DNA of 64,000 nt from Streptomyces sp. NBC_01268 (lineage in GTDB: Bacteria > Actinomycetota > Actinomycetes > Streptomycetales > Streptomycetaceae). The position numbers and the translations under genes are program-made. The number at the start of each line of letters is the position of its first letter. The stretch's first letter is position 1. Positions 1-64,000 of the stretch are shown here, piece by piece. Under the pieces are notes generated by a model. The model was not told the origin of the DNA. It saw only the letters and a list, made by a program, of their open reading frames with translations, and did not search any database. The stretch is taken from the NCBI RefSeq assembly GCF_036240795.1, contig NZ_CP108454.1:3658001-3722000 (forward strand). Direction: 5' to 3'.

Positions 1-143
1 CCCGCGGCGGCGGCCAGCAGCGAGCCGACGGCCACGCCGACGCGGCGCAGCGCGTACTGGTCGGTGTGGTCGACCCAGCTCGTACCGAAGAAACGGATCT
101 CCTCGGGCTGCGGTCCTGCGGGGGTGCGGTTCTCGTCGCTCAC
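1..143 (-). CDS. N-terminal fragment of an unidentified protein (runs off the window start)
   Basis: Reading leftward from a GTG at 143 there is an open frame of 47 codons that continues beyond base 1. It begins VSDENRTPAGPQPEEIRF and passes through FFGTSWVDHTDQYALRR into an Ala/Val/Leu-rich stretch, which could be the start of a first membrane helix. The codon pattern is strongly GC3-biased like its neighbours, so I take it as real. The family cannot be named from so short a piece. It does not overlap the SH3b gene, which ends about 95 bases away. Confidence 0.55.
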   Translation of the reverse strand, partial: MSDENRTPAGPQPEEIRFFGTSWVDHTDQYALRRVGVAVGSLLAAAA

Positions 144-239
144 GGGATCGATTATCCCCGGTGGGCGACGAGAACCGGTGAGGCCTTACGCCCCTGACGG
201 CCCCGGGAAAGCCCCGAGCCCGGCCCCGAAAGAGCGGGA

Positions 240-515
240 CTAGCCGCAGCGGCGGGCCACGTAGCCGTCGCTGCCGGTGTGGACGTACGCGTCGGACGCG
301 TACTCGCCCGGCGCGATGTTGTCCCAGATGTTGGTGGTGCCGTACGGGCCGCTGACCCAGGTGCCCGGCATCTGGCAGTAGATCGCCACCGTGCTGCCCA
401 CCGCGAGCGAGCGGACGATCGGATACTGGGTGCCCGGGCCCGAACGGACGTTGAGCCGGGTGCCCGGGGCGACCGAGTAGCGGGTGGTGGCCGTCGTGGC
501 CGATTCGGTGCTCAT
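240..515 (-). CDS. small SH3b-domain protein
   Basis: A 91-residue protein made almost entirely of one bacterial SH3 (SH3b) fold. The hallmark LNVRSGPGTQYPIV sits at about residues 21-34, followed by a second strand set ending in a Cys-containing C-terminus. Two Cys (in IYCQMPG and VARRCG) could form a disulfide. SH3b domains generally bind peptidoglycan or act as targeting modules for wall enzymes. No signal peptide or catalytic domain is visible, so this is a stand-alone module. It diverges from the kinase gene across about 150 bases. The ATG start at 515 is the only good one. Confidence 0.8.
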   Translation of the reverse strand: MSTESATTATTRYSVAPGTRLNVRSGPGTQYPIVRSLAVGSTVAIYCQMPGTWVSGPYGTTNIWDNIAPGEYASDAYVHTGSDGYVARRCG

Positions 516-669
516 CGCAAACTCCCCGTTGACGCGAAAGCGCTCCGCCGAGATTCACTCTCCGCGACGCGCAGGCTAGCAAGCCCCACCGACTTCGGCC
601 CCACCATCGACTAGGCTCCGTGCGTCGCGCACGCGCGCGATTCGGACGGGCAACCCACGGGGGTCGGCG

Positions 670-2802
670 ATGCCGCCGTTGCGCAGTACCGGTGCGGACC
701 GGGAAGCGGAAGGTCCCGAGTACGCGGGCGAGTACCGGCTCCAGGCCTGTCTCGGCGCCGGTGGCATGGGCGTGGTCCATCTCGCCACCTCCGCCTCCGG
801 GCTGCGGCTCGCGGTCAAGGTGGTGCACGCACAGTACGCGGAGGACCCCGAGTTCAGGGCGCGTTTCCGCCAGGAGGTCGCCGCCGCGCGGCGGGTCAGC
901 GGCGCGTTCACCGCGCCCGTCGTGGACGCCGACCCCGACGCCGTGCGCCCCTGGATGGCGACCCTCTACGTGCCCGGGCCCACGCTCGCCGACCAGGTGA
1001 AGCGGAGCGGCCCGCTGTCCCCCGCCGAGCTGCGGCGCCTGACGGCCGGGCTCGCCGAGGCGCTGCGCGACATCCACCGGGCCGGGGTGGTGCACCGGGA
1101 CCTGAAGCCGAGCAACGTCCTGCTCACCGACACCGGGCCCAAGGTCATCGACTTCGGGATCTCGCGGCCGGTCGACAGCGATCTGCACACCGAGACCGGG
1201 AAGCTGATCGGCTCGCCGCCGTTCATGGCGCCCGAGCAGTTCCAGCGTCCCCGGGAGGTCGGACCCGCCGCGGACGTCTTCGCCCTCGGCTCGGTGCTCG
1301 TGCACGCGGCGACCGGACACGGGCCGTTCGACTCGGACAGCCCGTACATCGTGGCGTACCAGGTCGTCCACGACGAGCCCGACCTGACCGGCGTCCCCGA
1401 GGAGCTCGCGCCGCTGGTGGCCCGCTGCCTCGCCAAGGACCCGGCCGAGCGGCCCAGCCCCGCCGAGGTCATGACGGCGCTCAAGCCCCCCTCGTACGAC
1501 GCCACCGCCTTCATACCGGCCCAGCGCCGCGCCGTCGCCGCACCACCCCTGCCGTCCGGCCCGGCCCCCTCCTGGGACGCCGCGACACCCGTACGGGTCC
1601 CCGCTCCCCCGCGCCGCCGGCGCAGGCGACTGCCGGTCGCCCTCGGGGCCGCCCTGCTGCTCGCCGCGGGCGGCACCGTCGCCGCGCTGTCGCAGGGCGA
1701 ACCGGCCGCGCCCCGGCACCCGGCCGAGGCCGCCCAGGCCTTCGACGGCTGGCAGACCGTCCTGTGGAAGGGCGCCGACCCCTCCGCGCCGTCCTGCACC
1801 CACAGCGCCGGCGCCCTGTACTGCGCGGGCCGCGGGGTCGCCGCCGCCCGGCTCGACCCCGCCACCGGCAAGGTCGCCTGGTCGCGGCCCGGCCCGGCCG
1901 ACATGATCGGCCCGCGGGCCCCGGCACCGCTCGTCGGCGGCCCGCTCGCCGCCGCCACCGCCACCGGCGAACTGCGCACCTACGCGCCCGGCGACGGCAC
2001 CCCGGGCTGGCACCGCAAGGCCGCCGCCCGCCCCGAACGGTTCACCGCGGCCGGCGACGCCCTGGTGCTCTCCGACGGCAGCCCCACCCTGCGCGGCCTC
2101 GACGGCGCCTCCGGACGGGAGCTGTGGCACCGCACCCTGCCCGGCCACAGCTTCCCCGTACCGGGTCCGTACGACGCCGCCACCGGTCTGCTCACCGTCT
2201 CCGAGACGCTCACCGACGGCGGCCACACCCGCGTCAGCGTCGTCCGGCCGCGCACCGGCGAGGTCGTCTGGCAGAAGCGGCTGACCGGCGTGCTCACCCC
2301 GGTCGGCACCGCCCCCGGCGGCACCGTCGTCCTGCTCTCCACCGACCGGGCCGGGCGCACCGACGCCCTGGTCCGCTACGAACCCGCCCACCAGGCCGTA
2401 CGGCGGGTGCCCCTGGAGTACGTCTTCAACGAGCCGTTCCTCGTCCTGCACGGCGACGTCGCCTACCTGCTGACCCCCGCCGGGCGGCTCACCGCCGTCG
2501 ACACCTCCGCCGCGCGCGGGCGGGTGCTGTGGGAGCTGGAGACGGGCACCTCCAACGTCTCCCCGCCCGTCGTCGACGCCGACGGACGCCGGCTGTACCT
2601 GTCCTCGTCCGACGGGCGGCTGCTCGCCGTCGACACCGTGCGCGGCGCGCTGCTCGGCACGACCGGGCCCCGGCTGCGGAACGGGCGGCTCACCTACGCG
2701 CCGTCCGTCCCGGCGCCGGTCCCCGTCGGCGGCCGGGTCTTCGGGACGGCGCCCGACGGGTCGGTCTTCGCGGTCGACGCGAAGGACCCGGGCGCGTGGT
2801 GA
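670..2802 (+). CDS. membrane Ser/Thr protein kinase with extracytoplasmic PQQ/beta-propeller domain
   Basis: A 710-residue PknB-type (Hanks) kinase. The kinase domain spans about residues 20-275, with a Gly-rich loop GAGGMG, Lys50 in LAVKVV, the catalytic loop HRDLKPSN (Asp144), DFG at 161-163 and the APE-type motif MAPEQ. A Pro-rich linker and an Arg block (315-320) precede a single transmembrane helix at about 321-340. Residues 360-710 carry repeated PQQ-like motifs (e.g. LDPATGKVAWSRPGP, VDADGRRLYLSSSDG) expected to fold as an extracytoplasmic beta-propeller sensor. This domain order is common in Streptomyces, and the ligand and targets are unknown. A weak promoter-like pair (CGACTT at 590, TAGGCT at 612, 16-bp spacer) lies upstream. 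A strong terminator follows. Confidence 0.9.
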   Translation: MPPLRSTGADREAEGPEYAGEYRLQACLGAGGMGVVHLATSASGLRLAVKVVHAQYAEDPEFRARFRQEVAAARRVSGAFTAPVVDADPDAVRPWMATLYVPGPTLADQVKRSGPLSPAELRRLTAGLAEALRDIHRAGVVHRDLKPSNVLLTDTGPKVIDFGISRPVDSDLHTETGKLIGSPPFMAPEQFQRPREVGPAADVFALGSVLVHAATGHGPFDSDSPYIVAYQVVHDEPDLTGVPEELAPLVARCLAKDPAERPSPAEVMTALKPPSYDATAFIPAQRRAVAAPPLPSGPAPSWDAATPVRVPAPPRRRRRRLPVALGAALLLAAGGTVAALSQGEPAAPRHPAEAAQAFDGWQTVLWKGADPSAPSCTHSAGALYCAGRGVAAARLDPATGKVAWSRPGPADMIGPRAPAPLVGGPLAAATATGELRTYAPGDGTPGWHRKAAARPERFTAAGDALVLSDGSPTLRGLDGASGRELWHRTLPGHSFPVPGPYDAATGLLTVSETLTDGGHTRVSVVRPRTGEVVWQKRLTGVLTPVGTAPGGTVVLLSTDRAGRTDALVRYEPAHQAVRRVPLEYVFNEPFLVLHGDVAYLLTPAGRLTAVDTSAARGRVLWELETGTSNVSPPVVDADGRRLYLSSSDGRLLAVDTVRGALLGTTGPRLRNGRLTYAPSVPAPVPVGGRVFGTAPDGSVFAVDAKDPGAW

Positions 2803-2836
2803 CGCGCGCCCACGGGGCGTACGGCCTCACATGACG

Positions 2837-2867
2837 GAAGGGCGGGACCCCTCGGGTCCCGCCCTTC
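2837..2867. terminator. bidirectional hairpin terminator between kinase and ilvD
   Basis: A perfect 13-bp GC-rich stem (2837-2849 with 2855-2867) has a loop of a few bases, extendable by a C-G closing pair. It lies between two convergent genes, the kinase ending at 2802 and ilvD ending at 2881, so it can serve both strands. There is no U-tract, as is usual for Streptomyces terminators. Confidence 0.8.
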
Positions 2868-2880
2868 CTCACGTGGTCGT

Positions 2881-4734
2881 TCAGCCCAGCTTCGACACGT
2901 CCCGGACCGCGCCCTTGTCCGCGCTCGTCGCCATCGCCGCGTACGCCCGCAGCGCCGCCGTGACCTTGCGCTCGCGGTTCTTCGGCGCGTACACGCCGTT
3001 CATCGCCTCGCGGCGGGCGGCCAGCGTGGCCTCGTCGACGAGCAGGTCGATCGAGCGGCCCGGGATGTCGATGCGGATCCGGTCGCCGTCCTCGACGAGG
3101 GCGATCGTGCCGCCCGAGGCCGCCTCCGGGGAGGCGTGGCCGATGGACAGGCCCGAGGTGCCGCCGGAGAAGCGCCCGTCCGTCACCAGGGCGCAGGTCT
3201 TGCCCAGGCCGCGGCCCTTGAGGAAGGAGGTCGGGTAGAGCATCTCCTGCATGCCGGGGCCGCCCTTGGGGCCCTCGTAGCGGATGACGACGACGTCGCC
3301 GTCCTTGACCTGCTTGTTGAGGATCTTCTCGACGGCCTCCTCCTGCGACTCGCAGACGACCGCCGGGCCCTCGAAGGTCCAGATCGACTCGTCGACGCCG
3401 GCCGTCTTCACGACGCAGCCGTCGACGGCGATGTTGCCGCGCAGCACGGCCAGGCCGCCGTCCTTCGAGTACGCGTGGGCCGCGTCGCGGATGCAGCCGG
3501 CGGCCGCGTCCAGGTCGAGGGTGTCCCAGCGCTCGGACTGCGAGAAGGCCTCGGCGGAGCGCACGCAGCCGGGGGCCGCGTGGAACAGCTCGACGGCCTC
3601 CTCGGAGGCGGAGCCGCCGCGGACGTCCCAGGTGTCCAGCCACTCCTTGATGGAGCGGGAGTGGACCGAGTGGACGTCCTCGTCGAGCAGCCCGGCGCGG
3701 TACAGCTCGCCCAGGATCGCGGGGATGCCGCCGGCGCGGTGCACGTCCTCCATGTAGTACGTGCCGCCCGGGGCGACGTTCGGGGCGACCTTGGCCAGGC
3801 AGGGCACCCGGCGCGAGACCTCGTTCATGTCGCTCAGGCCGTACTCCAGCTCGGCCTCCTGGGCGGCGGCGAGCAGGTGCAGGATCGTGTTGGTGGAGCC
3901 GCCCATGGCGATGTCGAGGGCCATGGCGTTCCCGAAGGCCGCGCGGGTGGCGATGTTGCGCGGAAGGACCGACGCGTCGTCCTCGTCGTAGTAGCGACGG
4001 GTGATGTCGACGACCGTGCGGGCCGCGTTCTCGTAGAGGGCGCGGCGGGCGGTGTGGGTGGCGAGGACGGAGCCGTTGCCGGGGAGGGAGAGGCCGATGG
4101 CCTCGGTCAGGCAGTTCATCGAGTTGGCGGTGAACATGCCGGAACAGGACCCGCAGGTCGGGCAGGCGTTCTCCTCGATGCGGAGGATGTCCTCGTCGGA
4201 GACCTTGTCGTTGACGGCCTCGGAGATCGCGTCGACCAGGTCGAGGGTGCGGACCGTGCCGTCCACGAGGGTGGCCCGGCCGGACTCCATGGGGCCGCCG
4301 GAGACGAAGACCGTCGGGATGTTGAGGCGCAGGGCGGCCATCAGCATGCCCGGGGTGATCTTGTCGCAGTTGGAGATGCAGATCAGGGCGTCGGCGCAGT
4401 GCGCCTCGACCATGTACTCCACGCTGTCGGCGATCAGGTCGCGGGAGGGCAGGCTGTAGAGCATGCCGCCGTGGCCCATGGCGATGCCGTCGTCGACGGC
4501 GATCGTGTTGAACTCGCGGGCGATGCCACCGGCGGCGGTGATGGCTTCGGAGACGATCCGGCCGACCGGCTGGAGGTGGGTGTGGCCGGGGACGAACTCG
4601 GTGAACGAGTTGGCCACGGCGATGATCGGCTTCCGGCCGATGTCGGCGCCCGGTACACCGGAGGCGCGCATAAGGGCGCGGGCGCCCGCCATGTTGCGTC
4701 CGTGGGTGACTGTGCGGGACCTCAGCTCGGGCAT
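2881..4734 (-). CDS. ilvD: dihydroxy-acid dehydratase
   Basis: IlvD (617 residues) dehydrates 2,3-dihydroxy-isovalerate and 2,3-dihydroxy-3-methylvalerate to the 2-keto acids in branched-chain amino acid and pantothenate precursor synthesis. The Fe-S ligand region is visible as CISNCDK and [14 protein letters not shown], and the start [19 protein letters not shown] is typical of the family. The length is that of the E. coli-like class (about 616). The start ATG at 4734 has a GGAGGAG ribosome site 8 bases upstream. It is transcribed alone toward the terminator at 2837-2867. Its product, 2-ketoisovalerate, feeds the panC pathway encoded later in the window. Confidence 0.97.
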
Positions 4735-4894
4735 CGTCGCTCGCTCCTCCGGTGACGGGTGTGCTTGCAGTCGAGCGTACGCTTCGACTCCAGGATCTGG
4801 ACACGGGGTCCGCTATCCGAGACAGGTGTTCAGTCCTCGAACCAGGTGGGGCCGGGACCGGGCCGGACCGTGGGGGCCTCGCGGGGCACCCGGG

Positions 4895-5506
4895 TCACGC
4901 CTGCGTCAGATAGCGCTGGAGCGTCGGGGCCACCTGGGCCACGATCTCCTCCGGGTCCGCCGAGGCCAGCGGCTCGACCTGGATCACGTACCGCAGGATC
5001 GCGATCCCGATCATGTGCGAGGCCGCCAGCTCCGCCCGCAGCTTCGGGTCCGGCACGTCCAGGTCGGCGGCGATCCGCTCCAGGAGCCGCCGCAGCACGA
5101 AGCCGCGCAGCACCTTCGCCGCGGCCTCGTGGGTCAGCGCGGAGCGCACTACGGCGAGCAGCGGGGCGCGGGTCGCCGGGTTCTCCCACACCGAGAGGAA
5201 GAAGCGGGCGAGCCGCTCGCCGATCGCCTCGCGCGGGCCGCCGACGATCAGCGGGATCGCCGTCGCCGGCTCGAAGGAGACCTCGATCGCCGCCGCGAAG
5301 ACCTCGTCCTTCGTACCGAAGTAGTGGTGCACGAGCGCCGGATCGACCCCCGCCTCCTTGGCGATCCCGCGCACCGAGGTCTTGTCGTAGCCGCGCTCGG
5401 CGAACTGGGTCCGTGCCGCTTCCAGGATCCGCTCGCGCGCGCCCGGCGCGGAGTCGGCGGAGGTACGGGACGGGCGGCCGCGCCGCCGGGGCGACGGCTC
5501 GGTCAC
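4895..5506 (-). CDS. TetR-family transcriptional regulator
   Basis: A 203-residue TetR regulator. After a basic N-terminus ([10 protein letters not shown]), the helix-turn-helix lies at about residues 25-70 ([20 protein letters not shown], then [20 protein letters not shown]). The C-terminal ligand domain is variable. The GTG start at 5506 overlaps the TGA of the upstream isomerase gene in a 4-bp GTGA, so the pair is translationally coupled and the regulator may control its own operon. The effector is unknown. A longer reading of this frame, extending to 6202, is only a shadow of the isomerase gene. Confidence 0.88.
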
Positions 5507-6333
5507 GGGCCGGGGGCCTTGCCGCTCCGGGCGGCGGCCAGGTGGAGCCGGGTGAAGGCCAGGGCCTCGGCGAGGTCGGCCTCCCGTTCGGCGGAGGACA
5601 TCGCGCGGCGGGTGTTGACCTCGATGACGACGTGCCCGTCGTAGCCGCCGCGCGCCAGGCCCTCCAGGAGCTCCGCGCACGGCTGGGTGCCGCGGCCCGG
5701 CACCAGGTGCTCGTCCTTGGCGGACCCGCGCCCGTCGGCGAGGTGGACGTGGCCCAGCCGGTCGCCCATGCGGTCGACCATGGCGAGGGCGTCGGTGCGG
5801 GCGGTCGCCGTGTGCGAGAGGTCGACGGTGAAGTGCCGGTAGTCGTCCTTGGTGACGTCCCACTCGGGGGCGTACGCGAGCATCTCGCGGTCCTTGTACC
5901 GCCACGGGTACATGTTCTCGACGGCGAAGCGGACGTCCGTCTCGTCGGCCATGCGCCAGATGCCGGTCACGAAGTCGCGCGCGTACTGGCGCTGCCAGCG
6001 GAACGGAGGGTGGACGACGACCGTCGAGGCGCCCAGCTTCTCCGCGGCGGCGCGGGCGCGCTGCAGCTTGACCCACGGGTCGGTGGACCAGACCCGCTGG
6101 GTGATCAGCAGACACGGCGCGTGGACGGCGAGGATCGGGACCTGGTGATAGTCCGACAGACGGCGCAGCGCCTCGATGTCCTGGCTGACCGGATCGGTCC
6201 ACACCATGACCTCGACCCCGTCGTAACCGAGGCGCGCGGCGACCTCGAAGGCCGTCGCCGTCGACTCCGGATACACCGAGGCCGTCGACAGGGCGACCTT
6301 CGCATCCGGGATGCGCACCGCTGGTTCTGCCAC
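5503..6333 (-). CDS. sugar phosphate isomerase/epimerase family TIM-barrel protein
   Basis: A 276-residue protein of the xylose isomerase-like (AP endonuclease 2) TIM-barrel superfamily. Typical strand ends with metal or substrate ligands are visible: [54 protein letters not shown] and HVVIEVNTR. These supply the conserved His, Glu and Asp residues of a divalent-metal site. The substrate is not known. The GTG start at 6333 gives the family N-terminus, and an internal GTG at 6318 is possible. It forms a coupled pair with the TetR gene downstream. A hairpin separates it from the Ppx gene. Confidence 0.85.
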
Positions 6334-6362
6334 GGAGACAGGGTACGGGGCAGGCCGCGGGG

Positions 6363-6390
6363 CCGGGGGGTGGTTCCGGTCACCCCCCGG
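6363..6390 (-). terminator. GC-rich hairpin after the Ppx/GppA gene
   Basis: A perfect 10-bp stem of C/G runs (6363-6372 with 6381-6390) has an 8-base loop. It lies 30 bases past the Ppx/GppA stop and before the isomerase start, both on the minus strand. It probably ends or attenuates transcription between the two genes. Confidence 0.65.
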
Positions 6391-6418
6391 GGGCGGGGCC
6401 CCTCGCCCGCCCGCGGCC

Positions 6419-7354
6419 CTACAGCTCGTCCGGCAGGTGGTCCAGGCGGCGCAGGATCACGCCCTCGCGCAGCGCCCAGGGGCAGATCTCCAGCTCCTCG
6501 ACGCCGAACAGGTCCATCGCGCCCTCGGCGACCAGGGCGCCCGCCAGGAGCTGGGCGGCCCGCCCCTCGGAGACGCCGGGGAGGGCGGAGCGGTCGCCGA
6601 CGGTCATGGCGGCCAGGCGCGGCACCCACTCCTCCAGGGCCTTGCGGGACAGCGTGCGCTGCACGTACAGGCCGAAGCCCGAGCCGGGGGCGCCGGCGAT
6701 CCGGGCCAGCTGCTTGAAGGTCTTCGAGGTGGCGACCACGTGGTCGGGGCGGCCGAAGCGGCTGAACTCGCCGACCGTGCGGGCGATCTGCGCCCGGACA
6801 TGGCGGCGCAGCGCCTTCACGTCGGCCGTGTCCGGCGGGTCGCCCGGCAGCCAGCCCGAGGTGAGGCGGCCCGCGCCGAGCGGCAGGGAGACCGCCGTGT
6901 CCGGCTCCTCGTCGATGCCGAAGGCGACCTCCAGCGAGCCGCCGCCGATGTCCAGGAGGAACAGCTTGCCGGCGGACCAGCCGAACCAGCGGCGGGCCGC
7001 CAGGAAGGTCAGCCGGGCCTCCTCCTCGCCGGTGAGGACCTGGAGCGCGATCCCGGTCTCCGCCTCGACGCGGGCGAGGACGTCGTCGGCGTTGCTGGCC
7101 TCGCGCACCGCCGAGGTCGCGAACGGCAGCACCTCCTCGCAGCCCTTGTCCTCCGCCGCCTGGAGCGCGTCGCGGACGGTGGCGATGAGCCGCTCGACCC
7201 CCGCGTCCGCGATGGCGCCGCGCTCGTCGAGGAGCTCGGCCAGGCGCAGCTCCGCCTTGTGGGAGTGGGCGGGCAGCGGGCGGGCGCCGGGGTGGGCGTC
7301 CACCACCAGCAGGTGCACTGTGTTCGAACCGACGTCGAGGACTCCGAGTCTCAT
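6419..7354 (-). CDS. Ppx/GppA phosphatase family protein
   Basis: A 311-residue member of the exopolyphosphatase/guanosine pentaphosphatase family (ASKHA fold). The phosphate-1 motif is [19 protein letters not shown] at the very N-terminus. The second phosphate motif [14 protein letters not shown] lies at about residues 131-144, and the core [15 protein letters not shown] lies between them. The length (about 310) is that of the short actinobacterial Ppx forms lacking a C-terminal HD domain. It hydrolyses polyphosphate ends or (p)ppGpp-type phosphates, and which is not decidable here. The ATG at 7354 is chosen because it begins the conserved motif. A 16-residue longer reading from 7402 has no family support and would overlap the divergent gene. 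Confidence 0.9.
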
Positions 7355-7395
7355 GGACGGAACGCTACTGCGCGCACCCGCATACGCTTGTCGTT

Positions 7396-8307
7396 GTGCC
7401 AAAGACGAAAAAGGCGAAGCCGGGCAAAGACAGCACCGGGGACCACGCCAGCCGGGGCGACGACGCCGTGAAGTCGGCCAGGACCGCGCACGCGGCCAAG
7501 GCCGTGAAAGCCGTGAAGGCCGGGAAGTCCGGCAAGAAGGGCGCCGAGGACGACGAGCCCGACGAGAAGGGCCTCGACTTCCCGCGCGCCTGGGTGGAGT
7601 TTGCCGACCCGGACGACGAGGAGCAGGTCTACCGCTGCGACCTGACCTGGCTCACCTCCCGCTGGACCTGCATCTTCGGCAACGGCTGCCAGGGCATCCA
7701 GGAAGGCCGGGCGGACGACGGCTGCTGCACGCTCGGCGCGCACTTCTCCGACGAGGACGACGAGAAGCGGGTCGCGGGGTACGTGGACCGGCTGACGCCC
7801 GAGCTGTGGCAGTTCCACGACGTCGGCGCGGAGACGGGCTGGGTGCAGCTCGACGAGGACGGCGACCGGCAGACCCGCCGCTGGCAGGGGTCCTGCATCT
7901 TCCAGAACCGTCCCGGCTTCGCCGGCGGCGCCGGCTGCTCGCTGCACATCCTGGCCGTCAAGGAGGGCCGGGAGCCGCTGGAGACCAAGCCGGACGTGTG
8001 CTGGCAGCTGCCGGTGCGGCGGACGTACGACTGGATCGACCGTCCCGACGACACCAAGGTCCTCCAGGTGTCGATCGGCGAGTACGACCGGCGCGGCTGG
8101 GGCCCCGGCGGCCACGACCTGCACTGGTACTGCACGACGGCCAGCTCCGCGCACGTCGGTGGCGAGCCGGTCTACGTCTCGTACCGGCCCGAGCTCGTCG
8201 AGATGATGGGCGAGGCGGCGTACGAGGTCCTCGTCGGCCTGTGCGAGGCGCGGCTGGCCTCCCAGCTGCCGCTGGTGGCGCCGCACCCCGCCGACCCGGT
8301 CGGCTAG
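7396..8307 (+). CDS. conserved Cys-rich protein of unknown function with Lys-rich N-terminus
   Basis: 303 residues. Residues 1-60 are a disordered Lys/Ala/Asp-rich tail containing [15 protein letters not shown]. The body has an unusual Cys pattern: Cys81, Cys92, Cys98 and a Cys110-Cys111 pair, with further Cys in [21 protein letters not shown] and YWYCTT-like positions. Such spacing suggests bound metal or an Fe-S cluster, reminiscent of the YkgJ/UPF0153 type, but I cannot assign the family. It diverges from Ppx with 41 bases between starts. TACGCT (7383-7388) lies 7 bases before the GTG start, so the transcript may be leaderless. No function is proposed. Confidence 0.8.
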
Positions 8308-8325
8308 CGCCCGGACGGGCGCCGC

Positions 8326-10020
8326 TCAGGACGGGCCCGGCCCCGGGTCCTGGCTCGGGGTCTGGCCGTCCGAGGCGGTCGGCTCGGGCGTGGGCTCCGT
8401 CGTCGGCTCCGTGGTCGGGGGCTGGGTGGTCGGCTCGGTCGTCGGCTCCGTGGTCGGGGGCGTGGTCGTCGGCTCCGTCGTCGGCGTGGTCGGCTCGGGC
8501 GTGGTCGGGGTGCCGGGTCCGGTCGTGGCGGGCGGCGGCGTCGCCCCGTAGCCGTCGATCCGCAGCACCGCGCCCGAGGGGTCGACGCCCACCCGGGCGC
8601 TCCAGGCGCCGGCCGGTTCGCGGGAGCGGTCGACGGAGATCCGGACCGTGACCGACTCGCCCGGGCGCAGGGTGCCGGAGGCCTGGCTCACGTACAGCCA
8701 GGGGGCGTCCGACCACAGCGACCAGCCGGCGGGCGAGCCGCCCTCGTTGGTGAGGGTGAGCAGGGTCGTCGCCCCGCTGCCGCGCGCGGCCACCGTGATC
8801 CTCGCGGGCGCCGGCTGCCCGGGCACCGTCGGGGTGGCGGGCCCGCCGGGGCTGATCACCTCGACGGAGACGTCCGGGGAGCGGCTGCCGCGGGTGAAGC
8901 GGGGGTCGGGGGTGGTGCGGGCGTTGCCCGCGTTCTCGTAGCGCTCGTACGGGCGGCCGCCGGTGCCCGCGCCCTGAGCGCCCTCCGGCTCGTCCGCCTC
9001 GCGCGCGCTGATCCTGGCCCCGTCCTGGCCCTCCCCCACCTCGGACGCGCCGCGGTACGACGCCCACAGGGCGAGCACCGGGGCGGCGACGACCGCGGCG
9101 ACCACCGTGGTGGTGACGGCGCGGGCGCGCATCCGGTCGCGGCGGGCCGCGTGGTCCTTCGGGTCCAAGGGGAATCCGGTCGGTCCGAAGCGCGGGGCGC
9201 CGGCCCGGGCGCGCGGCACGTGCAGCATCGCCACGTACGCGGCGGCCCGCGGCGCCTCCACCAGCGGGAGCCGGCCCGCCGCACCCGCCGCCGCGCCCGG
9301 CCAGGGCCCGCCCGCGCCCGCCCGCTCGGCGGCCCGGCGGCAGCGCGGACAGTCGTCGACGTGCCGGACCAGCTCCGCGCGCAGCGCCGCGGAGAGCAGC
9401 ACCTGGTGGTCGCCGGTCAGCCCGGCCACGGTCGGGCAGTCGCCGGTCTCGACGACGGCGAGGGCGGCCCGGGTGCGCTCCACCTCGCAGGCGGCGGAGG
9501 AGAGCAGGTCGCGGGCGGCGGACGGGTCGAGCGTGAGGACGGCGGCCAGTTCCCGGTGTCCGAGCCCGTGCCGGACGGCCAGCTCCAGGGCCTCGCGCTG
9601 CTCCGGGGTGGTGCCGGCGGCCTCGGGCCAGGCGAGCGCGGCCAGTTCGAGCCGGCGGCGTTCGGCGGCCTGCGGGGAGACCCGGGGCGGCGCGGGCGCG
9701 GCGACCGCGGGCCGCCCGGTGTGGGCGCCCTGCCGCCTGCGCCGCTGCTCGCCGAGGCTGCGCAGACAGGCCCAGCGGGCCAGGGCGTAGAGCCAGGCCC
9801 GGCGTCCGCCCTCGTCGGAGGGGCAGCGGCCGTGGTGGCGCTCGGCGATGGCGAGGACGTCCCCGAGGACGGCGGTGGCCGTGTCGTGGTCGCACAGCAC
9901 CGAGAGGCAGTAGGTGAACAGCCCGTCGAGGTACTCCTCGTAGCGCGCGGGCGGGCGCTGACCGAGGGTGCGGGTGCCGTCGGTGGTTCGGTCGGGGGAA
10001 TCCAGCCTGCTGCTCGTCAC
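8326..10020 (-). CDS. sigma-70-like / zinc-finger / membrane / BACON-domain fusion protein
   Basis: A 564-residue protein with an uncommon architecture. Residues about 25-110 resemble ECF sigma region 2 (YLDGLFTYCLSVLCDHD, then RRAWLYALARWACLRSL). Residues about 125-190 resemble region 4 (TTPEQREALELAVRHGLGHRELAAVL). About 205-235 has HVDDCPRCRRAAERAG, like an anti-sigma zf-HC2 zinc finger. A transmembrane helix (AVTTTVVAAVVAAPVLALWA) follows at about 305-325. Outside lies a BACON-like beta-sandwich (LLTLTNEGGSPAGWSLWSDA to about residue 500), ending in a Thr/Pro/Glu-rich tail of PTTEPTT repeats that is probably extended and possibly O-glycosylated. The GTG start is at 10020. Whether the sigma-like part binds DNA or RNA polymerase is unknown. 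Confidence 0.82.
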   Translation of the reverse strand: MTSSRLDSPDRTTDGTRTLGQRPPARYEEYLDGLFTYCLSVLCDHDTATAVLGDVLAIAERHHGRCPSDEGGRRAWLYALARWACLRSLGEQRRRRQGAHTGRPAVAAPAPPRVSPQAAERRRLELAALAWPEAAGTTPEQREALELAVRHGLGHRELAAVLTLDPSAARDLLSSAACEVERTRAALAVVETGDCPTVAGLTGDHQVLLSAALRAELVRHVDDCPRCRRAAERAGAGGPWPGAAAGAAGRLPLVEAPRAAAYVAMLHVPRARAGAPRFGPTGFPLDPKDHAARRDRMRARAVTTTVVAAVVAAPVLALWASYRGASEVGEGQDGARISAREADEPEGAQGAGTGGRPYERYENAGNARTTPDPRFTRGSRSPDVSVEVISPGGPATPTVPGQPAPARITVAARGSGATTLLTLTNEGGSPAGWSLWSDAPWLYVSQASGTLRPGESVTVRISVDRSREPAGAWSARVGVDPSGAVLRIDGYGATPPPATTGPGTPTTPEPTTPTTEPTTTPPTTEPTTEPTTQPPTTEPTTEPTPEPTASDGQTPSQDPGPGPS

Positions 10021-10231
10021 TGGGCGACCGTAGGCAAGGGGACGGGGGCTCTTCGCACCGCTTGCACACTTTTAATCCGTACGGGTGAAGCTATCGCTCG
10101 AAGGGGTACAGGAACCCGGCCGTCCCACCTTTTTCCGGCCGCGCTCGCCCCGCCCGGCGGTCTCCCGGGCGGGGCGGCGGATCCTCGGCGCCGGCACGGG
10201 GCTGTCAGTGGCGGCCGATACGGTGTGGCGC

Positions 10232-11641
10232 ATGGCTGCCCGTACGAAAACCGCCAAGGACCGGCCGTCCTACCGCTGCACCGAGTGCGGCTGGCAGACG
10301 GCCAAGTGGCTCGGCCGCTGCCCCGAATGCCAGGCATGGGGGACGGTCGAGGAGTACGGCGCGCCCGCCGTGCGGACCACCGCCGTCGGGCGGGTGTCCA
10401 CCTCGGCGCTGCCCATCGCCCAGGTCGACGGCCGGCAGGCCACCGCCCGCACCACCGGCGTCGACGAGCTGGACCGGGTGCTCGGCGGTGGGCTCGTGCC
10501 CGGGGCGGTCGTGCTGCTCGCCGGGGAGCCGGGCGTCGGCAAGTCCACGCTGCTGCTCGACGTCGCCGCCAAGGCCGCGAGCGACGCGCACCGCACGCTG
10601 TACGTGACGGGCGAGGAGTCGGCGAGCCAGGTCCGGCTGCGCGCCGACCGGATCCACGCCCTCAGCGACCACCTGTACCTGGCGGCCGAGACCGACCTCT
10701 CCGCCGTCCTGGGCCACCTGGACGAGGTCAAGCCGTCCCTGCTGGTCCTGGACTCGGTGCAGACCGTCGCCTCCCCCGAGATCGACGGCGCCCCCGGCGG
10801 CATGGCGCAGGTCCGCGAGGTCGCCGGGGCGCTGATCCGGGCGTCCAAGGAGCGGGGCATGTCCACCCTGCTCGTCGGCCACGTCACCAAGGACGGCGCC
10901 ATCGCGGGCCCCCGCCTCCTGGAGCACCTGGTCGACGTGGTGCTGCACTTCGAGGGCGACCGGCACGCCCGGCTCCGCCTGGTCCGCGGCGTGAAGAACC
11001 GGTACGGGGCGACCGACGAGGTCGGCTGCTTCGAGCTGCACGACGAGGGCATCACCGGCCTCGCCGACCCCTCGGGCCTCTTCCTGACCCGCCGTGACGT
11101 CGCCGTCCCCGGCACCTGCCTGACGGTCACCCTGGAGGGCCGCAGGCCGCTGGTCGCCGAGGTGCAGGCGCTGACCGTGGACTCCCAGATCCCGTCGCCG
11201 CGCCGCACCACCTCGGGCCTGGAGACCTCCCGCGTCTCGATGATGCTGGCCGTCCTGGAGCAGCGGGGCCGGATCAGCGCCCTGGGCAAGCGGGACATCT
11301 ACAGCGCGACCGTGGGCGGCGTGAAGCTGTCCGAGCCCGCCGCCGACCTGGCCATCGCCCTCGCGCTGGCCTCCGCCGCCAGCGACACCCCGCTGCCGAA
11401 GAACCTGGTCGCGATCGGCGAGGTCGGGCTCGCGGGCGAGGTCCGCCGGGTCACCGGCGTCCAGCGCCGGCTCGCCGAGGCGCACCGGCTGGGCTTCACC
11501 CACGCCCTGGTCCCGGCCGACCCGGGCAAGGTCCCGGCCGGCATGCAGGTGACCGAGGTCGCCAACGTGGGCGACGCCCTGCGGGTCCTGCCGCGCGGCC
11601 GCCGCACGCGGACGCCCGAGGAGGGCCAGGGCGCGGGGTAG
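10232..11641 (+). CDS. radA: DNA repair protein RadA (Sms)
   Basis: RadA (469 residues) is a RecA-like ATPase and branch-migration helicase acting in recombinational repair. It shows the N-terminal zinc finger [18 protein letters not shown], Walker [11 protein letters not shown], Walker B-like [10 protein letters not shown], the RadA signature KNRYG ([12 protein letters not shown]) and a C-terminal Lon-protease-like domain ([20 protein letters not shown]). The ATG at 10232 begins [16 protein letters not shown] just ahead of the finger. A 49-residue N-terminal extension in the same frame is not family-like. It is followed by disA 128 bases downstream, the conserved radA-disA pairing. Confidence 0.97.
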
Positions 11642-11769
11642 CGGACGGGGCGGGAAGCGGGCGCGGGGCCGGTCCCGGGCCTCGTCCTCGGCGCGCGGCG
11701 GAGGGCGGCGGGGCGGTGTCGCTAGACTTTGCCCTGGTCTCGCCCATCCGTACGAGCCGGAGGAGTGCA

Positions 11770-12855
11770 GTGGCAGCCAAGGACAACGAGGCACTGATGC
11801 GTGCGTCGCTCAGCGCCGTCGCCCCCGGCACCGCGCTCCGCGACGGTCTCGAACGCATCCTGCGCGGCAACACCGGCGGCCTGATCGTCCTCGGCATGGA
11901 CAAGACCGTCGAGTCGATGTGCACCGGCGGCTTCGTCATCGACGTCGACTTCACCGCGACGCGGCTGCGCGAGCTGTGCAAGCTGGACGGGGCGATCGTC
12001 CTCGACAAGGACATCTCCAAGATCCTGCGGGCCGGCGTGCAGCTGGTGCCCGACGCGTCCATCCACACCGAGGAGACCGGCACCCGCCACCGCACCGCGG
12101 ACCGGGTCTCCAAGCAGTGCGGCTTCCCGGTGGTCTCGGTCTCCCAGTCGATGCGCCTGATCGCCCTGTACGTCAACGGCGAGCGGCGCGTCCTGGAGGA
12201 GTCCGCGGCGATCCTGTCCCGCGCGAACCAGGCGCTCGCCACCCTGGAGCGGTACAAGCTGCGCCTCGACGAGGTGGCCGGCACGCTCTCCGCGCTGGAG
12301 ATCGAGGACCTGGTGACCGTCCGGGACGTCACCGCCGTCGCCCAGCGCCTGGAGATGGTCCGCCGGATCGCCACCGAGATCGCCGAGTACGTGGTGGAGC
12401 TCGGCACCGACGGCCGGCTGCTCTCCCTCCAGCTCGACGAGCTGATCGCGGGCGTCGAGCCGGAGCGCGAGCTGGTCGTCCGGGACTACGTGCCCGAGCC
12501 CACCGCCAAGCGTTCGCGCACGGTCGCCGAGGCGCTCACCGAGCTGGACGCGCTGACCCACGCCGAGCTCCTCGAACTGCCCATAGTGGCGCGGGCCCTC
12601 GGCTACACCGGCTCCCCCGAGACGCTGGACTCGGCGGTCTCGCCGCGCGGCTACCGGCTGCTCGCCAAGGTGCCCCGGCTGCCGGGCGCGATCATCGAGC
12701 GGCTCGTGGAGCACTTCGGCGGGCTGCAGAAGCTGCTCGCGGCGAGCGTGGACGACCTCCAGACCGTGGACGGCGTCGGCGAGGCCCGGGCCCGCAGCGT
12801 CCGCGAGGGGCTGTCCCGGCTCGCGGAGTCCTCGATCCTGGAGCGGTACGTCTAG
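11770..12855 (+). CDS. disA: DNA integrity scanning diadenylate cyclase DisA
   Basis: DisA condenses two ATP into cyclic di-AMP and scans DNA for branched structures. The N-terminal DAC domain has DGA ([10 protein letters not shown]) and the GTRHRTA motif. The C-terminal helix-hairpin-helix DNA-binding part includes [19 protein letters not shown] choose the GTG at 11770 (361 residues, [14 protein letters not shown]) because GGAGGAG sits 6 bases upstream; the reading frame is open back to 11716. TAGACT at 11723-11728 could be a -10 box. In Streptomyces c-di-AMP affects osmotic balance and wall-remodelling genes. Confidence 0.96.
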
Positions 12856-12865
12856 CGGTGCCTCC

Positions 12866-12926
12866 AGCGGTACGGCCGGCGGTCGCTCGGCGGTACCCGG
12901 CGGTCCCCGCCGCGCTCGGTACCGCT
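12866..12926. terminator. imperfect dyad between convergent disA and the beta-sandwich gene
   Basis: AGCGGTAC (12866-12873) and GTACCGCT (12919-12926) are perfect 8-base inverted repeats. They enclose several further CGGTAC/GGTACC copies and a GGCGGTCCCCGCCG core. The two flanking genes converge here, so a bidirectional terminator is likely. The stem is split, so this is only a moderate call. Confidence 0.4.
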
Positions 12927-13762
12927 CAGTCCCTGGCCAGTGTGAACGAGGCCGGCAGCACCTTCACGCCCGGCATCGCCGCCTCCACCAGGTAGGTGCC
13001 CGGGCCGACCTGGCCCGCCGGGGCGGTCGCGCACCGCGGGGCGCTCTGCTTGCGGTCCCACTCCACGGTGTGCGTGATCGTCGCCTGCGCGGGGACCTTC
13101 AGGAACAGCGCCCCGGCCGGGCGCGGACAGTCCTTCGACGACCAGATCTCGGCGCTCTTGGTGTCACTGATCGTCAACACCGCGTTCGCCGGACCCAGAT
13201 CGGCCTTGCAGGCCGCCGCCGAGGTGTTCTTGACGACCAGGTGGAAGCGGGGCTTCTCGCCGGACTCGTAGCTGACCTGGGCGCTGCGCAGCGTCAACTG
13301 CAGTGCTCCCGGGGCGCAGTTCGGCAGCGGAGAATTGGCCGGAACCTGCTGTCCCGCGCCGGTGCCCGCGCCGCCGTCGCCGCCGGCCCCGTCGGTGTCG
13401 CCGTTCTTGCCGCCCGTCGCGGCCCCCGCGTCCGTACCCGCATCCGTACCCGCGCCCGGGTCCGTGCCCGCGTCGCCGCCCGTCCCGTCACCGCCCGCGG
13501 TGTCGGCTCCGCCGTCCGACTCGTCACGCCCGCCCGGCCGTTGACTGATCGCCGGACCGGTGCCGGAGGGCCCGGGGGTGATCGAGGGCGCGGGAGAGGA
13601 GCCGTTGGCGGAGTCGTTCGGCTTCTTCCCTTGCCCACCACCGGAGGTGACGGCCCATAGGGCGATCAGCGAGAGGAGGGCAACCAGGCACAGCGCCACG
13701 GCCCTCCGACGCCAGTAGATGGAGGAGGGAAGCGGCCCGACCGGATTGCGCAGAGATCCCAC
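12926..13762 (-). CDS. membrane-anchored extracytoplasmic beta-sandwich protein (BsuPI-like)
   Basis: 278 residues. A short cytoplasmic start (VGSLRNPVGPLPSSIYWRRR) is followed by one transmembrane helix (AVALCLVALLSLIALWAV). A long Gly/Asp/Thr-rich linker of repeated GTDAG-type units covers about residues 50-150. The C-terminal 120 residues (CAPGALQLTLRSAQVSYESG to VLPASFTLARD) look like an immunoglobulin-like sandwich with four Cys, resembling the BsuPI proteinase-inhibitor/DUF4232 type. The GTG at 13762 has AAGG about 7 bases upstream, and longer readings back to 13891 lack support. The exact role is unknown. Confidence 0.78.
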   Translation of the reverse strand: MGSLRNPVGPLPSSIYWRRRAVALCLVALLSLIALWAVTSGGGQGKKPNDSANGSSPAPSITPGPSGTGPAISQRPGGRDESDGGADTAGGDGTGGDAGTDPGAGTDAGTDAGAATGGKNGDTDGAGGDGGAGTGAGQQVPANSPLPNCAPGALQLTLRSAQVSYESGEKPRFHLVVKNTSAAACKADLGPANAVLTISDTKSAEIWSSKDCPRPAGALFLKVPAQATITHTVEWDRKQSAPRCATAPAGQVGPGTYLVEAAMPGVKVLPASFTLARD

Positions 13763-13968
13763 GCCACGAACCTTACGAGAGATCGCGGCCGACTCCCTCC
13801 CCACCCGCCGCCCCGGGCACCAAGTTTTGCCGATGATCACATCCCGGCCGGGGCGGGAACCGCCGGGCCGTCGCGACCGTTCCCGCCGCACCCCCTACTT
13901 TCGTCGAGGGCGGTCCTGGCCCTTGGTGTGGAGCGGAGCGCTCCGGAAGCCGGTTAACGTCGACGACC

Positions 13969-14631
13969 ATGGACAACCTCCCTGCCCTCTCCGACGGCCT
14001 GTATCTCGACATCGCGGACTTCGCCCACTCCACCCCGCACTGGTTCCAGCAACTGGCGGAGGTGTGGACGGAGCTCGGGCTGCTGCTCTTCGGGGTGCTG
14101 TTCGCGGCCGGCTGGTGGCGGTCCCGCCGGGGTTCGGACGACGCGATGGCGCTGGCGCTGCTCGCGCCGCTCGCGACGGCCTTCGGCTATGTGGTGAGCG
14201 AGGGGCTGAAGTCGCTGGTGGACGAGGAGCGTCCGTGCCGCGCGGTCGCCGGGGCGCCCGCCTCGCTGGTCGCCTGCCCGCCGCACGGCGACTGGTCCTT
14301 CCCCTCCAACCACTCGGCCATCGCGGGCGCCGCGGCGGTCGCGCTCGCCCTGTCCTGGCGCGGCATCGTCTGGCTGACCGCGCCGATGGCGCTGCTCATG
14401 GCCTTCTCGCGGGTCTTCGTCGGTGTCCACTACCCGCACGACGTGACGGTCGGCCTGCTGGCCGGCGCCGTGATCGCGTTCGTCGTCGTGAAGGCCGCGA
14501 AGCGGCCCGCCCGCTCCGTCGTCCAGGCGGCCCGCTCCAGCCGGAACGGCGCAGTCGTGTGGTGTGTGGGGCGCGGGCTCCCCACACACGCCTCCGCACG
14601 CCCCGGGGGCGTGCGCCACGGCGCGTACTGA
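13969..14631 (+). CDS. PAP2-family membrane phosphatase
   Basis: 220 residues with about five or six hydrophobic helices. The three phosphatase motifs are visible: KSLVDEERPCRA (K-x6-RP form), PSNHSAIAGA (PSGH-like) and SRVFVGVHYPHDVTVG (SR-x5-H-x3-D). Members dephosphorylate lipid pyrophosphates or phosphatidate; undecaprenyl pyrophosphate is a plausible substrate in this cell-wall-rich neighbourhood, by inference only. The C-terminal 40 residues are a basic tail. mutY begins 33 bases downstream and may be co-transcribed. Confidence 0.92.
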   Translation: MDNLPALSDGLYLDIADFAHSTPHWFQQLAEVWTELGLLLFGVLFAAGWWRSRRGSDDAMALALLAPLATAFGYVVSEGLKSLVDEERPCRAVAGAPASLVACPPHGDWSFPSNHSAIAGAAAVALALSWRGIVWLTAPMALLMAFSRVFVGVHYPHDVTVGLLAGAVIAFVVVKAAKRPARSVVQAARSSRNGAVVWCVGRGLPTHASARPGGVRHGAY

Positions 14632-14664
14632 TCGTCCGGCGGACGTGCCAGGATCGGGGGTGCC

Positions 14665-15591
14665 ATGACTTCGACTCCCCTCGGTTCCCCCGAGCCCCCC
14701 GCCGTCGCCCCCGCAGCCGCCGCCGAGCTGCACGGGCCCGTCCTCGCCTGGTTCGACCGGCACGCCCGCGACCTGCCCTGGCGCCGCCCCGAGGCAGGGG
14801 CGTGGGGCGTGATGGTCAGCGAGTTCATGCTCCAGCAGACGCCCGTGGTGCGGGTGCTGCCCGTCTACGAACAGTGGCTGGCGCGCTGGCCGCGCCCCGC
14901 CGACCTGGCCGCGGAGGCGCCCGGCGAAGCCGTCCGCGCCTGGGGCCGGCTCGGCTACCCGCGGCGCGCGCTGCGGCTGCACGCGGCGGCCCAGGCCATA
15001 ACGGAGCGGCACGGCGGCGACGTGCCGAGCGACCACGGGCAGCTGCTCGCGCTGCCCGGGATCGGGGAGTACACGGCCGCCGCGGTGGCCTCGTTCGCGT
15101 ACGGGCAGCGGCACGCGGTCCTCGACACCAACGTGCGCCGGGTCTTCGCGCGGGCGGCGACCGGCGTGCAGTACCCGCCGAACGCCACCACCGCCGCCGA
15201 ACGCCGCCTCGCCCGTGCCCTGCTGCCCGAGGAGGAGGCGACGGCGGCCCGCTGGGCGGCGGCCTCCATGGAGCTGGGCGCGCTCGTCTGCACCGCGAAG
15301 AACGAGGACTGCGGGCGCTGCCCGCTGGCCGACCGCTGCTCCTGGCTGCTGTCGGGCAAGCCCGCCCACACCGGTCCGCCGCGGCGCGGCCAGACGTACG
15401 CGGGCACCGACCGGCAGGTCCGGGGCAAGCTGCTCGCCGTCCTGCGGGAGGCCGCGGACCCGGTGGAGCAGGCCGCGCTGGACGCGGTCTGGGACGAGCC
15501 GGTGCAGCGGGCCCGCGCCCTGGACGGGCTGGTCGCCGACGGCCTGGTCGAGCCCCTGGACGACGGCCGCTACCGGCTGCCGCTCTCCTGA
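14665..15591 (+). CDS. mutY: A/G-specific adenine DNA glycosylase
   Basis: MutY (308 residues) removes adenine mispaired with 8-oxoguanine. The catalytic Glu lies in EFMLQQTPV, and the helix-hairpin-helix LPGIGEYTAAAVASFAYG is followed by the catalytic Asp in VLDTNVRRVF. The 4Fe-4S loop is complete: CTAKNEDCGRCPLADRC (C-x6-C-x2-C-x5-C). After the cluster only about 75 residues remain. They look like a small winged-helix-type module (LDGLVADGLVEPLDDGRYRL) rather than the NUDIX-like domain that reads 8-oxoG in E. coli MutY. A hairpin terminator follows at 15600. Confidence 0.95.
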   Translation: MTSTPLGSPEPPAVAPAAAAELHGPVLAWFDRHARDLPWRRPEAGAWGVMVSEFMLQQTPVVRVLPVYEQWLARWPRPADLAAEAPGEAVRAWGRLGYPRRALRLHAAAQAITERHGGDVPSDHGQLLALPGIGEYTAAAVASFAYGQRHAVLDTNVRRVFARAATGVQYPPNATTAAERRLARALLPEEEATAARWAAASMELGALVCTAKNEDCGRCPLADRCSWLLSGKPAHTGPPRRGQTYAGTDRQVRGKLLAVLREAADPVEQAALDAVWDEPVQRARALDGLVADGLVEPLDDGRYRLPLS

Positions 15592-15599
15592 CGGCGCCG

Positions 15600-15622
15600 C
15601 CGGCCCCGTACACCGGGGCCGG
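15600..15622 (+). terminator. hairpin terminator after mutY
   Basis: A perfect 9-bp stem CCGGCCCCG/CGGGGCCGG (15600-15608 with 15614-15622) with a 5-base loop lies 9 bases after the mutY stop. It separates mutY from the sigE operon. Confidence 0.75.
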
Positions 15623-15740
15623 TAGGACGCCCGCGGGCCCGTACGCCCCCGTCGGCGTCCGAAACCTCGGTCCGGCACCTCGTACCTCCGCTGTTACACA
15701 ACCGATGGACAGCCGTGCGTCCGCCGAGGGCTGCCACGCA

Positions 15741-15770
15741 CAACCCCGTGACAAGCGCTCCGTAGCGTCG
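15741..15770 (+). promoter_or_regulatory. candidate autoregulatory ECF-type promoter of sigE
   Basis: ECF sigmas recognise a -35 with AAC. CAACC at 15741-15745 is followed by CGTAG (15761) and CGTCG (15766), at 16- and 21-base spacing from the AAC. A second CAACC at 15699 pairs with CGTCC at 15718 at 15 bases. sigE of S. coelicolor is known to be transcribed by SigE itself. Which box is used here, if any, cannot be decided from sequence alone. Confidence 0.35.
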
Positions 15771-15818
15771 TCGACGTAAGCAGACAGGGCTGGTCACGGG
15801 CATCGGAGGCGGTTCGGC

Positions 15819-16400
15819 ATGGCGCACGGCGAGGTGCTCGATTTCGAGGAGTACGTACGCACTCGGCAGGACGCGCTGCTGCGCAGCGCACGTCGACTCG
15901 TGCCCGATCCGGTGGACGCCCAGGACCTCCTCCAGACGGCGCTGGTCCGGACGTACGGCCGCTGGGACGGCATCGCGGACAAGTCGCTGGCCGACGCCTA
16001 CCTCCGGCGGGTGATGATCAACACCCGGACCGAGTGGTGGCGCGCCCGCAAGCTGGAAGAGGTCCCCACCGAGCAGCTGCCCGACGCCCGGGTCGAGGAC
16101 GCCACCGAGCAGCACGCCGACCGGGCCCTGCTCATGGACATCCTGAAGGTGCTCGCGCCCAAGCAGCGCAGCGTGGTCGTGCTGCGCCACTGGGAGCAGA
16201 TGAGCACCGAGGAGACCGCGGCCGCGCTCGGCATGTCGACCGGTACGGTGAAGAGCACGCTCCACCGCGCGCTGGCCCGGCTGCGGCAGGAACTGGAGAG
16301 CCGGGCCGCCGACGGTGACACCCGCGCCCTGGACGCGGGGGTCCTGGAGCGGACGACGAACGGACGACGCGAACGGGAGCGGGAGCGGTGCGCGGCCTAG
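15819..16400 (+). CDS. sigE: ECF RNA polymerase sigma factor SigE (cell envelope stress)
   Basis: 193 residues. Region 2 covers EYVRTRQDALLRSARRLVPD to RVMINTRTEWWRARK, and region 4 is LAPKQRSVVVLRHWEQMSTEETAAALGMSTGTVKSTLHRAL. The sequence and the following three genes match my recollection of S. coelicolor SigE-CseABC. SigE directs genes for wall and membrane repair, including mbl/mreB-type and cell-wall glycan genes, when the CseC/CseB pair senses envelope damage such as vancomycin or lysozyme. There is no anti-sigma gene; control is transcriptional through CseB. The stop at 16400 overlaps the cseA start by 13 bases. The C-terminus ends in an Arg/Glu-rich tail with ERCAA. Confidence 0.93.
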   Translation: MAHGEVLDFEEYVRTRQDALLRSARRLVPDPVDAQDLLQTALVRTYGRWDGIADKSLADAYLRRVMINTRTEWWRARKLEEVPTEQLPDARVEDATEQHADRALLMDILKVLAPKQRSVVVLRHWEQMSTEETAAALGMSTGTVKSTLHRALARLRQELESRAADGDTRALDAGVLERTTNGRRERERERCAA

Positions 16401-17062
16401 GTGCCAGAGATGGGGCGGCGAGTTTCACGGCGATGGCCGGGCTCGCCGCCATCGGCGTGCTCGTCGCCGGCTGCTCGACCGGGGGGACGGGCTCGCGCGA
16501 CGAGGGCGCGGCCCGGTCCGACGAGGTCGCCTCGACGGCCCCGGCCACCTCGCCGCCCGCCGCCTCCGTGGAGAGCGCGGCGCCGACCGGCGAGCGGGTG
16601 GATCCGATCGCGCTGCTGAAGGCCGACCCCAAGATCGGCGAGCGGCTGAAGGCGGATCTGAAGCCGTGCACCGCGGACGCGTACCCGGTGGACACCTCGT
16701 ACGGGAACCTCACGAACTCGACCGCGCCCGACGTCGTCGTCAACGTGATGACCTGCGGCGACGCCGTGGGCATCGGCACGTACGTGTACCGCGAGGAGAA
16801 CAACAAGTACACGAACGTCTTCATGGCCGAGGACGCCGCCGTCTACGGCACGATCGACCGAGGCGACCTGATCGTCACCAAGCAGGTGTACGCGAAGGGC
16901 GACCCGGTGGCGTACCCCTCGGGTGAGGACGTCATCACCTATCGCTGGTCGGGGAACAAGTTCACCCAGCACGACTGGGTGCACAACGACTACAGCAAGG
17001 CCGTCGGCGACGGCGGTATCGACGGTACCGAGCCCTCGCCCAGCGAGCCCGGCGCGAACTGA
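16388..17062 (+). CDS. cseA: lipoprotein CseA, modulator of the SigE response
   Basis: 224 residues. A signal peptide with lipobox (LAAIGVLVAGC, Cys at about residue 29) is followed by a Ser/Ala/Pro-rich linker and a compact domain (about 70-200) containing NSTAPDVVVNVMTCGD and ENNKYTNVFMAEDAAVYGTI. In S. coelicolor CseA is a negative modulator of sigE promoter activity, thought to interact with the CseC sensor domain; that role is inferred from position and likeness. The GTG at 16388 lies inside the end of sigE. It is followed 18 bases later by cseB. Confidence 0.88.
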   Translation: MRGLGARDGAASFTAMAGLAAIGVLVAGCSTGGTGSRDEGAARSDEVASTAPATSPPAASVESAAPTGERVDPIALLKADPKIGERLKADLKPCTADAYPVDTSYGNLTNSTAPDVVVNVMTCGDAVGIGTYVYREENNKYTNVFMAEDAAVYGTIDRGDLIVTKQVYAKGDPVAYPSGEDVITYRWSGNKFTQHDWVHNDYSKAVGDGGIDGTEPSPSEPGAN

Positions 17063-17080
17063 AGGGCGGCGAGGCGCACC

Positions 17081-17785
17081 ATGGCCGAGACCCATGTCCT
17101 GTTCGTCGAGGACGACGACGTCATCCGTGAGGCCACCCAGCTCGCGCTGGAGCGGGACGGCTTCGCGGTGACCGCCATGCCCGACGGCCTGTCGGGCCTG
17201 GAGGCCTTCCGGGCGAACCGCCCCGACATCGCGCTGCTGGACGTGATGCTGCCGGGGATGGACGGCGTCAGCCTGTGCCGGCGGATCCGGGACGAGTCGA
17301 CCGTGCCGGTGATCATGCTGTCGGCGCGGGCCGACTCCATCGACGTCGTCCTCGGTCTGGAGGCCGGAGCCGACGACTACGTGACCAAGCCCTTCGACGG
17401 CTCCGTGCTGATGGCCCGGATCCGGGCCGTGCTGCGCCGCTTCGGCCACGCGGGCGGCCCGGGCGCCGGCGACGGCGGACGCGACCAGGACACCGAGGGC
17501 GGGCTGCTCGCCTTCGGCGACCTGGAGGTCGACACCGAGGGCATGGAGGTGCGCAGGGCCGGGGTGCCGGTCGCGCTCACCCCGACCGAGATGCGCCTGC
17601 TGCTGGAGTTCTCCACGGCACCCGGCACGGTCCTCTCCCGCGACAAGCTGCTGGAGCGGGTCTGGGACTACGGCTGGGGCGGCGACACCCGCGTCGTGGA
17701 CGTCCACGTGCAGCGGCTGCGCACGAAGATCGGCCAGGACCGGATCGAGACGGTCCGCGGTTTCGGATACAAGCTCAAGGGCTGA
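17081..17785 (+). CDS. cseB: OmpR-family response regulator CseB
   Basis: 234 residues. The receiver domain (residues 1-115) has acidic residues in VEDDDVIR, the phospho-Asp in ALLDVMLPGMDG, Thr/Ser in VIMLSARAD and Lys in YVTKPFDG. A Gly/Asp linker leads to the OmpR/PhoB winged helix (LTPTEMRLLLEFSTAPGTVL, then RVVDVHVQRLRTKIG and VRGFGYKLKG). It activates the sigE promoter when phosphorylated by CseC. It is in an operon with cseC 45 bases downstream. Confidence 0.94.
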   Translation: MAETHVLFVEDDDVIREATQLALERDGFAVTAMPDGLSGLEAFRANRPDIALLDVMLPGMDGVSLCRRIRDESTVPVIMLSARADSIDVVLGLEAGADDYVTKPFDGSVLMARIRAVLRRFGHAGGPGAGDGGRDQDTEGGLLAFGDLEVDTEGMEVRRAGVPVALTPTEMRLLLEFSTAPGTVLSRDKLLERVWDYGWGGDTRVVDVHVQRLRTKIGQDRIETVRGFGYKLKG

Positions 17786-17830
17786 CCCGGCAGGGTCGTC
17801 GAGGACGCAGAGGATGAAGCAGGTCAGCAG

Positions 17831-19147
17831 GTGGTGAAGGGGCTCGCCCTCCGTACGGGGGTCCGCTGGAAGATCGCCGTCGCCATCGCGGCGGTCGGTG
17901 CGCTCATCGCGGTCACCCTCAGCCTCGTCGTCCACAACGCGGCCCGCGTCTCCATGCTCGACAACGCCCGCGACGTGCAGATGTGGCGGCTGGTCTTCGC
18001 CCAGCGGGTGTACGAGACGTCCAAGCCGAAGGAACCGCGCTTCGGCACCAAGATCAACGACCCGGCGCTGCCGCCCCAGCTCGACCAGCTGATGCGCGAC
18101 AAGCGGCGCGGCACCTACGTCCAGGAGCACCGCGAGGGCCCGCCGGACGTGTGGGCGGCTGTGCCGCTCGCCAACGGCGACGTCCTCTCGCTGCACGTCC
18201 CCTTCGCCGACCGCAGCGCCACGATCATGAAGGACCTGGACCGGGCCCTGATCATCGGCTCGGTGTCGGTGGTCTTCGGCGGCTGCGCGCTCGGCGTGCT
18301 CATCGGCGGCCAGCTGTCCCGGCGGCTGCGCAAGGCGGCCGCGGCGGCCGGCCGGGTCGCCCAGGGCAACACCGACGTCCGGGTACGGGACGCCGTCGGC
18401 GGCGTCGTACGGGACGAGACCGACGAACTGGCCCGGGCCGTCGACGCCCTCACCGACGCCCTGAACGAGCGGATCGAGGCCGAGCGGCGGGTCACCGCGG
18501 ACATCGCGCACGAGCTGCGCACCCCCGTCACCGGGCTGCTCACGGCGGCCGAGCTGCTGCCGCCCGGCCGCCCCAGCGAGCTCGTACGGGACCGGGCGCA
18601 GGCCATGCGGACGCTGGTCGAGGACGTCCTGGAGGTGGCCCGGCTCGACAGCGCGTCCGAGCGGGCCGAACTCCAGGAGGTCGCGCTCGGCGAGTTCGTG
18701 GAGCGGCGGGTGCGGGTGCTCGACCCCGAGGCGCTCGTCCGGGTCGTCCACGAGTCCTGGGTGAGCACCGACCCGCGCCGCCTGGAGCGCATCCTGGGCA
18801 ACCTCCTCGCCAACGCGGCCAAGCACGGCAAGGGCCCGGTCGAGGTCACCGTCGAGGGCCGCGTGGTCCGGGTCAGGGACCACGGTCCCGGCTTCCCCGA
18901 GGCACTGCTCCAGGACGGCCCGAGCCGTTTCCGTACGGGCAGCAGCGACCGCGCGGGCCAGGGCCACGGCCTGGGTCTGACCATCGCGGCCGGCCAGGCC
19001 CGCGTCCTCGGCGCCCGGCTGACCTTCCGCAACGCGGCCCCCGAGGGCACCCCGGAGGGCGCCGGCGGCGCGATCGCGGTGCTGTGGCTCCCGGAGCACG
19101 CGCCGACGGCCACGGGCAGCTTCCCGATCCTGCGGCTGCCCGACTAG
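17831..19147 (+). CDS. cseC: sensor histidine kinase CseC
   Basis: 438 residues. The first transmembrane helix is at about 15-35 (IAVAIAAVGALIAVTLSLVV) and a roughly 100-residue extracytoplasmic sensor loop follows. The second helix is at about 138-160 (ALIIGSVSVVFGGCALGVLI). HAMP comes next, then the H-box TADIAHELRTPVTG, N-box NLLANAAKHG, G1 VRDHGPGFP and G2 GHGLGLTIAAGQA. It senses envelope stress and phosphorylates CseB. The GTG at 17831 is used; a second GTG at 17834 is equally possible. The C-terminus ends at LRLPD, followed by the repeat tract. Confidence 0.93.
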   Translation: MVKGLALRTGVRWKIAVAIAAVGALIAVTLSLVVHNAARVSMLDNARDVQMWRLVFAQRVYETSKPKEPRFGTKINDPALPPQLDQLMRDKRRGTYVQEHREGPPDVWAAVPLANGDVLSLHVPFADRSATIMKDLDRALIIGSVSVVFGGCALGVLIGGQLSRRLRKAAAAAGRVAQGNTDVRVRDAVGGVVRDETDELARAVDALTDALNERIEAERRVTADIAHELRTPVTGLLTAAELLPPGRPSELVRDRAQAMRTLVEDVLEVARLDSASERAELQEVALGEFVERRVRVLDPEALVRVVHESWVSTDPRRLERILGNLLANAAKHGKGPVEVTVEGRVVRVRDHGPGFPEALLQDGPSRFRTGSSDRAGQGHGLGLTIAAGQARVLGARLTFRNAAPEGTPEGAGGAIAVLWLPEHAPTATGSFPILRLPD

Positions 19148-19210
19148 GGGCGGGGCTCCTTGCGCGGGCTCCTTGCGCGGGACGCTTGCGCCGGGCCATG
19201 CGCCCGAGCC

Positions 19211-19264
19211 GAGCAAGCCGAGCAAGCCGAGCAAGCCGAGCAAGCCGAGCAAGCCGAGCAAGCC
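19211..19264. repeat. six tandem copies of a 9-bp repeat (GAGCAAGCC)
   Basis: Six exact head-to-tail copies of GAGCAAGCC run from 19211 to 19264, preceded by a degenerate copy. The tract lies between the cseC stop (19147) and the terminator at 19272. Two copies of GGGCTCCTTGCGCGG-like sequence sit just upstream (about 19156-19185). The tract translates in all frames and looks like simple slippage repeat, not a CRISPR. A binding role is possible but unproven. Confidence 0.9.
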
Positions 19265-19271
19265 GATGACA

Positions 19272-19312
19272 ACGGCCCCCGCCGTCCGCAGGTGCGGAAC
19301 GACGGGGGCCGT
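19272..19312. terminator. bidirectional terminator between cseC and the MFS gene
   Basis: The stem starts ACGGCCCCCG and closes with CGGGGGCCGT, with an inner CCGCA/TGCGG helix and a small bulge. It lies between convergent genes, cseC on plus and the MFS exporter on minus, and can serve both. Confidence 0.8.
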
Positions 19313-19374
19313 GTGGCGGGCGGGGGCGGACGGGTCTCGGCGACCTCGGCCACCCCGGCTGTCCCGGCGCGGGG

Positions 19375-20991
<1,617 letters not shown>

Positions 20992-21055
20992 TTACTTGCC
21001 GCCCGGCTAGTTACTACACTGGGGAAGGTAGACCCCAACTTGCCGGTCGTCAAGT
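20992..21055. promoter_or_regulatory. candidate TetR operators between MFS and tetR
   Basis: ACTTG-N8-CAAGT (21038-21042 and 21051-21055) is an inverted repeat ending 7 to 25 bases before the two candidate tetR starts. TTACTTGCC at 20992-21000 repeats the left half nearer the MFS start. Two similar sites in a divergent promoter region are what a TetR repressor of both genes would need. Confidence 0.5.
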
Positions 21056-21079
21056 AAGTAAATGTGGAAGCGAGAGACC

Positions 21080-21643
21080 ATGGCCCAGGCCCGAGGCAAC
21101 ACCCGCCAGCGCATCCAGGACGTGGCCCTCGAACTCTTCGCCGAGCAGGGATACGAGAAGACCTCGCTGCGGGAGATCGCGGAACGCCTCGACGTGACCA
21201 AGGCGGCGCTGTACTACCACTTCAAGACCAAGGAAGACATCCTGATCAGCATCTTCGAGGACCTCACCCGTCCCATGGACGAGCTGATCGCCTGGGGGGG
21301 CGAGCAGCCCCGCACCCTGGAGACCAAGCAGGAGATCCTGCGCCGCTACCAGGTGGCGCTGCTCGCCGCGACCCCGCTCTTCCGCTTCATGCAGGAGAAC
21401 CAGGCCACCGTGCGCGAGCTGAGCATCGGCCTCACCTTCAAGGAGCGCATGATCGCGATGGTCGCCCTCCTCCAGGAGCCGGCGTTCTCCATGACCGACA
21501 AGGTCCGCTCGGTCAGCGCGATCTTCACGATGCACGCGGGGACCTTCTTCATGGAACACATCGAGGGCGACACCGAGGAGAAGCACGAAGCCGTCCTCGA
21601 GGTCGCCCTCGATCTGATCGGCCAGGCCCACCAGGGGACCTGA
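21080..21643 (+). CDS. TetR-family regulator of the divergent MFS exporter
   Basis: 187 residues from the ATG at 21080 (MAQARGNTRQRIQDVALELF); an ATG at 21062 gives 6 more residues. The helix-turn-helix is LREIAERLDVTKAALYYHFK, a textbook TetR recognition helix. The C-terminal ligand domain includes the Met/Phe-rich FRFMQENQATVRELSIGLTF. Its divergent position points to control of the DHA2 exporter. It converges with the M23 gene 17 bases away. Confidence 0.92.
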   Translation: MAQARGNTRQRIQDVALELFAEQGYEKTSLREIAERLDVTKAALYYHFKTKEDILISIFEDLTRPMDELIAWGGEQPRTLETKQEILRRYQVALLAATPLFRFMQENQATVRELSIGLTFKERMIAMVALLQEPAFSMTDKVRSVSAIFTMHAGTFFMEHIEGDTEEKHEAVLEVALDLIGQAHQGT

Positions 21644-21660
21644 CCGCTCTCACCTCAGCG

Positions 21661-22341
21661 TCAGATGGAGACGCCGTGGGACCGCAGGAAGGCGGCCGGG
21701 TTCACGGCGGAGCCGTAGTTCGGGGTGGTGCGGATCTCGAAGTGCAGGTGCGGGCCGGAGGAGTTGCCGGTGTTGCCCGACAGGGCGATCTGCTGACCGG
21801 CGGCGACCGACTGGCCGATGTTCACCTTGATCTTCGACAGGTGGGCGTACTGCGAGTACGTGCCGTTGGCGTGCTTCACGACGATCGCGTTGCCGTACGC
21901 CGGGCCGTCGCCGCCACCGTTGGGGCCGGCCTTCACGACGGTGCCGGCCGCGGCGGCCTTGACCGGGGTGCCGACCGGGACGGCGAAGTCCTGGCCGGAG
22001 TGCTTGTGGGCCCACATGGCGCCGCCCTGGTTGAAGGAGGCGCTCAGCGTGTAGGCGCTGACGGGCTTGACCCAGGAGGCCGCCTTCTTGGCAGCCACGA
22101 CCTTGACCTGCGCCTTGGCGGCGGCGGCCTTCACCTGCGCGGCCTTGACCTGGGTGGCGGTCTCGGCCTGGACGGCGGCCTGCTTCGCGATCGCGGCGGA
22201 CGTGGTGCCCGCGACGGCGGCCGTGCCCTCGGCGGCGAAGGCGGACCCGGCTCCGGCCACCAGCGACGCTCCCAGGCCGGCGGTGGCGAGGGTGGCGACG
22301 GCGGCGATACGGATGCTGGGCTTCATGACGCGCTTCGACAT
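21661..22341 (-). CDS. secreted M23-family peptidoglycan endopeptidase
   Basis: 226 residues. The signal peptide (MSKRVMKPSIRIAAVATLAT to SAFAAEG) is cut near residue 40. An Ala/Lys-rich linker (about 45-100) with KAAQVKAAAAKAQVKV repeats may bind wall polymers. The LytM/M23 catalytic domain has HKHSGQDFAVPVG (His and Asp zinc ligands), YSQYAHLSKI and GPHLHFEIRT (catalytic and ligand His). It should hydrolyse peptide cross-links in the wall. The ATG at 22341 has GGAGG about 11 bases upstream. A 32-residue longer reading from 22437 is rejected because it precedes the signal peptide. It has a long structured leader region. Confidence 0.92.
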   Translation of the reverse strand: MSKRVMKPSIRIAAVATLATAGLGASLVAGAGSAFAAEGTAAVAGTTSAAIAKQAAVQAETATQVKAAQVKAAAAKAQVKVVAAKKAASWVKPVSAYTLSASFNQGGAMWAHKHSGQDFAVPVGTPVKAAAAGTVVKAGPNGGGDGPAYGNAIVVKHANGTYSQYAHLSKIKVNIGQSVAAGQQIALSGNTGNSSGPHLHFEIRTTPNYGSAVNPAAFLRSHGVSI

Positions 22342-22597
22342 ACGGGGGAGAACCTCCGGACAGAACGGGACCCGACGCGACAGCGGTCTGCGCCGGGCTT
22401 GCTCATCCTTGGTAACCCGGACCCCCAGCCATCCCAAAACACCCCATCTACGACATCGCGTCGTAGCGATCTCCGGCGGAGATCGACCCTTGACGCCCGG
22501 AAGCCGGGGTCGCGAAATCGGACATAACCTCCCTGATCGATCCGTTTAACCCCACGTCGCGAGCGTCCCGAACCGCCCGAAAGGCAGTCCGATGTCC

Positions 22598-22630
22598 CCT
22601 TCGGGACCTCTGGGACCAAAGTCCCGAAGG
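22598..22630. promoter_or_regulatory. inverted repeat with two mutually exclusive stems
   Basis: CCTTCGGGAC (22598-22607) pairs perfectly with GTCCCGAAGG (22621-22630). The inner GGGAC (22612-22616) can instead pair with GTCCC (22621-22625) around a CAAA loop. The two structures compete for the same right arm. It may be a terminator, an operator or a leader switch; the sequence alone does not say which. Confidence 0.45.
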
Positions 22631-22792
22631 TTGAGCCCCGTACGTCCCGGTTTCCGGTGAGAACGAACGACTATTCCGCTTAGTACCGTCCGAAACGCCT
22701 GTGCGGCTTGTCACCACGGCGACGCCCCCAATGGGATCTGGGTCACGCGACCGAACCCTTCGGAACCCCCTCCACCGCCCTCCGACCGGCAC

Positions 22793-22798
22793 TAGCTT
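22793..22798 (+). promoter_or_regulatory. -10-like box giving a probably leaderless trypco2 transcript
   Basis: TAGCTT at 22793-22798 ends 7 bases before the ATG at 22806, the usual distance from a -10 box to the transcription start. No Shine-Dalgarno sequence is present, so the mRNA probably starts at or next to the start codon. Confidence 0.4.
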
Positions 22799-22805
22799 CC
22801 GAGGC

Positions 22806-23150
22806 ATGACCCAGGACATCTCCAAGATCGAACTCGCCGACGCGATCGCCTCCGTACGCGACCAGCTCGTCGACGCCGCCGCCCGCGCCACCGGGCAGCC
22901 CGTCGGATTCGAGGTCGGCGACATCCAGATGGAGTTCACGATCGAACTCCGCAAAGAGCTCAAGGGCGGCACGAAGGTCAAGGCCTGGGTCGTCGAAGCC
23001 GGCGCCGACGCGTCCCGCACCCGCGGCGAGACCCACCGCGTCTCCTTCACCCTGAAGCCGCGGGACACGGCGACGGGCGGGGCGTGGCTGGTGGGGAACG
23101 AGGAGGCGGCGGACCTCTCCGGCTTCGGGGGCGGGGCTGAGGGCCGGTGA
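22806..23150 (+). CDS. trypco2-domain protein (partner of the trypsin-NACHT protein)
   Basis: 114 residues. An N-terminal helix (IELADAIASVRDQLVDAAARA) leads to a beta-rich half (VGFEVGDIQMEFTIELRKEL, then GTKVKAWVVEAGADASR). This matches the trypsin-co-occurring domain 2 (trypco2) described in predicted bacterial conflict systems. Its TGA overlaps the GTG of the next gene in a 4-bp GTGA, so the two are translationally coupled. It probably binds or regulates the protease domain of that protein, which is inference. The ATG at 22806 begins MTQDISKIELADA; the frame is open upstream to 22701 but that part is low-complexity. The C-terminus is Gly-rich. Confidence 0.8.
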   Translation: MTQDISKIELADAIASVRDQLVDAAARATGQPVGFEVGDIQMEFTIELRKELKGGTKVKAWVVEAGADASRTRGETHRVSFTLKPRDTATGGAWLVGNEEAADLSGFGGGAEGR

Positions 23151-25915
23151 CGGCGGGCGTCGTCTTCGCGGTCCTCGGACGGCGGCAGGGCAGCGGGGTC
23201 CTCGTGGCACCCGGCATTCTTCTGACCAGCGCCCATGTCCTCGACGGCGCCCGCAGCGCCGTGGCCGTGGCCCCGAACCGGGACGCGACCCGCTTACGGG
23301 TGGTGTGGTCGGACGACCGTCTCGACGCGGCGCTCCTGCAGGGCGACACGGGCGGCACCCCCACCCCTCCGCTCAGCACGGTCATCACCACCCGCCCGAT
23401 ACCCGGCTGCGAGATCCTCGGCTACCCCCGGATCCAGCGGCACGACGGCCAGAAGCTGGACCTCGACCAGTTCACCGGCACCGTGCTGCCCATGGCCGGG
23501 CTCCTCCGCCGCACCCTGACCGTCGAACTGGACCACCCGCCCGTCACCGCCGACGAGGACGGCCCCTCCCCGCTCGCGGGCCTCTCCGGCGCCCCCGTCT
23601 TCGCCGGCGAGAGACTCCTCGGCATCGTCCGCGCCGTCCCGCGCGGCCGGGGCCACCGGCGCCTGGAGTGCGTCTCCCTCACCGCCGTCCTCGCCGACGA
23701 GGCGGCACGCCAGTGGCTCCCCACCGTCTCCGTGGCGACCACCGGCGCCCACCCCCGTGACGACTTCCACGAGGAGGAGTACGGCGAGGCCTTGGGCGCC
23801 GCCTACCGCCGCACCAAGATCTTCGGCCTCGACGAGCTCGGCAAGCGGACCTCCGAGTGGGACCTCGACACCGCCTACCTCTCCCTGGAGGCCACCTCCC
23901 GCGACCAGGAGGCCGTCCCCGTCCCCCGCCGCATCGACGACCTGCTCGCCGCCCGCCCCCGCGTGCTGCTGCGGGGCGACGCGGGCGCCGGGAAGACCAC
24001 GCTCATGTGGTGGCTGGCCGCCCACGCCGCCGCCGGCACCCTCGGCCCGGAGCTCGCCGAGCTCAACGGCCTCGTCCCCTTCGTCGTCCCGCTGCGCTCC
24101 CTGCGGGCCCGCGGCAACGGCTTCCCCTCCCCCGCCGAGCTGCCCGGAGTCGCCGGACTCATGATCGACGCGGCACCCGAGGGCTGGGCGGGCCGGGTGC
24201 TGGCCGCCGGACGCGGGCTGCTCCTCGTCGACGGCCTGGACGAGGTCACCCAGGCCGACCGGGAGGACGCCCACGCCTGGCTCGGCGGCTTACTGGCCCG
24301 CTACCCCGGCACCCGCTGCGTGGCGACCGTACGTCCCCACGCCGTAGCCGCCGACTGGCTGGGCGGCGAGGGCTTCGAGGAGCTGACCCTCCTGCCCCTC
24401 CGGGGCGACGACATCCAGGCCTTCGTCGCCGCCTGGCACGAGGCCGCCCGCTTCGACACGGCCCCGGGCGAGAACCTGGCCGACCTCGAACACGACCTGG
24501 CCCAGCAGTTCCGCCACAACCCGAACCTCGCCGAACTGGCCCGGACCCCGCTCCTCTGCGCGGTGATCTGCGCCCTCCACCGGCAACGGGAGGGCTTCCT
24601 CCCCGAGACCCGCTGGGCCCTGTACGACTCCGCCCTCACGATGCTGCTCGGCGCCCGCGACGAGCGGCGCCGCATCGACGCGCCCGACGGCATCCGCATG
24701 ACGGTCGAGGAGCACACCCAGCTCCTCCAGCGCTTCGCCGCCTGGCTGGTGCGGGTCGGCCAGACCGAGTTCACGCGCGAGCAGGCCCTCCAGCGTCTGG
24801 GACGTGACCTGCCCGGGATGCCCCGCGTCCAGGAGCAGGGCAGCACGGACGAGATCCTGACCCACCTCCTCAACCGCAGCGGTCTCCTCCAGGAGCGCAC
24901 GAGCGACGTCTTCCAGTTCGCCCACCGCACCTTCCAGGACTTCCTGGCCGCGAAGGAGTTCGTCGAGGACGACGCGCTGAAGGAGATCCTGCCCCGCGCG
25001 CACGACCAGCAGTGGCACGACGTCCTGCTGCTCGCCGCCGGGCACTGCAAGCGCCGTGACCTGCCGGTCCTGGTGGAGGGCCTGCTGAAGGCCGGCTCCG
25101 CGACGCGGAAGCAGGACCTGAAGACGACGCTGTACGTCCTGGCCGCGCTGGCCTCCCAGCACGCGGCCTGGCTGGACGAGACCCTACGGCGACGGGTCCA
25201 GAAAGCCGTGACGTCGGTGGTTCCGCCGCGGAACCGGGAGCAGCTGATCCAGCTGGCCCGGCTCGGCGCGTATGTACTGCCGCTGTTGCCAAAGCCTCAG
25301 GAGACGTCCAAGGACACGGTGGAGATGGTCACCGGGCTGATCTCCACCATCGGTGGAACGGTCGCCCTCCCGTACGCCCGCGCCTTCTCCGAGGCCGGTG
25401 AGGCACACCGGTTCGCGTCGAACTGGGACACGTTCCCGGCGACGGCCTTCGCCCGGGAGGTGCTCACCCACCTCCAGGATCATTCCCTGGTCAGCGCCTT
25501 CGGCCTCCAGCAGCTGCGACTCCTGCGGGAACTGCCTCACCTCACGCAGGTCCTGGTCATAGGCGACGTGCCCGCGAACGAGATCGTCGAGGCACTCGGC
25601 AACCGCCCGCTGAGGCACCTCAGCATCGGCATCAACAACGTGCTGGACACGCTCGATTTCCTGCCGTCGCTCGACTGCTCCCAGCTCCGCGGTCTGCTCG
25701 TCAGCGACTGCCCCCTCGTCACGCGCCTGGACCCGATCGGGGAGCTGCACGATCTCAGGCTGCTCAGGCTCGCCAACGTGCGAGACACCGATGGAACGCT
25801 CGATCTGACCCCGCTCCACGGGTTGCCGGAAACCCTCCAGGTCATGGTCTCCGACACCCCCCGCAAGAACCTCATCGGCGCCGCCGCCCTGGGCGAACGC
25901 CTGGCCGTCAAATGA
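23147..25915 (+). CDS. trypsin-like protease / NACHT NTPase / repeat STAND protein
   Basis: 922 residues. Residues about 1-190 are a trypsin-like serine protease with a complete triad: His30 in LLTSAHVLDG, Asp60 in DRLDAALL and Ser147 in GLSGAPVF. Residues about 265-600 are a NACHT-type STAND NTPase with Walker A GDAGAGKTT (Lys283), Walker B LLLVDGLDE (about 358-366) and NPNLAELARTPLLCAVICAL. A helical region and then a leucine-rich-like repeat part (about 765-905, LRHLSIGIN, LRGLLVSDCPL, LRLLRLANV) end the protein. This is the effector-switch-sensor layout of NLR-like antiphage or programmed-death proteins. There is no signal peptide, so it acts in the cytosol. The start overlaps trypco2. 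Confidence 0.9.
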   Translation: MTAGVVFAVLGRRQGSGVLVAPGILLTSAHVLDGARSAVAVAPNRDATRLRVVWSDDRLDAALLQGDTGGTPTPPLSTVITTRPIPGCEILGYPRIQRHDGQKLDLDQFTGTVLPMAGLLRRTLTVELDHPPVTADEDGPSPLAGLSGAPVFAGERLLGIVRAVPRGRGHRRLECVSLTAVLADEAARQWLPTVSVATTGAHPRDDFHEEEYGEALGAAYRRTKIFGLDELGKRTSEWDLDTAYLSLEATSRDQEAVPVPRRIDDLLAARPRVLLRGDAGAGKTTLMWWLAAHAAAGTLGPELAELNGLVPFVVPLRSLRARGNGFPSPAELPGVAGLMIDAAPEGWAGRVLAAGRGLLLVDGLDEVTQADREDAHAWLGGLLARYPGTRCVATVRPHAVAADWLGGEGFEELTLLPLRGDDIQAFVAAWHEAARFDTAPGENLADLEHDLAQQFRHNPNLAELARTPLLCAVICALHRQREGFLPETRWALYDSALTMLLGARDERRRIDAPDGIRMTVEEHTQLLQRFAAWLVRVGQTEFTREQALQRLGRDLPGMPRVQEQGSTDEILTHLLNRSGLLQERTSDVFQFAHRTFQDFLAAKEFVEDDALKEILPRAHDQQWHDVLLLAAGHCKRRDLPVLVEGLLKAGSATRKQDLKTTLYVLAALASQHAAWLDETLRRRVQKAVTSVVPPRNREQLIQLARLGAYVLPLLPKPQETSKDTVEMVTGLISTIGGTVALPYARAFSEAGEAHRFASNWDTFPATAFAREVLTHLQDHSLVSAFGLQQLRLLRELPHLTQVLVIGDVPANEIVEALGNRPLRHLSIGINNVLDTLDFLPSLDCSQLRGLLVSDCPLVTRLDPIGELHDLRLLRLANVRDTDGTLDLTPLHGLPETLQVMVSDTPRKNLIGAAALGERLAVK

Positions 25916-25917
25916 AC

Positions 25918-25961
25918 GAAGGGGCGGCCCCGGAACCGTCAGGTTCCGGGGCCGCCCCTTC
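25918..25961. terminator. perfect 20-bp hairpin terminator
   Basis: Bases 25918-25937 pair exactly with 25942-25961 around a GTCA loop. It begins 2 bases after the trypsin-NACHT stop and also lies 25 bases past the clpC stop on the other strand, so it closes both transcripts. It is among the strongest terminators in the window. Confidence 0.9.
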
Positions 25962-25986
25962 AGCACGTCAGCCGCTCAGCGCAGCG

Positions 25987-28509
<2,523 letters not shown>

Positions 28510-28982
28510 CGTTAATCGCTCCTCAGAGCGGTCAGTCAGTTAGGGGTCGATCCCCTCCCTGTCCTTCCGCAGCTTAGTCCCGCAAGCGGGGACCGCTCAT
28601 TCCAACTGCCGACATCCGTCCGGATCACCCCCTTACTTCTTGGGGGGACCTGCTGCCGAACAGCCGACAAATGCTCCAACTCGATGGTGCGAGACGATGT
28701 TCCCGCAGGCCAAGCAGTTACCCACACCTCCAGTACGCCGATGGCGAACGTGAGACGCGGAAGCCCACGAGTCACCCCTCCTCACATGGAATGTCTTACC
28801 CGTAAGGACTGACACTCCATGCGGCACACCCCGGTTCCCTCCGCTACGGGCGAACACCCTTGCGCTCTCGAATGCACCCGTACGCCCCCATCATGGACAC
28901 TCCGTGCACCGGATCAAGGACCTTCCGTCACCGGTGCGGTCGTGGCACGTAACCAAGGAGCACCCGGAGGCGTTCCCCCGGT
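28510..28982. other. 473-base divergent intergenic region upstream of clpC
   Basis: No credible gene is seen; the open frames here (e.g. minus 28536-28775) lack codon bias. The region must hold the clpC promoter and that of the gene at 28983. GCGAAC occurs at about 28744 and 28850, which could be half-sites for the ClgR activator that controls clp genes in Streptomyces, but no full palindrome is present. A CCCCC-TTACTTCTT-GGGGG hairpin is at about 28627-28646. A longer dyad is listed separately. Confidence 0.45.
28785..28821. promoter_or_regulatory. 37-bp imperfect dyad
   Basis: CATGGAATGTC at the left mirrors GACACTCCATG at the right with one mismatch. The inner part CTTACCCGTAAG is a second, shorter dyad. 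The nested symmetry suggests a repressor operator or a cruciform-type site about 160 bases before the gene at 28983. No regulator is assigned. Confidence 0.45.
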
Positions 28983-29591
28983 ATGGCCCTCACCGTCCCC
29001 TTCCCCCGCTCGCCGATCGACGGCGGTTCGGCGCGGTGGTACGCGCACGAGCTCGGCTGGGCGGCGGTGGCCGGACCTCCGGTGCAGCTGGTGACGGGGC
29101 TGCGTTTCGACGTCCTCGACATGCCCGCCGCGGCCGGTCGCGGAGTGCTGCGCCGCGTGGGCGCGGGCACCGGACCGGTGGCCCTCATGGGGCGGAGGAT
29201 GCGGCTGCTCGTGGCAGCGGGGAGCGCGGAGGAGCTGCCCGGACTGCTGGAGTGGCTGGAGTGGGGCGGGATCTCACTGGATCTCGCGGCCCTGGGCGCC
29301 GACGGCCGGATGGCCGCGCCCGTTCCCCCTGGGTGGAGCCGTTCCGGCGCGCCGGGTGCCCCGGTGTGGCTGAGGGCCCCGGAGCCCGGTCGCGAGGTGG
29401 AGTCCTCGCTGCCGGCCCTGCGGCCCTCGGCGGTGCGGGACGGAGCGGGCGCCCCCTGTCTGGCCCGGCTGGTGGCCGCGGCCGCCGCGGAGTGCCACCG
29501 GGTGCGGCTGCTGGGTGCCGTCCGGAACCACCCGCGGGGGGCGGGCCCGGCGACCCGGCAGCCGGCGCCTCAGCGGTTCGCGTCCTCGTAG
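28983..29591 (+). CDS. conserved Streptomyces protein resembling a bifunctional primase/polymerase N-terminal region
   Basis: 202 residues. It opens with SPIDGGSARWYAHELGWAAV, then LVTGLRFDVLDMPAAAG and LLVAAGSAEELPGLLEWLEW, a pattern seen in Streptomyces proteins annotated as prim-pol-like (bifunctional DNA primase/polymerase N-terminal). The catalytic Asp/His residues of true prim-pol are not obvious, so activity is doubtful. The C-terminal third is Ala/Arg/Pro-rich. The stop overlaps the end of lsr2 by 22 bases tail to tail. The ATG start at 28983 has GGAGG about 12 bases upstream. Confidence 0.75.
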   Translation: MALTVPFPRSPIDGGSARWYAHELGWAAVAGPPVQLVTGLRFDVLDMPAAAGRGVLRRVGAGTGPVALMGRRMRLLVAAGSAEELPGLLEWLEWGGISLDLAALGADGRMAAPVPPGWSRSGAPGAPVWLRAPEPGREVESSLPALRPSAVRDGAGAPCLARLVAAAAAECHRVRLLGAVRNHPRGAGPATRQPAPQRFASS

Positions 29592-29908
29592 GCCGCCTTG
29601 ATCTCGGCCGGCACGCGACCGCGGTCGTTCACGTTGTAACCGTTCTCCTTGGCCCACGCGCGGATCTTCGCGGTGTCCGGGCTGCCGCCGGAGGCGACCA
29701 CACGGCCCTTGCCCCGGCCGCCGGCGCTGCGGCCACCGGTACGACGACCGCTCTTGGTGTACGGCTCGAGCAGGTCGCGGAGCTTGTCCGCGTTGGCGGT
29801 GGTGAGGTCGATCTCGTAGGACTTGCCGTCCAGAGCGAACGTCACGGTCTCGTCCGCCTCGCCGCCGTCGAGGTCATCGACAAGAAGGACCTGAACCTTC
29901 TGTGCCAC
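29570..29908 (-). CDS. lsr2: Lsr2 nucleoid-associated xenogeneic silencer
   Basis: 112 residues. The N-terminal oligomerisation domain is VAQKVQVLLVDDLDGGEADETV and TFALDGKSYEIDLTTANADK. A basic Gly/Arg linker (SGRRTGGRSAGGRGKG) joins the C-terminal DNA-binding domain, with IRAWAKENGYNVNDRGRVPAEI containing the RGR AT-hook-like motif. Lsr2 bridges AT-rich DNA and silences acquired genes. The GTG at 29908 is chosen because AAAGGAA lies 5 bases upstream and it gives the family start; an in-frame ATG at 29923 adds 5 residues. A single lsr2 copy is in the window; Streptomyces often has a second elsewhere. Confidence 0.95.
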   Translation of the reverse strand: MAQKVQVLLVDDLDGGEADETVTFALDGKSYEIDLTTANADKLRDLLEPYTKSGRRTGGRSAGGRGKGRVVASGGSPDTAKIRAWAKENGYNVNDRGRVPAEIKAAYEDANR

Positions 29909-29923
29909 CGGATTTCCTTTCAT

Positions 29924-30038
29924 CGAAAATGCAGTACGCGGAAAGGAAACCGCTTTTCCCGGAAAAACACAAACCCCTGGGAGAGGTTCAGAACCCCGGC
30001 AACGCGGGAAACGTGCGCGATTCGGACATAGGCACCGC
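29924..30038 (-). promoter_or_regulatory. A-rich upstream region of lsr2 with a GGAAA/TTTCC dyad
   Basis: About 115 bases between lsr2 and the GNAT gene contain unusually many A runs for this genome (GAAAATGC, GGAAAGGAAACC, GGAAAAACACAAACC). They include a dyad GGAAA (29940-29944) with TTTTCC (29954-29959). Lsr2 prefers AT-rich DNA, so autoregulation here is plausible but inferred. Confidence 0.35.
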
Positions 30039-30554
30039 TCACAGGTGCAGAAGCATCCGGCTGTTGCCCAAGGTGTTCGGCTTCACTCGTTCGAGACCGA
30101 GGAACTCGGCGACGCCCTCGTCATAGGAACGCAGGAGCTCGCTGTAGACATCTCCGTCGACCGGAGTCTCGCCGATCTCGACGAAGCCGTGCTTCGCGAA
30201 GAAGTCGACTTCGAAGGTGAGGCAGAAAACCCTGCGGACACCGAGCCATCGGGCGGTGTGGAGCAACTTGTCCAGCACCTGATGTCCCACTCCGGCGCCC
30301 TTGAAGTCGGGATCGACGGCGAGAGTGCGGACTTCGGCGAGGTCTTCCCACATCACGTGCAGCGCTCCGCAGCCGACGACCGTGGCGTCGTCGTCGCGTT
30401 CGGCGACCCAGAACTCCTGGATGGACTCGTAAAGCGTCACCGTCGCTTTGTCGAGCAGGATGCCGCGGCGTACGAAGGGGTCGACGAGACGGCGCACGGC
30501 GGCGACATCGGAGGTGCGGGCCCGGCGTACGGTGACGGCATTGGCGGAAGACAT
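30039..30554 (-). CDS. argA: amino-acid N-acetyltransferase (N-acetylglutamate synthase type, GNAT)
   Basis: 171 residues of GNAT fold. The acetyl-CoA loop is VDPDFKGAGVGHQVLDKLL (V-x5-RG-x-G form), and VRTLAVDP and FCLTFEVDFFAKHGFVEIG follow. It matches the short stand-alone N-acetylglutamate synthase of Actinobacteria (Rv2747 type), lacking the kinase-like domain of E. coli ArgA. It would make N-acetylglutamate, the first step of arginine synthesis. The ATG at 30554 lies 9 bases after the BlaI-family gene stop, so the two are co-transcribed. The symbol is by likeness. Confidence 0.8.
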   Translation of the reverse strand: MSSANAVTVRRARTSDVAAVRRLVDPFVRRGILLDKATVTLYESIQEFWVAERDDDATVVGCGALHVMWEDLAEVRTLAVDPDFKGAGVGHQVLDKLLHTARWLGVRRVFCLTFEVDFFAKHGFVEIGETPVDGDVYSELLRSYDEGVAEFLGLERVKPNTLGNSRMLLHL

Positions 30555-30563
30555 GGGGGGACG

Positions 30564-30995
30564 TTATCGCCCCTGGTCCCCCGGTTCCGCGCCGCCCTGC
30601 TCGGTGGCCGTGTTCGCCGTGTTCGGCTCGGGACTGTCCCGCTGGACCATACGCACGGCGTCGTTCAGGGCCTCGCGCTGTTCGGACGACATCATGCCGA
30701 AGAAGGCGACCAGTGCGGCGGCGGGGTTGTCGCTCTGCGCCCAGGCTTCGTTCATCAGTGCGGCCGAGTAGGCGGCGCGGGTCGAGACCGCCGTATATCG
30801 ATAGGCGCGGCCTTCGACTTCCCTGCGGACCCAGCCCTTCTGATGGAGATTGTCCAATACGGTCATGACGGTCGTGTAGGCGATGGACCGTTCCTGCTGG
30901 AGATCCTCCAGGACTTCCCGGACGGTCACCGGGCGGTTCCATTGCCAGACGCGGGTCATGACGGCGTCTTCCAGCTCTCCCAATTGGCGGGGCAC
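30564..30995 (-). CDS. BlaI/MecI/CopY-family transcriptional repressor
   Basis: 143 residues. The winged helix is LGELEDAVMTRVWQWNRPVT, VREVLEDLQQERSIAYTTVM and TVLDNLHQKGWVRREVEGRAYRY, a clear BlaI-type DNA-binding domain. The C-terminal dimerisation part (ALVAFFGMMSSEQREALNDAV) is followed by a short disordered tail. BlaI proteins repress beta-lactamase or other stress genes and are cleaved by a BlaR-type protease, but none is encoded nearby. The GTG start at 30995 is used. It is co-transcribed with the GNAT gene. Confidence 0.9.
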   Translation of the reverse strand: MPRQLGELEDAVMTRVWQWNRPVTVREVLEDLQQERSIAYTTVMTVLDNLHQKGWVRREVEGRAYRYTAVSTRAAYSAALMNEAWAQSDNPAAALVAFFGMMSSEQREALNDAVRMVQRDSPEPNTANTATEQGGAEPGDQGR

Positions 30996-31076
30996 AGCGC
31001 CACCCTAGTGCGCGGCGCGCGAATAATCCCCCATTGCCGCACATTCATGAAGAAAACGCCCTGTAAGAGCGCAAAA

Positions 31077-31109
31077 AGGACGTACGGCCTGACGGCGGTC
31101 GTACGTCCT
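31077..31109 (-). terminator. hairpin terminator with T-tract
   Basis: The 10-bp perfect stem AGGACGTACG/CGTACGTCCT (31077-31086 with 31100-31109) encloses a 13-base loop. On the minus strand it is followed by a TTTT run (the AAAA at 31073-31076), a classic Rho-independent terminator for the small membrane protein gene just upstream. Confidence 0.85.
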
Positions 31110-31126
31110 CGGGTCGCGCGGGCCCG

Positions 31127-31303
31127 TTACGGGGCGGTGCCGCCCTGCTGCCGGGTGGAGTCGGCGCGGGCCAGGGCGGCGTCCACGATCGCGTCCTCCT
31201 TGGCCTTGTTCGGGCCGCCCTGGCTCTTCACGATCGTGACGACCAGGCCGATGAAGAAGACGGCCATCACGACGGGGGGCAGGAGCGCGGATACGTAGTC
31301 CAT
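31127..31303 (-). CDS. 58-residue single-pass membrane protein
   Basis: This gene is too short for many gene finders. From the ATG at 31303 it reads MDYVSALLPPVVMAVFFIGL followed by VVTIVKSQGGPNKAKEDAIV and a hydrophilic tail ending GGTAP. Residues about 7-26 form one transmembrane helix and the rest is a charged cytoplasmic tail with helix-forming AIVDAALARAD. It starts 14 bases after the stop of the upstream minus-strand gene and ends 18 bases before a strong terminator, so it is the last gene of that unit. The function is unknown. Confidence 0.8.
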   Translation of the reverse strand: MDYVSALLPPVVMAVFFIGLVVTIVKSQGGPNKAKEDAIVDAALARADSTRQQGGTAP

Positions 31304-31317
31304 GGCGTCCAGACTAG

Positions 31318-31953
31318 CTAGCCCGCGACGCGTTCCTCGGGCGGGGGCGGGGGGACCGGCCGTCGGCGTGGCGGGAAGACCTCGGAGGGCTTGGGCACCG
31401 GGCGCTCGCCGGGTGCCGGCGGCTTGGGCGCGGGCTTCCCCGGGGTCCCGGGGCCGGAGCCGCCGTCGCTCGCGGCGCGGCCGCCGGGCAGGGCGAGGAG
31501 CCGGGCGCGGGGAGCGGTGGCGACGGCGCGGGACGGGGACTGGGCCTGGGCGACGCGGGCCAGCCGGGTGCGGACGGATCGTTCCGCCAGCACCTGGCAG
31601 CGGGCCAGCAGCGCGCCCGCGGCCGGGTGGCGGCGCAGCGCCCGCAAGGCCGCGAGGTCGTCGGCGCCGGGGTCGTAGCCGGCCGCCAGGGCGTCCTGGA
31701 GGAGCTCCAGGTAGCCCGTCAGGGAGCCGGGGAGGGCCTGGCGGTAGCGGACCAGGTCGGCGAGGAGGAAGGCGCGCAGCCGACCCGCCTCGGCCACCGA
31801 CTCGTCCACGGATTCGGCCAGGCGCAGGCAGTCCTGGACGTCGTCGTCCTGAAGGGGGGCGGGGTTGAGGGCGATGGCGAGGGCGCGACGGAGGACACGC
31901 AGCTCGTCCGCGCTGAACGCCATGCCGCCGCAGGATCCGTAGGGCGTGGGCAT
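31318..31953 (-). CDS. conserved hypothetical protein with Pro-rich C-terminus
   Basis: 211 residues. The N-terminal half is helical (MAFSADELRVLRRALAIALN, ADLVRYRQALPGSLTGYLEL, DLAALRALRRHPAAGALLAR). The last 60 residues are a Pro/Gly/Lys-rich disordered tail (TPGKPAPKPPAPGERPVPKP). The start is ATG at 31953 or, equally likely, ATG at 31923 (MAFSADEL). I do not recognise the family. It probably forms a two-gene unit with the 58-residue membrane protein that follows it. Confidence 0.7.
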   Translation of the reverse strand: MPTPYGSCGGMAFSADELRVLRRALAIALNPAPLQDDDVQDCLRLAESVDESVAEAGRLRAFLLADLVRYRQALPGSLTGYLELLQDALAAGYDPGADDLAALRALRRHPAAGALLARCQVLAERSVRTRLARVAQAQSPSRAVATAPRARLLALPGGRAASDGGSGPGTPGKPAPKPPAPGERPVPKPSEVFPPRRRPVPPPPPEERVAG

Positions 31954-31995
31954 GGACCGACGATACGCGCTAATCGGACAAATCTTCCGCTTCTC

Positions 31996-32030
31996 GATCT
32001 TCCCGGCGGGTCGGTCCCGCCGGGAGGATC
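31996..32030 (-). terminator. terminator of the panC-nadBC-coaX operon
   Basis: A 15-bp stem (31996-32010 with 32016-32030) closes a 5-base loop and contains one G-T wobble pair. It overlaps the coaX stop codon, ending the minus-strand cofactor operon. Confidence 0.8.
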
Positions 32031-32835
32031 AGAGCCGCGAGACGTTGCGCTCGTACACCAGCCGCAGACCGATCAGGGTCAGCCACGGCTCGTGGGCGGC
32101 GATCTCCTTGGAGTCGGCGAGCACCATCGGCGCCAGACCCCCGGTGGCGATCACGTTGACCTGCGAGGGGTCTCCGTTCGGGCCGGCCAGCTCGCGCCGC
32201 ATCCGCCCGACGACGCCGTCGACCTGGCCCGCGTACCCGAAGACGATGCCCGACTGCATGGCCTCGACGGTGTTCTTGCCGATCACGCTGCGCGGCCGGG
32301 CCAGCTCGATCTTGCGGAGCATGGCGCCCTTGACGCCCAGCGCCTCCACCGAGATCTCTATGCCCGGGGCGATGGCGCCGCCCGCGTACTCGCCGCGCGC
32401 GGTGACCGCGTCGTACGTCGTCGCCGTGCCGAAGTCGACGACGATCGCCGGGCCGCCGTACAGCTCGACGGCCGCGACCGCGTTGATGACCCGGTCGGCG
32501 CCGACCTCCTTGGGGTTGTCCGTGAGGACCGGGACGCCCGTCTTGACGCCCGGCTCCACCAGGACCGCGGGGACGTCCCCGTAGTAGCGGCGCGTCACCT
32601 CGCGCAGCTCGTGCAGCACCGAGGGGACCGTCGCGCAGATCGCGATCCCCCCGATGCCGTCGCTCAGCTCGACGCCGAGCAGCGGATGCATGCCCATCAG
32701 GCCCTGCAGCAGGACCGCCCACTCGTCGGCGGTGCGGCGCGGGTCCGTGGAGATGCGCCAGTGCTCCACGATCTCGTCGCCGTCGAAGAGGCCGAGGACC
32801 GTCTGGGTGTTGCCGACGTCGATCGTGAGCAGCAT
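32029..32835 (-). CDS. coaX: type III pantothenate kinase
   Basis: CoaX (268 residues) phosphorylates pantothenate in the first committed step of coenzyme A synthesis and needs a monovalent cation. ASKHA motifs are visible: MLLTIDVGNTQTVLGLF (phosphate-1), GADRVINAVAA, VVDFGTATTYDAV (phosphate-2) and VIATGGLAPM. The length is typical. The ATG at 32835 overlaps the nadC stop in TGATG, so it is translationally coupled as the last gene of the operon. Type III kinases are not feedback-inhibited by CoA. Confidence 0.96.
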   Translation of the reverse strand: MLLTIDVGNTQTVLGLFDGDEIVEHWRISTDPRRTADEWAVLLQGLMGMHPLLGVELSDGIGGIAICATVPSVLHELREVTRRYYGDVPAVLVEPGVKTGVPVLTDNPKEVGADRVINAVAAVELYGGPAIVVDFGTATTYDAVTARGEYAGGAIAPGIEISVEALGVKGAMLRKIELARPRSVIGKNTVEAMQSGIVFGYAGQVDGVVGRMRRELAGPNGDPSQVNVIATGGLAPMVLADSKEIAAHEPWLTLIGLRLVYERNVSRL

Positions 32836-33848
32836 CAGACGGCCGCCTCACGCAGGTCGAGCCCGATGTCGAGGATCGGGGACGAGTGGGTGAGGCCGCC
32901 CACCGCCAGGTAGTCCACACCGGTGGCCGCGTACGCCGCCGCGTTCTCCAGGGTCAGCCGGCCCGAGGACTCCAGGACCGCCCGCCCGGCGACCAGCGCG
33001 ACGGCCTCCTCGGTCTCGCCCGGGGTGAAGTTGTCCAGCAGGATCAGGTCGGCGCCCGCGTCCAGGACCTCGCGGACCTGGTGCATCGTGTCGACCTCGA
33101 CCTCGATCGGGACCTCCGGGAACAGCTCGCGCACGGCCTTGAAGGCCTGTGCGACGCCACCGGCGGCCACCACGTGGTTGTCCTTCACCAGGGCCGCGTC
33201 CGACAGCGACATGCGGTGGTTGACGCCGCCGCCGCAGCGCACCGCGTACTTCTCCAGGGCGCGCAGGCCCGGGGTCGTCTTGCGGGTGTCGCGGACCTTG
33301 GCCCGGGTGCCCTCCAGGGCGTCCGCCCAGGCGCGGGTGGCGGTGGCGATGCCGGACAGGCGGCACAGGATGTTCAGCGCGCTGCGCTCGCCGGTGAGCA
33401 GGTCACGAGTGTGGGCGGTGACGCTCAGCAGCTTGTCGCCGGCCTCGACCCACTCGCCGTCCTCGACGTGCCGCTCGACCTCGAACTCGTCGGTGCACAC
33501 GATGGACAGCACCGCCTCGGCCACCCGCAGACCGGCCACGACGCCGGCCTCGCGGGCGGTGAAGTCGGCGGTCGCGACGGCCTCCTCGGGGACGGTCGCC
33601 ACGGTCGTCACGTCCACGCCGCCGTCGAGGTCCTCGGCGATGGCCAGGTGCGCGATGTCCTCGACCTGGACCGGGTCGAGCCCCGCGTCGGCGAGCAGCT
33701 GGGCGAGCGCCGGGTCGAGCCCGCACTCGAACTCCTCCGCACCGCCGCAGCCGCAGCCGTCGCCGCAGCCACCGCTCTCGGCGGGCGCGTTGATCTGGAT
33801 GAGGGGGACGTCCACGGGCTGCGGACGTGCTTCTTCGGGCGTGCTCAC
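32835..33848 (-). CDS. nadC: nicotinate-nucleotide diphosphorylase (quinolinate phosphoribosyltransferase)
   Basis: NadC (337 residues) converts quinolinate and PRPP to nicotinate mononucleotide. Core motifs are RSALNILCRLSGIAT, RDTRKTTPGLRALEKYAV, GGGVNHRMSLSDAALVKDNH, VEVDTMHQVREVL and LILLDNF. Compared with the usual length of about 285, it has a 50-residue N-terminal extension with Cys28, Cys32, Cys34 and Cys42 (SGGCGDGCGCGGAEEFECG). The GTG at 33848 overlaps the nadB TGA by 4 bases. nadA is not in the window. Confidence 0.95.
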   Translation of the reverse strand: MSTPEEARPQPVDVPLIQINAPAESGGCGDGCGCGGAEEFECGLDPALAQLLADAGLDPVQVEDIAHLAIAEDLDGGVDVTTVATVPEEAVATADFTAREAGVVAGLRVAEAVLSIVCTDEFEVERHVEDGEWVEAGDKLLSVTAHTRDLLTGERSALNILCRLSGIATATRAWADALEGTRAKVRDTRKTTPGLRALEKYAVRCGGGVNHRMSLSDAALVKDNHVVAAGGVAQAFKAVRELFPEVPIEVEVDTMHQVREVLDAGADLILLDNFTPGETEEAVALVAGRAVLESSGRLTLENAAAYAATGVDYLAVGGLTHSSPILDIGLDLREAAV

Positions 33849-35545
33849 GACTGCGGCTCCCTGGGTGCGTCGGGGGTTACGGGCGGAAAGTCTGCTGTGG
33901 CGGTGCGGCGGACCACCAGTCGGCGGTCGGACGTCAGGCGTACCACCAGGTGCCGGCGCCAGTGCGCGTCGTCCCGGTCGGGCCGGTCCTCGCGCCAGTG
34001 GCAGCCGCGGGTCTCCTCGCGCTCCTGCGCGGCGGCCACCAGGACCCGGGCGACGCACAGCAGGTTGGTGGTCTCCCAGGACTCGACGCCGGGCTCGGCC
34101 GCCTTGCGGTCGCCCTCGGCGTCCAGCCGCAGCGCTTCGAGGGCGTCGGCGGCGTCGGAGAGGCTCGCGGCGGACCGCAGCACGCCCGCGCCCTCGCTCA
34201 TGGTCCGCTGGATGTCCCGACGGACCTCGGGGCCGAGCAGGGTCAGCACCGTGGGGCTCCCGGCCGGCGCGTCGACGACCGGCGGACCCTCGCGGTGCGG
34301 GCCGTGCGCGATGATCTCGTCGGCGATCCGCTCGGCGAAGACCAGGCCCTCCAGGAGCGAGTTCGAGGCGAGCCGGTTGGCGCCGTGCACGCCCGTGCAG
34401 GCGACCTCGCCGCAGGCGTACAGGCCCGGCACCGTCGTCCGGCCGTGCAGGTCGGTGCGGACGCCGCCGGAGGCGTAGTGGGCGGCCGGTGCGACCGGGA
34501 TCGGCTCGGTGACCGGGTCGATCCCGTGCGCCCGGCAGGCGGCCAGGATCGTCGGGAAGCGCTGCTCCCACATCTCGGCGCCGAAGTGGCGGGCGTCGAG
34601 GTACATGTGCGCGGCGCCCTGCTCCTGCATCCGGCGCATGATCGCCTTGGCGACGATGTCCCGGGGCGCGAGCTCGGCCAGTTCGTGCTGCCCCAGCATG
34701 AAGCGCGCCCCGTCGGCGTCGACGAGATGGGCGCCCTCACCGCGCACCGCCTCGGAGACCAGCGGCTGCTGGCCCTCCGAGCCGACGCCGAGGAACAGCA
34801 CCGTCGGGTGGAACTGCACGAACTCCAGGTCGGAGATCTCCGCGCCCGCGCGCAGCGCCAGCGCGACGCCGTCGCCGGTGGAGACCGCCGGGTTGGTGGT
34901 GGCCGAGAAGACCTGGCCCATGCCGCCGGTGGCGAGCACCACGGAGGGGGCGCGGACGGCGCCCACGCCGTCGTGCTGCCCCTCGCCCATCACGTGCAGG
35001 GTCACGCCCGCCGTCCGGCCCTCGGCGTCCTTCAGGAGGTCCAGGACGAGCGCGTGCTCGATGGTCCGCACACCCCGGTCGCGTATCGCCTCGACCAGGG
35101 CGCGGGAGATCTCGGCGCCGGTCGCGTCGCCGCCGGCGTGCGCGATCCGGCGGCGGTGGTGGCCGCCCTCGCGGGTCAGCGCGATCTCGCCGCCGTCCGT
35201 GCGGTCGAAGTCGGCGCCGGTCGCGATCAGCCGGCGCACCGCGCCGGGGCCCTCGGTGACCAGGGCCCGCACGGCCTGCTCGTCGCAGAGCCCGGCGCCC
35301 GCCACGAGGGTGTCGTCCAGGTGCTGCTCGGGGGTGTCGCCGTCGCCGAGCGCGGCGGCGATGCCGCCCTGGGCCCAACGGGTCGAGCCGTCGTCGAGCA
35401 GGGCCTTGGTGACGACGACCGTGCGCAGCCCGGCGGCCGTGCAGCGCAGGGCCGCGGTCAGGCCCGCGACACCGGAGCCGACCACGACGACGTCGGCGTC
35501 GATGGACCAGCCGGGGGCGGGCGCCTGCAGCCGTATTCCGGTCAC
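33845..35545 (-). CDS. nadB: L-aspartate oxidase
   Basis: NadB (566 residues) oxidises L-aspartate to iminoaspartate for quinolinate synthesis. The FAD-binding [14 protein letters not shown] is near residue 20. [38 protein letters not shown] and [16 protein letters not shown] are the succinate dehydrogenase-like flavoprotein signatures, and the helical C-terminal domain contains CHWREDRP. The GTG at 35545 overlaps the panC stop by 4 bases (GTGA). A much longer reading of this frame into panC is a shadow. Confidence 0.96.
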
Positions 35546-36549
35546 TTCACCGCTCCGAAGGTCAGGGGGATGTTGTCGATGAGCCGCGTGCTCCCCACGC
35601 GCGCGGCGACGGCGAGGATCGCCTCCCCGTCGTGGCCGTCCTCGACCTCGGTGAAGTCGGCCGGGTCGACCAGGGCGAGATAGTCCAGGGTGAGCGGCGG
35701 CTCGGCCCGCGCCGCGTCGTCCAGGAAGCCCCGGGCGGCGCACCGCACGGCCTCCGCGCCCCCGCCCTCGGCCGCCTGGGCGACCGCGTGGGCGTCGGCG
35801 GCGGCCCGGGCCTCGCCGATCCGGGACAGCGCCTGCGCGCGGGCGTCGCCCCGGCCCTGCGCCCCCGGCAGCGCCTGCGCGCGGGCGCGCAGCGCCTCCT
35901 GGGCGGCCAGCCGGTCGCGGGCGGCGAACAGCGCGCGGGACAGCGCCAGGGCGGTGTGCCGCTCCTCGGCCGACAGGTAGCGGTTGCGGCTGGACAGGGC
36001 GAGGCCGTCGGCCTCGCGGACGGTCGGCACGCCGACGATCTCGACCGGGAAGTTCAGGTCGCGGACCATGCGGCGGATCAGGGCCAGCTGCTGGGCGTCC
36101 TTCTGGCCGAAGAAGGCCAGGTCGGGGCCGGTGAGGTGGAGCAGCTTGGCGACGACGGTGAGCATGCCGTCGAAGTGGCCGGGCCGGGAGGCGCCTTCGA
36201 GGCGCTCGCCCATGGGCCCCGCGGTGATCCGGACCTGCGGCTCCCCGCCCGGGTAGACCTCGTCGACCGCCGGGGCGAACACCGCGTCGGCGCCGGCCGC
36301 CTCGGCGAGCGCCAGGTCCGCGTCGAGGGTGCGCGGATAGCGCTCCAGGTCCTCGCCCGCGCCGAACTGCAGCGGGTTGACGAAGACGGTGACGACGACG
36401 GTGCCGTCGGCCCCGACCCGTTCCCGGGCGGCCCGCACCAGGCTCGCGTGGCCCTCGTGGAGGGCGCCCATGGTCATGACGACGGCGCGCTGCCCGGCGC
36501 CCTTCAGCGCCCGCAGCTCCTCTCCCGTACGCACCAGGGTGAAGGTCAT
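35542..36549 (-). CDS. panC: pantothenate synthetase
   Basis: PanC (335 residues) joins pantoate and beta-alanine using ATP. The nucleotide motif [16 protein letters not shown] is near residue 28. [38 protein letters not shown] and [14 protein letters not shown] (pantoate site) follow. It is about 50 residues longer than usual because of an insertion near residues 205-255 containing two ARAQAL copies (see repeat). The ATG at 36549 overlaps the stop of the upstream DUF2520 gene. It supplies the substrate for coaX in the same operon. Confidence 0.95.
35827..35887. repeat. 19-bp direct repeat, 42-bp period, inside panC
   Basis: CAGCGCCTGCGCGCGGGCG occurs at 35827-35845 and at 35869-35887. The 42-bp spacing is exactly 14 codons and keeps the frame, giving two ARAQAL segments in PanC. 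This looks like a slippage duplication. Confidence 0.85.
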
Positions 36550-37496
36550 CGGCGGTCATCCCCCTCGGCGAGCACGCCCAGCAGGTCCTCGGCCAGCTCG
36601 GGCTTGAGCAGTCCGTGCGCGAGCGCCCGGTCGGCGGTCGCGCGGGCCATCGCGAGATAGCCGGCGACGGTGCCGGGCGCGTGCTTGTGCAGCTCGGCGA
36701 CGTGCGCCGCGACCGTCCCCGCGTCGCCGCGGGCGACCGGACCGGTCAGGGCGGCGTCGCCGGACCGCAGCGCGTTGTCCAGGGCGGCGCCGAGCAGCGG
36801 GCCGAGCATCCGGTCGGGCGCGGAGACGCCGGCCGAGCGGAGCAGCTCCATGGCCTGGGCGACCAGGGTGACCAGGTGGTTCGCGCCGAGGGCGAGGGCC
36901 GCGTGGTAGAGCGGGCGGCTCTCCTCGGCGATCCATTCGGGCTCGCCGCCCATCTCGATGACCAGCGCCTCCGCGGCGAGCCGCAGCTCGTCGGGGGCGG
37001 TGACGCCGAACGAGCAGCCGGCCAGCCGCTGGACGTCCACGGAGGTGCCGGTGAAGGTCATGGCGGGGTGCAGGGCGAGCGGCAGCGCGCCGGCCCGGCG
37101 GGCGGGGTCGAGCACGCGGACGCCGTACCGCCCGGAGGTGTGCACGATCAGCTGCCCCGGGCGGATCGCCCCGGTGTCGGCGAGCCCCTCGACGAGCCCG
37201 GGCAGGGCGTCGTCGGGCACGGTGAGCAGCACCAGGTCCGCGAGGGCGAGGACCCGGGCGGGCTCCATGACGGGCACGTCGGGCAGCAGGATGGAGGCCC
37301 GGCGGCGGGACGCCTCGGAGACCGCCGAGACGGCGACCGGGCGGTGTCCGGCGAGCTGCAGCGCCGCGGCGAGGACGGGTCCGACCCGTCCCGCTCCCAC
37401 GACGCCGACGGTCAGCCGGGCGGGGCGGTCCTCGGCCCGGTCGGCGTGGTGACCGGGCTGCCGGGCTTCTGCTGCACGCTCTGGTGGTGCGTTCAC
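36546..37496 (-). CDS. Rossmann-like / DUF2520 dehydrogenase-type protein
   Basis: 316 residues. The nucleotide-binding fold [20 protein letters not shown] is at about residue 30, and [24 protein letters not shown] and [14 protein letters not shown] follow. The helical C-terminal domain ([20 protein letters not shown]) is the DUF2520 half. The fold is like that of NADP-dependent ketopantoate or F420-type reductases. It is the first gene of the panC-nadB-nadC-coaX operon and overlaps panC by 4 bases, so a role in pantoate formation is a fair but unproven guess. The GTG start is at 37496. Confidence 0.85.
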
Positions 37497-37621
37497 GATC
37501 GGGTCGGCCTTCCGTTCCAGTCCGCGGGGGGTACCGGACGATTTCTGGTCATGCTACGCCAGCGTTTCGCGCGGGCCCGTGGCTGTCCACAGGGTGTGGG
37601 CGGCGGTGTGATGATCTGCCC

Positions 37622-38797
37622 ATGGAGACAGAGCACGAGACCGACACCGGCGTCCCGGACGGGACCGAAGACGAGACGACCGCCCTGCGCCGGGCCCTGC
37701 GCGAGGCCCCGCGCAAGCTGTGGGACGCCTCCCCGGACGGCACGGTCGCCGCGCGCCTGCGCGAGCTGGCCGACTGGGCGGCCACCACCCCGCACGCGGA
37801 CACCCCGCTGGACGTCTACGGCGACGGCGTCGTCGCGGAGGTCGAGGACCGGGTCGCCCGCGCGCTGGGCTTCCCCGCGGCGGCCTTCTTCCCCACCGGG
37901 ACGATGGCCCAGCAGGTGGCCCTGCGCTGCTGGGCCGGACGGACCGGGAACCCGGTCGTGGCCCTCCACCCGCTCGCCCACCCCGAGGTCCACGAGGACC
38001 AGGCCTTCACGACGGTCGGCGGGCTGCGGACGACCCACCCCACGACCGCGCCCCGGCTGCCGACGGCGGACGAGGTGCGGGACCACCCGGAGCCCTTCGG
38101 GGCGCTGATGCTGGAGCTCCCTCTGCGGGACGCGGGCTTCGTGCTGCCCACCTGGGACGAGCTGGTCGACGTGGTCGAGGCGGCCCGCGAGCGCGACGCC
38201 GTGGTCCACTTCGACGGCGCCCGGCTCTGGGAGACGCCGACGCGTTTCGGCCGCGAGCTCCCCGAGATCGCGGGGCTGGCCGACAGCGTCTACGTGTCGT
38301 TCTACAAGTCGCTCGGCGGCATGTCCGGCGCCGCGGTCGCCGGCCCCGAGGACCTGATCGACGAGGCCCGCCTGTGGCGCCACCGCTACGGCGGCGACGT
38401 CTTCCAGCAGTACCCGGCCGCGATGTCGGCCCTGCGCGGCCTGGAGACGGAGCTGCCCCGGCTGCCCTCCTACGTGGCCCACGCCCGGATGGCGGCGACC
38501 GTGCTGCGGGAGGTGTTCGAGGAGGCGGGCGTGGGCTGGTTCCGCGTCCACCCCGAGCCGCCGCACACCCACCAGTTCCAGGTCTGGCTCCCGTACGCCC
38601 CCGAAGCCCTCACGGCGGCCTCCCTGGCCCTCGCGCAGGAGGGCACGGCCCTGTTCCGGCGCTGGTTCCCGGGCCCGGCGGGCGGCCCGCCCGGGACGGC
38701 GATGACCGAGGTGACGATCAGCGCGCCGGGCCTGGAGTGGACGGCGGACGACGTACGGGCGGCCGCCCGCGCCTTCCTGGGGAAGCTGGACCGGTAG
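37622..38797 (+). CDS. threonine aldolase-like PLP enzyme (beta-eliminating lyase family)
   Basis: 391 residues of the fold-type I PLP superfamily. The N-terminal part includes DVYGDGVVAEVEDRVARALG and AAFFPTGTMAQQVAL. The PLP Asp lies in VVHFDGARLWE and the Schiff-base Lys in SVYVSFYKSLGGMSGAAVAG. The C-terminal small domain follows (HQFQVWLPYAPEALT). Members cleave L-threonine or beta-hydroxy amino acids to glycine and an aldehyde. The ATG at 37622 (METEHETD) is chosen; the frame is open back to 37484. It diverges from the DUF2520 operon. Confidence 0.88.
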   Translation: METEHETDTGVPDGTEDETTALRRALREAPRKLWDASPDGTVAARLRELADWAATTPHADTPLDVYGDGVVAEVEDRVARALGFPAAAFFPTGTMAQQVALRCWAGRTGNPVVALHPLAHPEVHEDQAFTTVGGLRTTHPTTAPRLPTADEVRDHPEPFGALMLELPLRDAGFVLPTWDELVDVVEAARERDAVVHFDGARLWETPTRFGRELPEIAGLADSVYVSFYKSLGGMSGAAVAGPEDLIDEARLWRHRYGGDVFQQYPAAMSALRGLETELPRLPSYVAHARMAATVLREVFEEAGVGWFRVHPEPPHTHQFQVWLPYAPEALTAASLALAQEGTALFRRWFPGPAGGPPGTAMTEVTISAPGLEWTADDVRAAARAFLGKLDR

Positions 38798-38834
38798 GGA
38801 CGGCGGCTGCCGCGGCGGCTGCCGGAAACCGGGG

Positions 38835-38969
38835 TTACCTCCGCCTCCGCAGCCGCCGCAGCACCGCGCGCAGCACGGCCACGTCGTGGGTCCCGGGCAC
38901 GGGCGGCGCCGGCTCGCGGCGCCGGGCGGCCCGGTAGCTGTCGAAGAGGTACTGGTGAAGGGCGTTCAT
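38835..38969 (-). CDS. 44-residue basic small protein
   Basis: From an ATG at 38969 the frame reads MNALHQYLFDSYRAARRREP, continues PAPPVPGTHDVAVLRAVLRR and ends in LRRRR before TAA. The N-terminal MNALHQYLFDSYRAA looks like a conserved start seen in short Streptomyces proteins, and the C-terminus is strongly basic. It diverges from the ArsR/DUF5937 gene. No function is known. It is too short for standard ORF calls and rests on codon pattern and the recognisable N-terminus. Confidence 0.5.
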   Translation of the reverse strand: MNALHQYLFDSYRAARRREPAPPVPGTHDVAVLRAVLRRLRRRR

Positions 38970-39075
38970 GGGCACACCGTGCGCCCGGACCGCCCGCCGC
39001 CGCCCGCCGATTGACGCCCCTGGTCAAACGGCGGGACAGCACCCCCACCCGCCCCCGCACCATAGGGGGGTGAGC

Positions 39076-40158
39076 GTGACGATCGACATCACCGGACTGC
39101 CGCACGAGCGGATCGCCTTCTGCCCCTCGCCGCTGGCCGAGCTGGGCAACGCCCTGCACGCGCTGGCCGAGCCGGCCCACCACTCCCGGCTGCACGCCTG
39201 GACGACGACGACCTCCGCCGGCCTGAAGCCCGAGCTGGCCGACCGGCTCCACGAGGCCGACTTCATGTGGCGGTCCACCCGGAGCGACTTCCTGCTGCCC
39301 GCCCAGCCGCGCGAGACGCTGGAGGAGGAGCTGGACGACCTCGACCGCCTGGACGACGAGAAGTTCGTGGGCGCCGCCCTGGAGATCTCGTGCAGCAGCC
39401 GCTACTCCGAGGGCATCCCGTCCCCGCTGGTCGACGAGCAGAGCCGCCGCCGCGCCCTCGACCTCGCCGCCGCGCGGGGCCCGCGCCAGGCCGCGTTCGT
39501 GGAACGGATGCTGGCCGAGCCCACCGCGGTCCGCGCCTGGATACGGCGCCTCCTGCAGGACTGCGACGACGCGTTCTTCGCCGACACCTGGCGCCGCGTC
39601 CGCGTGCAGCTCGCCGCCGACGCCCGCCACAAGACGGAGCTGCTGCGCCGCAAGGGCCTCGCGGAGGCGCTGGCGGCGGCCTCCCCGGCGCTCAGCCTGG
39701 AGGAGGGCCCGCACGGCAGCAGGATCGTGGTGGACAAGCTGGTGCACGGCAGGGCGGAGGCCCTGGGCACCGGGGTGACGCTGGTGCCGACGGCCTTCGG
39801 CTGGCCGCACCTGTTCGCGACGAGCGCGCCCGGCTGGCAGCCGGTCATCCAGTACCCGGCCGCCACCCGGGACGTCGGCGGCGCCGAGCCGACCGAGACG
39901 GTCAAGGCGCGCCTGGAGGCGATCGCCCACCCGATGCGGATGCGCCTGTGCCGGAACCTGGCGCGCGGCCCGTACTCGACGAGCGAGCTGGCCGACGCGT
40001 ACGGGATCACGGCGCCGGAGGTCTCCCGGCACCTCTCCGTGCTGAAGAAGGCCGGCCTGCTGACCACCCAGCGCCGGGGCCGCTACGTCCTGCACCAGCT
40101 GGACTTCTCGGTGGTGGCGAGGCTGGGCAGCGACTTCCTGGAGTCGGTCCTGCGCTGA
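39076..40158 (+). CDS. ArsR-type regulator with DUF5937 N-terminal domain
   Basis: 360 residues. The N-terminal two thirds (IDITGLPHERIAFCPSPLAE, DRLHEADFMWRSTRSDFLLP) belong to the DUF5937 type found before ArsR domains in Streptomyces. The C-terminal winged helix at about 275-345 is LEAIAHPMRMRLCRNLARGP, YSTSELADAYGITAPEVSRH and LSVLKKAGLLTTQRRGRYVL. No metal-binding Cys pattern is seen, so the signal is unknown. I choose the GTG at 39076 because AGGGGGG lies 5-6 bases upstream; a GTG at 39070 is an alternative. Confidence 0.85.
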   Translation: MTIDITGLPHERIAFCPSPLAELGNALHALAEPAHHSRLHAWTTTTSAGLKPELADRLHEADFMWRSTRSDFLLPAQPRETLEEELDDLDRLDDEKFVGAALEISCSSRYSEGIPSPLVDEQSRRRALDLAAARGPRQAAFVERMLAEPTAVRAWIRRLLQDCDDAFFADTWRRVRVQLAADARHKTELLRRKGLAEALAAASPALSLEEGPHGSRIVVDKLVHGRAEALGTGVTLVPTAFGWPHLFATSAPGWQPVIQYPAATRDVGGAEPTETVKARLEAIAHPMRMRLCRNLARGPYSTSELADAYGITAPEVSRHLSVLKKAGLLTTQRRGRYVLHQLDFSVVARLGSDFLESVLR

Positions 40159-40173
40159 CCGGCGCGAGGACCC

Positions 40174-40854
40174 TCAGAGGGCCCCGCCGCCGGCCCTGAC
40201 CAGGCCGGTCTCGTACGCGAGGACGACGACCTGCACCCGGTCGCGCAGCTCCAGCTTGGTGAGGATCCGCCCCACGTGGGTCTTCACGGTCGCCTCGGAC
40301 AGCACGAGCCGCGCCGCGATCTCGCCGTTGGAGAGCCCCTGGGCGACCAGGAGCATGACCTCGCGCTCGCGGTCGGTGAGCCGGTCGAGACCGCTCTCCG
40401 CGGCGCGGCTCTCCCGCCCGGTGGACGGCAGCATCGGCGAGAAGCGGTCGAGGAGCCGCCGGGTGGTGGAGGGGGCGACGACCGCGTCACCGCTGTGCAC
40501 GGAGCGGATGGCGGCGAGCAGCTCGGCCGGCGGCACGTCCTTCAGCATGAAGCCGCTGGCGCCCGCCTTGAGCCCGGAGAAGGCGTACTCGTCGAGGTCG
40601 AAGGTGGTGAGGATCAGCACCTTGGGCGCGTCGGGCTGGGAACAGATCCGCCGGGTGGCCTCCACCCCGTCCAGCTTGGGCATGCGCACGTCCATCAGCA
40701 CGACGTCGACGTCGGTGCCCCGCAGCACCTCCAGGGCCCCCACGCCGTCGCCCGCCTCGGCCACGACCTCCATGTCCGGCTGGGCGGCGAGCACCATGCG
40801 GAAGCCGGTGCGCAGCAGCACCTGGTCGTCGACGAGCATCACGCGGATGGACAT
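40174..40854 (-). CDS. NarL/FixJ-family response regulator
   Basis: 226 residues. The receiver has acidic VMLVDDQVLL, phospho-Asp in VVLMDVRMPKLDG, Thr in ILTTFDLDEY and Lys in FMLKDVPP. The LuxR-type HTH (LDRLTDREREVMLLVAQGLS, then NGEIAARLVLSEATVKTHVG) is at about 160-215. The ATG at 40854 is 14 bases after the histidine kinase stop, so they form an operon. The signal and targets are unknown. It converges with the ArsR gene. Confidence 0.93.
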   Translation of the reverse strand: MSIRVMLVDDQVLLRTGFRMVLAAQPDMEVVAEAGDGVGALEVLRGTDVDVVLMDVRMPKLDGVEATRRICSQPDAPKVLILTTFDLDEYAFSGLKAGASGFMLKDVPPAELLAAIRSVHSGDAVVAPSTTRRLLDRFSPMLPSTGRESRAAESGLDRLTDREREVMLLVAQGLSNGEIAARLVLSEATVKTHVGRILTKLELRDRVQVVVLAYETGLVRAGGGAL

Positions 40855-40868
40855 GCTGTTCCTTCGGG

Positions 40869-42071
40869 TCAGTGAGCGGGCTTGAGCGGGAGCAGGGCAC
40901 TGATGCGGAAGCCGCCGCCGGGGCGCGGCCCCGCGTCCAGGGTGCCGCCGACCATGCCGACCCGCTCCCGCATGCCGATGAGGCCGTGGCCGCGCCCGTC
41001 GGCGCCGCCGTCCTCGTACATCTCCTGCGGGGCGCCCCGCCCGTCGTCCTCGACGAGCAGTCCGAGCCCGTCGTCGAAGTAGACCAGGCGGACGCTGGCG
41101 CCGACGTCGGGGCCGCCGTGCTTGCGGCTGTTGGTGAGCGCTTCCTGGACGATCCGGTACGCGGTGAGCTCGACGCCGCTCGGCAGCGGGCGCGGGGTGC
41201 CCTCGACCTTGAAGTCGACGGCGAGGCCGGCCCCGCGGACCTGCTCGACGAGGTCCTCGATCTGCTGGACGTCCGGCTGCGGGACGTACTCCCCGGCCTC
41301 CTGGTGCTCGCCCGTGCGCAGGATGCCCAGCAGCCGCCGCATCTCGGCCAGGGCCTGGCGGCCGGTGCCGGCGATGGTCTCCAGGGCCTGCTTGGCGGTC
41401 TCGGGCGAGGAGTCCATGACGTACGCGGCGCCGTCGGCCTGGACGACCATGACGGACACGTTGTGGGCGACGACGTCGTGCAGCTCGCGGGCGATCCGGG
41501 CGCGCTCGGCGGCGACGGCGACCTTGGCCTGGGCCTCGCGCTCCTTCTCCAGTCGGGAGGCCCGTTCCTCCAGCTGCGCGAAGTAGGCGCGGCGGGTGCG
41601 CAGGGAGTCGCCGAGCACCCAGGCGAGGGCGAACGGCACGGTCATGATGATCGTGAAGAAGACGGTGGCGGCGGAGGACCGGGATTCCTCCAGCGGCCAG
41701 CGCAGCTGGGAGAGCGTGGCGGCGGCGAGGCCGCCGGCCAGGGCGAGCCGGGACGCCCAGCGGGGCCCGTCGTGCGCGGCGACCGTGTAGATGATCACGA
41801 GCATGGCGAAGTCGGCCATGAACGGGACGATCCCGAAGGCGAGCTGGACGAGGCCGAGGAGGACCGTGAGGACCAGCATCCTCTCGGGGGCGCGCCGGCG
41901 CAGGGCGATGACCAGCGAGTAGAGCGCGCCGACGGCGAGGTACCCGGCGATGTTGGTGCCCGCCGGGGAGCCGGAGCCCACCCACAGCAAGGAGAGCCCG
42001 AAGAGGACGACGGCCCAGAAGGTGTCGACGCCCGTCGGGTGTCTGCGGATGAAGTCGTAGAGGCGCTGCAC
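40869..42071 (-). CDS. HisKA_3 sensor histidine kinase (partner of the NarL regulator)
   Basis: 400 residues. Four or five transmembrane helices lie in residues 15-150. A short coiled coil (AYFAQLEERASRLEKEREAQ) is followed by the DHp site RARIARELHDVVAHNVSVMV (phospho-His in ELHDVVAH). The ATPase domain carries YRIVQEALTNSRKHG (N-box), LVEDDGRGAP and GHGLIGMRERVGMVGG. The N-terminal membrane block is the probable sensor. The GTG start at 42071 is used. Confidence 0.93.
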   Translation of the reverse strand: MQRLYDFIRRHPTGVDTFWAVVLFGLSLLWVGSGSPAGTNIAGYLAVGALYSLVIALRRRAPERMLVLTVLLGLVQLAFGIVPFMADFAMLVIIYTVAAHDGPRWASRLALAGGLAAATLSQLRWPLEESRSSAATVFFTIIMTVPFALAWVLGDSLRTRRAYFAQLEERASRLEKEREAQAKVAVAAERARIARELHDVVAHNVSVMVVQADGAAYVMDSSPETAKQALETIAGTGRQALAEMRRLLGILRTGEHQEAGEYVPQPDVQQIEDLVEQVRGAGLAVDFKVEGTPRPLPSGVELTAYRIVQEALTNSRKHGGPDVGASVRLVYFDDGLGLLVEDDGRGAPQEMYEDGGADGRGHGLIGMRERVGMVGGTLDAGPRPGGGFRISALLPLKPAH

Positions 42072-42168
42072 GTGACCCAGCGTAGGGAAAGCGGATAGGT
42101 GCAGGGGTCAACCGTGGGGTCGATCCTTCCCGTGAGGCCCGTACTCCCCAAGGTGGAGACTGGGGCAC

Positions 42169-43146
42169 GTGACGGATGAGACGTGTCAGTGGCAGGGGTG
42201 GCGCGAGGCCGCGGAACGGGCCCTGTACGGCCCCGGGGGCTTCTTCCTGCGCCCGGAGGGGCCCGCCGGGCACTTCCGCACGTCGGTGCACGCCTCGCCG
42301 CTCTTCGCGGGCGCCGTGGCCCGGCTCCTCGCCCGCGTGGCGGAGGAGCTCGGCACGGACGAGCCCGCGCTCGTGGACGTGGGCGCGGGGCGGGGCGAGC
42401 TGTTGACGGGGGTGCTGGCCGCGCTCCCGCCGGGGCTGCGGGTGCGCCCGTACGGCGTGGAGCGCGCGGCCCGGCCGGCGGGCCTGGACCCGCGGATCGT
42501 GTGGACGGACCGGGTGCCGGACGGGGAGCGGGGGCTGCTCTTCGCCAACGAGTGGCTGGACAACGTGCCGGTGGACGTGGCGCAGGCCGACGCGGACGGC
42601 GCCGTCCGCCGCGTCGAGGTGCGGGCGGACGGCACGGAGCGGCTGGGCGCGGTGGTGACCGGGCCGGACGCGGAGTGGCTGGAGCGGTGGTGGCCGCTGC
42701 GGGAGCCCGGCGAGCGGGCCGAGATCGGGCGCCCGCGCGACGAGGCGTGGGCGGGGGCGGTGGGGGCGCTCGCCGCGGGGACGGCGGTGGCCGTCGACTA
42801 CGCGCACCTGCGGGGTGCCCGGCCGCCCTTCGGGACGCTCGCCGCGTTCCGGGAGGGGCGGGAGGTGGCGCCCGTGCCGGACGGGAGCCGCGATCTGACC
42901 GCGCACGTGGCGCTGGACGCGTGCGCGGCGGCGGTGCCCGGGCCGGCGGCCGCGGTCGTCACGCAGCGGGAGGCGCTGCGGGAGCTCGGGGTGAGCGGCG
43001 GACGGCCGCCGCTGGCGCTCGCGTCGAGCGACCCCGCCGGGTACGTGCGGGCCCTCGCGGCGGCCGGCGAGGCGGCGGAGCTCACGGCGCGCGGGGGCCT
43101 CGGGGACTTCCTCTGGCTGGTCCAGCGGGTGCCCGGCACCGCGTGA
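42169..43146 (+). CDS. SAM-dependent methyltransferase of MidA/NDUFAF7 type
   Basis: 325 residues. The N-terminus [32 protein letters not shown] sequence resembles the MidA/NDUFAF7 family. The SAM motif is [16 protein letters not shown] at about residue 66, and [16 protein letters not shown] is the family's NE-x-D-x-P-type post-motif. NDUFAF7 dimethylates an Arg of the complex I subunit NDUFS2, the NuoD homolog, and the next gene is nuoD (59 bases away, same strand). That link is suggestive. The GTG start is at 42169. Confidence 0.82.
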
Positions 43147-43204
43147 GCGCCCGCGGCGGGCGCCCGGCCCGGGGCGGCCGCCGGTCGGGGGGATACTGGT
43201 CCGC

Positions 43205-44347
43205 ATGACGGAGACGACGGTCGGTATCGGGGGCGCGGCGGAGAGCACCGACATGGTGCTGAACATCGGGCCGCAGCATCCCTCCACCCACGGCGTGCTC
43301 CGGCTGCGGCTCGTCCTGGACGGCGAAGTGGTGCGCGAGGCCGAGCCCGTGATCGGGTACATGCACCGCGGCGCGGAGAAGCTGTTCGAGGCGCGGGACT
43401 ACCGGCAGATCATCATGCTGGCCAACCGGCACGACTGGCTCTCCGCGTTCTCCAACGAGCTCGGCGTCGTCATGGCCGTGGAGCGGATGCTGGGCATGGA
43501 GGTCCCGGAGCGGGCCGTCTGGACCCGCACCCTGCTCGCCGAGCTGAACCGGGTCCTGAACCACCTCATGTTCCTCGGCTCGTACCCCCTCGAACTGGGC
43601 GGCATCACCCCCGTCTTCCACGCCTTCCGCGAGCGCGAGGAGCTCCAGGCCGTCATGGAGGAGGTCTCCGGCGGCCGGATGCACTACATGTTCAACCGGG
43701 TCGGCGGCCTCAAGGAGGACCTCCCGGCCGGCTGGCTGGGCCGGGCTCGGCAGGCGGTCGCGGACGTGCGGTCGCGGATGGACGTCTACGACCGGCTGGT
43801 CCTGGGCAACGAGATCTTCCGGGGCCGGACCCGCGGCGTCGGGGTGCTCTCGCAGGAGGCCGTGCACGGGTACGGGGTGTCCGGGCCGATCGCCCGCGCC
43901 TCGGGCGTCGACTTCGACCTGCGCCGGGACGAGCCGTACCTCGCGTACGGGGAACTCCAGGACGTCCTGCGGGTGGTGACCCGCACGGAGGGCGACTGCC
44001 TGGCCCGCTTCGAGTGCCTGCTCGACCAGACGCACAACGCGCTGGAGCTCGCCGACGCCTGCCTCGACCGGATCGAGGACCTGCCGCAGGGGCCGATCAA
44101 CCAGCGGCTGCCGAAGGTCCTCAAGGCGCCGGAGGGGCACACGTACGCCTGGACCGAGAACCCGCTGGGCATCAACGGCTACTACCTGGTCTCCAAGGGC
44201 GAGAAGACCCCGTACCGGCTGAAGCTGCGCTCGGCCTCGTACAACAACATCCAGGCGCTGACCGAGCTGCTGCCGGGGACGCTGGTCGCCGACATGGTGG
44301 CGATCCTCGGTTCGCTCTTCTTCGTCGTGGGCGACATCGACAAGTAG
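43205..44347 (+). CDS. nuoD: stand-alone NADH-quinone oxidoreductase subunit D (NuoD paralog)
   Basis: 380 residues of the NDUFS2/NuoD family: [20 protein letters not shown] near the start, then [34 protein letters not shown] and a C-terminal [20 protein letters not shown]. NuoD forms much of the quinone-binding cavity of complex I. No other nuo gene is nearby, so this is an orphan copy, as found in Streptomyces besides the main nuo operon. Arg55 in MHRG corresponds to the Arg methylated by NDUFAF7 in human NDUFS2. A strong terminator follows. Confidence 0.93.
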
Positions 44348-44368
44348 GGCGCGCGGGGCGGGACGCGT

Positions 44369-44425
44369 GACGAGACGGCGGGAGCCGGTGGACCACCGCG
44401 GTCCACCGGCTCCTGCCGTCTCGTC
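44369..44425. terminator. long 26-bp hairpin terminator
   Basis: Bases 44369-44394 pair with 44400-44425 around a 5-base loop with a single G-U-type mismatch. It separates the convergent nuoD and coiled-coil protein genes and is one of the longest stems in the window. Confidence 0.9.
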
Positions 44426-44455
44426 GTGCGTGCCGTGCCCGTCGGGCGGGTTCCG

Positions 44456-45565
44456 CTAGGAGTTCACCGCGCCGCGCAGCTCCGCCACGTCGATCTGCTC
44501 GGTCTCGTCGTGCGCGGTCAGGTCGATGACCTGGCCGACGGCCCGCTGCTCGGGGGTGCGCTGCGCGACGGCCGCGAGGACCTCCTCGCCCACGACGTCG
44601 GCGAGGTCGGCGTGCTGCACGGCCTCGATCGCGGCGGCGGCCTTCTGCGTGCCGAAGTAGTCGAAGCCGCCCGCGGGGCGCTGGACGGGACGGCGGGCGG
44701 CGTACGGGACGATCGCGGCGGCGGCGGGCACGTGCCGCATCGCGGGCGCCTTGGTGTGCTCGTCCGACGCGGGCTCGGCGGCGGTGCCGGGCCGGGGAGC
44801 GGGGTCCGACCCGGGGGCCGTGCCGGCGTCCGGGGCCGTGGCGGGCTCGGCGGGGGCGACGGCCTCGACCGGGGCCTCGGCCGGGGCCTTGGTCTCGGTG
44901 ACGGACTCGGCGTCGGTGCCGGCAACGGTCCCGGCGTCGGACTTCGCCTCGGCCTCGGTCGCCGGCCCGGTCGCCGCTCCGGTCGTCGTCTCGGCCTCGT
45001 CCGTGTGCTCGCCGCGCGCTTCGAGGTTGCGCAGCGCCTCCGCCGCCCTGCGGTAGGCGTCCGGGGTCGGGGTGGAGCCGCCGGCGGGCAGGGCCTTGGG
45101 CTCCGGGGCGGTCGCCTCCAGGGCGAGCACACGGCGGCCTTCCAGGGCGCTGGCGCGCTCGGTCTCGGCGGTGGCATAGCGGCGCAGGAGGTCGGCGTGC
45201 TCGGTGCGGAGCCCGGCGAGCTCGACCCGCTTGGCACGCAGCTTGGCGTCGAGGCGGGTGCGCAGCTCGCGCGACTCCTCCAGGTCGGACTCCAGCTCGG
45301 CGACGCGCTCGTCGTGCTTCCACTGGTCCGCCGTGCGGGCGCGGTTCAGCTCGGCGACGGTGCGGCCGGCGCCCTGGTCCCAACTGCGCATGAGGACGGC
45401 GCCGGTGACGGCGGCGGCCGCCGCGGCGGCCACGAGCAGCCGCAGCACCAGCGGGTCACCGAGCAGCCAGGCGCCCGCGGCACAGACGACCGACGCCCCG
45501 GCGACCGCCGAGGGCGGCAGGAGCTTGTGCAGGGGCTGGGAATGGCGGTGGCGTCCACGTGGCAT
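44456..45565 (-). CDS. membrane protein with coiled coil and Ala/Glu/Thr-rich linker, unknown function
   Basis: 369 residues from the ATG at 45565 (a GTG at 45592 adds 9). Two adjacent hydrophobic helices lie at about 20-60 (AVAGASVVCAAGAWLL and LVLRLLVAAAAAAAVTGAVL). A long charged coiled coil follows (about 70-150, DERVAELESDLEESRELRTR). A disordered Thr/Ala/Glu/Pro linker covers about 190-280, and a C-terminal globular-looking stretch contains GGFDYFGTQKAAAAIEAVQH. It looks like a cell-envelope scaffold, but the family is not recognised. Confidence 0.75.
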   Translation of the reverse strand: MPRGRHRHSQPLHKLLPPSAVAGASVVCAAGAWLLGDPLVLRLLVAAAAAAAVTGAVLMRSWDQGAGRTVAELNRARTADQWKHDERVAELESDLEESRELRTRLDAKLRAKRVELAGLRTEHADLLRRYATAETERASALEGRRVLALEATAPEPKALPAGGSTPTPDAYRRAAEALRNLEARGEHTDEAETTTGAATGPATEAEAKSDAGTVAGTDAESVTETKAPAEAPVEAVAPAEPATAPDAGTAPGSDPAPRPGTAAEPASDEHTKAPAMRHVPAAAAIVPYAARRPVQRPAGGFDYFGTQKAAAAIEAVQHADLADVVGEEVLAAVAQRTPEQRAVGQVIDLTAHDETEQIDVAELRGAVNS

Positions 45566-45649
45566 GGCCTGAAATTTACCGTGCGTAGGCACCGTATGGG
45601 GCGTCGGCCCGGCAATCTCTTGGCGAGTTCTCGCCGTCGTGGGGCGGAC

Positions 45650-45677
45650 CGGAGCGATTCCGGAGTGAATCGCTCCG
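45650..45677 (-). terminator. hairpin terminator of the ABC importer operon
   Basis: The stem GGAGCGATTC/GAATCGCTCC (45651-45660 with 45667-45676) is perfect and extends by a C-G pair at both ends, with a 6-base loop. It lies 18 bases beyond the substrate-binding protein stop. Confidence 0.8.
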
Positions 45678-45695
45678 ATTCCCCTCGTGCCGTGC

Positions 45696-46688
45696 CTACT
45701 TCTTGAGCAGCCCCTTCGACTCCAGATAGGCCTTCGCCACGTCCTCCGGCTTCGCCCGCTCGGCGTCGACCTTGCGGTTGAGTTCGGCGAGATCCGCCGT
45801 CGTCAGAACCTTGGTCAGCTTGTCGAGAGCGGCGGCGATCTCGGGAGACCCGCCGTCCCGGGCATTGACCACGGGCAGCACGTTGTCCGCGTTCTGCAGC
45901 TTCTTGTCGTCCTCCAGGAAGACCAGTCCGAAGGATTCGACGGTCGCGTCCGTCGTGGTGGTGAGGACCAGCTGGTCGACCCCGTCCTTGACCGCCTGCT
46001 TGGCCTGCGGGGTGCCGACGCCCTTGGGGTCGACGCCGCTGACGTCGATCCCGTACGTCTTCTTCAGACCCGGCGCGCAGAACGGTCGGATCTCGCATTC
46101 GTCTCCGGCCGCGATCTTCACCTTCAGCTTGGCGCGGCCGAGGTCGGAAAGGGTCTTCAGCTTGTTCTTCTCCGCGAATTCCCTGCTCACCGCGAACGCG
46201 TTCTGGTCGACGGCCTCGCCGACGGCGAGCACCTTCAGTCCGCGCGGCTCGGCCAGCTTCTTCAGGGCCTGGGCGGTGGCGGCCGGGTCACCGGAGGCGA
46301 CCGGCTTCTCCTCGGGCGCCTTCGGCCCGTTCACCTTGGCGTTGAGGAATTCCGCGAGCGTCGCCGCGTATTCCGGTACGACGTCGATCTCGCCCTTCTC
46401 CAGGGCGGGCTGGTACAGCTCGCGATTCTTCACCGTGGTGACGCTCGCGTCGTATCCGGCGTCGTCGAGCACCTGGGCGTACAGCTCGCCGAGGACCTTC
46501 GCCTCGGTGAACGCGGCCGCGCCGACGACCAGGGAGCCCTTGGCCCCGCCGCCGCCCGCGGAGGCGCCGCCGCCGGTCTGCGACTTCTCCAGGCTGTCGC
46601 CGCCGCACGCGGTCAGCGAGACCGTCAGCGCCGCCGTGCCGAGTACCGCACCCGCGATACGCGAGGTCCTGCTCACAAGATCACCCAT
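45696..46688 (-). CDS. ABC importer substrate-binding lipoprotein (glycine betaine/choline, OpuCC/OsmF type)
   Basis: 330 residues. The signal peptide ends in the lipobox LTVSLTACGGD (Cys at about residue 28), followed by a Gly/Ser linker. The OpuAC-type fold starts with SLVVGAAAFTEAKVLGELYA and contains GEIDVVPEYAATLAEFLNAK and TTTTDATVESFGLVFLEDDK. It would bind a quaternary amine or similar osmolyte; the exact ligand needs aromatic-box residues I cannot place. It is the third gene of the minus-strand set, 44 bases after the second permease. Confidence 0.88.
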   Translation of the reverse strand: MGDLVSRTSRIAGAVLGTAALTVSLTACGGDSLEKSQTGGGASAGGGGAKGSLVVGAAAFTEAKVLGELYAQVLDDAGYDASVTTVKNRELYQPALEKGEIDVVPEYAATLAEFLNAKVNGPKAPEEKPVASGDPAATAQALKKLAEPRGLKVLAVGEAVDQNAFAVSREFAEKNKLKTLSDLGRAKLKVKIAAGDECEIRPFCAPGLKKTYGIDVSGVDPKGVGTPQAKQAVKDGVDQLVLTTTTDATVESFGLVFLEDDKKLQNADNVLPVVNARDGGSPEIAAALDKLTKVLTTADLAELNRKVDAERAKPEDVAKAYLESKGLLKK

Positions 46689-46732
46689 CCCAGTCGTTTG
46701 TCCGTCCGACGCATCGGTCACCGACGCGTCCG

Positions 46733-47395
46733 TCACCGGCGCAGCAGCCGGTCCGCGGCCACCAGCAGCGCCTCCACCAGGAGCGCGAGCAGGGCCACGA
46801 GCACGGCGCCGGCGACCACCTGCGGCGTGTTGTACGTGTTGAATCCGGCGGTGATGATCCGCCCGAGGCCGCCCTGGCCGACCATCGCGGCGATGGTCGC
46901 GGTGGCGACCACCTGCACGGCGGCCGAGCGCAGACCCGTCATCAGCATCGGCCGGGCCAGCGGCAGTTCGACCCCGCGGAAGAGCTGTCCGCCGGACATG
47001 CCCATCCCGCGGGCGGCCTCGACCACCGCGCGGTCCACCTCGCGCATGCCCACGTAGGCGTGGGTGAGCAGCGGCGGTATCGCGAAGAGCACGAGCGCGA
47101 TGACCGTCGGCACGTAGCCGGCGTTGCGCAGCGGCGAGACCATGAAGAGGGCCAGGACGGCGAAGACGGGGATCGCCCGGCCCACGTTGGAGAGGTTGAC
47201 CGCGAGCGTGCCGCCCTTGCCGAGGTGCCCGAGCCACAGGCCCAGGGGCAGCGCCACGGCGCAGGCGAGGAGCAGCGCGGCCCCGCTCACGTACAGATGC
47301 TCGGCGAGCCGGTGCCAGACACCGCTCTCCCCCGACCAGTTGGCGCCGGTGGTGAGCCAGGACCAGGCGTCCGCGACGACACCCACCTCAGGCAC
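46733..47395 (-). CDS. ABC importer permease (OpuC-type, second of two)
   Basis: 220 residues with about five or six transmembrane helices. The EAA-type loop is VDRAVVEAARGMGMSGGQLF, followed by RGVELPLARPMLMTGLRSAA and MVGQGGLGRIITAGFNTYNT, typical of betaine/choline permeases. The GTG at 47395 overlaps the stop of the first permease by 8 bases. Together the two permeases form the channel heterodimer. Confidence 0.9.
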   Translation of the reverse strand: MPEVGVVADAWSWLTTGANWSGESGVWHRLAEHLYVSGAALLLACAVALPLGLWLGHLGKGGTLAVNLSNVGRAIPVFAVLALFMVSPLRNAGYVPTVIALVLFAIPPLLTHAYVGMREVDRAVVEAARGMGMSGGQLFRGVELPLARPMLMTGLRSAAVQVVATATIAAMVGQGGLGRIITAGFNTYNTPQVVAGAVLVALLALLVEALLVAADRLLRR

Positions 47396-48077
47396 CCCCC
47401 GCCTGCTCGGCCCGTATCCGGCTCCAGGGCGTCAGGAGCCGCTGGAGGCCGAGGAGCAGCAGGTCGGCGGCGACGGCGAGCAGCACGCACAGCACCGAGG
47501 CGGTGAGCACCTGGGCCTTGAAGAAGGTGGGCAGCGCGTCCTCGATCAGGTTGCCGAGGCCGCCGCGGCCGACGATGGAGCCGACCGTGGTGAGCGCGAT
47601 CGTGGAGACCGTCGCCATCCGGACGCCGGCCATCAACGCGGGCAGCGCGAGCGGGAGTTCGACCTCCCACAGCAGCCGGCCCGTGCCGTACCCCATGCCG
47701 CGCGCGGCCTCCTTGGTCTCGGCGGGCACGGCCGCGAGGCCGGCCAGGACGCCGCGCACCAGGATGGTCAGCGAGTAGAGCACCAGACCCGTGACGACCA
47801 GCGCCGAGGACAGCCCGAGCAGGGGCAGCAGCAGCGAGAACATCGCGAGCGAGGGGACCGTGTAGAGCAGGGTGGTGAGACCGAGGACGGCGCCGGCCAG
47901 CCGGGGCCGGGCCCGCACGAGCAGGGCGAGCGGGAAGGCGACCGCGATCCCGAGCAGCACCGACACCGCGGTGATTCCCACATGCTGGAGGGTGGCCTCG
48001 GTCAGCTCCTGGGAACGGGTGCGCAGATACTCCCCGCAGATCCAGTCGTTCGTCACCAGGCAGTTCGGCGTGGCCAT
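47388..48077 (-). CDS. ABC importer permease (OpuC-type, first of two)
   Basis: 229 residues with about five or six helices. The EAA loop is VPAETKEAARGMGYGTGRLL, with ELPLALPALMAGVRMATVST and IVGRGGLGNLIEDALPTFFK. I choose the ATG at 48077 because GGAAGGGGG lies a few bases upstream; a GTG at 48083 adds two residues. It is the first gene of the minus-strand set and diverges from the ATPase gene, so the importer is encoded on both strands from a shared 139-base promoter region. Confidence 0.9.
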   Translation of the reverse strand: MATPNCLVTNDWICGEYLRTRSQELTEATLQHVGITAVSVLLGIAVAFPLALLVRARPRLAGAVLGLTTLLYTVPSLAMFSLLLPLLGLSSALVVTGLVLYSLTILVRGVLAGLAAVPAETKEAARGMGYGTGRLLWEVELPLALPALMAGVRMATVSTIALTTVGSIVGRGGLGNLIEDALPTFFKAQVLTASVLCVLLAVAADLLLLGLQRLLTPWSRIRAEQAGGA

Positions 48078-48216
48078 GCGCACCCCCTTCCCACGCGCCT
48101 CACGAACATCTGTCCGGCGACCCTAACCCCCGCCACCGACAATCACCGAGGAGCGCCACAATGTGGAAATACTTCCTTCACACACCACGGGCCGCGAAGG
48201 GTCAGAATGGGGAACC

Positions 48217-49215
48217 ATGATCCGGTTCGAGCAGGTGACCAAGCGGTACGCGGACGGCACCACCGCCGTCGACGACCTCTCCTTCGAGGTCGCCGAGGGG
48301 GAGCTGGTGACCCTCGTCGGCCCGTCCGGCTGCGGCAAGACGACCACCATGAAGATGGTCAACCGGCTCGTCGAGCCCACCGCGGGCCGGGTCCTGCTCG
48401 GCGGTGAGGACGTCGCCGCCGTCGACCCCGTACGGCTGCGCCGCACCATCGGGTACGTCATCCAGCAGGTCGGCCTCTTCCCGCACCGGACCGTCCTCGA
48501 CAACACGGCCACCGTGCCCGCGCTCCTCGGCTGGAAGAAGGCCCGGGCCCGCGAGCGCGCCGCCGAGCTCCTCGACCTGGTCGGCCTCGACCCCGCCGTC
48601 CACGGGCACCGCTACCCCGAGCAGCTCTCCGGCGGCCAGCGCCAACGGGTCGGGGTGGCCCGCGCGCTCGCCGCCGACCCGCCGGTCCTGCTGATGGACG
48701 AGCCGTTCGGCGCCGTCGACCCGGTGGTCCGCGAGCGGCTCCAGAGCGAGTTCCTGAACCTCCAGGCGACCGTCCGCAAGACGGTGCTGCTGGTCACCCA
48801 CGACCTGGAGGAGGCCGTCCGGCTCGGCGACCGCATCGCCGTCTACGGACAGGGCCGCATCGAGCAGTTCGACACCCCGGCCACCGTGCTCGGCGCCCCC
48901 GCCACTCCGTACGTCGCCGACTTCGTCGGCGCGGACCGCGGCCTCAAGCGGCTCGCCGTCACCCCGGTCACGGAGGCCGACCTGGAGCCCGCCGGGGACG
49001 GTCCCGGCGGCGCGGCGGACGGCGGCGCGGGCGCGGTCCCCGTGCTCCCCCTGGGCGGCTCCCTCAAGGAAGCACTCGCGCTGCTCCTGCAGCACGACGC
49101 CGGCCGGATCGCCGTGCACGCCCCCGGTGACCCGGGCCGTGTCCTCGGCTCGCTCACCACGGCCGGTGTGCACCGGGCCCTGCGCCGGGCCCGGCCGGAG
49201 CTCAGCTCGCGCTGA
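48217..49215 (+). CDS. ABC importer ATP-binding protein (OpuCA/ProV type)
   Basis: 332 residues. Walker A is LVGPSGCGKTTTMKMVN, signature is EQLSGGQRQRVGVARAL, Walker B is VLLMDEPFGAVDP and the switch His is LLVTHDLEEAV. QQVGLFPHRTV is the Q-loop. The C-terminal 90 residues replace part of the usual tandem CBS pair with a shorter single regulatory region (GGSLKEALALLLQHDAGRIA). The ATG at 48217 follows GGGGAACC. It diverges from its permease genes. The stop overlaps the esterase gene tail to tail by 14 bases. Confidence 0.93.
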   Translation: MIRFEQVTKRYADGTTAVDDLSFEVAEGELVTLVGPSGCGKTTTMKMVNRLVEPTAGRVLLGGEDVAAVDPVRLRRTIGYVIQQVGLFPHRTVLDNTATVPALLGWKKARARERAAELLDLVGLDPAVHGHRYPEQLSGGQRQRVGVARALAADPPVLLMDEPFGAVDPVVRERLQSEFLNLQATVRKTVLLVTHDLEEAVRLGDRIAVYGQGRIEQFDTPATVLGAPATPYVADFVGADRGLKRLAVTPVTEADLEPAGDGPGGAADGGAGAVPVLPLGGSLKEALALLLQHDAGRIAVHAPGDPGRVLGSLTTAGVHRALRRARPELSSR

Positions 49216-50314
49216 GCTTCCCGCTCATCCACACCAGGCCGGGCGGGATCTCACGGTTCCACGTGTTGAAGTTGTGGCCGCCGCTCTCCAGCGTGATGGA
49301 GGAGACGCTCGCCGGGGCCTTCACCTTCCTGATGAAGGCCTGCGTCCCCTTGAGGTTGCCCTCGCCGTGCTTCGACGTGGTCACCAGGAAGGACGACTTG
49401 CCCTGGGCCACGTGGTCCAGGCTCCACAGCAGGTCGGCCCGCTTCTTCTCGGCCTGGTCGCCCTGGAACAGGTCACCGGTCGTCACGTCGTCGGCCGCCC
49501 GGTAGTAGGCGGAGAAGCCCGCGCCCGCGGAGAACCGGTCCGGGTGGTGCAGCACGATCTTCAGCGCGCAGTAGCCGCCGGTCGAGTTCCCCATGAAGCC
49601 CCAGCTCCGCGGCTTCGTGCCCACCCGGTAGTTCTGCGCGATCGCCTGCGGAAGGTCCTCGGCGAAGAAGGTCTCCGTCTGCGGCCCGCCCGGCACGTCC
49701 ACGCACTCGGTGTCCCGGGGCGGCGCGACCGTCGGCCGCAGCATCACCAGGATCATCGGCTGCATCTTCTTGTCCTTGGCCTGCTGGAAGGCCGTCTTCG
49801 GGTACTTCAGACCCTTCAGCAGGTTCTCCGCCGTGCCCGGGTAGCCGGTCAGCACCACGGACACCGGAAAGGTCGACTTCGCGTAGCGCCCCTGGAAGTA
49901 CTCCGGCGGCAGGTACACGTACGCCTGCGAGTCGATCCTCGACTTCTCGCCCGCTATGACGACCTTCTGTATCTGTCCGCCGACCGAGGGACGCCCGCCG
50001 CCCGGCACGTCCATCGCCTGCGTGCCGATCACCTTCACGTCCTTGGAGCCGGCCGAGTGGTCGACCACCACGCCCATCTCCTGCTCCTGGCCGAAGAGGT
50101 CGGCCCAGGAGCCGTAGAAGAGGAAGGAGTTGTTGGCGGCCAGACCGACCGAGGCGAACAGGGCCAGCTGGGTGGCGAGCAGCAGCCCGATCCGTCCCAG
50201 GACCGCGCGCCAGCCGCCGCGCGCCAGCCTCGGCCACAGCCAGATCGTGGCGACGAAGAGCACCACGGCCAGCGCGACCGCCAACGCGAGAACTTTGTTG
50301 CTGGTGAGACCCAT
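49202..50314 (-). CDS. membrane-anchored alpha/beta-hydrolase (esterase D/antigen 85-like fold)
   Basis: 370 residues. Two or three N-terminal helices (VLALAVALAVVLFVATIWLW and LLLATQLALFASVGL) anchor an extracytoplasmic hydrolase. The nucleophile elbow is GFMGNSTGGYCALKIVL, with Ser in GNSTGG. A late acidic residue is near VTTSKHGEGNLKG and the catalytic His is in LESGGHNFNTW. RIDSQAYVYLPPEYF and SVVLTGYPGTAENL are fold-typical. The substrate is unknown; extracytoplasmic acyl esters are likely. It starts with ATG at 50314 and converges with the ABC ATPase gene. Confidence 0.88.
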   Translation of the reverse strand: MGLTSNKVLALAVALAVVLFVATIWLWPRLARGGWRAVLGRIGLLLATQLALFASVGLAANNSFLFYGSWADLFGQEQEMGVVVDHSAGSKDVKVIGTQAMDVPGGGRPSVGGQIQKVVIAGEKSRIDSQAYVYLPPEYFQGRYAKSTFPVSVVLTGYPGTAENLLKGLKYPKTAFQQAKDKKMQPMILVMLRPTVAPPRDTECVDVPGGPQTETFFAEDLPQAIAQNYRVGTKPRSWGFMGNSTGGYCALKIVLHHPDRFSAGAGFSAYYRAADDVTTGDLFQGDQAEKKRADLLWSLDHVAQGKSSFLVTTSKHGEGNLKGTQAFIRKVKAPASVSSITLESGGHNFNTWNREIPPGLVWMSGKLSAS

Positions 50315-50483
50315 GAGACGTATGAGCTTTCTGCCTGATTTTTCCCTGAGATTTACCTGACGGCGAGTGAACCCGCCCCATCGCTGCTCCGTCCTAGAAG
50401 GCGCAAACCTCCGGTACGCCCATGATCCGCGCGGCCTACCGGATCAACGATCTCTCGCGGAGCCACGGGAAGCACGGGAAGCG

Positions 50484-52325
50484 ATGTCTGTCACGGTAGA
50501 TGGGGACAAATCCGGATCGGTTCCGGATCACGTACGCCGGATTCTGCGCGGACCCCGACCCGAAAGGGTCCCGGCGCTGATCGGTACGGCCTGCACACTG
50601 ATCGGTCTGATCGACGTCGCCGCGGGAGTCTTCCCCCGGTTCCGCGCCAGCCGCATGCACGCCGTCGCGGAGATCCTGCCCGGCACCCTGGGCCCGCTCT
50701 CCGCGGCCCTCTCACTCAGCGCCGGCGTCCTCCTGCTGCTGCTCGCCCACGGCCTCAAGCGCAACAAGCGCCGCGCCTGGCGCGCCGCCGTGGTGCTGCT
50801 GCCGCTCGGCGCCGTCGCCCAGTTCGTCTGGCGCCACTCGATCACCGGAGCGCTGCTCTCCGTCGCGCTCCTCGCCCTGCTCGTACGCCACCGGGACCAG
50901 TTCGCGGCCCTGCCCGACCCCCGCAGCCGCTGGCGCGCGCTCGCCAACTTCGTCCTCATGGGCGCCGGATCCCTCGCCCTCGGCCTCGTGATCGTCAGCG
51001 CCCACCCGCGCCGCGTCGTCGGCAGCCCCAGCCTCGCCGACCGCCTCGAACACGTCCTGTACGGCCTCTTCGGCATCGAGGGCCCCGTCGCCTACACCGG
51101 CGACGTCGACTGGACCGTCGGCTACTCCCTCGGCGCCCTCGGCATGCTGACCGCCCTCACCACCATCTACCTCGCCTTCCGGCCCGAGCACCCCGCCGCC
51201 CGGCTCACCGAGGACGACGAGACCCGCCTGCGGGCCCTCCTCGCCAAGCACGGCGCCCGCGACTCCCTCGGCCACTTCGCGCTCCGCCGCGACAAGGGCG
51301 TCGTCTTCTCCCCCAGCGGCAAGGCCGCCGTCTGCTACCGCGTCGTCTCCGGCGTCATGCTCGCCAGCGGCGACCCCATCGGCGACGTCGAAGCCTGGCC
51401 CGGCGCCATCGAACGCTTCATGGACGAGGCCAAGGCCCACTCCTGGACCCCCGCCGTCATGGGCTGCTCCGAGACCGGCGGCCAGGTCTGGACCCGCGAG
51501 ACCGGCCTCGACGCCCTCGAACTCGGCGACGAAGCCGTCGTCGACGTCGCCGACTTCTCCCTCTCCGGCCGCGCCATGCGCAACGTCCGCCAGATGGTCA
51601 AGCGCATCGAACGCAACGGCTACACCACCAAAGTGCGCCGCGTCGCCGACCTCAGCGACGGCGAACTCGCCCGCGTCCGCCGGGCCGCCGAAGACTGGCG
51701 CGGCACCGACACCGAACGCGGCTTCTCCATGGCCCTCGGCCGCATCGGCGACGCCGGCGACGGGGACGCCGTCATAGCGACCGCCCACAAAGACGACCCC
51801 GACGGCACCGAGTCCCCCTACGGCGACCTGAAGGCGATCATCCACTTCGTGCCCTGGGGCAAGGACGGCATGTCCCTGGAACTCATGCGCCGCGATCGCG
51901 CCGCCGACCCCGGCATGAACGAGCTGCTCATCGTCGCCTCCCTCCAGGACTCCCCCCGCCTCGGCATCAAGCACGTCTCCCTCAACTTCGCCATGTTCCG
52001 GGCCGCCCTCGCCCGCGGCGAGAAGATCGGCGCCGGCCCCGTCCTGCGCCTCTGGCGCGGCCTCCTCGTCTTCCTCTCCCGCTGGTTCCAGATCGAGTCG
52101 CTCTACAAGTTCAACGCCAAGTTCCAGCCCCGCTGGGAACCCCGCTTCGTCGTCTACCGCAAGAGCCGCGACCTCCCCCGCATCGGCTTCGCCGCCATGC
52201 AGGCCGAGGGCTTCGTGAACTTCGCCCTCCCCCGCCCCTTCCGCCGCCGCTCCCACACCCCGGTCCCCCGCCCCTGCGCCCACATCGTCCCCTCCCAGGC
52301 CGAGCGCGAAGTCCACGCGGCCTGA
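50484..52325 (+). CDS. phosphatidylglycerol lysyltransferase-domain (MprF-like) membrane protein
   Basis: 613 residues. Six or so helices fill residues 30-240 (LIGTACTLIGLIDVAAG, LGPLSAALSLSAGVLLLLLA, SLGALGMLTALTTIYLAF). The cytosolic C-terminal half is the DUF2156/GNAT-like aminoacyl-transferase domain (ALRRDKGVVFSPSGKAAVCY, RMVKRIERNGYTTKVRRVAD, GMSLELMRRDRAADPGMNEL, KFNAKFQPRWEPRFVVY). It would attach lysine (or another amino acid) from aminoacyl-tRNA to phosphatidylglycerol, reducing envelope charge. No fused LysRS is present. The ATG at 50484 has GGGAAGCG just upstream. Confidence 0.9.
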   Translation: MSVTVDGDKSGSVPDHVRRILRGPRPERVPALIGTACTLIGLIDVAAGVFPRFRASRMHAVAEILPGTLGPLSAALSLSAGVLLLLLAHGLKRNKRRAWRAAVVLLPLGAVAQFVWRHSITGALLSVALLALLVRHRDQFAALPDPRSRWRALANFVLMGAGSLALGLVIVSAHPRRVVGSPSLADRLEHVLYGLFGIEGPVAYTGDVDWTVGYSLGALGMLTALTTIYLAFRPEHPAARLTEDDETRLRALLAKHGARDSLGHFALRRDKGVVFSPSGKAAVCYRVVSGVMLASGDPIGDVEAWPGAIERFMDEAKAHSWTPAVMGCSETGGQVWTRETGLDALELGDEAVVDVADFSLSGRAMRNVRQMVKRIERNGYTTKVRRVADLSDGELARVRRAAEDWRGTDTERGFSMALGRIGDAGDGDAVIATAHKDDPDGTESPYGDLKAIIHFVPWGKDGMSLELMRRDRAADPGMNELLIVASLQDSPRLGIKHVSLNFAMFRAALARGEKIGAGPVLRLWRGLLVFLSRWFQIESLYKFNAKFQPRWEPRFVVYRKSRDLPRIGFAAMQAEGFVNFALPRPFRRRSHTPVPRPCAHIVPSQAEREVHAA

Positions 52326-52348
52326 CCCCGCCCCCGTAGGCTGGACGC

Positions 52349-53209
52349 ATGAGTACGACGATCGACCGGGGCACGGCGCTCGGCCTGCCGGAGTGGGACC
52401 GCTGCGCGGTCATGGGCGTGGTCAACGTGACCCCCGATTCCTTCTCCGACGGCGGCCGCTGGTTCGACACCACGGCCGCCGTCAAACACGGCCTCGACCT
52501 CGCCGCCCAGGGCGCCGACCTCATCGACGTCGGCGGCGAGTCCACCCGCCCCGGCGCCAGCCGCGTCGACGCCGAGGAAGAACTCCGCCGGGTCGTCCCC
52601 GTCGTCCGCGGCCTCGCCGCCGAAGGCGTCACCGTCTCCGTCGACACCATGCGCGCCACCGTCGCCGCCCGCGCCGTCGAAGCCGGCGCCACCCTCGTCA
52701 ACGACGTCAGCGGCGGCCTCGCCGACCCCGGCATGGTCGCCGCCGTCGCCGCCGCCGAGGTCCCCTTCGTCGTCATGCACTGGCGCGGCTTCAGCGACAA
52801 CATGAACAGCCTCGCCGTCTACGACGACGTCGTCACCGAGGTCGTCACCGAGCTCCGCACCCGGATGGAGGCCGTCATCGACGGCGGCGTCGCCCCCGAG
52901 CGCATCGTCCTCGACCCCGGCCTCGGCTTCGCCAAACTGGCCCCCCACGACCTGGCCCTCGTCGCCCACCTCCCCCGGCTGCGCGCACTCGGCCGCCCCC
53001 TCCTCGTCGCCGCCTCCCGCAAGCGCTTCCTCGGCCACGTCCTCGCCCACCAGGGCGCCGCCCCGCCGCCCGCCCGCGAGCGCGACGCCGCCACCGCCGC
53101 CGTCTCCGCCATCGCCGCCCACGAGGGCGCCTGGGCCGTCCGCGTCCACGAGGTCCGCGCCACCGCCGACGCCGTACGCGTCGCCAGGGCCGTCGAGGGC
53201 GCCAGGTGA
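52349..53209 (+). CDS. folP: dihydropteroate synthase
   Basis: FolP (286 residues) joins para-aminobenzoate and 6-hydroxymethyl-dihydropterin pyrophosphate; it is the sulfonamide target. The signatures are AVMGVVNVTPDSFSDGGRW and LIDVGGESTRPGASRVDAEE, then VSVDTMRATVAARAV, LVNDVSGGLADPGM, FVVMHWRG, RIVLDPGLGFAK and LLVAASRKRFLG. The barrel is complete. TAGGCT at 52337-52342 ends 6 bases before the ATG, so the transcript may be leaderless. It overlaps the NTF2-fold gene by 4 bases. Confidence 0.97.
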   Translation: MSTTIDRGTALGLPEWDRCAVMGVVNVTPDSFSDGGRWFDTTAAVKHGLDLAAQGADLIDVGGESTRPGASRVDAEEELRRVVPVVRGLAAEGVTVSVDTMRATVAARAVEAGATLVNDVSGGLADPGMVAAVAAAEVPFVVMHWRGFSDNMNSLAVYDDVVTEVVTELRTRMEAVIDGGVAPERIVLDPGLGFAKLAPHDLALVAHLPRLRALGRPLLVAASRKRFLGHVLAHQGAAPPPARERDAATAAVSAIAAHEGAWAVRVHEVRATADAVRVARAVEGAR

Positions 53210-53679
53210 GCCGCGCCCGCCAGGCCGACCGCGCCGCCGTCGAAGCGGCCAACACCGCCTTCTACGAGGCGATGGAACAGGGCGACTTCGACGGCATCAC
53301 CGACCTCTGGCTCGACGACGGCGCCACACCCATCTCCTGCGTCCACCCCGGCTGGCCCGTCCTGTCCGGCCGCGGCGAGGTGCTCCGCTCGTACGCGCTG
53401 ATCATGGCCAACACCGACTACATCCAGTTCTTCCTCACCGACGTCGAGGTCTCCCTCGCCTCCGACGTGGCGGTCGTCACGTGCACCGAGAACATCCTCA
53501 GCGGCGGCCCCGCCGAGGACGGCGCCTCCCTCGGCCCCCTCGTCGGACAGCTCGTCGTCGCCACCAACGTCTTCCGCCGCACGTCGGAGGGGTGGAAGGT
53601 CTGGTCCCACCACGGCTCCCCGGTGATCCCCGAGACCGACGACGACGACACCGACCGCGCCACGGGCCCCGCCGACTGA
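53206..53679 (+). CDS. SnoaL/NTF2-like protein in the folate operon
   Basis: 157 residues of NTF2 fold: VEAANTAFYEAMEQGDFDGI, TDLWLDDGATPISCVHPGWP and LSGRGEVLRSYALIMANTDY, ending with FRRTSEGWKVWSHHGSPVI. The GTG at 53206 overlaps folP in a GTGA. Its consistent coupling to folP suggests a role near folate synthesis, but no reaction can be assigned. The C-terminus is acidic (ETDDDDTD). Confidence 0.85.
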   Translation: MSRARQADRAAVEAANTAFYEAMEQGDFDGITDLWLDDGATPISCVHPGWPVLSGRGEVLRSYALIMANTDYIQFFLTDVEVSLASDVAVVTCTENILSGGPAEDGASLGPLVGQLVVATNVFRRTSEGWKVWSHHGSPVIPETDDDDTDRATGPAD

Positions 53680-53812
53680 GCCACCCCGCCCGGCCGGACA
53701 CCCCGGCCGCCGACCCGACCGTCGGTGCCCGCAGGTAGATTCGTGGGTGGACACCCGGCCGTCCGCACCCGGCTGCGTGGCCACCCGTACTACGACAGCA
53801 GGAGTGATTCGC

Positions 53813-54172
53813 GTGGATCGTGTCGCGCTGCGCGGCCTCAAGGCCCGAGGACACCACGGCGTCTTCCCCAAGGAGCGCGAGGAAGGCCAGACCTTCATCG
53901 TCGACCTCACCCTCGGCCTGGACACCCGCGCCGCCGCCGCCGGCGACGACCTGACGAAGACCGTGCACTACGGCGTGGTCGCCGAAGAGGTCGTCGACGT
54001 CGTCCAGGGCGAGCCCGTGGACCTCATCGAGACGCTCGCCGAGCGGATCGCCCAGCAGTGCCTCAAGCACGCCGGCGTCCAGGAGGTCGAGGTCGTCGTC
54101 CACAAGCCGGACGCGCCCATCACGGTCCCCTTCGACGACGTGACCGTCACCATCACCCGGAGCCGCGCATGA
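53813..54172 (+). CDS. folB: dihydroneopterin aldolase
   Basis: FolB (119 residues) converts dihydroneopterin to 6-hydroxymethyl-dihydropterin and glycolaldehyde. DRVALRGLKARGHHGVFPKE, VDLTLGLDTRAAAAGDDLTK and TVHYGVVAEEVVDVVQGEPV lead to the active-site Lys in VVVHKPDAPI. The GTG at 53813 is chosen because AGGAG lies 8 bases upstream. Its stop overlaps folK (ATGA). It is in an operon with folK. Confidence 0.95.
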   Translation: MDRVALRGLKARGHHGVFPKEREEGQTFIVDLTLGLDTRAAAAGDDLTKTVHYGVVAEEVVDVVQGEPVDLIETLAERIAQQCLKHAGVQEVEVVVHKPDAPITVPFDDVTVTITRSRA

Positions 54173-54768
54173 AGCCCCAGCACAGCGATCCGACCGTCCA
54201 GCCCGTCCCGGCGGCCGTGACCGCCGCCGTCGACGCGGCGGACGTCACCCTCTCCAACCCCAAGTGGGCCGTCCTCGCCCTCGGCGCCAACCTCGGCAAC
54301 CGCCTGGAGACCCTCCAGGGCACCGTCGACGCCCTGGAGGACACCCCCGGCCTGCGGGTCAAGGCCGTCTCCCCGGTCTACGAGACGGAGCCCTGGGGCG
54401 TCGAGCCCGGCAGCCAGCCCTCGTACCTGAACGCGGTCGTCCTCGTGAAGACCACCCTCCCCCCGGCCTCGCTCCTGGAGCGCGCGCACGCCGTCGAGGA
54501 GGCGTTCCACCGGGTCCGCGACGAGCGCTGGGGCGCCCGCACCATCGACGTCGACATCATCACGTACGCCGACGTCGTCTCCGACGACCCCGTCCTCACC
54601 CTTCCGCACCCCCGGGCCCACCAGCGCGCCTTCGTCCTCGCGCCCTGGCACGACGTGGACCCCGAGGCCCAGCTCCCCGGCCACGGTCCGGTCGCCGGCC
54701 TCCTCGCCACGGTCGGCAGCGAGGGAGTCACGCCGCGCACCGACCTGGAACTCCGACTCCCCGAGTAG
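54169..54768 (+). CDS. folK: 2-amino-4-hydroxy-6-hydroxymethyldihydropteridine pyrophosphokinase
   Basis: FolK (199 residues) pyrophosphorylates the pterin for FolP. WAVLALGANLGNRLETLQGT, VSPVYETEPWGVEPG, SYLNAVVLVKT, HRVRDERWGARTIDVDII and LPHPRAHQRAFVLAPWHD are diagnostic. It carries an extra 30 residues at the N-terminus (MKPQHSDPTVQPVPAAVTAA) compared with E. coli. It overlaps folB by 4 bases. Together with folP, folB and folE (opposite strand) it makes nearly the full dihydropteroate branch. Confidence 0.96.
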   Translation: MKPQHSDPTVQPVPAAVTAAVDAADVTLSNPKWAVLALGANLGNRLETLQGTVDALEDTPGLRVKAVSPVYETEPWGVEPGSQPSYLNAVVLVKTTLPPASLLERAHAVEEAFHRVRDERWGARTIDVDIITYADVVSDDPVLTLPHPRAHQRAFVLAPWHDVDPEAQLPGHGPVAGLLATVGSEGVTPRTDLELRLPE

Positions 54769-54817
54769 TCGTTACGCTCGTCAGAGATCGTCGCTCCGAC
54801 CACGCGAAGGACACCCG

Positions 54818-55306
54818 GTGAAACAACTGCGGCTCAAGGTGCTCGCCGGACTCTTCGTCGTCGCCGGCGTCCTCTCCTGGGGCGCCGCCCGGCTCTGGGA
54901 CGCGGTCGGCACCCTCCCGAGCGTCCCGCTCGCCGCGCCCATCGTCCTGGCGGCCATCGCCGTCGTCCTCACCGCCACCGCCCTCTCGCTGCGCGCCCGC
55001 CTCAGGGCCCAGCGGGAGCGCCGCCCCGGCGCCAAGGGCGTCGAACCCCTGATGGCCGCCCGCGCGGTCGTCTTCGCCCAGGCCAGCGCCCTCGTCGCCG
55101 CCCTCGTCGCCGGCATGTACGGCGGCACGGGCGTCTTCCTGCTCGGCTCCCTCGACATCCCGGCCCGGCGCGACCAGGCCCTCTACGCCGCCTTCGCCGT
55201 CCTCGCCGGCATCGGCGTCATCGCCGCCGCCCTCTTCCTGGAACACGTCTGCAAGCTCCCGGAGGACGAGGACGACAACGGCCCGAACCGCGCGCCGGTG
55301 AGCTAG
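54818..55306 (+). CDS. DUF3180 membrane protein
   Basis: 162 residues with four helices: LKVLAGLFVVAGVLSWGA, SVPLAAPIVLAAIAVVLTAT, VVFAQASALVAALVAGMYGG and AAFAVLAGIGVIAAALFL. The acidic C-terminus is LPEDEDDNG. DUF3180 genes typically sit after folK in Actinobacteria. The function is unknown. The GTG start at 54818 is 49 bases after folK, and it probably is the last gene of the folate operon. Confidence 0.88.
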   Translation: MKQLRLKVLAGLFVVAGVLSWGAARLWDAVGTLPSVPLAAPIVLAAIAVVLTATALSLRARLRAQRERRPGAKGVEPLMAARAVVFAQASALVAALVAGMYGGTGVFLLGSLDIPARRDQALYAAFAVLAGIGVIAAALFLEHVCKLPEDEDDNGPNRAPVS

Positions 55307-55310
55307 CCCC

Positions 55311-55457
55311 CTACCAGGGCTCGCGCACGAGGTGCCCGTTCACCAGGAACGTGGGGTGCGGGGAAAGCCGGTAGCTGTAGAAGGTGAAGGGCTTGGTACC
55401 GGCCGCCGGGCGGGGGCGGACCTCGCGGACACGGTCCGATCGCCGTCCAGCGTCCAC
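55311..55457 (-). CDS. 48-codon open frame, possible gene remnant
   Basis: From a GTG at 55457 the frame reads VDAGRRSDRVREVRPRPAAG, then TKPFTFYSYRLSPHPTFLVN and ends GHLVREPW before TAG. The second half looks protein-like (FTFYSYRLSPHPTFLVNG), and an in-frame TGA lies shortly upstream, so it could be the tail of a decayed gene. No family was recognised. It sits between the DUF3180 gene and the dyad next to folE. Confidence 0.35.
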   Translation of the reverse strand: MDAGRRSDRVREVRPRPAAGTKPFTFYSYRLSPHPTFLVNGHLVREPW

Positions 55458-55470
55458 ATCGCTGCCCCAT

Positions 55471-55515
55471 ACCGTCCCCCTTGATCAGTGATCGACTCCA
55501 CTGATCGGGGACGGT
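55471..55515. promoter_or_regulatory. 17-bp inverted repeat downstream of folE
   Basis: ACCGTCCCC-CTT-GATCAGTG (55471-55490) mirrors CACTGATCGGGGACGGT (55499-55515) apart from a 3-base insertion, around an 8-base loop. It is 26 bases past the folE stop on the minus strand. It could be the folE terminator; its length and AT-containing core also resemble an operator. Confidence 0.6.
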
Positions 55516-55540
55516 ACGGAGCAGGTCGGGCAGTCCGCTG

Positions 55541-56146
55541 CTAACGGGCCAATATCAGGGACATGGCCTCGGCACGGGTGGTAGCGTCACGCAGTTGGCC
55601 ACGTACCGCCGAGGTCGTCGTCTTCGCGCCCGGCTTGCGGACACCACGCAGCGCCATGCACATGTGCTCGGCCTCGATGACGACGATCGCGCCGCGCGCG
55701 TCGAGGATCCTCATCAGGGAGTCGGCGATCTGCGTCGTCAGGCGCTCCTGCACCTGCGGACGACGAGCGAAGACGTCCACGAGACGGGCCAGCTTCGACA
55801 AGCCGGTAATTTTGCCCGTTTCCGCGGGAATGTAACCAATGTGAGCTACACCATGAAAGGGGAGCAAGTGATGCTCACATTGCGATGTCAGTTCGATGTC
55901 CTTGACGAGGACCATCTCGTCGTGCCCCAGATCGAACGTCGTGGTCAGGACGTCCTCGGGCTTCTGCCAGAGCCCCGCGAACAGCTCCTTGTACGCCCGC
56001 GCCACCCGCGCCGGCGTCTCACGCAGCCCCTCGCGGTCCGGGTTCTCACCGACCGCGATGAGGAGCTCCCGTACGGCGTTCTCGGCGCGCTTCTCGTCGA
56101 ACTCGCCGATCGGGCTCTCGCCGTCCAGCGTCACCGGGTCGGTCAT
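55541..56146 (-). CDS. folE: GTP cyclohydrolase I
   Basis: FolE (201 residues) makes dihydroneopterin triphosphate from GTP, the first folate step. Zinc ligands are in [13 protein letters not shown] (Cys, His) and [13 protein letters not shown] (Cys). [33 protein letters not shown] and [12 protein letters not shown] are typical. The ATG at 56146 begins [15 protein letters not shown]. It is downstream of ftsH on the same strand, separated by a terminator hairpin. Confidence 0.97.
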
Positions 56147-56185
56147 CTGTGCCTCGTTCCGTCTGTCTGAGCCTGACGCGAATAA

Positions 56186-56223
56186 GCCGCGCCCCCTCAG
56201 GCTAGAACCTGAGGGGGCGCGGC
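56186..56223 (-). terminator. hairpin terminator between ftsH and folE
   Basis: The 16-bp stem GCCGCGCCCCCTCAGG/CCTGAGGGGGCGCGGC (56186-56201 with 56208-56223) is perfect with a 6-base loop. It lies 24 bases past the ftsH stop and 39 bases before the folE start. Confidence 0.85.
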
Positions 56224-56247
56224 ATCCATTCCGGGTCCGGGGATCCG

Positions 56248-58272
<2,025 letters not shown>

Positions 58273-58434
58273 CCATACGGGGCGCTAGCGCCCCGTCCCT
58301 CCTGCCCGTAGGTAAATGCTGCTGAGTAGAAAAAAGCTGTTCTTCGGACGGTACCCCAGCATTGTCACCCGCGACCGTCTTCCCTTGCTTCAACGGTGGG
58401 AAGGCGGTGCGGGTTCCCCTTGGGGCGGCGGGTG

Positions 58435-58989
58435 TCAGCCGCCGTAGACGTGGGGGGCGAGGGTGCCGACGAACGGGAGATTGCGGTACTTCTCGGCGTA
58501 GTCGAGGCCGTATCCGACGACGAACTCGTTCGGGATGTCGAAGCCGATCCACTTCACGTCGATGGCGACCTTCGCCGCGTCCGGCTTGCGCAGCAGGGTG
58601 CAGACCTCGAGGGAGGCCGGCTCGCGCGAGCCGAGGTTGGACAGGAGCCAGGACAGGGTCAGGCCCGAGTCGATGATGTCCTCGACGATCAGGACGTGCT
58701 TGCCCTTGATGTCGGTGTCGAGGTCCTTGAGGATGCGGACGACGCCCGAGGACTGGGTGCCGGCGCCGTAGGAGGAGACGGCCATCCAGTCCATGGTGAC
58801 GGGGGTGGACAGCGCGCGCGCCAGGTCCGCCATCACCATCACGGCGCCCTTGAGGACACCGACGATGAGCAGGTCCTTGCCCGCGTACTCCGCGTCGATC
58901 TTCGCGGCCAGCTCGGCCAGCTTCGCGTCGATCTCTTCCTTGGTGATGAGCACCGACTTGAGGTCGGTGCCCATGTCCTTCTCGTTCAC
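58435..58989 (-). CDS. hpt: hypoxanthine phosphoribosyltransferase
   Basis: Hpt (184 residues) salvages hypoxanthine/guanine with PRPP. The PRPP motif is [19 protein letters not shown], and [40 protein letters not shown] and [20 protein letters not shown] are typical. The start is GTG at 58989 ([12 protein letters not shown]) or ATG at 58974. It lies 26 bases after tilS and upstream of ftsH, the conserved tilS-hpt-ftsH order. Confidence 0.96.
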
Positions 58990-59015
58990 CCGGGTCACTT
59001 TCGTTGCAGCTTGCG

Positions 59016-60047
59016 TCAGCCTTGCCGAATGACCAGTCTGCCACCCTGGCGGCGTGCCTCGACGCGCCCGGGCAGGTTGATGGCCCCTTGGCCGCGCCAG
59101 CCGGTGATCAGCCGGTCGACCTCTTCGATGTGGCGGGCGAAGAGGGAGCCCGCGGGGGCGCCTTCGGCGATCACGGCGCGGCGCAGGACGCGGCGGCGGA
59201 CGGCGGGGGGAAGTCCGGAGAGTTTGGCGCATTCGAGGCGGCCGGTGTCGTCGCGCACGGAGGCTTCGGCGTCGGCGGCCCAGGAGTCGAGGGCGTCGGC
59301 GTCGTCGCGGGACAGCTGGGCCGTTCGGGCGAGGGCTTCGACGACGCCCTTGCCGAGCGCCTTCTCGAGGGCGGGGAGGCCTTCGTGGCGGAGGCGGGAG
59401 CGCGTGTAGGCGGGGTCGCTGTTGTGGGGGTCGTCCCAGACGGCGAGTTCCTGGGCGATGCAGGCCTTGCGGACGGTCTGGCGGTCGAGCTCCAGGAAGG
59501 GGCGGCGGTAGCGGCGGGCGGTGCCGGAGACCGCGGCCATGCCGGACAGGGAGCGGATGCCGGAGCCGCGGGCGAGGCCGAGGAGGACGGTTTCGGCCTG
59601 GTCGTCGCGGGTGTGGCCGAGGAGGATCGCGGTGGCGCCGTGGCGTTCGGCGGCGGCGTCGAGGGCGGCGTAGCGGGCGTCGCGGGCGGCGGCTTCGGGG
59701 CCTCCGTCGCGGCCGACGGTGACCGTGACGGCTTCGACGGGGTCGAGGCCGAGGGCGGTCATGCGGTCGGCGACTTCACGGGCGCGCTGTTCGGAGCCGG
59801 TCTGGAGGCCGTGGTCGACGGTGACGCCGCCGGCCCGGAGGTCGAGTTTGCGGGCTTCGAAGGCGAGTGCGGAGGCGAGCGCCATGGAGTCGGCGCCGCC
59901 GGAGCAGGCGACGAGGACCAGGGGCCGGCCGTCGGGCCGGCCGTGGGGGCCGCCTTCGGCGCGCTGGGTGGTGTGCTCGGTGAGGACGTCGTGGAGTACG
60001 CGGCGGACCGCCAGGCGTATCGCCGCGACCGCAGGATGGGGACCCAT
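59016..60047 (-). CDS. tilS: tRNA(Ile)-lysidine synthetase
   Basis: TilS (343 residues) puts lysidine at C34 of the CAU-anticodon tRNA(Ile). The PP-loop is [18 protein letters not shown] near residue 45. [55 protein letters not shown] and [20 protein letters not shown] follow. It has the short actinobacterial C-terminus. The ATG at 60047 is the listed start. Its 3' end is 26 bases before hpt. Confidence 0.96.
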
Positions 60048-60244
60048 GTCCGGTGCCCTTCGTGGAGAGAGTGCAGTGCCTCGGTCGGAGTCTTAACGGT
60101 CGGAAGTGGGGGTTCGGTCACTCAGAGTGCGTCGATGGTGACAGAACCTGGCCGTTACCCGAGCATTGCACGCCTTACCCGCCGTCTACGGTCCCTCGGA
60201 TGGGTGATTGGTGGGGTGTTCTTCCGCCATCCGACGCATCCGTC

Positions 60245-61387
60245 TCACGAGTCTGCCTTACGGTGCACCCTCGCCACCCAGTCGGCGGGCTTGGCGATCT
60301 CGGCCTTGGTGGGGAGCGTGTTGGGGGAGGTCCAGACGCGGTTGAAGCCGTCCATGCCGACCTGGTCGACGACGGCGCGGACGAAGCGTTCGCCGTCGCG
60401 GTACTGGCGCAGCTTGGCGTCGAGGCCGAGCAGTTTGCGCAGGGCGAGGTCGAGTCGGGAGGCGCCGCGGGCGCGGCGTTGCTGGAACTTCTCGCGGATC
60501 TCGGCGACGGAGGGCACGACGTCGGGGCCGACGCCGTCCATGACGTAGTCGGCGTGGCCTTCGAGCAGGGACATGACGGCGGTGAGGCGGCCGAGGATCT
60601 CGCGCTGTTCGGGGGTCTGGACGAGTTCGACGAGGGAGGGGGCGGGTTCGTCCTGTTCGCCTTCGGGGCGGCCGCCGGCGAGGGCCTGGGCGGCTTCGCG
60701 TAGGCGTTCGACGACGGTGGAGGGGTCGACCTCGGTGGCGGCGAGGAATGACTGGATCTCGCCTTGGAGGTGGTCGCGCAGCCAGGGGACGGCGGTGAAC
60801 TGGGTGCGGTGGGTCTCCTCGTGGAGGCAGACCCAGAGCCGGAAGTCGTGCGGGGAGACGTCGAGCTCGCGTTCGACGTGGACGATGTTCGGCGCGACGA
60901 GCAGGAGGCGTCCGGCGCTGTCGGCGGGCAGGTCGCGGCCGGCGGGGGCGAAGGTCTCGTACTGGCCGAGGATGCGGGAGGCCAGGAACGACAGGAGCAT
61001 GCCGAGTTCGACGCCGGTGACCTTGCCGCCGACGCTGCTGAGGACGGTGCCGCCGGTGGAGCCGGAGCGGCGTTCCTGCATCTTGTCGAGGAGCGGGGAG
61101 AGCAGTTCGCGGAAGCCGGCGACGTTGGCCTTGATCCAGCCGGTGCGGTCGACGACGAGGACGGGGGTGTCGGGGGTGTCGGCGGGGTCGCGGTCCTCGG
61201 GGATCATCCGGGTGTAGGCGCGGACGTGTTCCTCGGCGGCCTTGGCGTGTCTGCGGAGCTCGGCGACGACCTCGCGGGCCTCCTCCCGGCTCACCTCGGG
61301 GCCCGGTCGCACCAGGCGGGTCGCCGTCGCGACGGCGAGATTCCAGTCGACCATCCCCGATGTGCCTGCACCACCGATGCTCGTCAT
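60245..61387 (-). CDS. zinc-dependent metalloprotease (DUF2342, HEXXH)
   Basis: 380 residues. The zinc motif is LWVCLHEETHRTQFTAV (HEETH), in the actinobacterial zinicin-like DUF2342 family also annotated as coenzyme F420 biosynthesis-associated. Nearby ligands are EVDPSTV and EGHADYVMDGVG. The N-terminus is MTSIGGAGTSGMVDWNLAVA. No signal peptide is seen, so it is probably cytosolic. The substrate is unknown. It follows dacB on the same strand about 90 bases later and is separate from tilS (197-base gap). Confidence 0.9.
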   Translation of the reverse strand: MTSIGGAGTSGMVDWNLAVATATRLVRPGPEVSREEAREVVAELRRHAKAAEEHVRAYTRMIPEDRDPADTPDTPVLVVDRTGWIKANVAGFRELLSPLLDKMQERRSGSTGGTVLSSVGGKVTGVELGMLLSFLASRILGQYETFAPAGRDLPADSAGRLLLVAPNIVHVERELDVSPHDFRLWVCLHEETHRTQFTAVPWLRDHLQGEIQSFLAATEVDPSTVVERLREAAQALAGGRPEGEQDEPAPSLVELVQTPEQREILGRLTAVMSLLEGHADYVMDGVGPDVVPSVAEIREKFQQRRARGASRLDLALRKLLGLDAKLRQYRDGERFVRAVVDQVGMDGFNRVWTSPNTLPTKAEIAKPADWVARVHRKADS

Positions 61388-61480
61388 GCGTCAACCGTAC
61401 GGTCTCGGCGCCCGTTCGGTGAGGGTTCGGGCGAGTGTTCCCCCGGGTCAGGGAGGGGGAGGCGGCGTGTCGGCGGGCGG

Positions 61481-62986
61481 TCAGCGGGCGGGGGCGAGGG
61501 CGGCCGAGAGGCGGTCGAGGGCGGGCTGGGCGGTGTCCGGGGAGCTGGTGCGGCCGGCGAGGAAGGCGAAGGCGAGAAGGCGTCCGTCGGCGGTGACGAC
61601 GGTTCCGGCGAGGGTGTTGACCCCGGTGAGGGTGCCGGTCTTGGCGCGGACGACGCCCGCGCCGCGGGCGGTGGCGTCGGTGCCGAAGCGCCCGGCGAGG
61701 GTGCCGCTGAAGCCGCCGACGGGCAGTCCGGTGAGGACGGGCCGCAGGGCGGGGTGGGCGGGGTCGGCGGCCCGGGTGAGGATGCCGGTGAGCAGGGCGG
61801 CGGAGACGCGGTCGCGCCGGTCGAGCCCGCTGCCGTCGGCGAAGCGGGCGCCCGCGAGGGGCAGGCCGAGGCGGGCGAGCTCGGCGTGGACGGCCTTGGC
61901 CGCGCCGTCGGCGCCGGCCGGCTGCTTGTGGGCGAGGGCGGTCTGCCGGGCGAGGGCTTCGGCGAGGTCGTTGTCGCTGTGCGTGAGGGTGCGTTCGACG
62001 AGGTCGGCGAGGGGTGCGGAGTCGGTGCGGGCCAGGGGCCTCGCCTGGGGGCCCCGGGGGGCGTGGCCGGGGGCGGGGGTGCCCTGGACGGTGACGCCGG
62101 CGGCGCGCAGGAGGCCGGCGAAGGCGGTGGCGGTGTCGCCGGCCGGGTCGGCGGTGCGGGGCGCGGGTCCGCTGTGGCTGCCGTCGAGGCGGCCCTCGTC
62201 GGTCATGAGGGCGCTGAGCGGGGCGAGGTTCTCGTTGGGGCCGATGGGGTGGAGCGCGGGGCCGCGGTAGAGGCTGGTGTCGTAGGTGAGCCGGACGGGG
62301 CCGGAGGCGCCGCGGGTCTTGAGGGCGCGGGCGGTGGCGTCGGCGAGGGCCTTGAGGCGGGCCTTGTCGAGGGTGGGGTCGCCGCCGCCGACGAGGGTGA
62401 CGGTGCGGCCGTCGGGGGTGCCCACGGTGGTGGTGCCGATGCGGTGGTCGGGGCCGAGGGCGGAGAGCGCGGCGGCCGCGGTGGCGATCTTGACGGTGGA
62501 GGCGGGGGTCATCGGGGTGCCGGCGCCCTCCCCGTACAGCTGCCGGCCGGTGGTGGCGTCGACGACGGAGGCGGTGCGGAGCGGGCCGAGGCCGGGGTCG
62601 GCGAGGAGCGGGACGAGGACGGCGGCCCAGTCGACGGGACGGGCGGGCCGGCCGGGGCGGTCGGGGGTGGTGGGGTCGCCCGTCCGGGTGGTCCGTGGGG
62701 TGCCGGGGGCGTCCGTGGTGCCGGTGGCTCCGGTGGTCTCCGGGGCGCCGAGGGCGCGGAGCACTCCGGCGGCGCTCGGGGCGGGGGCGGGCGGGCGGGG
62801 GACGGCGGGTCCGGGGGCTCCGGCGTGATGTACGCCACCCCTGAGGTCGGCGGCGGCCGCGCGGGCCCGCTCGGCCTTACGCTGACCGGAGTCCCACGGG
62901 CCGGCCGCGGTCACCGCTCCGGCGGCCAGGGCCAGACCGAGCACGGCGGAGCCCGCCGCGAGCTGCCAGGTTCTCGGCTCCGGCAT
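61481..62986 (-). CDS. dacB: D-alanyl-D-alanine carboxypeptidase/endopeptidase (PBP4, S13 family)
   Basis: 501 residues. The N-terminal helix/signal is MPEPRTWQLAAGSAVLGLAL. A long Pro/Thr-rich linker (about 45-115) is followed by the S13 catalytic domain with TPASTVKIATAAAAL (Ser and Lys of SxxK), LTHSDNDLAEALARQ (SDN) and VRAKTGTLTGVNTLAG (KTG). It trims or cleaves cross-links in peptidoglycan. The ATG at 62986 (MPEPRTWQ) is chosen over a longer reading from 63040. It diverges from ppa. Confidence 0.94.
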   Translation of the reverse strand: MPEPRTWQLAAGSAVLGLALAAGAVTAAGPWDSGQRKAERARAAAADLRGGVHHAGAPGPAVPRPPAPAPSAAGVLRALGAPETTGATGTTDAPGTPRTTRTGDPTTPDRPGRPARPVDWAAVLVPLLADPGLGPLRTASVVDATTGRQLYGEGAGTPMTPASTVKIATAAAALSALGPDHRIGTTTVGTPDGRTVTLVGGGDPTLDKARLKALADATARALKTRGASGPVRLTYDTSLYRGPALHPIGPNENLAPLSALMTDEGRLDGSHSGPAPRTADPAGDTATAFAGLLRAAGVTVQGTPAPGHAPRGPQARPLARTDSAPLADLVERTLTHSDNDLAEALARQTALAHKQPAGADGAAKAVHAELARLGLPLAGARFADGSGLDRRDRVSAALLTGILTRAADPAHPALRPVLTGLPVGGFSGTLAGRFGTDATARGAGVVRAKTGTLTGVNTLAGTVVTADGRLLAFAFLAGRTSSPDTAQPALDRLSAALAPAR

Positions 62987-63091
62987 GTGATGACCAGCCC
63001 CTTTCGCGATCAAGACCGTGCGTGAGGGACACTTAACCACCGCGCGTCGTCGCGAGCATTGACATGTGTTGATTCAGGAGGAGATCCACCC

Positions 63092-63583
63092 GTGGAGTTC
63101 GACGTTCTCATCGAGATCCCCAAGGGATCGCGGAACAAGTACGAGGTCGACCACGAGACCGGTCGGATCCGCCTGGACCGCCGTCTCTTCACCTCGACCG
63201 CCTACCCGACGGACTACGGCTACGTCGAGAACACCCTCGGCGAGGACGGCGACCCGCTGGACGCGCTCGTCATCCTGGACGAGCCGACGTTCCCGGGCTG
63301 CCTCATCAAGTGCCGTGCCATCGGCATGTTCCGCATGACGGACGAGGCCGGCGGCGACGACAAGCTGCTGTGCGTCCCGGCGACGGACCCGCGCATGGAG
63401 CACCTGCGCGACATCCACCACGTCGCCGAGTTCGACCGCCTGGAGATCCAGCACTTCTTCGAGGTCTACAAGGACCTGGAGCCCGGCAAGTCCGTCGAGG
63501 GCGCCGACTGGGTCGGTCGCGCCGAGGCCGAGGAAGAGATCGAGAAGTCCTACGCTCGCGCCAAGGAGCAGGGCGGCCACTGA
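63092..63583 (+). CDS. ppa: inorganic pyrophosphatase
   Basis: Ppa (163 residues) hydrolyses pyrophosphate, driving biosynthetic reactions. The signature is [20 protein letters not shown] with the DGDPLD metal site. [20 protein letters not shown] is the family start and [20 protein letters not shown] follows. The GTG at 63092 follows AGGAGGAG (8-base spacing). A terminator follows at 63606. Confidence 0.97.
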
Positions 63584-63605
63584 GCCCCTGTCCGGCTGAG
63601 CCTGT

Positions 63606-63641
63606 GAAGGGCGGTGCACCTGCTGAGGTGCGCCGCCCTTC
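63606..63641 (+). terminator. hairpin terminator after ppa
   Basis: Bases 63606-63621 pair with 63626-63641 (one G-U wobble) around a GCTG loop, 22 bases after the ppa stop. Confidence 0.85.
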
Positions 63642-63731
63642 GCGCGTTCATACTGGGCTGGACAGTGGCGTGATCAAGAGCCCCGTGGCGTGATCGTGCG
63701 GGTGCCCGGCCGGGAAGTGGGGGCGGAGACA

Positions 63732-64000
63732 GTGGTGGCGAAGCCGGACGGCCCGGAGGAGGCCCCGGAGGACCGGAAGCCGCCCTCGGACGAGGCGCGC
63801 AGCGCGTTCGCCCCGCCGCCCGGGGTCGAGCAGCCCGCGCCGCCGGAGGAGGAGCACCCGACCTCCGAGTTCGCCCTTCCGGAGGGGTTCGCGCCCCAGC
63901 CGCCCGCGGAGCAGGAAGGTTCCGCCTTCGCGCCGCCCTCGACGTACTCGGCGAAGGACAGCCCGCCGGCCTTCACGCCCGCGTACGGGGTGCCGCTGGT
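63732..64000 (+). CDS. N-terminal part of a probable threonine/serine exporter-family protein (runs off the window end)
   Basis: From a GTG at 63732 (a second at 63735; a longer GTG at 63690 is in frame) it reads VVAKPDGPEEAPEDRKPPSD and continues as a Pro/Glu/Ala-rich disordered tail (ARSAFAPPPGVEQPAPPEEE, HPTSEFALPEGFAPQ) for 89 codons to base 64000. Such a tail precedes the ThrE-type helices in Streptomyces genes next to ppa, so the call rests on position and the tail only. GGCGGAG lies just upstream of the start. Confidence 0.55.
   Translation, partial: MVAKPDGPEEAPEDRKPPSDEARSAFAPPPGVEQPAPPEEEHPTSEFALPEGFAPQPPAEQEGSAFAPPSTYSAKDSPPAFTPAYGVPL

What the first reader, a model, noticed from the sequence alone, without database searches (positions are those of the whole stretch)
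22806..25961. Two-gene trypco2 + trypsin-NACHT-repeat unit: a probable antiphage / programmed-death NLR-like system
One protein holds a complete trypsin triad (His30, Asp60, Ser147), a NACHT STAND NTPase (GDAGAGKTT, LLLVDGLDE) and a C-terminal repeat sensor. It is coupled by a 4-bp GTGA overlap to a trypco2 protein. Trypsin/trypco modules and STAND NTPases are known parts of predicted bacterial conflict systems, and some AVAST defence types combine a trypsin-like protease with a STAND protein. Here protease effector, NTPase switch and sensor are fused, and trypco2 may gate the protease. The unit sits as an island between core genes, with its own promoter and a perfect terminator. The trigger and cleaved target are unknown.
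Basis: partly seen in the sequence, partly recalled or inferred. Interest (0 to 1): 0.85.

Follow-up and report, generated by a model that had tools for sequence, protein, structure and literature searches.

The report
Protease-armed bacterial NLR beside clpC
This Streptomyces gene pair looks like a built-in immune receptor, shaped like the inflammasome receptors of animals but carrying its own protease, at a chromosomal spot where related species carry a different receptor version or none.

Summary
Window 22806-23150 encodes a 114-aa Trypco2 protein; 23147-25915 encodes a 922-aa protein with an HtrA-like protease, a NACHT ATPase and leucine-rich repeats. The genes overlap by GTGA. Catalytic Ser147 and the Walker residues are present in 120 of 120 listed homologs, His30 and Asp60 in 119. 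Residues 200-922 of the predicted model best match animal NLRs (NLRC4, NLRP3, NOD2); residues 1-190 match Deg/HtrA proteases.

New here: (1) The M23-clpC interval is a recurrent NLR site in Streptomyces: of 135 informative genomes, 22 carry the trypsin type (3 with both types), 49 only an NNH1-NACHT type, 2 fragments, 62 none. (2) The repeats are hypervariable, NACHT conserved. (3) Trypco2 follows the protease, not the switch: 30 of 33 Trypco2 loci have a trypsin-fold frame within 1.5 kb (19 of 22 outside the seed families, four of them weak), against 0 of 53 NACHT-less clpC flanks.

Best reading: an intracellular NLR-type immune receptor with a protease effector and Trypco2 as its dedicated partner. 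Defence activity, trigger, target and Trypco2's exact role are inferred. It is a new variant of known bacterial NLRs and Trypco-trypsin modules. 'Island' is inexact and no promoter was found.

The parts
22806..23150 (+). Trypco2 protein, 114 aa (predicted helix 10-29 plus beta strands)
   Evidence: Pfam PF19631 93.7 bits; AlphaFold2 model pLDDT 69; about as conserved as NACHT in matched genomes
23147..25915 (+). HtrA-like protease - NACHT - LRR protein, 922 aa, GTG start overlapping the trypco2 stop
23180..23701 (+). trypsin/HtrA-like protease domain (residues 12-185); His30, Asp60, Ser147
23933..24451 (+). NACHT NTPase core (residues 263-435), Walker A GDAGAGKTT, Walker B LLLVDGLDE
   Evidence: Pfam NACHT 77.6 bits; motif residues in 120 of 120
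25487..25861 (+). leucine-rich-repeat sensor (residues 781-905), hypervariable
   Evidence: model strands 20-26 residues apart; column entropy 2.2-2.3 bits against 0.6 in NACHT
25918..25961 (.). perfect 20-bp inverted repeat between convergent genes, terminator-like
21661..22437 (-). left border gene of the site: M23 peptidase
   Evidence: Pfam Peptidase_M23 114 bits; borders the site in other species
25987..28509 (-). right border gene of the site: clpC (convergent)
   Evidence: Pfam Clp_N, AAA_2; strong match in 158 of 159 genomes

Best explanation
A resident NLR-type intracellular immune receptor with a protease effector. Shown by sequence and model: HtrA-like protease, NACHT switch and LRR sensor in one chain, encoded in an overlapping pair with trypco2. 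Inferred: the LRR domain holds the NACHT in its resting state; an invader or stress cue releases it; NACHTs oligomerise with ATP; the clustered HtrA-like proteases become active and cleave a cellular or effector protein, arresting or killing the infected compartment. Trypco2 acts on the protease domain itself, most likely as a gate or cofactor (about 0.5), alternatively as its dedicated substrate (about 0.25).
Against: No phage or death assay. No PADLOC model fits (best E 4e-4, the protease part of another system). The unit sits at a fixed site between core genes, not in a recognised defence island. The trypsin type at this site is one clade (23 of 23), so within it the trypco2 pairing is one evolutionary event, and one second copy (L118, distal) has no trypco2 match beside it. 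No separate effector gene (nuclease, gasdermin) lies next to it, so the target is unknown. The Trypco2 model is only moderately confident and matched no solved fold.
Confidence: 0.62

Rival explanations
1. Trypco2 is not a regulator but the protease's dedicated substrate: a pro-effector cut on activation, as the nuclease is in Avs1 and Hachiman nuclease-protease pairs.
For: Same gene order as the published pairs (partner typically upstream, protease fused to the sensor; PMC12799240 passages). No other candidate substrate lies in the unit. Trypco2 adjacency to trypsin does not depend on the switch type.
Against: Trypco2 shows no enzymatic or pore-forming domain in Pfam and no solved-structure match (inconclusive). 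In 2 of 33 loci no trypsin fold was found within 1.5 kb by HMM or Pfam (L199, L202), one of them followed by a possible ternary-type protein (L231).
Confidence: 0.25
2. A housekeeping or developmental regulator: the NACHT-LRR protein senses a host signal and the protease tunes differentiation or proteostasis, perhaps with ClpC next door.
For: Residence beside clpC in many species. STAND proteins in bacteria have been primarily studied as transcriptional regulators (PMC7159879, passage).
Against: Absent at the site in 62 of 135 informative genomes and replaced by the NNH1 type alone in 49. The sensor is the fastest-evolving part. Tandem copies and relics are not typical of a core regulator.
Confidence: 0.2
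3. A selfish or addiction-like unit kept for its own persistence, with Trypco2 as antidote to the protease.
For: Two-gene overlapping pair with a small conserved upstream partner; patchy presence.
Against: Fixed site, no mobility genes among the ten nearby genes scanned, and a large NLR sensor that an addiction module does not need. A lone trypco2 without trypsin (L114) fits loss of the larger gene but proves nothing.
Confidence: 0.08

Closest known systems
Bacterial NLRs and NLR-related bNACHT proteins (Kibby et al. 2023, seen only as cited; PMC12169576, passages)
   Same: Tripartite effector - NACHT - C-terminal sensor; LRR-bearing forms are called bona fide bacterial NLRs there
   Different: The four tested bNACHT proteins described there have a nuclease effector or no readily discernible one; here the effector is an HtrA-like protease with a Trypco2 partner, at a fixed Streptomyces site
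Trypco-trypsin modules of VMAP/MoxR-vWA ternary conflict systems (Kaur et al. 2020, PMC7159879, passages)
   Same: Trypco2 gene adjacent to a trypsin-like peptidase
   Different: There the peptidase is coupled to VMAP with MoxR and vWA; here it is fused to NACHT-LRR, with M23 and clpC as neighbours
AVAST type 1 and other nuclease-protease pairs (PMC12799240, passages)
   Same: Trypsin-like protease at the N-terminus of a STAND protein; a partner gene upstream
   Different: The upstream partner is Trypco2, not an MBL-fold nuclease; only a weak PADLOC Avs1b match, confined to the protease
CARD-NLR systems (LypABC in Caulobacter; Lysobacter gasdermin system; PMC13236601, passages)
   Same: Trypsin-like peptidase and an NLR-like protein driving lysis
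   Different: There a CARD-peptidase-ATPase protein and the NLR-like protein are separate chains with a third effector protein; here one chain, no CARD detected and no such gene adjacent

Membership tests
Bacterial NLR (NACHT + LRR) | NACHT-clade NTPase with intact Walker A/B | tested here: met
   77.6 bits; motif residues in 120 of 120
Bacterial NLR (NACHT + LRR) | C-terminal leucine-rich repeats | tested here: met
   AlphaFold2 repeat strands, NLR alignment to residue 922, Pfam LRR in a few longer homologs; Pfam alone on this protein is sub-threshold
Bacterial NLR (NACHT + LRR) | N-terminal effector domain | tested here: met
   Trypsin_2 / HtrA fold with intact triad
Bacterial NLR (NACHT + LRR) | antiphage activity | not testable with these tools
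   needs phage challenge
Trypco2-trypsin module | Trypco2 gene adjacent to a trypsin-like peptidase gene | tested here: met
   30 of 33 Trypco2 loci
VMAP / MoxR-vWA ternary system | MoxR ATPase, vWA and VMAP genes in the same locus | tested here: not met
   ten genes between 17.8 and 32.8 kb scanned: histidine kinase, MFS, TetR, M23, ClpC, Lsr2, GNAT, penicillinase repressor, pantothenate kinase and one without a hit
AVAST type 1 | MBL-fold nuclease gene upstream | tested here: not met
   the upstream partner is Trypco2; the next gene is M23
AVAST type 1 | Avs1b profile over most of its length | tested here: not met
   E 0.0063, residues 12-163 only, profile positions 17-166 of 1924
CARD-NLR / gasdermin system | CARD domain on the protease and a gasdermin or endonuclease gene alongside | tested here: not met
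   the protease fold starts at the N-terminus; no such gene adjacent; distant genes not searched
HtrA/Deg protease | chymotrypsin-fold protease with His-Asp-Ser triad | tested here: met
HtrA/Deg protease | PDZ domain and family profile | tested here: not met
   no PDZ among Pfam matches up to E 1; NCBIfam Do-family score 16.4 against cut-off 416.2
EruA antiphage NACHT protein | NCBIfam NF058535 above cut-off | tested here: not met
   28.5 bits against cut-off 1000

The most novel reading that the evidence does not exclude
Streptomyces keeps a standing NLR locus between an M23 peptidase gene and clpC, in which alternative effector modules (HtrA-like protease with Trypco2, or NNH1) ride on one NACHT-LRR chassis; and Trypco2 is the protease's released pro-effector or obligate co-effector, shared by receptors built on NACHT, NB-ARC, nSTAND5-like, CHAT and kinase switches. 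That would be a bacterial NLR-protease-pro-effector axis parallel to NLR-caspase-gasdermin.
Probability: 0.25. Interest if true: 0.8.

Novelty: new variant of a known kind. Interest (0 to 1): 0.57.

Why it matters
It offers a compact two-gene, one-receptor system in harmless, genetically tractable Streptomyces in which protease, switch and sensor sit in one chain, so the open question of what Trypco2 does becomes directly testable. The alternating clpC-M23 site gives natural effector-different pairs and empty controls, and a hypervariable LRR set for mapping what a bacterial NLR senses. It also suggests that NLR-like receptors in multicellular bacteria can be resident at a fixed chromosomal address rather than in mobile defence islands.

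Tried and rejected
Solved-structure search by sequence found mainly weak Deg/HtrA and MarP-type hits. PADLOC and NCBIfam gave no system assignment. The Trypco2 model (pLDDT 69) had no PDB match below E 0.47: inconclusive, not evidence of a new fold. Rfam found nothing in the window at gathering scores. Promoter scan: 0 sites. PADLOC on nine long window proteins gave hits for three: 670-2802 (kinase profiles), 56251-58272 and weakly 10085-11641 (AAA-ATPase-type profiles); I read these as general kinase/ATPase similarity (inference), not a defence island. I considered repeated effector swaps at the site and found no sign of them: the trypsin type is one clade, 23 of 23, support 1.0, in a midpoint-rooted FastTree of 84 sequences. 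I considered mobility of the unit: clpC lies within 1.5 kb in 25 of the 29 best homolog loci, while several more divergent copies lie elsewhere. dN/dS on the LRR was not attempted.

Dropped rows and limits. In some searches, frames under 800 aa or with too short an N-terminus were left out (L066, the short L118 frame, one L145 frame, both L157 fragments). In 12 of the 49 NNH1-only flanks M23 was not seen in the fetched stretch, so the left border is unconfirmed there. Alignment A1 held the window plus 42 homologs that I picked from those with a Pfam trypsin call, so I rechecked triad and Walker residues on all 120 listed homologs. The 33 Trypco2 loci are those the tools gave as loci (2, 31, best scores first), not all places listed. 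The phylum search scored at most 18 candidates a genome.

Full report
What is there. The window lies in an 8.5-Mb single-contig genome whose listed close homologs with names are Streptomyces proteins. Gene 1 (22806-23150, +) encodes a 114-aa Trypco2 protein (PF19631, 93.7 bits). Gene 2 (23147-25915, +) starts at a GTG inside the overlap GTGA and encodes 922 aa with Trypsin_2 (34.1 bits) and NACHT (77.6 bits) above Pfam cut-offs. The C-terminal repeats are nearly invisible to Pfam here (E 0.3) but clear in the AlphaFold2 model (mean pLDDT 81.5, pTM 0.61; strands at about 781, 801, 824, 849, 872, 898). A perfect 20-bp hairpin lies between this gene and convergent clpC.

Conservation. In the 120 listed homologs (one is the window's own protein) Ser147, Lys283, Asp362, Asp365 and Glu366 are present in 120, His30 and Asp60 in 119, the exception (P0035) being shorter with a gap there. 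In an alignment of 43 chosen sequences, mean column entropy is 0.62 bit in NACHT, 0.71 just after it, 1.23 in the protease and 2.22 in the LRR, and the C-terminal part ranges from 106 to 273 residues; over all 120 listed plus the query the values are 0.63, 0.75, 1.33 and 2.30. In 22 matched genomes the median identity to the window is 64% for Trypco2, 47% for the protease, 68% for NACHT and 36% for the LRR (LRR found in 20 of 22); Trypco2 exceeds the protease in 22 of 22 (best hit per flank). This is the pattern of a conserved switch with a fast-evolving sensor, and it makes Trypco2 a strongly constrained partner.

A chromosomal site with alternative contents. A strong ClpC match was found in 158 of 159 genomes of the genus. 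I fetched the 3' flank of clpC in 140 of these besides the window's genome and classified the M23-clpC interval: 19 trypsin type only, 3 trypsin type plus the other type in tandem, 49 the other type only (8 of these with two or more copies; M23 seen in 37 of 49), 2 fragments only, 62 with M23 reached and no NACHT, 5 uninformative. The other type has NNH1 (PF22733) in place of the protease in 8 of 8 scanned, and its N-termini form one cluster of 61 frames. Among the eight genomes with ClpC at 98-99% identity to this one (L043-L050), the site holds the trypsin type in 3 (2 with the other type as well), the other type only in 3, and neither in 2. In the 140 flanks, trypco2 matches occur in all 22 trypsin-type flanks and in 2 others, both relic-like: decayed trypco2 and NACHT pieces in L157, and a lone trypco2 in L114 next to two NNH1-type genes. 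Against a strict pairing: L118 has two trypsin-type copies, and the distal one has no trypco2 match beside it; the proximal copy is broken. In some NACHT-less intervals a small phosphatase-like gene is present instead (6 of 12 intervals inspected; family recalled from its motif).

History. In a tree of the NACHT region (84 sequences: 23 trypsin-type with the window, 61 NNH1-type) the trypsin type is monophyletic, 23 of 23, support 1.0. The effector difference on this chassis therefore looks like one exchange followed by gain, loss and duplication; the midpoint root does not settle the direction. Among the 29 best homolog loci other than the own genome's, clpC lies within 1.5 kb in 25, and trypco2 upstream within the flank in 27 of the 28 where the contig reaches far enough (L020 could not be tested; L008 lacks it).

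Trypco2 belongs with the protease. Because the pairing inside the trypsin clade is one event, I tested other Trypco2 loci. Trypco2 occurs in 44 of 61 Streptomyces genomes but in 4 of 296 genomes of a phylum sample, 3 of them the same genus. A trypsin HMM built from this clade plus the genome's second copy finds a trypsin-fold frame within 1.5 kb in 30 of 33 Trypco2 loci, against 0 of 53 NACHT-less clpC flanks (stretches of over 9 kb) and 0 of 49 NNH1-only flanks. Eleven of the 33 are the window's own gene, the second copy, or other members of the same clade, so the fair count is 19 of 22. Of these 19, four are weak (L184, L208, L209, L210: E 6e-6 to 1.5e-4); the L184 hit is a frame of about 100 aa, and the L210 hit did not reappear on the wider stretch L233. 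Pfam adds one (L186/L230, trypsin plus kinase); L199 and L202 remain without a trypsin fold. Pfam on 15 of the partner proteins puts Trypsin_2 over its cut-off in 11 and below it in 4. The rest of these proteins differs: over cut-off are NACHT (L216, L222, L224), NB-ARC (L226), nSTAND5 (L215), CHAT (L227), kinase (L230) and TPR in several; in others the ATPase match is sub-threshold, and L225 shows none. In a few loci Trypco2 is divergent from the protease gene rather than upstream of it (L230, L232). This genome's second Trypco2 (G000:C1:4531079) precedes a protein with Trypsin_2 over cut-off and sub-threshold AAA_16 and TPR matches.

Mechanism. Shown: the architecture, its conservation, the site behaviour and the Trypco2-protease linkage. 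Inferred: LRR-gated NACHT oligomerisation, protease activation by clustering, and cleavage of a target leading to arrest or death. The precedents are the trypsin-fused STAND and Hachiman proteins that cut a partner nuclease on infection (PMC12799240, passages seen) and the peptidases needed for lysis in a CARD-NLR-like system (PMC13236601, passages seen). Trypco2 was named from its co-occurrence with trypsin in VMAP systems (PMC7159879, passages) and is called an adapter in PMC10907252 (passages). Whether it gates, assists or is cut by the protease is open.

Known or new. Bacterial NACHT proteins with LRRs are called bona fide bacterial NLRs in PMC12169576 (passages), citing Kibby et al. 2023, which I could not read. 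Trypsin domains in the N-terminal position of STAND proteins are described in PMC8195603 (passages). Public annotation already uses 'NACHT domain-containing protein' and 'trypco2 family protein'. I found no paper on this two-gene unit or on a clpC-M23 NLR site in the listings; these are listings of a partial library, most subscription papers are not held, and the two papers holding clpC, NACHT and Streptomyces were judged by title and abstract only. I therefore rate it a new variant of a known kind.

Noticed in passing
G000:C1:4531079-4535063 (L214): A second Trypco2-trypsin pair in the same genome, whose protein continues with weak AAA/STAND-like and TPR matches instead of NACHT-LRR.
   Followed up: partly
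L230:4416-8000; L232:6015-10000: Trypco2 genes divergently transcribed from a trypsin-fold protein; in L230 that protein is fused to a Ser/Thr kinase and PknG-type TPR.
   Followed up: partly
L231:3063-8499: Trypco2 without an adjacent trypsin fold, followed by a 530-aa protein and a long protein that may contain a vWA-like segment: possibly a ternary-type conflict system (judged by eye).
   Followed up: no
L091, L100, L114, L125, L162, L168, L169, L173: Two or three NNH1-type NACHT genes in a row beside clpC, with deep divergence between copies of one genome (tree distances 1.1-2.0).
   Followed up: partly
window about 19200-19270: A short tandem-repeat-like stretch read as AEQ/SKP/LAR repeats in overlapping frames, just past the histidine kinase gene.
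   Followed up: no
window 29570-29923: An Lsr2 nucleoid-protein gene lies on the far side of clpC from the NLR unit.
   Followed up: no
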